A stretch of 32,500 nucleotides of DNA, from contig JAHBMJ010002727.1 in NCBI GenBank assembly GCA_018398765.1, forward strand, positions 1 to 32,500, in the 5' to 3' direction. The notes under the pieces were generated by a model. The model had not been told where the DNA came from and ran no database searches. It saw only the letters and a list, made by a program, of their open reading frames with translations. The stretch is from Chromera velia. Its lineage: Eukaryota > Sar > Chromeraceae. Each line of letters opens with the position of its first letter. Position 1 is the stretch's first letter. Shown piece after piece: positions 1-32,500 of the stretch. The translations under genes and the position numbers were made by a program.

Positions 1-1111
1 CTGCATTTGGGTGACTTGCGTTGGGGCTGGAAGAGGAGGCAGGGATGCTTGCCTCTGGCTGGATTTCTTCTGGCACGCATGTTCGACTATGTGCACGACG
101 ACGCGCACTAGGACGCGCCTTCTTTTTCTTTTCCTTCGATTCCCCTTGGAGGGGAAGAGGGGTACTTTGCTGGGAGGGGGGGAAGACAAGATGCTCCTTC
201 ATGCGTGAGGGCACCTCTTCTTTCACCTCAGTCGCCTCCCGGGGCACAGGAGATGGCTGCCCTGCCACGCTGTCACACCAGACAGGGGAACGTACAGGGC
301 TGAGAGATGGGGTAGGGGCAGAGCCACGGCTACCTCCGTTCTCGGTTACTGGGGGCTGCTCACACGCAGCATTAGAGGAAAAAAGTTTAACAGAAGGAAG
401 AGAGGGCATCACCTCGACCTCAACGACGGTGGAAGGAGATTCTGCACCAACTTGGGCAGGAGCTGGAGACTTGAGTCTGTGTGGGGGGGCGGATGTCAAA
501 CACAGAGGATCAACGTAGGGGGGAAGGGTAGTCTCGTCTTTATCACCCCCATCTGCATCTGCAGTCTCGCCCTTCACATCCCCAACTGCTTCTGCAACAC
601 AGACGTCTTCAATGGTAGAAGAGGATGGGGCACGGAAACGCCGTTTTCCCCGGTGGGTCTTCTTCGATTTTGTCTTCGTCTCAACGCCGGAGCGGGCCAC
701 AAAGGAAGTCTTCTGCGAGACGTTCAAAAATTCTTCGGCCGCACGGAGGAGGTCCAAGAACGTCCCCTCACACATGGTCACCGGAGAGAGCAGGACCAAC
801 GCACAGGCCTGCTGCAGATTTCCTACAGACGCCAGAACGCGAAGAAGAACGGAAGTCATTTTCTTGAGGAAAATTTCAAAGGAGACGGGAAAAAGTCAGA
901 GGATCAAATTAAAATGGCCGAGTGCCCAAGAGATAAGAAGAGAGTGCCCGAGAGCGAAGCAATAGAAGAGGAGAGCAGACAACGCAGTCAATCTCGTCAG
1001 CTCGACAGGGTCAGGCTTCTTCACAAAAACAAATTTCTTTGCGACGTCCACCATCTTGTCTCGATCAGACACCCAACTTGGATCTGTCGGAATGAACTCG
1101 TTCAGCTTTGC
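1..1111 (-). CDS. Partial unrecognised gene running off the left edge
   Basis: Two exons are visible. Exon A starts at 1111 after a good acceptor (pyrimidine run, then TTTTTGCAG) and reads AKLNEFIPTDPSWVSDRDKM and onward to about FVFVKKPDP. Its donor is uncertain: CCT|GTCGAG near 1006 keeps phase 0, and the frame meets a TGA at 898-896. From about 862 the same frame is open without a stop for some 287 codons to base 1. It begins near KKMTSVLLRVLASVG and holds a helical stretch (CEGTFLDLLRAAEEFLNVSQ). A long Ser/Pro/Glu-rich disordered part follows, with basic patches (KTKSKKTHRGKRR, SKEKKKKARPSARRR). An acceptor at CTGCAG|CAG near 808 is an alternative start for exon B. No family is recognised. 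The basic patches would suit a nuclear protein, but that is only a guess. Both the gene start and the gene end are missing or unproved. Confidence 0.55.
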
Positions 1112-1129
1112 CTGCAAAAAGAACAAGGA

Positions 1130-2339
1130 GGAAAAACGTTAGTTTTCAAATTGATAGTCAAATGAATTGAACACAGAAAACACTTGAGAGACGCTTGCAA
1201 AGATAGAGGCAAATCGAAGAACATACTTTCAGAAAGAAAGCAGTAAATCGGGCGGAGAAAAATCAGAAAAACCTGAAAAGGGTAGATGAAAAAGCATGAG
1301 AGTCATATGAAAATCTTGAAGCCCACGTAATTGGTCTATGATAATTGTTATTTAAACTCATTTAAACAAATCATGCGATTATTTCCAGCCTCAAATTCTA
1401 GGCTTTTTGTATGGCGCGGGTCTATCTAAGGCTGATTCTAGGGGTCTATAGAGCGGAATATGCATGGGATATACTATATCATATATACCATTGGCAGGGT
1501 ACCTTCTGTGCACTAGTAAATATATGAGACGGTAACCGTTTAATCGGGGCTTTTGTCTATCATAATTGACTTCTACAATATAAGCAACAGCGGTTTGCTA
1601 TAACAGAATGTCAAGCAGCTTCCAAAAGTCCATATAATTTCAAAGACGCCACCAGTTTTCAAAAGTATCAAAGTCTGGCTGGCACTGCAAGTTTCCGCAC
1701 GAGTCACGATCGATGATCGAAACCAGTCCATATAAAGCAAAGCAATCTCGTGAGGCCGCTAGTAATGCCATCCTCTCTTTTGTCGGTACTTCTACAGAAT
1801 TCTCCTCATCCGACATCCAGAAACCGTGCTCCCACATACAATTTGTCTCGTTTGCTTTCTGAAAGCTCGTCTGATTGAATTACGAAACCGATTTTGATCT
1901 GCACTTAGCACAGCATAAGTCTCTGACTAGGTCTCTGAAGGCTCGTCGTCTGCCAATGATGCCTTTGTTCAGTACACTCGATCAACGCCTGCATGCAGGC
2001 GCAGACGGGTCGCTCTCACCACACACATGTATACTAAGACGGACGGGGCGGCTTCAGCTAGGGCTTCAGGAAGCTAGCGAAGGGTGTAAGATGTCGAGAC
2101 AGCGAGCTCGAGGGCCGGACAGCGAGCGGAGTAACAGCAACTCTGCAACATGATGATCGGGTGCAGCAATAGCAAAAAGAACAAGTCTGCACCAGCAAGA
2201 GCAGCAGACGGGCAAAGAGCGTTTAGACGTTCTCTGTCTAGATCTGTGTGCTGCTCTGTCCGTGCACACCCCGGCCTGAAAGTGCATGCATGCAGCTGGA
2301 CCGAGAAGGGATGCACAATCTTCGGCCAGCTTCTTGCCT
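1130..2339. other. Spacer or intron DNA, AT-rich in part
   Basis: Apart from the weak frame at 1640-1813, no supported gene is seen. Bases 1290-1660 are clearly AT-rich, with TATATA-type runs near 1480 and 1520. TGCATGCA palindromes lie at 1990-1997 and 2283-2294. The right part is the 3' flank of the secreted-protein gene that ends at 2340. Confidence 0.5.
1640..1813 (-). CDS. Possible upstream exon of the left partial gene (weak)
   Basis: An ATG frame reads MSDEENSVEVPTKERMALLA and ends DFDTFENWWRL before a TGA at 1640. It looks more protein-like than the AT-rich DNA around it and lies on the same strand as the partial gene to its left. It could be that gene's first exon. The only phase-0 donor that fits exon A is GAA|GTACCG, early in the frame, so the join is unproved. 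It could equally be a chance frame. Confidence 0.2.
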   Translation of the reverse strand, partial: SDEENSVEVPTKERMALLAASRDCFALYGLVSIIDRDSCGNLQCQPDFDTFENWWRL

Positions 2340-3341
2340 TCAAGTGAAGTCGGCACAGAAGACCTCGACCACTCTGTTTGTTCCTGTGGGGGGGTCAACG
2401 ACGAGGCTTCTGATGGTGGTGGTGTCGTCATCGCAAATCGGGTTGCCAATTTGGAAGATGCCCTCGTCCTCGCTGATCTCCTGGAGGTTCACTTCGCGGT
2501 CCTGCCCGAAGGCCCCAGACGGGTCCGAGTAATACCCTCTGATTTGTTCAGCTCCCTCCTGTTGACCAACGAAATCGATCAGCAGACCCCGGTAGGTATT
2601 ACCAACGAATTCAATCGTGTAGTCGACAGCTGGGTCGCCTGCCGGTTGGCCGACAGAGAAGAAATGGTCGGGGCCTCCGAAAGTGTCGCTCAGCTGGTTC
2701 TCGGAGAAAGTGATGAAGTCGCCTTCGAAGGCGTTCATCAGCATGCGCCCTCCGAAGACGATGTTCTTACAGATCAGCCCGGTACTGCCGGACATGCCGA
2801 AGATTGCCACACCGAAATTGTCTCCCCTCTGTGCCTCGTCAAATTGAAAGAAGTTGGAGGCGATAAAGGGGTTCTCCGCTCCTGTATCGGCAGAAACCGA
2901 GGTGGCACCCCCAGCACCGGCAAACCATCTTGTGGAGAAGAAGTTGTTGACCACCTGGGAGTTGTCGGCGCCATCTTGGATGCGCACATAGTCATCTGCA
3001 CCGCGGCTGTATACATACAGACAAACAGAGAGGGACAAAGACAGGCAGACCATGTCGCTCTTTTGATTCCGTATCTTTTCCGTCCTTTTTCACCTGCTAA
3101 AAATGCGAATGGAGCAAAGCGAATGTAAAGCCAGCTCTTCTTCTCGGACCGACAGACTATATGTTTCTTCTTCTCCCTTCTTTTCTCGGACCGACAGACG
3201 GGCAGACAGACAAACAGACAGAAGAACAGACAGAACGACAGACAGACAGACAGAAGGACAGACTATATGTTTGTTCTTCTTCTCCCTCCTTTTCTTCATG
3301 AACACAACAGACAAAAAGAAAGAAAGAACAAAGACAAAAGA

Positions 3342-3372
<31 letters not shown>

Positions 3373-4328
3373 GGCAGGCAGGCAGGCAGACAGATAGACA
3401 GACAAACAGACAGAGAGGCAGGCAGACAGACAAACAAATGGAGGCGATGAGATAGATGAGGGATTTTCGGTCTATCCATATTGAGAAGAGCGGTCGACTC
3501 TACACATTCAGTCCGAATGAAGGGTCAAAAGAAGGGGGGGCGCACAGGCCCTCGGGGCGTGTATCAATCTACATGCATGCACCCTGTTTGCCAGTGATGG
3601 CAAGCATAAAACTAGACTGCTGGACCGTGCACGCATGTACGCAAAAGGACCAGCTGACTGAGTGACCGACTGACTCGTGTTCGACGACGAAAGAGAACCC
3701 GTCAATGGAGCTGTTGGGCCCTGTCAGGAAGAAGCACCCATCAGCGCAGTCGAGCGGTCGGGGGATCAAGATAGTGGACTCAGCGGGCCTGGCGCGGACG
3801 GCAGGTACACCCGCCTGTGCGCCTCTCAGCTGGACCCCCCGGGGAAATGCCACCGGGGTGTCGAAAAGCGCGTAGGTTCCAGCCTCCACCATCAGCACGC
3901 AGTCGCCGCCCGCATTAGCAATGGCAAACTCGAGGGCGATGCCGTTGTTTCTGTCGTCACCGGTCGGACGGACCGGAGAGGTGGGGCAGGCTGGCACAGT
4001 GGGAAGCGCAGCAGGTGCAACACAAGGAGGAAAAGGAGGTTCCGGAGGGACGGGCTTCTTCTTCTTCTTGGTGCCTGCAGAGAGTGAAAGACGAGAACAA
4101 TCGTGCATTTGCATGGCTTTTGATTGCATGTACGCGTAGTGCAACACTTTGCTGTATGCTGCCTGCATGCATTCGCAGACCCTTTCCCTCAATCTCTTTC
4201 TTTGCGAAGACATCGCCGAGCTTGAAGGCGTCGAAATCAAGCTTGAATATGTCTCCAAACTTGTCAAGGACGTCGGAGGAGGCGATGGCGAGGGAGAAAA
4301 GGCCAGCGACGCAAATGAAAACCTTCAT
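2340..4328 (-). CDS. Secreted protein, probable right-handed beta-helix (pectin-lyase-like) fold
   Basis: Three exons, 4328-4181, 4074-3675 and 3006-2340, join with matching phases (1, then 2) into 404 residues ending in TGA. Residues 1-17 (MKVFICVAGLFSLAIAS) are a clear signal peptide, so the product should enter the secretory pathway. A lysine run and a Pro/Cys-rich linker follow (about 51-80). After that comes a segment with GTYAL and FPRGVQLRGAQ, the style of the N-terminal coils of beta-helix proteins that begin with an aGtY...gv.lrG pattern. Exon 3 is rich in N, G and short beta-strand-like units (SQVVNNFF, PFIASNFF, CKNIVF, IEFVGNTYRG), as in parallel beta-helices. Several cysteines (GGDC, LDCADGC, NPICDDD, EVFCADFT) suit an extracellular protein. 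No catalytic residues of a known lyase were identified, so the function is open. Donors are AGG|GTCTGC and CGA|GTCAGT; acceptors are CTGCAG and ATACAG. Confidence 0.82.
3151..3440. repeat. CAGA/CAGG tetranucleotide array with embedded cassette, in intron 2
   Basis: This array lies in intron 2 (3674-3007) of the secreted-protein gene. Imperfect CAGA repeats alternate with a non-simple cassette that begins GACAGACTATATGTTT and continues through a CTTCTTCTCCCT-type stretch. The second copy goes on to TTCATGAACACAACAGAC and AAAAAGAAAGAAAG. One partial copy is at 3151-3186 and one fuller copy at about 3257-3330. The same cassette recurs in RICTOR intron 5. The open frames through this array (DRQTDRQ- or CLSVCLS-type peptides) are products of the repeat, not genes. 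Confidence 0.9.
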
Positions 4329-6771
4329 TCTTGCTTATATATATACACTTTATGGATATTTGAGATTGACTAATAAAAAACGAAAAAAAAAGAGTGCTGG
4401 AGTCTTCAGCACGTGCTACTACACGCCTGCAGGCTTGTATTTCGTGAATTGTCAGAACGCTGCAATTGAAGTCACTCTGCATAGGTGATAAGATTCACGT
4501 CACAAGAGGTCGCCAGGACCGTCGCCTTCGAATGAATTCTCTCGAGCAGTACGTATATACGTGTGGGAATTTTTGTTTACGCGCGACGCCGATGCATGCA
4601 GACTGCAATAGACTGCATGAGTGGTTGACTGACCTTATAAGGGAGCTAAAGGGAGACGCGCTTTCAAAATTTTGGGGAGCGCGGCCGGCGCTTCCTCCGC
4701 TTTGCCGCCCCGCACGCGCCGCCCCGCTTTCTCTTTCAATATGCAACATAAACTCTATAGTATAGTGGTATACTAGGCATCGATCTCTTCTGAATACTCC
4801 TGAAATTAAGTTTTTCTTTCTCTCAACATCTTTCTCTCCACAGAACTATAAAAAACTGTTTAAGCTGCGATAAAGGGACTATTTGAAAAATATGTTTTCT
4901 ATACGGGGGTGAAATACCTTTAGCATGTTGTCTAAACCTTCAAAATGGCTGCCTGCGCTGACCCCAGTCAGCCCGTCATATGTATAACCTTCCCCAGGCG
5001 GTCCTTATGGTATCTATTGCTGATCGCGACCGCCGAACAAAAAGTTGCTGCCGGTTTGCATGACCCGGTCGGACCTTTGAATACCCCAGGCGCTCCAGGC
5101 AGGTTTAGATAGCATAGCCTTTAGCATAGGGGGGGGGAGCCTGGGGGGGTGTAACGCACAGCTTCGCTATGCGGCAACATAGCCCCCCCCTGTACCACAA
5201 AAAAAGGCTGCCGTGCGGTACGGCCCTACCAGGCCGTGCAGCGCAGCAGCAAGATTTTCTCTAGTATGCGTTAGGCTTTGAACTCCTGGCTGGTAGAAGA
5301 GGCACTCAATAACACCCAATTACCCCGTTCTCCTCTCTATTCCTCTCTCAGTATCTTTTTCAGCATCCACATATTAACATTAACCTAGACGTTGACCTGT
5401 TGGCAAGAAAAAAAGGGGGGGGCAACGTAGGGTAATCTAAGGAGACGACGTTATATGAGACCAAGTTATATTATCTAGTATGTTATTTAATGGTTTACTG
5501 CGCGGTATGGCCCCCCCTCCATACTACGAGCCCGGACCACGCTCCGTGCAGCCCGGGAGGGGATCCCGTACGGACCGGGACCCCCCCCCTCCCGATATCA
5601 CCCCCCTATTATTTTTTTCAGAATATCAAATTTCTCGATCTTTCTAAGTTTCTTATTCATCATCATACATCATCTACCTCCCTGACACTACAAGCCACTT
5701 GAAACAGAAATCTTTAAGTTCATCCGCGCATGCAACTTTATTTTTCAAGAATTAATCTGCGTCTGCAGCGTGAACTTTCAAGACACTGTCCGCGCTTGCG
5801 GCACAGAGTTTTAAGATATAGCCGAAGACAAAATTGTTTTATTGGGCAACCGAAGATAAAACGGCGCTACTGCTTATATGTAAGCACTAATAAATCCTTT
5901 ATCCCTCCATTACCCCCTACTAGAAGTATCTGCAACAGTGTGTCTCAATATGGATGACGATAACACGTCATAGTCATATTTAAACCCTTCTCCTTTATTA
6001 TCGTGATGATCGTCGGTTTTGTTATGTATGTTGCGTCCCTAAATATGAGGAACGGATGTAGCCTAGTTTGTTGGGAGGTTCCGCTTTTTCCTGTTAGTTT
6101 CGATTCTACTTATTGATCACTTTCAATGCGTAGCTTATATCACTTGTGGCTTCAACGGTAAGATAGTAGAAAAACTAAAGGGGGAGATCAGAGGTACTTA
6201 CTTACTTACTTAATTGTGGTTAAGCCGAGGGTCTCCGAAACCAGAGACAAATCAGAGGTAGCGCAAAACTTTGATAATCTCTTTCTCCCTTGGCAAAGGC
6301 TACCTTTTGTGAAGAGAGAGAAAACTCCCTTATTATCCAGTATTAGCCGGCCAGGGAGGTCTGATGTGTCTAGACGCTTTTCTTGGAAGCTGCACTTCAG
6401 ATATTCGGATTGAGGCAGGAAGCCAATCCTACGGACATCAATCCTAATCCTAATACATATTTTTTATTTAATTCTGAAAGAAAAAAAAAAAAGAACAAAT
6501 TATCTGATAATAACTTATACCTATATAGGTTTATATTTTATATTGTTATATTCTCTAGTATATTTTAAATATTGTATGTAACTGTATGTCAATACACGAT
6601 ATGTTAGAACTTCTGATACATATGATCACTTTTTGAACTTTGAACTCTGAAATGACTCGAAGATCAAGTTTCAATATGTTAGTTACTTTAGGCTTAGGTT
6701 TGTGCATACCCATCGGTACATGAAAAACAGAGCGTACAAGACTACAAGAGCCTGCTGGGCGTATTTTGCTG
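4329..6771. other. Intergenic spacer with homopolymer C/G tracts and AT-rich blocks
   Basis: No supported gene lies between the secreted-protein start and the RICTOR stop. A TGCATGCA palindrome is at 4593-4600. Two GC-rich islands carry poly-G or poly-C runs: about 5120-5250 (runs near 5130 and 5165) and 5508-5600 (runs near 5510 and 5580). Each is followed by gene-poor AT-rich sequence. A short CTTA repeat lies at 6196-6213, and 6440-6690 is strongly AT-rich with an A run near 6482. Small open frames here show no protein character. The block may contain old unclassified repeats, but none is recognised. Confidence 0.5.
4333..4346 (-). promoter_or_regulatory. TATA-like run just upstream of the secreted-protein start codon
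   Basis: On the minus strand a TATATATATAAGC run ends only a few bases before the ATG at 4328. If it is a TATA element the 5' leader would be almost nil, so it may instead be leader sequence. No initiator was identified. Confidence 0.25.
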
Positions 6772-7750
6772 CTAGCTGTCTACATCGACCCCCAGCAGAG
6801 GAAGAGACCGTGAGGACTGTGCGGACACTGCCTCCATCTCTTCTCGTTCGATTTCGCGAGTCCGTGAGAGAGCCAAGAACTCAAGCAGATCCAGCGCAGC
6901 AACCGCTGCAGAGGCGCATAGGGTGGCGTCGAAGAGTGAAGAGGCAACGAACCGACGGGACCTAAGGGGAAAGGCCCGAGTCCCTTCCAGCAGGACCCGC
7001 ACGCGCCGCCACAGAGAGACGGACAGGAAAAGGTGCGGGTCTGATTGCCTGCAGAGAGACAGAAGCGAGGAGACACGTGCGAGGCGTGGGAGTCCAGGGA
7101 TTCTCTCGTAATACAGAATCGCCCCCGGCTGGGAGGAGCAAGGGGTGTCGCACAGGTGTCAGGCTAATGTGATGAAGCTATCCACTGTATGCCTGCCAGA
7201 CGGTTGCTTTGCTTCCTCTTTTCTTCGGGCCCTCAGACAAAAGATGTGTCTATCTGTTTCTCAAGTACCGGGCGGAAAAGTACAAGAGTGCCTACCTGTG
7301 TGTGTGTGTGTGTGTGTGTTTGTGTTTTGTCTGAGTGCACTCCCGAAGGCCGACCCACCTCTTCTTCGCCAGCCAAGCGTGAGAAGTCTTCCCTCCCACA
7401 GCGCTCGGAAGTTGTGCGATCTGCAAAGAGATCAGTCAAAACAAAGAGAGGAAGAGAGCTGAACAGGCAGGCAAATACGGAGAAACATAGAAAGACGGTG
7501 CGGGACTGTGAAACTGGCCATGTTTAATGTCATTGGCTTGTCTTCGCCCGGCAGCGGAGGAGCCCCCCAGAGAGACTGATCATGCTTGGCAGAGAATTCG
7601 CAGCATTTCTTTTTCTTGAATTGCCCATCTCGCATCAATGTTAACGCAAGTGACAGCAGATCAGATTCTTTCTTCATGCTCCCCGTGCACAAGAGCTGTG
7701 TGTGCGTTTGTGTGTGAAAAGCAACAAAACCCGCCCCCTTTCTACAGACC
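6772..7750 (-). other. RICTOR exons 15 end-17: conserved C-terminal segment
   Basis: Exon 15 ends HAEVLSK with donor AAG|GTCTGT at 7750. The 62-base exon 16 (7420-7359) gives IAQLPSAVGGKTSHAWLAKK with donor GAG|GTGGGT. Exon 17 (7048-6772) gives QSDPHLFLSVSLWRRVRVLL, then FPLRSRRFVASSLFDA and an acidic end before TAG. The joined order matches the C-terminal end of animal RICTOR, where an EVLRLVINL...K segment leads to FRLPCRRFIQELF. Both phases (0, then 2) agree, which supports splicing over read-through to the TAA at 7432. Confidence 0.75.
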
Positions 7751-10700
7751 TTGGAAAGGACCTCTGCGTGTTCTGATGAGAAATTGAGTCTTCTTGCAAT
7801 TTCGGTATCTGAATCTCCCCCATCTGAGTCCGAATCTCCGTGAAGGTTTCTCTCTGGTGGCATGTCCCGTCTTCCATGTCTCAAATGTCCTCCTGCCCTC
7901 CTCCCTCTCTTCATCTCTCTCTCTTTCCTCCGGTGTCTTCTCTGCGTCTCTCTCTCCAGTCGCTCGTTTGCTGCAGCCTCAATCATCCTCAACCTGCTCT
8001 CCCCACGGATCCCCGAGGCGATCGGTGGAGCTCCGGGGAGGGAAAGGGTCCCCGCACCCTTGCGGAGACAACGAAGAAGCGCACGCTGCCACCAACGCAG
8101 AGGTGCAGTGGGGGGTCTGTCCATTCTGTTGGAGGGAGACGCTGTGGGAGAGGGGGGGGTTCGGGAGCTTAGAGAGACTGCACCAACGGTCTCGGGTGCC
8201 CTCTGAAGCCCCCTGGTGGATGTTGCATGGGCATCCGTCTCTGTTACCACCCCTCCGCCACGACTTGCAAAGAGACTTGCCCGAAAGAGACACACACCCG
8301 GATGGGCAGTGTCTTCTCTCGTCGATTCGGGAGGTCCTTCGTCGTCTGTCGAGAGTTCAGAAGAGGATGCGAAGGAGGAAGTGCCGGAAACGGAAGACAG
8401 AGACGGAGAGACAGGCTCGGGAAGTTCAAGGTTCTCGTCCCACCGCATGGCAGTGAAAGGAGGGGGGGATTCGAGAAAGGTGGAATGGTCAGTCGACATC
8501 GGAGCCACATACTCGGATGACTCTTCTTCTTCATCTGCCATGGGCATGTCAAAATCAGCGAAAATTTCCTCCCCGGCTAATGTTTCTTTTTTCTCTTCTC
8601 CCTTTTCACTTGCATCACCCCTGTTGGCATCCCGACGGCCCCTGACATCCAAAAGAACCAGTCCACTGCCCGACTGCACACGTCTCATTGTTGAGGAACT
8701 CATCATTCTCCCCCCCCCACCCCCGATCGTCGGCGCATTCGCTCGTTTTCCACCGGGCCCAGAAGACAGACTGAAACCACTCCCACTACTTCCATTCCCC
8801 ATACCCCGCACCGTTGACGCCTCACCCCCATTTCTCGGCTGTGCCCGCCCCCCCCCTCCCCCGGGCCCCCCCCGATGCGCCTCCAACCTTTCTCTATGGG
8901 CCCGAGGTGAATGGGATGTCGGTTGCAGTTGCTGAAACGCTGACAGCACCGGCAACGCTGCGGAGGTGCGGGCCCGTCTCCCGTCTTCAAATGGAGACGG
9001 AGATGCAGCAAAGCGAGCTGCTGAGGGTCGGTTCAGCGTTGGGAGAGGCTTTTCTCCAGGGCCCCCCACTCCTTGTCCCTCAATTCCTATGGCCGAGACG
9101 GGTTGTGCTCGAATGTTGGCGGCAACACTTCCCCCCCCCAAACCTCCGTTGCCAACTTCACCCAGCGGCCTCGATGATGCAGCAGTGTCTGAAAACACAC
9201 ACCCCACCACGCACTTCTCCCTCTGCATATCCCTCCCCCCACCCTGCCGATCATTTGCACCCCCCTCCCTCTGTCGTCTAGTGTCCTGCACTCCCGTCTG
9301 CTTAGCCTTCCATGCTCGGAACTCATCATCGCTGTCGCTTTCTTCATCGCTCACACCCAACCCCCCCGCCCCCTTCAAAGATGACGTCAACCCACTTTTA
9401 CGCCCCGACCCCTCTGACGGCCACACATTCCCCGACAAACCCCCTCCTCCCAACTGTAGGCCCTCTGCCTGCCCGTCCTGCATCTGAATCCCGTTGGCGT
9501 TGGCCATACCCAACGCAGAGGGCAGCGTCTCATGGCCGAGACTCTGCCTTTCGACGGCATGAAAAGAACGAAAAGGCGCCTCCCTTCCTGAGACGGAATC
9601 TCCTTCTTTATCTCTGTCAAGCCTCGGGGCAGGCTCTGACACCCCTCTAGGAACCTCAGCAGAACGAGAAGAAGTCCCCATCTTCCTTCCTCCGCCCCCT
9701 GCATGCCCCTGCTGCTGGCTCCGCATCCACGCAGCTAACTCCTCGTCGGAGTCCTCTTCGTCTTCTGCAGAGTCTGCGGACTGAGGATGAGGAGGGCCTG
9801 CACCATTCCCCACGCCCATTGAAGGGAAAAGGGGAAAGGGAGGCGCCCCCTTCCTATCTGTCTCGTGGCGGCTCTGGGGGACGGGGGTTGCTGATCTTGG
9901 GGGCACAGCAGCAGAGGCAGAAGAAGAAGAAGAAGGGGCAGGTCTCTCCGGAGACGTCCTTCTTCTTTCTTCCTTAACTTCCACAGCCACAGGCCCCTGC
10001 CTCTTCATCCACGCGGAGAATTCCTCATCCGAATCCTCATCTTCCCCTCCACCCTCCGAGATAGACACAGGCCGCCCCCCCCCATTTGCAGCCCAAGACA
10101 AGGGCCTGTCTGTGCCCTGATCTGATGCCGCAGGAATCGGGGCAGAGGGGGCAGGTTGGTTGAGGACAGACGGACTGGCGACTGCTGCAGGGGAGGGCGG
10201 GGCAGCAGGAGGAAGCATTCTTCTGTGGGATAGGGGTTTGACCTCTCGGACAATTTGTGCCTGTCTCCGCATCCACTCAGCGAACTCTTCATCCGAGTCC
10301 GCCTGCTCATCTTCTGCTTCTGCTTCGGCGAAAGCAGCTGCGGTGGAAGGTGCGGGGGTTTGCGAAGGAGGCAGAGGCGTCCCCGCACTGCCATCAGTTG
10401 ATCGCTCTTGATTGGCAGAGACTACTGCGTCCTCTTCCCACCCTCCTGCTTCCCCTCTTCCCCCTTTTCCCGGAGAAGGCACAGACCCTTCCGCACTCGC
10501 TGTGCACGCACTCAGCCCCTCCACGGCCGTTGCCGTCTCCTCCTCTACCACACTCTCCGGCGTCAACACACGACGCCAGCTGGGGCCAATCGTCTCTTCA
10601 GGAGCCTCTGGGAGACCTCTCTCCTCAGGGGCAGCTGTCGCCAGAGGATTTCCACTTATAGAACTGCGTCTGACGGGTCTCCTTCCATGTAGCTTGTTGG

Positions 10701-13530
10701 CAAGGTCAGTGCTGGAGGAGGGGTAGTGTGCTGCAGTCCATCTAGGCACCTTGGGGGGCATACGGGGAGTCGGGGGGAGCGGGCGGGGTGATGATGATGA
10801 GGAAGAGGATGCCGCAGCTGCAGAGGGACTTCGGGGAGATCGTGTGCTTGACCGGTTGCCTCCCTTTGCAGATCTCCCTTTGCCTCCTTTTCCTCCTTTG
10901 AAGGATCCGTCTGCATCGCCATCCACAGACCCCTCTCTTGTCATCTCCCCGTCCTGCTGCGATCTGCCCCCACGGCTCCGTCCCTTACTCCCCGTCCCGC
11001 TTTTGACCACACGCTTCGCTCCCCTCCGGCATGCCACCAGCTCTTTCACTTCTTCGTGAAGAAGGGCTGCGTGTGCTTGGAGGCGCGCACGATCACAGCG
11101 CCGCAGGAGCAGACGTGAACGGGGGCTGAGATTTCGGCACCGTTTGTTGCATGCAGATGCAGATGCGGGACTGTTCTCTTTGACGGCGCGCTCTGCCTCG
11201 CGCAGTATGCGCATCTGTTCTCGGGCAGAGGGGGAGATGGTGACGGAGACAGCTGAGACAGTCTGATTATTCACAGATTCACTGTGTCCCAACCCACCAA
11301 TTGGGTTTTCCATTCCTTTTTCTCCAACGTCTTCCTCTCTTTCATCTTCACTCCCCCCATCCACGTCAAAAAACGTGTGAAGGTTCGTGGGCCCTCTCGC
11401 AACAAGGTCCCACCCTTGCTTGCGTGCCTCCTCCACCGACAGAGGGCAGATCAGAAGGAGGCCCAGAGCATACGCCGCAGTTCCCCTCACACCCAAATTG
11501 GAGGCCTTCAGAGCGGTCCGCACGAGCACTGCAAGCAAAAAAGCAGGCAGCCATCAAGAGACAGCAAAAAAGCTCTTTTTCTTCAATGCAGTACAGACAG
11601 ACAGACAGCCAAGAGCTACCGAAAGCAGGTTAGTTGCCCTAAGTGCCCAGGGAGCACAAGGACCCAGCCAAAAAGGTAGGACGCGGAATGAACATAATGC
11701 AGAAAAAGCCTCTCGTCATTCCACTCCCTTCCTCACTCACCCTCAAGGCCCCCGGATCGGTGGAGTGCCGCCAAGCCGTTGAGAGAAGACCCGAGGTGAC
11801 CCAGACACCAAATGTACGCGCGAGTCTGCATGTGCGGACAAAGGAGGAATGTAGAGACATGCAGACAAACAGAAGGGAAGATATGCCCGCCCGACCCTCT
11901 CAATCCGATTGCACATTCATCAGACAAAGTGTCTCTCTTTCAGTCTACCCATCTTTCCCTGACGCTGATTTTTGGAACCAGGCCAAGTGACGAACAGAGA
12001 GAGCCCGCAATAAGAATGTCGTTTCTGCCTTTTTCTTCCGTTCTTTCTTTCACCAGACCGACCTCCAAGGAGCATATCTCTGCTTCCGAAACCCCCCCTC
12101 CCCCCGGAGTTTCCTGCCGAGCTCCGCTGTCTGCTGGAGGGGGCCCGCCGGTCTTCAGTCTGCTCACGATGGTGGCGATGCAGCCCCGACGCTCGAGGTA
12201 TTCGACGCCTGCATACACACGCACGCACGTACACAGAGGTTTGTTTTTTTTATCACCTTACCTTTTTCTTTTGTCATTTCGGACTGCCGAAAAGAAAAAA
12301 AGCGGCAAAGGAAGACAGACAGTAGAAAGCTGAAAGAGACACCCAGTCGGTCCAGAGAAACGGAACGAGAAGAAAGAAGGCGGAAGTTTCTCTCCAACAA
12401 GGCACAGTTTTCCACGTGCACGCAACGCATGTTAGTCAACAGGGGTGCGGGGGAGCGCAAACCGACCCGCTGTCGTTTGGGCCAAATGAGCGAAGAGGTG
12501 TGGAGGCGCCACCAAGGGCGGTGGGGGCTCAGGTGTGACTTGAACGTCGTGACTGAGCCCCAGGAGATAGATCATCTTCCACTCAGCCCTGCCCCCTGCT
12601 CCTGCGACAGTGGTTGCCCCTTCCAACGTTGACCTCCGGGGAAGGGAGAGAGAAGAGGATGTGGCAGAGTGGGATGGCATCGAAGAGAAGCCTGAAGGGG
12701 GTTGGCTCTCTGAGAGTCTCTCTTTCCCTTCTCCCTCACATCCTTCCTCTCTCTTCCCTGAGGGGAATGCTTGGAGACTTGTGGTGCTCAGCCCCGTCTC
12801 TTGCTGTCCGTGCTGCACCCTGCTTGCCTGGCTGCCCCTGGGCACTTGCTGAGAGGCAGAGCCCTCGTCTGCAAAGATCCAGTGCAACACCCCCCCCGAG
12901 ACCATATCGAAGCAGAAGCTGGTAGACGCCAGAGCGCCCAGGTCAGGGTTATTGGAGAATCTCTCGATCACGCTGTGGGGGGGTCTTCTTGCAAGGTCGC
13001 AGGGCACAGAGGAGGCAGAAATGGACACGCGAGGGTGCTGTCTGCCTCTTTCATCGCAGCCGGTGTTGGGATAGAAGACGTGCCAGAAGGCAGAGGAGGC
13101 CCCAGAAGAGAACACACCATCGGCCGTCAAAAGATCTGCACCAAGTGCGAGACCCACACAAACCCGATAGTCCTGGTAGGACATTAACACTTCTGCAGGG
13201 ACACCACAGAGCTCTGCCCTCGCAGCCTCATCCTCGTGCATCCCCCCTCCTTCCTTCTCCCGTTCCCTCTCATTTGAGTTCTCCCTTCCCCCGGTAGGAG
13301 GACGCTGCAGGTGGTCTGGGTGCCACTTGAAGCCTGGGTCTCTGGTCTGCTTCTGCAGGCGGACCGGCAGGGGAATGCACCAGGGTCCTGTTGGCTGGAG
13401 GTGCATCCCTCCTCTGTTCGATTGCGCTCTGGCGGAAGGCATCACTGCCGGGGAAGTGAACCGCAGGGAGCAGGAGAGGGACAATTCCTTCACCAGCACC
13501 CAGTCGCCCCTGCAAGAGCGAACACACACA

Positions 13531-13580
<50 letters not shown>

Positions 13581-16500
13581 GAGAGAAAGAGAGAGTTTGA
13601 ATATTTGAGCACAGTCGCTTTCAGGTACAGATCTTTGGCTTGAACCTCTGAAGAGAGAGGTGGCATTACTCCAGTCGCTTGAGAAGATACAGACGGAGAG
13701 CAGAAGACCAAAATCGCAGAAGAAAGCAGTGCCAGCGAAGGAAGAAGAGATTCAAATGAAGTGAAAGGCGCAACCCATGCAGTAGATGGACAGACACACT
13801 GACTGACATTCTCGGAAGGGCCTCAATCCGCACAATCATCCTCCAGGGAAGACGACCGCTCAGTTCCAGACGAAGAAAGTCAGACCCACAAGAGCCTGGG
13901 GAAGCAGGAAGAGAGAACTCTCGGGAACTCGCAGCCTGTGCCATGAGACATGCGGGAGAGCACCCCTTCTCTCTCTGCTGCTTCATTCCTCTGTCTACCT
14001 CTCCCTCGTCTTCCTTCGCTGTTCCCGTTAGCTCGGCCACATTTCTGGCATCCCGCACTGCCTGCGCTCCCGGGATGCCCCCGTACTTTCCGAAGCAATC
14101 GAAGTCAGAGACGGACTCCCCGTTTTCGTGGAGGAACGCTCGCACGGCCTCTGCGTTGTTGCGGGATGCAGAAGGAGGGCAACAGTGACTTTCGGGAGTG
14201 TTCTGGTTCTCTTGCACCACCGGGCCCTTGGTGGCAGGGGCCCTGTCTGGAGACGCAGCAACACTCGTGGCAGCTCCCGTGTGTGGAGACACGAGAACCA
14301 GGTCGGCACACGAGGTGCAAGACACACAGAGGTCAAGGGTCGAATCAGTTGTCACCGACTCCCCTCCCCTCAGAAACGCAGCACGGGGAAGGCACACAGG
14401 ACGGCACTTGGGACCAGCGGCCCCCCAGTGGTCTTCTTTTTCTGGGCCTTCCTCGTCCTCCTCCTCCTCCTCTTCCTCTGGAGTCCCCTCTCCAACTGCA
14501 ACTGCCCCTTCTCGATTGGCAGCCTTGCTCCCCTGCCCCTTTGCTCGTAAACCCTCCCCTGATCTCTTGAAGAACAGCTGCACACAGGAAGAGAAAGCGG
14601 GCCGAGGTATACACATATTGAAAGTCTACAAATCACTAAACCTCCCTGGCGTGTGCGTGTGGGCTTATATGTCTCTGTCTAGGCCGCTCTATGCCTCTTT
14701 CTCTCGCATATCTGTTGCTCTCTCACAACCTAAAATTCGCTCTCCCTCAATCTACCAACATGACAAGCCGTCCTCTCCCTTCCTCTGTGCGTGTGTGTTT
14801 GTGTGCGAGAGAAGACGAGGCCATCCTCATAAGAGCGGTTCTTGACAGCGGAGAGCCTTTCTTCCTCTTCATTTCAGCGCTTCATCCTCCCACCGTGGAC
14901 ACGCACCGCCTGGCCGACCTGAAGAAATTCGGCATCCACTTCTCTGACATAGTGGAAAGCCCCGCTCCTCATGAACGAATCAATCTCTCTGATCAGCCAC
15001 CCCCCCTCTGTGAGAGCCAGGACTCCCTTAGACGTCTGCAGACAGGCGGCCTTCAGAGACCGGGGCCATTCGTGCCGGCACAACCACGGCTTCCTGTTCG
15101 TCGGGTCACGCCATACCGCACCCTGTGGCATCCCGAGTGCGGCCGCCTCCCTCTGCATGGCATCTCCCCACACATCCAAGAGGGACTGTGCCACCTCTGC
15201 TCCCCCTGCAGAAGCCATGTGCTCCAGAACGTCCATGCACGAATTCCACAGAGCGACGTCGGAACGTGCAGCGAGCACCGTGCTAATGGGAAGAGCGAAA
15301 GGGTTCTCGAACAACACGCCCTGAGCAGCCAGGACGGGAGAAGAAAGAAGCAAGTTCACCCCACACTTGACAGTCTCGGAAAGTGCCCACCTCCACACCG
15401 AGAAAGAGGCCTCGGGGGTGTGCGTGTCGGTCCGACTACCGCTGTCAGGAGGGGAATCGGGGGGGAGAGATCGTGGATCCACAGGCGGCAGAATGTTATC
15501 GCTTGTCGGAACAGTTTTGGGGGGAAAGGAGGAAGCTGCAGGTGCAGTCTCTGTCGTCCATTTCCTCACAGACGTGGCTACTTCTGCTGGCTCCTGGTTG
15601 ACGCTTTCCTTCTCTTCAAACACAACGGCACCGAACGGCTCGTGTGCTGCAGGGGCAAACGGCCCCCCCATCTCGCAGAGGCGGGCAGGGACAGAGGCAG
15701 CAGCACCAGGAGGACCCCACATGGACAGGGGGCTCTGTTGCTGCATCAGCTGTTGCTGTTGTTGTACTTGGAGGGAGGAGGGGGGAGAACCTCTTTGGAG
15801 ACGGCTGAATGGAGGGGCAGGAGACGGAGACGAGGGGGTGCCGCCAGACACAGATGCCCCCGACACAGCGGCTGCTGCACCCATGCACTCCAACGCCACC
15901 CCAGGAAGAGGCCTCAGGTCGGAGGGCAATCCTCCGACACCAGAAGCGTCTCCGTCTACACTTGGGACGGGAAGGTTTTCATAGGGGGGAGAGAGGCCTC
16001 CCCAGGGACCAGGTACACCCTCAGTCCCTCTGCGGTTTCTGTCCCATAGGGTCGCGGGTGAGGGCGCGCCCAGGTCGCCACTCGCCAGACGGGACCGGCT
16101 CCCGTGAGTATGGGCACGAGAAATTCCACGGGCGACGCCAGGGGCGACACCGGACGTGGACAGGGGTGTCCCCACACCCCCTGCACCACTCAATTCACGC
16201 CCGCCAGGTTGATTCAAAGCACTGCCCGCAGGACTGTTAAACATTGTGCCGCTGCTGACAGTCGGCAGCCCTGCCCCACTTCCTCTGTCGGGGCCAGCGG
16301 ATGTGCCGCCCGTCTGTTGCCCTTGTGGTAGTGCTCTCTGAAGTTTGTCTGGAAGGAGGTTGGTGGTGTGGAAGAGTAGACGGAAGTGCCTCAAGCAGGC
16401 GATGCGAAGGGCCGGGCTTCCCTTGGCAAAGACCTTCTCGATGAGTTGCCTGTGGTTGGCAGACTGCAACGACAGATGAGGGATCAGTGCGGCCATGGCG

Positions 16501-19500
16501 GGGTCTCCTCTCTGGTGTTCGACCAATCGAAGGAGCAGATCGGGAATCTTGCTGGAAGTCAGAAGCTCCTGACCTGAGGGATGAGAGGACAACACACCCA
16601 GAAGGGCAACCCACTCACGTGCCAAATATTGACCCCCTCCGAGGAAATCGGAAAGCGATCGGCGGGATCCTTCGGGTGCTGCTGCTGCCGTCGGACTGTT
16701 CGGCACGGGATCTGTGTCAGTGGGTCCCGGCATGCCGCCACTGTTTGCCGGGATCGTCTGGGCCCCTGAGAGGACGTACACCGTCTGGAGGGGGAAAACG
16801 GTTTCATCCCGAACTCCGAAAGGAGTGCAGTAGGGCGGTTGGAAGAGAGCACTTCCCAGAGGGCGGGAAAGAGGGGAGCGTGGGTGTGCCAACATCTTCA
16901 GGGGTGACGGGCCCCTGCCGAGATAAGAGGCTAGCTCGGCCCTTTTCTTCGCAACCCGGGCCAGATGATAGAGAGACGGGGACCGACCCACCCCCTTGAG
17001 AATTGCATCCAGAGAAGCAGAGGACGAAGAGGAAATTCGAGAGCGGTTCTGCCCAGAGAACGCTCCCCCTCTCCCATCTCTCTCATCTTTTTCTCTCCTC
17101 ATACGCTCACGGTCACTCTCACGCAACAGGTTCTTTCCGTGCACCCCACCCCCTCCCGACTGCCATTGAAGCAGACTCTGCATGTCGGGCCCTTCCGAGC
17201 TAGACCGTTCCCGCCCACTCCGAGGAAAAACCCCTGCCCCGCCTCCCGAAACCGCCCCCCCGTCTCCAGACGCAGGCCCGAAAGCAAAGCTCCCGTCGGC
17301 CCCAGGACCGCTCTCTGCCGGCTTCGGCACGAGCACCGCACTTGTCTGGATGCGTCGCAGCCCCCCCCGACTTGACGCACGCGCAGCCCCCCGCGCAAAT
17401 CCTTGCATCGCTGCCACCGCAGAAGGTGTGCCAAATTCCAGTAAGTGACGGTGATCAGCCCCAAACAACTCCGCACTCATAAGAGGGGGCAACTCGTCAA
17501 TGTCAGTTGGGGGGGGACGCGACAGGCCATACTCCGGGGTGCCTGATAAGGTTTGACTGGCAGCGGCTTGAGACGGAATGGGCGTTGCGGCAGATGGAGA
17601 CGAAATGAGTCTGTTCACGTAGCTTGCACCCAGACCCGAGTGCCCTTCTTCCCCCCTTTCTCTTTCTCTTTCTCTCTCTCTACTGGCTGCTTCGAAACCG
17701 GCAGCGTCGGCCCCTCTGGTCTCTTCCGCACGGAGACATTCTTCAAGAAGAAGCTCCGCAAGGTCATCAAGCAAGGACTCTCTCCTTTCCATGAAAAACG
17801 AAAAATGTGCAGGTGCGATTAGTTTGCTTCCCTCTGGGTGGTGCAAGAGGAGACCGAACAAAGCGATGCACGCCCGAAGCACCACCAGGTTGGAGGTCGT
17901 CCAGGCCAAAGAAAGAAAGAACGACGAGTTGCGAGGTGAAAAAAATCTGCACACAAGAAGGGAAGGGAAAGATGTGCGGGCGACTTTACACCCCTGACGA
18001 TGTCACAGAACAAGAAACCTAAATACACACTTCTCCCCAGACCACACTAGGCGGGCAGAGCAAAGGGGAAACGAGTTGAGGAGACGCCAAAGGAATGTGG
18101 AAGCTGCCCAATTCGATAAGAAAAAATGACAGTGACAGCCATCTCCTCGAAGCCTCTCTGAACCAAGGACGGTTGACGGCTCGCTTGTATCCCGGCCTCC
18201 ACTCGCCCCTTTTTCGAACTGACTTAATAATTCGTCGCAGAAAAATGCGTCTGTTTTTCTCCGTCAAGTTCCGCACAGACTGGAGAGGCCCAGAGACCAC
18301 CATCAAGATCACGTTCCAATTCCTGCAGGTAGGCACAAACGAAGAAGACATACTTCAAGAGAAGCTCCCTAAAGGTTGCTGATTCTTCGACTGACTTTTC
18401 GACGGAGAAGATCTTCCCTTTCCTTTATCCTTTCAACTTTCAGCAGAAAAACAACAGCAGGGAACGAAGGGAATGCCGTACTCAAAGCAACACAGGAGGG
18501 AAATTAAGCAGAAGCACCGACTAACCAACCATCTTCCAGGTTCGGCGCTCTGTTCGAGCACCCCTGACAATTTCATCAACTCAACCATGTCTGCCCCAGG
18601 GTGACGCAGTCGAAACGAAGGCTGGGCTCTCGACAACTTTTCTCCGACCTGCATCTCTCTCAATACGCACACACACGCGCACACACAGAGAGGGAGAAAA
18701 GAAAACAGGCGCCCTCATAAAAAGAGAAAAAGGAACGTACAAAAGCACAAACACATGGAAAGCAAAACAAAAGAGAGCGGAGCATAAGGCCAGAAGACGG
18801 GCAGATAGATATAGATGTATGTTTCCAGCCAGACCGCCAAAGAGATACTGCGAGAAGGGGACTGAGTCAAAGCGACATGCTTGAAGGAAAAGAAAACAGA
18901 ATAATTTGATACAGCTGCCCAATGAACCAACCGACCGACCTGTCCCTCCAAAAGGTGGGGGTTCGAGGCTGCTTGCAGCGACTTCTGCACTGCGTCTGCT
19001 GCGTCTGCGTAGAAGAGTGCGGGGAGGAGGCCCGACCGCGGCACACGAGAAAAAGAGGGACCCAGCGCAAAAGGGCTGTCTGCTTCTGTGCCTGTGCCGG
19101 GGTCCTGTGGGCCCTCCCTCGTTGTCACAAGGGAGGCTGGCGGAAGGTGATGCATGAGCCCCGCTGCAGAAAGAAAGAAAGAAACAAAGAAAAAACAACC
19201 AAGCACAGATTCTGCTCACTTACAGCCATAAAGACGCATTCTTATTTTTGAAGCAGGTACGGGGCAGTCGGGAAAACAACGAAGGCAGCTGCGGCCCTTC
19301 TCCACAAAAAGCCTGTTTGTTTCAGAACAAAGGAGAGACAGTCTGGCGGACAGCCAAGTCAAGCAGAGACCATTTGAGTGTTTCATCTTTCCTCACTTGT
19401 GTGCCTGTGTATGGGAAGGGCAGCGAAAGGCTTGGTTTGAAAGCGAGGGTGGAGAGGTCTACAGGAGTCCCTCCGGCAAAGATTGTCTGACTGTTTCACT

Positions 19501-20855
19501 GACCATTCGGAAATCCGAGCGGCAACTGAAATGAATGCAACTCCGGCTGCATATGCGATGGCAAAACACTTCCTCCTGCGTGCTGCAACAACAGCAAAAC
19601 TCTCCAGGCCTTCTTTCCATTTTCGTTCAAATCTTCCAGTTCCTGATCCCCCCTCGGAACTCCATCTTTCCCCTTGCCCACGCCTGCCACCGGGGCATCC
19701 TCAGGGTTCGTCCTCTTAAGGACCCTTTTTTCCCACAACCCTCTCCATATGCCCCGGCAGAGGGTTGTCAGCTTTGTGTGAAGACCGAGACGAAGTAGAG
19801 TCCGAATCAGAAGGGCAGAGTAAACAGAGCCAATCTCAGCAGAAGGAGCCGTCCGCCAACAGAACAAGCCACACACACACGTACTTCCCTCACCACCACT
19901 ACCACTACCAGCACGTCCGCATGACAAGCAAGCGCCCCGCTGGTGAACCGAAAGACCTCTACCAACTTGCACACTACTACGCATACCTTGCTCACCCCCC
20001 ACACCAACTGCACCTACCACCGCTCCTTGACTACCTCCACCCCAGTTTCCTTGCTGGTGCATCTTTCCACGTTGCTGTTCACTTGCATACTCAGTAGAAT
20101 GAAGCAAAGGAAGAGACGCAGATGACTCTCGCGTCACAGCCAACCCCCCCATGCTATTGCTTCCAGTTCCTGCCGACTGAATTTCTCTTTCCCCCTGTCG
20201 GCCTCTGACACCATCCCCCTCCTCAATCCGCCCTCTGCTACCGTTACGAGCCATCCCCCGGATGCCGGGGTCCTGCTCTCGGGGCATGTCAGGAGACACA
20301 GCGGCTCCTGTCCGCACACCCCATGAGGGGCCCCGGCATGCCCCCGTGACTCCGGGAGGGGGCACCTCCCCACGTACAAGGGCTGCCACAGCAGCACTGG
20401 CACTTTGTGCTGGCCTCTCTGTCCCATGCCTGGTGCCATTCAGAGCCGGCGAGCGGGAGGAAAACGCAGGAGGAGGTCCTGCATGGGAAGGGTGGTCCTG
20501 AATGTCCGAGGGGGACTCGCCTGACGTCCCTCCCAGGACCCCCCCTCCCCTTTCTCCTTCTCCTTCCCCTGCTCCTAGTACCAGTTTTGCAGCTGCCGAC
20601 CTTCTACTCGATTCATCAGGCAACCCCCCTCCCGACAGCTCAGGACCAGCCAGAAAGTCCCGACCTTGGTGCTCCCCTCCTCTTCCCCGCCTCCGGTTTC
20701 CGCTGCCCAGAACTGCACCGATTGATTGTATACACACAAAAAGTGAGCAAAATGTAGACGAGCGAATGCCAAGAAAATCGCTAGCAAGCCTGTCAACAAA
20801 AGCACAGGAAAATGAAGATGCAGCCACGCGAGCAGACACCCTCCGTTCCTCAGCA

Positions 20856-20893
<38 letters not shown>

Positions 20894-23800
20894 TATATGT
20901 TTCTTCTTCTCCCTTCTTTTCTTCATGAACACAACAGACAAAAAGAAAGAAAGACAGACAGACAGACAGACAGACTATATGTTTCTTCTTCTTCTCCCTC
21001 CTTTTCTTCATGAACACAACAGACACAAGGCTATATGTTTCTTCTACTCTCTCCAGACAGACAGACAGACTGACTGACTGACAGCTTCCAGAGTCCAATC
21101 TGGAGACGTCCAAAAATTCCTCCACAGTCAGGTAGCTCTTCGTACTGCACGCGTCTGAGGGTCCCAGACGTCGTGGGACTGCTGCAGAGGAAGAGGGAGC
21201 CTCTCCCGACAGCAGCTGCAGGACATGCACGCGGAAGGCAGGTAGGGAAGGAGGGAAAGTGCAAACAAAATACGAATGGGCGGATGAATGAGCAACTCCG
21301 TTGAAGGTAACACAATTGATTGCAGTCAGGAGAAAGGGGTCAGTTCAGAAGAAAATTGCAAGCCAGCTGAGACACTCTCTACTTCAAAAAGAGACTGAAA
21401 GGAACAAATCGATGGCCCAGATGAATTGCGTCTCTCTGCGCAGCTCTCTCGATTTCATTCCCCCTCGAGCAGTAATAAGTGGGAGGCAGCGATGCACGCA
21501 CAACCAGGCAGGCACGCAGGCATTCGTGGAAAAGTGGAAGGGTGAGAGGCTTGTCATGAGCCCTATCTAGGCAGACAGGCAACGAGACAGACAAACCCTG
21601 TTTGGTTCTTGCGCACTCTCCTCGGACCTCAATCTGAATCTCCCTCTACCTCCTTCTCCTTCTGCCGTCGCCCCACCACCCTCAATAAGACAAGCACCAC
21701 TCATTCCGTCTCTTGGAGGAGAGACTCTTTCTGAAGCCCCTCTCCCTCTTCGGTCCTCTTCTGCTGCTGCTGTGAAAGCGGCAGCAGCCGATGAAGAGGA
21801 CGACGAAGCTGCAGCACGCCCACTGTTCTCTTGGAACGATCTGCTCCCCCCCTCCCTCGACCTCCCTCGTTGTCCTGCATCTGCCTCTGCCTCATCGCCT
21901 TCCCCCCTGCCCCCATCTTCAGATCCCGGGGACCCCCCAATATCCCACGACACGGTTCTCTTCCTGCGAGGAACTCCCACCGTTGTTGTGTCGTGAAAGA
22001 CAAGAAGATGCTGCGATCCCCGGGAAGGCGGCGGCACGATTGCGGGGGCAGGGTGGTCGGATGATCCCCCGGCTGGGGCCGTTTGTGGGTGGGTGGTAAC
22101 TCCTGTCTCCTCAATGGGTTCGTTGACTTCGGGAAAATCCTCCTGAGCGGACTGTTGCCGAGAGTAAGAAAATTGATACGCAGGGGGAGTGGGAATCAAA
22201 TGATCCCTGTCCCCCCCCGCAAATCCGGTAACAGTCGTCAGGCCCTTCGCCAAAGATGCGGACCCAGGGGTAGCAGGAGAACCCAAAGACGGCCCTATAG
22301 ATGCATCTGCAGAGTATATGCGTCCCCGCTTCTCTGCGTCCAGTCCTCGATCCCCCCCTCGCCTGTATCCTTCCTTCTGAAATCTCTCTTCTGGACTAAA
22401 CACAAACCCGTACCCCCCAAGCCCAAGTCCCTCATGCTCATGCTGGGGTTGCATTTCCATCTCAATCTCCCTTCGAGGCCCTGATCTGGCCACACTAGCG
22501 CTGGTTGCTCGGCGAAAAGACGGGCGACTCCCCGACACCTCAGCTCTCAGCAAGGCCTGGGGAGGGAAAGCGAGGGGGCCCATCTCTCGTTGAAGGGCCC
22601 TGGATCGAAACAAAAAGGGGGGCCCTCCAGCTTCAAGGACCCCGGCATCTTGTTCGTCTCTCTCTTTTTCTGCCTCTGCTTTTTCCTTCAGGCGCTTGTC
22701 CGTTTCCAACTCAGAAATCCAACGAGATGCGTCCTTTGCATACCTACGGGAGTAACGACGGGAGAAAAAAGGCAAGAGGGTGAGACCGTAGCAGCAAGGT
22801 AGGAAGAGGAAGATGGAGGGGAAATTGGTGTATGAGTAATTCTTTCCTTGCACTTCCACTGAGAGAGGTCGACCTTTCTCCTCAAATTGTCGGTAAAAAA
22901 AAAAGAGCGCGTGCAACCGCACCAACAGAATGTCAACGGAAGGGAACCAAATCCACATCCCAACCGACCAATCGAAATTAAATTCTGCAATCCTGCCCAC
23001 CTATCCATTCAAAAGAAGGAAAGTGTTCAACAAAGGCCAAAAAGAGTAACAAGGCAGAAATCGACCGAATTGCTCATGTGTGCAGTTGGGCAGGTCAGTG
23101 AAACGAATCTTTTCCTTCCAGATCGGCGATCGACCCCACCCACCCACCTCGCTTTCTCCTGTGCAGCTGCGGGTGCGACCCCGACGGCAATAGCGAAGTC
23201 CAGGAGGTCTTTGAAGAAGTCGAGGGTAGCGGAGGTGCAGGCTGAGGGAAGGGGAACTGCGAGTCCCCCAACCAACGCATTCATTCCTGCAATCATGCAC
23301 AAACGTCAGCAACAGATTGTTTCGGCAGTGTACACACAGGCGAGCAGGATCATCCATCTATCTGTCTTTCTCTAAAGGCAGAGCGAAACGCGAATGTTTA
23401 AACGGAGTGAATACACGTCGGGCAGACAGCAGAACGCCTCAACACAGCACGCAGCATTTGCGAGTTCGTTGAGACATAAGAAATTGATTGACATGGGAGC
23501 TCTGCATGAAGAGACGAAGATCTATCCTGACAAAAGGTGTGACACAAACAAGGAGTTAACACAGGTAGCAGCACAAACCTGACAGAAAAAACTTTCAAAA
23601 AACAAAAGCCCACCTGTCGAACTCGATGCGAGGCCTACGAGACCAGCGATATGCTTGGCCATTGCCTCCAGACTGGCACGCGCACTCCGGAGACGCTTCT
23701 CGGCCGCAGTTAGCCGTCTCCCCTTCCTCTCTGTCGCCTGCGCCTGCACAACTGCCCCACCCTGTGCTCCAGCTGGTGCATCAGCTGCTGCCGCCATGTC

Positions 23801-24945
23801 TGCCACAGGTTGCCACATAGCCGGCGGCCTCTGTGCAGCTCTGGTGGGAGGCGACGGGGGTCGGGGTCTCCCTCCGATCATGCCGGCCCTCACGATGGCG
23901 TCATGATCGGATGAGTCTGTGAATACGGCAAGCACTCGGGAGACGTGCACCGTCCAGGGCACAGACAGACACGACACCAGCTTTCTCTTCCGACCTGATG
24001 CAAACAGAAGAACAAGGGCATGGGCTGCAGACTCACGAAGAGACACCGGCTGGCCCTCGTGAGAGGCACCGAAGGGCAAATCGGGATCACAGAGAGCGTC
24101 CACGAGACAGTCCAAACCCCCCATGTCAGCCAGCAGGGCCACCCCCTCTTCAAAAAACGTCATGTCCCTCAATGTCTCTAAACAACAGACGCGAAAAGGA
24201 TCGGATCTCACGTCTGCAATGGCAACCAAAGAGGCAACGAAACACCGTGGAATCGAAATAATGTCCGCTGCGTCTGGGTCCTTCGGGTCTGCCACAGGCT
24301 GATGAGTCGGGGTTTGAGGAGGCCACGGGGGACCGACCATTGTGTCGGCCCCCCCGACAGAAAGGGACAACGGTCTGCTGCTTTTCTGCTGCGCCGTTTG
24401 CGCTTTCCCCCCTGCACCCCCCCTCTTTGCCCTCTGTGTCTCGAACACTACCTGCATCCACTGCCTGATGGCCTTGAGGGAGGACGCACGCTCCCATATG
24501 CTGGTGCCTTCTAGAGCCACACACATGATGTGGGGGAGAGACAGGCTCTCGCAGAGCAGCAAGACCGCCGGGGTCACGAGCATGTACCTGCAGGCCCGGA
24601 AGGCCGCTGCACGCACGTCTCTGTTGGAATCCATCAGGAAGGACCGGATGATCGAGAGCATCCAGTACAGAGTCTGGTCGGGTAGCTCGCATCTCGTCAC
24701 CTCACTCACAAACAGACACTGCAGGCAGACAGGCAAAAGGAGACAGCGAAGAATGAAACCCACAAACCACGGCAAGGGTGTGCTGTGTGGAGGGAGACGA
24801 CACCTACCTGAGCCAGATTGGCAGCAGCTCCGAGCAAGTCCTGCTTGATCCTCAGCTCGATGCCTGTGGAGGGCAGACCAACTTGCTGATGAAGGAGGGA
24901 AAAGACGGCCTGGATCTTTTTCAGTGACTGCGTACGTGCGGGCAT
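6772..24945 (-). CDS. RICTOR homologue, TOR complex 2 subunit, about 4,500 residues, 17 exons
   Basis: RICTOR is the scaffold that, with TOR, LST8 and SIN1, makes TOR complex 2, which activates AGC-family kinases. Exons: 24945-24808, 24718-23614, 23286-23148, 22743-21597, 21215-21083, 20712-19504, 19163-18940, 18648-18530, 18322-18224, 17946-14919, 14577-13808, 13509-12467, 12208-12063, 11825-11741, 11528-7750, 7420-7359, 7048-6772. Every junction agrees in phase; the total is 13,503 bases, stop TAG. RICTOR blocks appear in the right order: helical repeats RDVRAAAFRACRYML; SALLIRTLLRLGL; WNWN across the exon 8/9 join, then RRIIKFFSP; WVALLGVLSSHPSGQELL; HLAQTTAGVEYLERRG; WCLGHLGSS; GVRGTAAYALGLL; and C-terminal FPLRSRRFVASSLF. 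Metazoan RICTOR has about 1,700 residues; the excess here is Ser/Pro/Gly-rich insert. The start is the first ATG in exon 1, with an in-frame stop upstream. Exons 4 and 5 have the weakest splice calls, and a shorter form could read from exon 15 to a TAA at 7432. Confidence 0.9.
7290..7325. repeat. (TG/AC)n microsatellite in RICTOR intron 16
   Basis: An uninterrupted TG run on the plus strand (AC on the gene's strand) lies inside intron 16 (7358-7049). Confidence 0.9.
9298..10299 (-). repeat. Four copies of a DSDEEFxxWMxxQ motif within RICTOR exon 15
   Basis: The long insert of exon 15 contains DSDEEFAEWMRRQ (10299-10261, residue about 3539), DSDEEFSAWMKRQ (10035-9997), DSDEELAAWMRSQ (9753-9715) and DSDDEFRAWKAKQ (9336-9298). 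An acidic run precedes each copy. The spacers of roughly 90 to 140 residues are unrelated low-complexity sequence, so only the motif is kept. Each copy holds a serine before acidic residues, a context used by casein kinase 2, and an invariant tryptophan. Confidence 0.9.
11400..14577 (-). other. RICTOR exons 11-15 start: RICTOR_V-type region
   Basis: Exon 11 (14577-13808) is mostly insert, with an acidic run of Glu/Asp (EEEEEEEDEEGPEKED), and ends GRLPWRMIVRIEALPRM. Exon 12 ends PPHLFAHLAQTTAG, and exon 13 continues VEYLERRGCIATIVSRLKTG. Exon 14 gives TRAYIWCLGHLGSSLNGLAA, and exon 15 opens VLVRTALKASNLGVRGTAAY then ALGLLLICPLSVEEARKQGW. Joined, they follow the animal order: a PxHLYGQL...TGCHLLE segment, then SLWALGNIGSS, then SIRGTCVYVLGLI. 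Residues are about 2448-3165. This is the best-conserved part of the protein and confirms exon joins 12 to 15. Confidence 0.92.
13526..13595. repeat. (AC)n(AG)n compound microsatellite at the end of RICTOR intron 11
   Basis: On the gene's strand this is a (CT)n run followed by a (GT)n run that ends about 15 bases before the acceptor TTGCAG|G at 13509. It forms the pyrimidine-rich end of the intron. Confidence 0.9.
14919..18648 (-). other. RICTOR exons 8-10: middle domain
   Basis: Residues about 1366-2447. MVELMKLSGVLEQSAEPGR then WNWN (the middle W and N codons lie at the exon 8/9 join) matches the RICTOR segment ending in NLEWNWN. Exon 9 ends RRIFLRRIIK and exon 10 continues FFSPRNSSFF, matching the RRLLYFYKPSS region. 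Later in exon 10 come REWVALLGVLSSHPSGQELL and LRIACLRHFRLLFHTTN (RICTOR_M-type helices). A long Ser/Gly/Pro insert follows with a glutamine run (QVQQQQQLMQQQ), then CGVNLLL, LWNSCMDVLEHMASAGG and GWLIREIDSFMRSGAFHYV, matching the block with NERGYVAKQLEKWH in animal RICTOR. Exon 10 is 3,028 bases without a stop. Confidence 0.88.
18940..22743 (-). other. RICTOR exons 4-7: long disordered inserts around a conserved helical core
   Basis: Residues about 461-1365. Exon 4 starts with a charged helix (ASRWISELETDKRLKEKAEA) and then becomes a low-complexity Ser/Gly/Ala/Glu region. Exon 5 is short (SYLTVEEFLDVSRLDSGS). Exon 6 is mainly Gly/Ser-rich but ends with SVYSALLIRTLLRLGLHTKL and KAWRVLLLLQHAG, which match the RICTOR block with LILSAFIRNGLLEGL-type helices. 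Exon 7 holds ALFYADAADAVQKSLQAAS. The exon 4 donor (AGG|GTTTGT) is the weakest in the gene, but it alone keeps phase 0 into exon 5. Confidence 0.75.
20861..21082. repeat. CAGA array with two to three copies of the shared cassette, in RICTOR intron 5
   Basis: Intron 5 (21082-20713) starts, on the gene's strand, GTCAGTCAGTCAGTCTGTC and passes into (CTGT)n. Embedded cassette copies, read on the plus strand, are at about 20889-20955, 20971-21030 and a short one at 21031-21060. Each begins CTATATGTTTCTTCT; the two full copies continue to TTCATGAACACAACAGACA. They are near-identical to the copies at 3151-3330 and lie in the same orientation. Confidence 0.9.
23148..24945 (-). other. RICTOR exons 1-3: N-terminal helical-repeat domain
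   Basis: Residues 1 to about 460. Exon 1 gives MPARTQSLKKIQAVFSLLHQ. Exon 2 begins CLFVSEVTRCELPDQTLYWM and carries HEAT/ARM-like helices (DSNRDVRAAAFRACRYML, ERASSLKAIRQWMQVVFE, SDPFRVCCLETLRDMTF, GGLDCLVDALCDP, SLRESAAHALVLLF), which follow the order of the RICTOR N-terminal domain (RICTOR_N family). Linkers rich in Gly, Pro and Ala separate helices that are contiguous in animal RICTOR. Exon 3 (NALVGGLAVPLPSACTSATL) adds two more helices. Introns of 89 and 327 bases have donors CAG|GTAGGT and CAG|GTGGGC. Confidence 0.85.
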
Positions 24946-25705
24946 GATTGCCACAGCCAGGCACGCAAAGGTGCCCCAGTCTCCCAAGAACGCCCCAGAA
25001 GCTTGTGCTTCGATTAACCAGACACTTGAGGATCGTCAAACAGCGACATCTGCTGGACGGAACGACGGGTATGCGTCTGCTTCCGAGTCCAGGCGGTTCA
25101 ATCAATCACGCACTTTCAAGCACACAGGCAGACTGAGCATCGTACACCCTCCACAATTGGGAACGCCGGTGCAAGTGCTGTCGTGGTTTTCAAAGCTCTT
25201 AATCGTCCGAAGTGTGCTTCGTTTCACGTCTGTGGCGCTTTCAATATGTAGACGTGTACCCCAAACTTCTTCAGATTTGAAAAGGAATCTGACGGACCAT
25301 CCGGTGTCAGACGGTGCTTCCTTCCTCCAAAATTTTGGCTTCGTACGTCACGTACGGTGGCCGTCTCTTTCGAAGTTGCCGGGGTCTTGCATGGACATGC
25401 ATGGACACCTTGCAATTTTGCATGGCCCCTGCGCGATCCTGCGCGATCCTGCGCGTGGTCTGAGTTCCCCCGTGGGGCCCCGGCATGGACTCTCGTACGA
25501 TGTCGTACGATGCCGTCTCCCATCATCGATCCCCCGCGCACATCAGACTTCGATCGCTTCTTTCATTCAATCTTTTCTTTGCAGATCGATTGCTTGTTTC
25601 AGAGAACTCGGCACCCGAAGACAATTTTCATGTCGAAAGTCGCAAGTGGTATCCCTGGAGTGCTCGTTTTTGTTGACTCAAGCTGTGCGTGCAAGTCGCT
25701 GAGAC
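24946..25705. promoter_or_regulatory. Divergent intergenic region between RICTOR and the hydrolase, with 10-base tandem repeats
   Basis: The two genes point away from each other across 760 bases, so both promoters should lie here. Three different 10-base units are each repeated in tandem: GCATGGACAT at 25389-25408, TGCGCGATCC at 25430-25455 (2.6 copies) and TCGTACGATG at 25493-25512. Two CGTACG palindromes stand 9 bases apart at 25342-25356. No TATA box or start site could be fixed. An in-frame stop above the RICTOR ATG argues against simple upstream extension of exon 1. Confidence 0.6.
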
Positions 25706-27661
25706 ATGCTTTGGAGACTTTTCGAAGAGAGGGTGCACGTTTCCATCAAAGCAGCCCTCCTAGTCACGCCCCTGTTCCTCCTTCCGTTCGTTGAGAGTTT
25801 TTCCGGCACTCCCTTCCCCGCCTTTCTACAGTCCCGTGCCCCTTCGAAACGAAGCACACGGGCAGTCACCCCTCCTTTCAACAGCCTCACGAGATCCGGA
25901 GTCGATTCTCCACACATCCTGTTCAGTGCTCCCCCACCCTCTCCATCCATGCCGGGGGTAATTGAGAAACCAGCAGTAACAGGCGAGGCAGAGGGCACTA
26001 AGCTGGTGAACGGCTTCGCTTGCAAGGAGTCGCCCGAGGGACAGAGGGAGGAGAAGAGTTTGGACTCCCTTCTCTGTTCTCTGGTTGCAGAGTTCAAGGA
26101 AGGGCACTTCTGTCCTCCCTGGTATGCAAGAGATTGTCACACCCAGACAATTGTGGGTACAGAGAGTCTCCAGCAGGTCGTGTCCGGCCGCACTTCCCAG
26201 ACTCCTTTCCTCAAGTCGGGAGCTCTGAAGAGACAAAGGTGGGAGACGCCTGACGGTGACTTCATCGACATCGATTTCCTCACGCACACGGACTCCGACT
26301 TGCTCACAGTCTGCCGAGACAGCTGTGCCGCAAAGCAGTCTGAGGAGATCGACGGACCCCCCATCTTCCCCCCCAACGGTGCTCTCCCAGACGAATACCT
26401 TGAGATGCCCGGTGTAACGGACTCTGACAGAGATGCAGATCCGAAAAATGTGGGGGGCGGGAGGCCGGTCGTGTTGGTGATTCACGGTCTAGAGTCCAAC
26501 AGCAGGGGGGCTAACACGGTCAAGCTCAGCCGTGCAATGTTCCACAGAGGCTTTGACGTGATGGCAGTCAACTTTCGTTCATGTGCCACAGGAGCGCCTT
26601 TGACCGGAATGGTCAAAAAGGAGGAAGGGGAGGCGGAAGAGGACGCTCCATTTGCCGAAGCCCTTCCCTTGAAACCGAAGTCTTATCATGTGGGGTTCAC
26701 GTATGACCTCAATTTTGTTACACGAAGATTGCGTGCTGCAGTTCCTGATCGCGCTTTGTTTGTTTGCGGATTTTCTCTGGGCGGCAATGTGTGTGCAAAG
26801 TTTTTGGGCGAGTTGGGCACTCACGCCCGTTCTCGCCATGTGTGGGGTGGGGCTGTTGCGTGTGTGCCTATGGATCCAGTTCTCTGCCAGTTAAAGCTGG
26901 ACGACGGTGAACTTCCCAGAACGTGGAGGGGTGAGGAGGGGGGGGAGTCTCATGAGAGGGGGACAGAGGTGGAGGACGAGAAACAAACTGGACATGCCGA
27001 TTTTGAGGAAGTCAGGGAGAAGTACAAAAAGGCAGCCGGGCGTCTCCACTTCAACAGAAGAGTCTATTCCGGCAACTTCTTGAAGAACCTCAGAGCAAAG
27101 GCTCTGTCTGTCAAGGACATGTCAGTCAGTCAGTCAGTCAGTCTTTCAGGCAAACGAACAGAGAGTAGACCAAAAGGGAATCATGAATAGCAAATCCGAT
27201 TGCCGAAGATTATCTTCTGGATATGCAGTGCCCTGCCCTCCCTCTGCCTTTCTTCCTCCTTGAACCCTGTCAGGCGGCTTTCTTAATCTAGCTGTCATGT
27301 CCTTCCCCACTTTTCTCTAGCTTCACTTGTTGTTAAATTTCTTCCCCCCCCCCTTTCTCGAACGCATGCGTCTGCAGCCTCCCTTCCGGATTCAACCTGA
27401 CCAGAGTTCTTGACTCAAAGGGCTTAGGGGAGTTTGACGACACCTTCATGGCCTCCGTGTGGGGGTTCAGGGACTACAGAGACTACTATTCGCAGAACGG
27501 GGCCAAGTGGTCAGTCGGAATTCCGCGACTCTGCAAGGGTCTATGTGTGACTTCGTTTCTGTTCGATTGCCTGCCCGCCTTCCCGAACAGACAGACAGAC
27601 AGACAGACAGACGGACAGCAGACAGACAGACAGACAGACAGACAGAAAGAAAGAAAGAAAC

Positions 27662-27696
<35 letters not shown>

Positions 27697-27873
27697 CAAG
27701 AAAGAAAGAAAGAAAGAAAGAAAGAAGGAAGAAGGACAGTGTGTCTACAAAGAAAGAAAGAAAGAAGGAAGAAGGGCAGTGTGTCTACATGAACTCTTCC
27801 CCCTCTCTCTTTTTTTTCTCTTTCTGTCCTGGATTTCTGAAAGCAAAAACAGAAAGGGAAAGAGAGAGATTGA

Positions 27874-27904
<31 letters not shown>

Positions 27905-28533
27905 CGAGCGAGAGAGGGAGAGGGAGGGAGGGAGGGAGGGAGAGAGAAGCCTCTCTCCGTCCGTTCAGATGTCAGTATGAGAAGGAAGAAGGGAAGGTAA
28001 GCAAGATAGAGTCGAGTCTTCATCCTCCTTCATTCAGATTCATAATCCGATGTGCACGCGTGCACCATGTGTTTTCCCATCATCTTTTCCACTTCACTGC
28101 ATGCAGGTACCTCCCTGCCGTCCGAGTCCCTCTGTTCGGAGTGAACGCCTTGGACGATCCCTTCATCGCCCAGGAGTGTCTACCCTCACAGCGATGGATG
28201 GAAACCTTCAACGCTCTCGAGACGGACCCTCGGGGAGACAGATGGAGGGGAAAGCTTCCTGCCATTGGCCTTCCAGAGCCGGAGGCGGAGGTGGAGAAAG
28301 AGGAGATGGGAGAGAAGGGTAGTGGGGGGTCTTTTGTTCCGAAATTTGTGCGATGGAAATACACAGACAAGGGGGGGCATCTGGGATATTGGGCAGATGT
28401 GCAGAAGTCCGATTGGTCTGGGGAGGGGGTCGGCCCCCCCTCAGATCCGTTTGCAGTGGAAGTTGGCTGGTACGCGTGGGAGCTGTCGAGGTTTCTCCAA
28501 CATTTGTGGGGAGAAATCAGACCTCCGAAGTGA
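25706..28533 (+). CDS. Alpha/beta hydrolase, YheT / EMB8 / ABHD1-3 family, 657 residues, possible plastid leader
   Basis: Exons 25706-27120, 27378-27509 and 28107-28533 join in phase 2 at both junctions; stop TGA. Family features run in order: PPWYARDCHTQTI (the usual N-terminal signature, about 137-149), VVLVIHGLESNSRG (oxyanion region, about 255-268), NFRSCATG, nucleophile elbow GFSLGGN with Ser357, RVLDSKGLGEFDDTF and GFRDYRDYY (about 481-509), NALDDPF with the acid Asp532 or 533, and KGGHLGYW with His607. The triad is therefore complete. Members are esterase- or lipase-like enzymes acting on lipids or esters; the substrate here is unknown. Residues 12-32 are hydrophobic (SIKAALLVTPLFLLPFVES) and followed by FSG and a Ser/Arg-rich stretch, like the signal-plus-transit leader of complex plastids. 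The extra length comes from the leader and from acidic inserts (about 301-325 and 400-440). The donors are CAT|GTCAGT and GTG|GTCAGT. Confidence 0.93.
27587..27960. repeat. Run of simple repeats in hydrolase intron 2
   Basis: Intron 2 (27510-28106) contains in succession a CAGA run (27587-27645), an AAAG-type run (27645-27730), a 40-base tandem duplication ending in CAGTGTGTCTACA (27734-27749 and 27774-27789), and a (GA)n/(GGGA)n run (27865-27950). Open frames crossing it are artefacts of the repeats. Confidence 0.9.
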
Positions 28534-28783
28534 CGTTTCAGTTGTCAGAGAGAAAGTTTCTTTTGTAGTATTGTAGTCAGGACGTAATAGTAAAATTTGG
28601 AGAAGAGCACATTTGAGTAATTGGAAAGCAGTTCGCTTTTATCAGCTTTCTCTAGAAGATCCATACTTTTTTGTGAGTACAGTTACTATGGTATGCCTGG
28701 CATTACCACCGATGTGCCAATGTGTTCAAGCTGTTGGACATGTACAGTTGTTTGCCAAGTGATTTATATAGTCACACTGTATA
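28534..28783. other. 3' flank of the hydrolase gene
   Basis: No gene is seen. No AATAAA signal was found close to the stop codon. Confidence 0.5.
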
Positions 28784-28801
28784 CATCATCATCATCATCA
28801 T
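28784..28801 (-). repeat. (GAT)n 3' tail of the LINE
   Basis: A run of five to six ATC units on the plus strand lies at the 3' boundary of the element, where LINEs without a poly-A tail carry a short simple repeat. Confidence 0.7.
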
Positions 28802-30070
28802 ACGCCATCGCTATCGGCCTATAATAGGCGTCTAGCGTTCGGCAAGTCACAACACGCAAGGCAGATTATTAAATGATGGACTCTCATTTCGCAACATTTG
28901 GCAAATAGCTTAGCAACTGCATTTTTTCTCAAATTCTTCCACTTCTGGCAGGGCGTGCTTGCGCATGAGCGAGGCTGCTTCATGTGATGTTGACTGCCAG
29001 CCATGCCACGCCACCTCATAACGCCATCCTCTTCCCTGCTTGTACTTCCTAAGAATTTCCTTCACCTGACAGCCTTGAACCCAGCTTCCCTTCTTTTCTT
29101 TGACTGCCTTCTTCAGCTGTTCTGGCTATCTGGGGGCGAGGTCCTGATGTGCTTTGCTTGTGTGAATGCGAAGCCCCCGGGGGGTGGAAAACGTTCGTCT
29201 ACATGCCTCACACTTCGCATCTCTATCTCTCTGCCCCTTTCTCACTTCCCTTTTCTTTTCCTTTTCCTCCGCTGCTCTCTCCTCTACCTTTTTCACCCCA
29301 TTTTGAATTAACGCCCTCCACCTACCTCTATGAGAGGCAGGTGTCTGCCACTCGGCCTCATTGATTTCCAGAAGGCGGAAATCAGAGAGGACACAGTCGC
29401 TCCAACGAAGGAGGGGTCGACTAAGGGGGTGCTCTCCTTCGGGATGCCCAAACAACAACTGACGGGGAAGACGCTCTCCCCCCATCCTCCCAACATGCCC
29501 CAGCCATCGGAGTCTGGCAAGTCGAACGGTGCTTTCAATTGTGCGCAATCCAAATGCATGGCGGAGGGCGGCGTCAGGACTATGCTCCTGATGAGGCTGG
29601 TTCGTCACCTGCCTCACACGCGCCATACATCATGACTCCAACTTCCCGATCTGGTCTTTTTAGGCTGCCCACGTCTCTGCCCCATAGAGGAGGGTGGGGA
29701 GGACTGCACCTCTGAACATGTGCATTTTTGTCTTTGTTGTGAGCCCTGCCCGCTTCCACATCTCCCCCTGCAACTTCCCCCACACCATCCCTGCTTTCTG
29801 AATGTGGTGATGGATCTCTCTGTTGAGAGACCCGTCATTCAATATCACACCCCCCAGGTACCAGAACTGCTCTACCTCCTGTAGGGGCTGTCGCTTGATG
29901 GCAATGGTAGACTAACGCGGCTCTCCTGTGTGCCTTTCCTCCCCTCTTCCCGGCTGTACCATCATCTCTGTCTTCTTGATGGAGATTTTCAATCCCCACC
30001 TGTTGTACGCTGCCTGAAGGCGATCTGCAAACTCCTGTATGCAACGCTCTCGCGTCTCGGGTGCGGCCAG

Positions 30071-30592
30071 GTCATCTGCAAACTTCAGATCAGTGACACT
30101 GATCTTAAAAGTGGACCGCCCTGCCTTCTTGCTCGTAAAAGGCTCTGCAAAATCTATCTTTACCTCTACCCCCCCATCCCAGCCCTACAAGGCCTCCTGC
30201 ACAACTGCTTCAAAAAGGATAAGAAAAAGGAGAGACCCGATCACACATCCCTGTCTGACCCCATCCTCAACTGTAAACGGCTCTGTTCTCTCTTCATTCA
30301 CCTCTACACACGCCTTTATATCTTGTATGAACGACATGATGATGTCTGTCAGGAGGGAGGGAATGCCCTGGGCCACCTTCAAAAGCAAAGCACGGAGGGC
30401 GACATGGTTGACTGTGTCGAAGGCCTTTGTTAAGTTAACAAACAGCCAGAACAGACGAATCTGCCTCTCCTGCGCCTTCTTCATGATCTGCCTTGCTGTA
30501 AAAAGCATGTCTATTGTCCCCCTCCCCTCCCTGAATCCTGCTTGTGACTCACCTATTTTCTTTTTGTTTCGTTTCTGGATGCGATCCTCCAC
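30071..30592 (-). pseudogene. Reverse transcriptase core of the LINE
   Basis: Conserved reverse transcriptase blocks are still readable: EDRIQKRNKKKIGESQAGFR, FVNLTKAFDTVNH (first catalytic Asp), GVRQGCVIGSLLFLILFEAV and, after a TAG stop at 30187, KFADDLAAPETRE with the FADD active site. FVNLTKAFD replaces the usual FIDLTKAFD-type text (D to N). The chain is interrupted, so this is a fossil. Confidence 0.9.
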
Positions 30593-32040
30593 AATCTTTG
30601 CAAGTACTTTACCTGCAACAATCAGCAGGGCGATCCCTTTTCAGTTGTCACAGAGTAGACGGTCGCCCTTCTTGGAGACAGGGACCATCACTGCGTTTCT
30701 GAACGCCTTCGGCACCCCCCTTTCCTTCCATACTGCCCTAAAGACGTCCAGGAGCCTGCCGATCATCGCTTCCCCACCTGCCTTCAGCTGTTCTGCTACT
30801 ATGCTGTCTGGCAGGCCCCTGCAGCCTTCCCATTTGGCAGCCTCTTCACGGCCTCTCTCACCTCTGCTCTACCACTCTACCTGCGCCTGCGGGATTCTGT
30901 CTGTCACCCCCTCAACTACCTGCGACAGAAGGTTCAAAACTCCTTCAAAGAAGTGGCCAAAACGGGCTCGCACTTCCCCTGCATCTGTCAAGGGGGGGTC
31001 TCCCGCTTTCTGCCCTTCCCTCAGGATCACATTAATCCCGGGTCTGCCCTGACTCAGAGGCCTCTGCAACTTCTTCCAGAAGCGATAAAGCTTTGAGAAG
31101 TTGTTGCTTGCAAATACCTCCTCGAGCTCTCATCCCTTCTGCGACCACCAGGCGTTTCGGGCCCTTCTGATGGCTTGTGCTGTGGCATTGCGGGCTCGCA
31201 CGTACCGTAACTCTCTGCGTTTCAATTCAACTCCCATCTCCCCCTTCCTACTCGCATTTTCATAAATAACCTTTGCTTTCTTCTTGTGTTCAAGCAACGG
31301 CAACAGTTGGGAACACGTCTCTGCAAACCACTCTGGTGCGGGGCGTGTGCCTTTGCCTTCTGTTGTGGCTTCAGCGACGCTGCGAATGGTGACGGCTGTC
31401 TCCTCCCACAGTTGTTCAGCTGTTGCTGCGGCTGTGACTTTTGGAAGCTTTTCGAGTGCGGCGCGGAGCACGGGTGTGAACGTTTTGCTCAGCAGTACGC
31501 GGTGCCGCTTATCCGATGCTTGTTATGCACTGTCCTGCTTCTGCTTTCTTTGAACGGGGAGACGGATTTTCAGACTGACAAACTGATGGTCGGACCAACA
31601 GTCAATCGACCTGAACACCTTGACATCGCCACCCTGCTCAAACCCCTCCTCCTTACCAGAAAGTAGTCAAGCTCATGCCACTTCTTGGAGCATGGGTGCT
31701 GTCATGATCCTTTGTGGTGTGGGGGGTGCTGGAAGAACGAGTTTGCAACAACGAGTTTGTGCTCGAAGCAGAACTCAAGCAGACACTGCCCGTTTCGATT
31801 TGGATATCTCTGTCCTCCCGTAAACCTCCCCAATAGTGCCGCCGTTTCCTCATTTTTTCCTCCTACCCTCGCGTTGAAGTCCTCCTCAATGATGACTGGG
31901 TTTCCGTTCAGGACTTTTCTCACTGCCTCCCCGAGGTCTCTGTAAAACTTAGCCACTTCCTCATCTCCCGCCCCACTAGTAGGGGCGTATAAAAAAAAAA
32001 TTTTAAAATGATCTCCAACACCCAAACGGTCTCCAAAATT

Positions 32041-32500
32041 ATGAAGTATCTACATATTTTCTATAGCACTTTAAAACAATTTCTAATGATATTAAACATT
32101 GTTTTATTGTTTAAACTGCATTTATAATAAGCTCAACTATCAAAATGTATAGCAAAATTAATAATAATAATACTTAGGATAATACATATTATAATATAAC
32201 TATACATTCACGTACGTACATATATATGAATAAGATACGGAAAATTTATAATACTATAACTGATTCTTAAATTTGGTCTAATTCATATTTGAAATTTGCT
32301 TTAAATAAATGAAAACAGTTAAAGAAATGAAAACATTAAAGTAATTTATAGGTATAAAACGGTGAGTAGTTGTTTGTATAAATAAATATTCATAAGATAC
32401 CATCTAGGATGGATGTAGGTGCATCTTCACCTGCCAGTGTGTACCGCTCCAAAAGTTGGTACCGAAACCTACAGCATCTTTCGCACTGCATATCCAATGA
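32041..32500. other. AT-rich DNA beyond the LINE 5' end
   Basis: Strongly AT-rich from 32041 to about 32400 (TAATAATAATAATA, TATATATGAATAAG), then nearer average to the edge. No coding frame of protein character is seen. It may be host target DNA or part of another insertion. Confidence 0.5.

Follow-up and report, generated by a model that had tools for sequence, protein, structure and literature searches.

A predicted RICTOR orthologue of some 4,500 residues in Chromera velia, an alga reported to have lost TORC2

Extent and structure of the gene

The window analyzed here is a stretch of 32,500 nucleotides from the Chromera velia genome (contig JAHBMJ010002727.1, positions 1 to 32,500). On its minus strand, an ATG at 24945 and a stop at 6772 bound a hand-built model of a RICTOR gene with 17 exons, totaling 13,491 nt and coding for 4,496 amino acids (Table 1). 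The frames of the model are stop-free, the introns are GT-AG and the phases are compatible. Of ten further open reading frames in the flanks of the window, one gave weak low-complexity matches and the others none. An Rfam search of the window had no match at gathering scores.

Table 1. Exons of the RICTOR model and features within them, in window coordinates (aa, residues of the model; positions marked "arithmetic" were calculated)
Feature	Position	Strand	Description
RICTOR exon 1	24808..24945	-	aa 1-46; open frame, GTAGGT donor; ATG 24945 chosen by hand, upstream exons possible
RICTOR exon 2	23614..24718	-	aa 47-415, bulk of RICTOR_N; RICTOR_N 72.6 bits unspliced; human block 88-156, 0/300 shuffles
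RICTOR exon 3	23148..23286	-	aa 415-461, later RICTOR_N; exons 1-4 joined, 88.1 bits, profile 26-301 of 371
RICTOR exon 4	21677..22743	-	mainly low-complexity insert, open frame; 3' end uncertain
RICTOR exon 5	21079..21181	-	based on splice sites only; uncertain, maybe skipped or longer
RICTOR exon 6	19504..20789	-	open frame; insert, then a purely visual likeness to human 380-470; blocks D and E no better than shuffles
RICTOR exon 7	18940..19163	-	open frame, splice sites
RICTOR exon 8	18530..18648	-	end falls in first W of WNWN motif; block F
RICTOR exon 9	18224..18322	-	WNWNVIL...FLRRIIK; human 539-588 matched ungapped over 8/9 and 9/10 junctions
RICTOR exon 10	14907..17946	-	RICTOR_M and weak RasGEF_N_2, long inserts
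RICTOR_M block	16374..16625	-	aa 1868-1951 (arithmetic); PF14666 45.1 bits, E 9.2e-12; human 655-739, 0/300 shuffles
Weak RasGEF_N_2 match	14928..15062	-	aa 2389-2433 (arithmetic); PF14663 17.7 bits, E 0.0045; block H (human 809-846) no better than shuffles
RICTOR exon 11	13808..14577	-	insert; open frame, splice sites
RICTOR exon 12	12467..13509	-	terminal PPHLFAHLAQTTA corresponds to human 874 onwards; block I
RICTOR exon 13	12054..12208	-	block I; earlier 3' end possible
RICTOR exon 14	11741..11825	-	WCLGHLGSS (human WALGNIGSS); block I, RICTOR_V start
RICTOR_V	11410..11822	-	aa 3098-3164 (arithmetic); interrupted by intron 11740-11529; PF14668 14.3 bits unspliced, 51.7 spliced
RICTOR exon 15	7750..11528	-	remainder of RICTOR_V, then insert of ~1,200 residues; 1,259 open codons
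Motif copy 1	10261..10299	-	DSDEEFAEWMRRQ
Motif copy 2	9997..10035	-	DSDEEFSAWMKRQ
Motif copy 3	9715..9753	-	DSDEELAAWMRSQ
Motif copy 4	9298..9336	-	DSDDEFRAWKAKQ
RICTOR exon 16	7359..7420	-	C-terminal block
RICTOR exon 17	6772..7048	-	C-terminal block; TAG stop ends at 6772
C-terminal RICTOR block	6946..7764	-	aa 4380-4439 (arithmetic), spans exons 15-17

The model was assembled manually, with the coordinates of an earlier sequence-only reading known and human RICTOR as a guide. An automatic segment-based gene finder, run at three settings, gave 20, 11 and 10 exons, with a start at 25049 or 24634 and an end at 6772 in two of the three runs. It missed or shortened the conserved exons 8, 9 and 13, so the gene structure was settled manually instead. 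Phase consistency by itself is weak support for such a model, since any model gets picked for being consistent. The junctions near exons 8-10 and 12-17 were placed using human RICTOR homology, and so are not independent of the homology later shown with them. For exon 5 and the facing ends of exons 4 and 6, 210 combinations are acceptable, and the 31 listed give proteins of 4,436-4,550 residues.

Better support comes from splice junctions located inside conserved blocks. Once the exons were joined, the Pfam score of RICTOR_V rose from 14.3 to 51.7 bits and that of RICTOR_N from 72.6 to 88.1 bits. RICTOR_M and RasGEF_N_2, each within one exon, also rose in the joined query (40.3 to 45.1 and 14.2 to 17.7 bits, respectively), so query trimming may explain part of the rise. 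Two exons have exceptionally long open frames: exon 10 is open for 1,013 codons and exon 15 for 1,259, against longest runs of 390 and 276, respectively, in 200 shuffles. Inserts without a recognised domain and the ambiguous junctions in exons 4-6 could suggest that the region instead holds two or more genes, with a normal-sized RICTOR and certain long inserts representing separate genes or retained introns. We consider this very unlikely, given the junctions inside RICTOR_V, the WNWN block and the C-terminal block, the frames of exons 10 and 15 that stay open across insert and block alike, and the presence of a C-terminal RICTOR block at the far end of the region. The proposal of the sequence-only reading, a single gene of about 4,500 residues at 6772-24945, is thereby confirmed at the level of sequence for a RICTOR orthologue on the minus strand, with exons 4-6 partly unsettled.

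Conserved domains and blocks of RICTOR

In a profile search with the joined protein, three RICTOR families pass their Pfam cut-offs: RICTOR_N (PF14664) with 88.1 bits against 28.5, RICTOR_M (PF14666) with 45.1 against 27, and RICTOR_V (PF14668), from exons 14 and 15 joined, with 51.7 against 27. The identity first proposed for the protein is borne out by these matches. The fourth family expected, RasGEF_N_2 (PF14663), stayed below its cut-off of 27 (17.7 bits, E 0.0045), with its position right in the domain order. RICTOR_N had no second match at E up to 0.001 in the genome searched (177.8 Mb, 4,040 contigs). With the inserts removed by hand, a core of 1,423 of the 4,496 residues gave E 1.6e-14 with human RICTOR chains and E 8.1e-14 with TSC11 among PDB sequences (phmmer). 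In the human match, the pieces of the core scored 8.0, 27.3 and 18.5 bits, and the C-terminus -2.4 bits.

Ten blocks were compared, against shuffles, with the N-terminal ~1,010 residues and the C-terminus of human RICTOR. Five score above every shuffle and are collinear (human ~88-156, 539-588, 655-739, 874-1000 and 1614-1676), in line with the right block order that the sequence-only reading had described; the other five do not stand out from shuffles in this comparison with human RICTOR alone. The C-terminal block scores 56 against the human C-terminal piece, compared with a mean of 22.9 and a maximum of 44 in 2,000 shuffles and with a maximum of 46 among 108 further segments of the same protein. 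It stands out against shuffles only, as it is not significant by phmmer (-2.4 bits) and the Pfam search gave no RICTOR family there. A single-sequence AlphaFold2 model of exon 2 was all helical, with a mean pLDDT of 48.7, too poor for a fold search.

Inserts and other TOR components

The inserts of the RICTOR protein contain no domain recognised by Pfam. Within the C-terminal insert are four copies of DSD[ED]E[FL]xxW[MK]xxQ, which is a small new feature of the protein. The copies preserve the peptide while their codons differ, and a strict DNA pattern for the motif core has two matches genome-wide, both in this gene. TOR and LST8 of the same genome also bear an insert or tail. The expansion therefore seems to be a general tendency of this genome and not one particular to TORC2, making the giant size of RICTOR less special. 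The strongly expanded scaffold first described holds as far as length is concerned.

TOR was found on contig C2430 (FRB domain, 102 bits, and pieces of the kinase domain), and LST8 elsewhere in the genome with 42% identity (226 bits). A human protein query found RAPTOR on contig C3714 in three collinear pieces (E 3e-15 to 2e-10); a fourth match (E 0.36) was set aside. For SIN1, the exon-by-exon genome search gave no match to the CRIM profile and a best hit of E 1 with the human SIN1 query, which is not credible. As the Raptor_N profile, used in the same kind of search, overlooked RAPTOR, these SIN1 negatives are not counted as absence. The suggestion that the organism keeps TORC2 is thus matched by genes for RICTOR, TOR and LST8 and not by one for SIN1, and the complex itself is predicted from these genes. 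The sequence-only reading also considered, as a condition, that the organism is an apicomplexan relative, which agrees with a photosynthetic alveolate whose genome has 58 matches to light-harvesting proteins and 11 to alveolins, the latter on seven contigs with their open reading frames read. Two of the light-harvesting proteins reached at best 128 and 122 bits against PDB sequences, too distant to point to a species. The RuBisCO large chain had no match in an exon-by-exon search, which can miss genes; this result is at odds with Chromera, which is said to use form II RuBisCO (PMC3468483).

The divergent sequence and the SIN1 result (neither the CRIM profile nor human SIN1 finding a partner) might also be expected if the gene were a pseudogene or non-functional relic. 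We find this hardly believable in a model whose 4,496 codons lack internal stops, whose C-terminal block is still recognisable, and whose motif copies conserve their peptide despite differing codons.

Probable TORC2 in Chromera and comparison with known RICTORs

According to a 2025 survey, TORC2 was lost in Chromera velia, and this autotroph was contrasted with the mixotroph Vitrella, which retains it (PMC12467227). The survey used annotated proteomes and a Panther profile, discarding scores below 100 bits (PMC12467227). Among the literature matches listed for RICTOR or TOR of alveolates, Chromera included, and within the parts of those papers covered, TORC2 in Chromera is stated in PMC12467227 only; the portions consulted of PMC5745459 and PMC11321763 make no statement on it. 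The conflict with the survey, to which the sequence-only reading did not refer, is the main interest of this work. The protein adds one more member to an established family, and is noteworthy for contradicting a published loss.

Proteome-based scoring has probably produced the reported loss as an artefact. We think it highly likely that the gene is the sole detectable RICTOR orthologue of C. velia, encoding a TORC2 scaffold with looped-out inserts, and that the published loss is a false negative. Under this scenario, the conserved segments would assemble into one fold, like those of other RICTORs, and serve as the scaffold for a complex of TOR, LST8 and RICTOR, with ~3,000 residues of low-complexity inserts looping out between them. 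The C-terminal block may lie near the FRB domain, rendering the complex insensitive to rapamycin; a relation between the RICTOR C-terminus and FRB is described in PMC5745459. The false negative would go back to the divergence of the gene, its division into 17 exons and its interruption by inserts, which may bring it under the fixed cut-off of a proteome-based profile score. A more elaborate proposal, in which a working TORC2 has no recognisable SIN1, the giant disordered stretches of RICTOR with their gene-specific four-copy motif dock substrates in its place, and a mainly autotrophic alga defies the proposed tendency of autotrophs to lose TORC2, seems to us improbable.

If the high-likelihood reading of a retained scaffold is true, the contrast between Chromera and Vitrella vanishes and there is one inferred independent TORC2 loss fewer. 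Both surveyed chromerids would still have had TORC2, placing the loss on the apicomplexan side. Divergent, insert-rich, many-exon genes of alveolates may escape proteome-based scoring, and other reported losses of TOR components may be affected too.

Vitrella brassicaformis is the chromerid for which retention of both TOR complexes is reported (PMC12467227), a likeness by report and not by sequence; its genome, at 72.7 Mb, is smaller than the 193.66 Mb of Chromera (5,953 scaffolds) (PMC4501334). Yeast TSC11 (AVO3; PDB 9rsq chain C, 1,430 residues), about one third the length of the Chromera protein, matches it best at the RICTOR_V region, within the alignment given above (E 8.1e-14). Human RICTOR (PDB 6zwm chain E, 1,708 residues) shows the same succession of RICTOR_N, RICTOR_M, RICTOR_V and C-terminal block, and the WNWN and WxLGxxGSS signatures are common to both proteins. 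Unlike in human RICTOR, RasGEF_N_2 is weak in the Chromera protein, which is ~2.6 times as long, with low-complexity inserts within and between the blocks. From RICTOR_V to the C-terminal block the Chromera protein spans ~1,200 residues, whereas human RICTOR covers the same interval in ~610.

Identity of the gene

The window is the opening 32,500 bases of contig C2688 (96,933 bases). On its minus strand, a row of long open frames starts near 25 kb and reaches 6.8 kb; even before splicing, individual frames hit RICTOR_N (72.6 bits) and RICTOR_M (40.3 bits). When the spliced model was searched with Pfam as six pieces (1,456 of 4,496 residues), RICTOR_N (88.1 bits), RICTOR_M (45.1 bits) and RICTOR_V (51.7 bits) all exceeded the Pfam cut-offs. 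RasGEF_N_2 matched weakly at its expected place in the order, below its cut-off (17.7 bits). The RICTOR identity proposed by the sequence-only reading is supported. For the remaining two pieces, one of them C-terminal, Pfam gave no RICTOR family. Among PDB sequences, a 1,423-residue core of the model matched human RICTOR chains (E 1.6e-14) and TSC11 (E 8.1e-14); the human match consists of ordered pieces of 8.0, 27.3 and 18.5 bits, with a C-terminal piece of -2.4 bits.

Ten blocks were also compared with human RICTOR (the N-terminal ~1,010 residues and the C-terminus), using 300 shuffles per block and 2,000 for the C-terminal block. The N-terminal, WNWN, RICTOR_M, RICTOR_V and C-terminal blocks scored above every shuffle and kept the human order, and the scores of the other five (B, C, D, E and H) stayed within the shuffled range. 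The only RICTOR_N match in a profile search of the whole genome (177.8 Mb, 4,040 contigs) is this gene. We regard its membership in the RICTOR family as secure.

Exon structure and continuity

The exon model was built by hand, with prior knowledge of the span earlier proposed for a 17-exon giant RICTOR, and it gives the same ATG and stop (all three frames read) and 17 exons, encoding 4,496 residues in 13,491 nt. Introns measure 89-495 bases; as counted by hand from splice-site lists over the gene span, the donor is GTNNGT in 13 of 16 introns, and TGCAG ends 14 of the 16. An automatic finder disagreed with the hand model (20, 11 and 10 exons). Between the end of exon 4 and the start of exon 6, exon 5 included, the model is unsettled, with 210 combinations passing simple enumeration, some of them lacking exon 5. 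Long TCTG tracts lie inside at least one intron. Divergent to RICTOR is a neighbouring frame with weak alpha/beta-hydrolase matches, the best (E 1.3e-4) below the cut-off.

Positions of the features discussed
Feature	Sequence	Positions	Strand
RICTOR gene, ATG to stop	window	24945-6772	-
RICTOR intron with TCTG tracts	window	21078-20790	-
Four motif copies, RICTOR C-terminal insert	window	9298-10299	-
Neighbouring frame	window	25703-27187	+
TOR FRB domain (L002)	C2430	11551-11931	
LST8 (L015)	C1919	82059-82973	
RAPTOR	C3714	20499-23350	

Several conserved blocks are interrupted by introns: RICTOR_V between exons 14 and 15, WNWN over exons 8-10 and the C-terminal block over exons 15-17. Because junction placement was guided by human RICTOR, this agreement between blocks and junctions is in part circular; the RICTOR_V score, which rises from 14.3 bits unspliced to 51.7 spliced, is the strongest indication that the agreement is genuine. 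Exon 10 is open for 1,013 codons and exon 15 for 1,259, the longest frames in 200 shuffles each being 390 and 276, respectively. The C-terminal block lies at the far end, beyond an insert of ~1,200 residues, and ties both gene ends together. Judged from sequence, the predicted exons are likely to form one gene, with strong support, and the single gene of about 4,500 residues first proposed is supported.

Inserts and a repeated peptide

Outside the six pieces taken as conserved lie ~3,040 of the 4,496 residues. With segment labels assigned by the author, Pro, Ser, Gly, Glu, Gln, Arg, Lys and Asp together make up 49-63% of insert segments, 39-52% of the core and 55% of one "middle" segment. The C-terminal insert carries four copies of DSD[ED]E[FL]xxW[MK]xxQ (residues 3535, 3623, 3717 and 3856). 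As the copies differ in codons at several synonymous sites, selection appears to act on the peptide, for which a docking role is our guess. A strict DNA pattern of the motif core has two exact matches genome-wide, copies 1 and 2; with up to two mismatches, four occur in the window against 0.03 expected there.

Expansion is also seen in TOR and LST8. The TOR FRB domain holds a Gly/Ala-rich insert of ~30 residues (98 profile positions span 127 residues), and long low-complexity frames, assigned to TOR by eye, lie 3' of its kinase domain. LST8 lies in one open frame of 404 residues and has an acidic tail ~90 residues long. From these few genes, protein expansion seems a habit of the Chromera genome. 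The scaffold is as long as proposed, but its giant size alone tells little about TORC2. The largest Chromera insert lies between RICTOR_V and the C-terminal block, a region that is long in human RICTOR too.

TOR complexes in Chromera

Chlorophyll-binding proteins account for 58 matches in the genome and alveolins for 11, the latter on seven contigs; a search for RuBisCO gave no match. The alveolin profile also matches in Caulobacter, hence the ORFs were read directly, and one (L003) shows repeated VEKxVEVPQVQ-like stretches of a kind typical of alveolins. Both families in one genome indicate a photosynthetic alveolate, in keeping with the apicomplexan relative first suspected.

Of the TORC2 partners sought, TOR (FRB 102 bits, with kinase-domain pieces) and LST8 (42% identity over residues 10-322 of 326) were found, but an exon-by-exon search for SIN1 gave nothing credible. 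Such an exon-level negative does not equal absence, since the Raptor_N profile missed RAPTOR in this same genome; a human protein query recovered it as three collinear pieces (41-47% identity).

TORC2 is assembled and stabilised by RICTOR, whose C-terminus in budding yeast sits close to the FRB domain and keeps rapamycin-FKBP12 out (PMC5745459). As the C-terminal block is recognisable, the predicted TOR-LST8-RICTOR complex with flexible loops would, by analogy, be rapamycin-insensitive.

According to a 2025 survey (PMC12467227), apicomplexans lack TORC1 and TORC2, Vitrella keeps both, and Chromera velia keeps TORC1 and has lost TORC2. That survey applied Panther profiles to annotated proteomes, discarded scores below 100 bits, added read-archive checks for some species and took RICTOR as equivalent to TORC2 whether SIN1 was present or not (PMC12467227). 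An annotated RICTOR model that was fragmented or scored below 100 bits would explain the reported loss. RAPTOR agrees with the survey's TORC1 call; the RICTOR gene gives this genome TORC2 by the survey's own criterion and likely contradicts the loss reported for Chromera velia.
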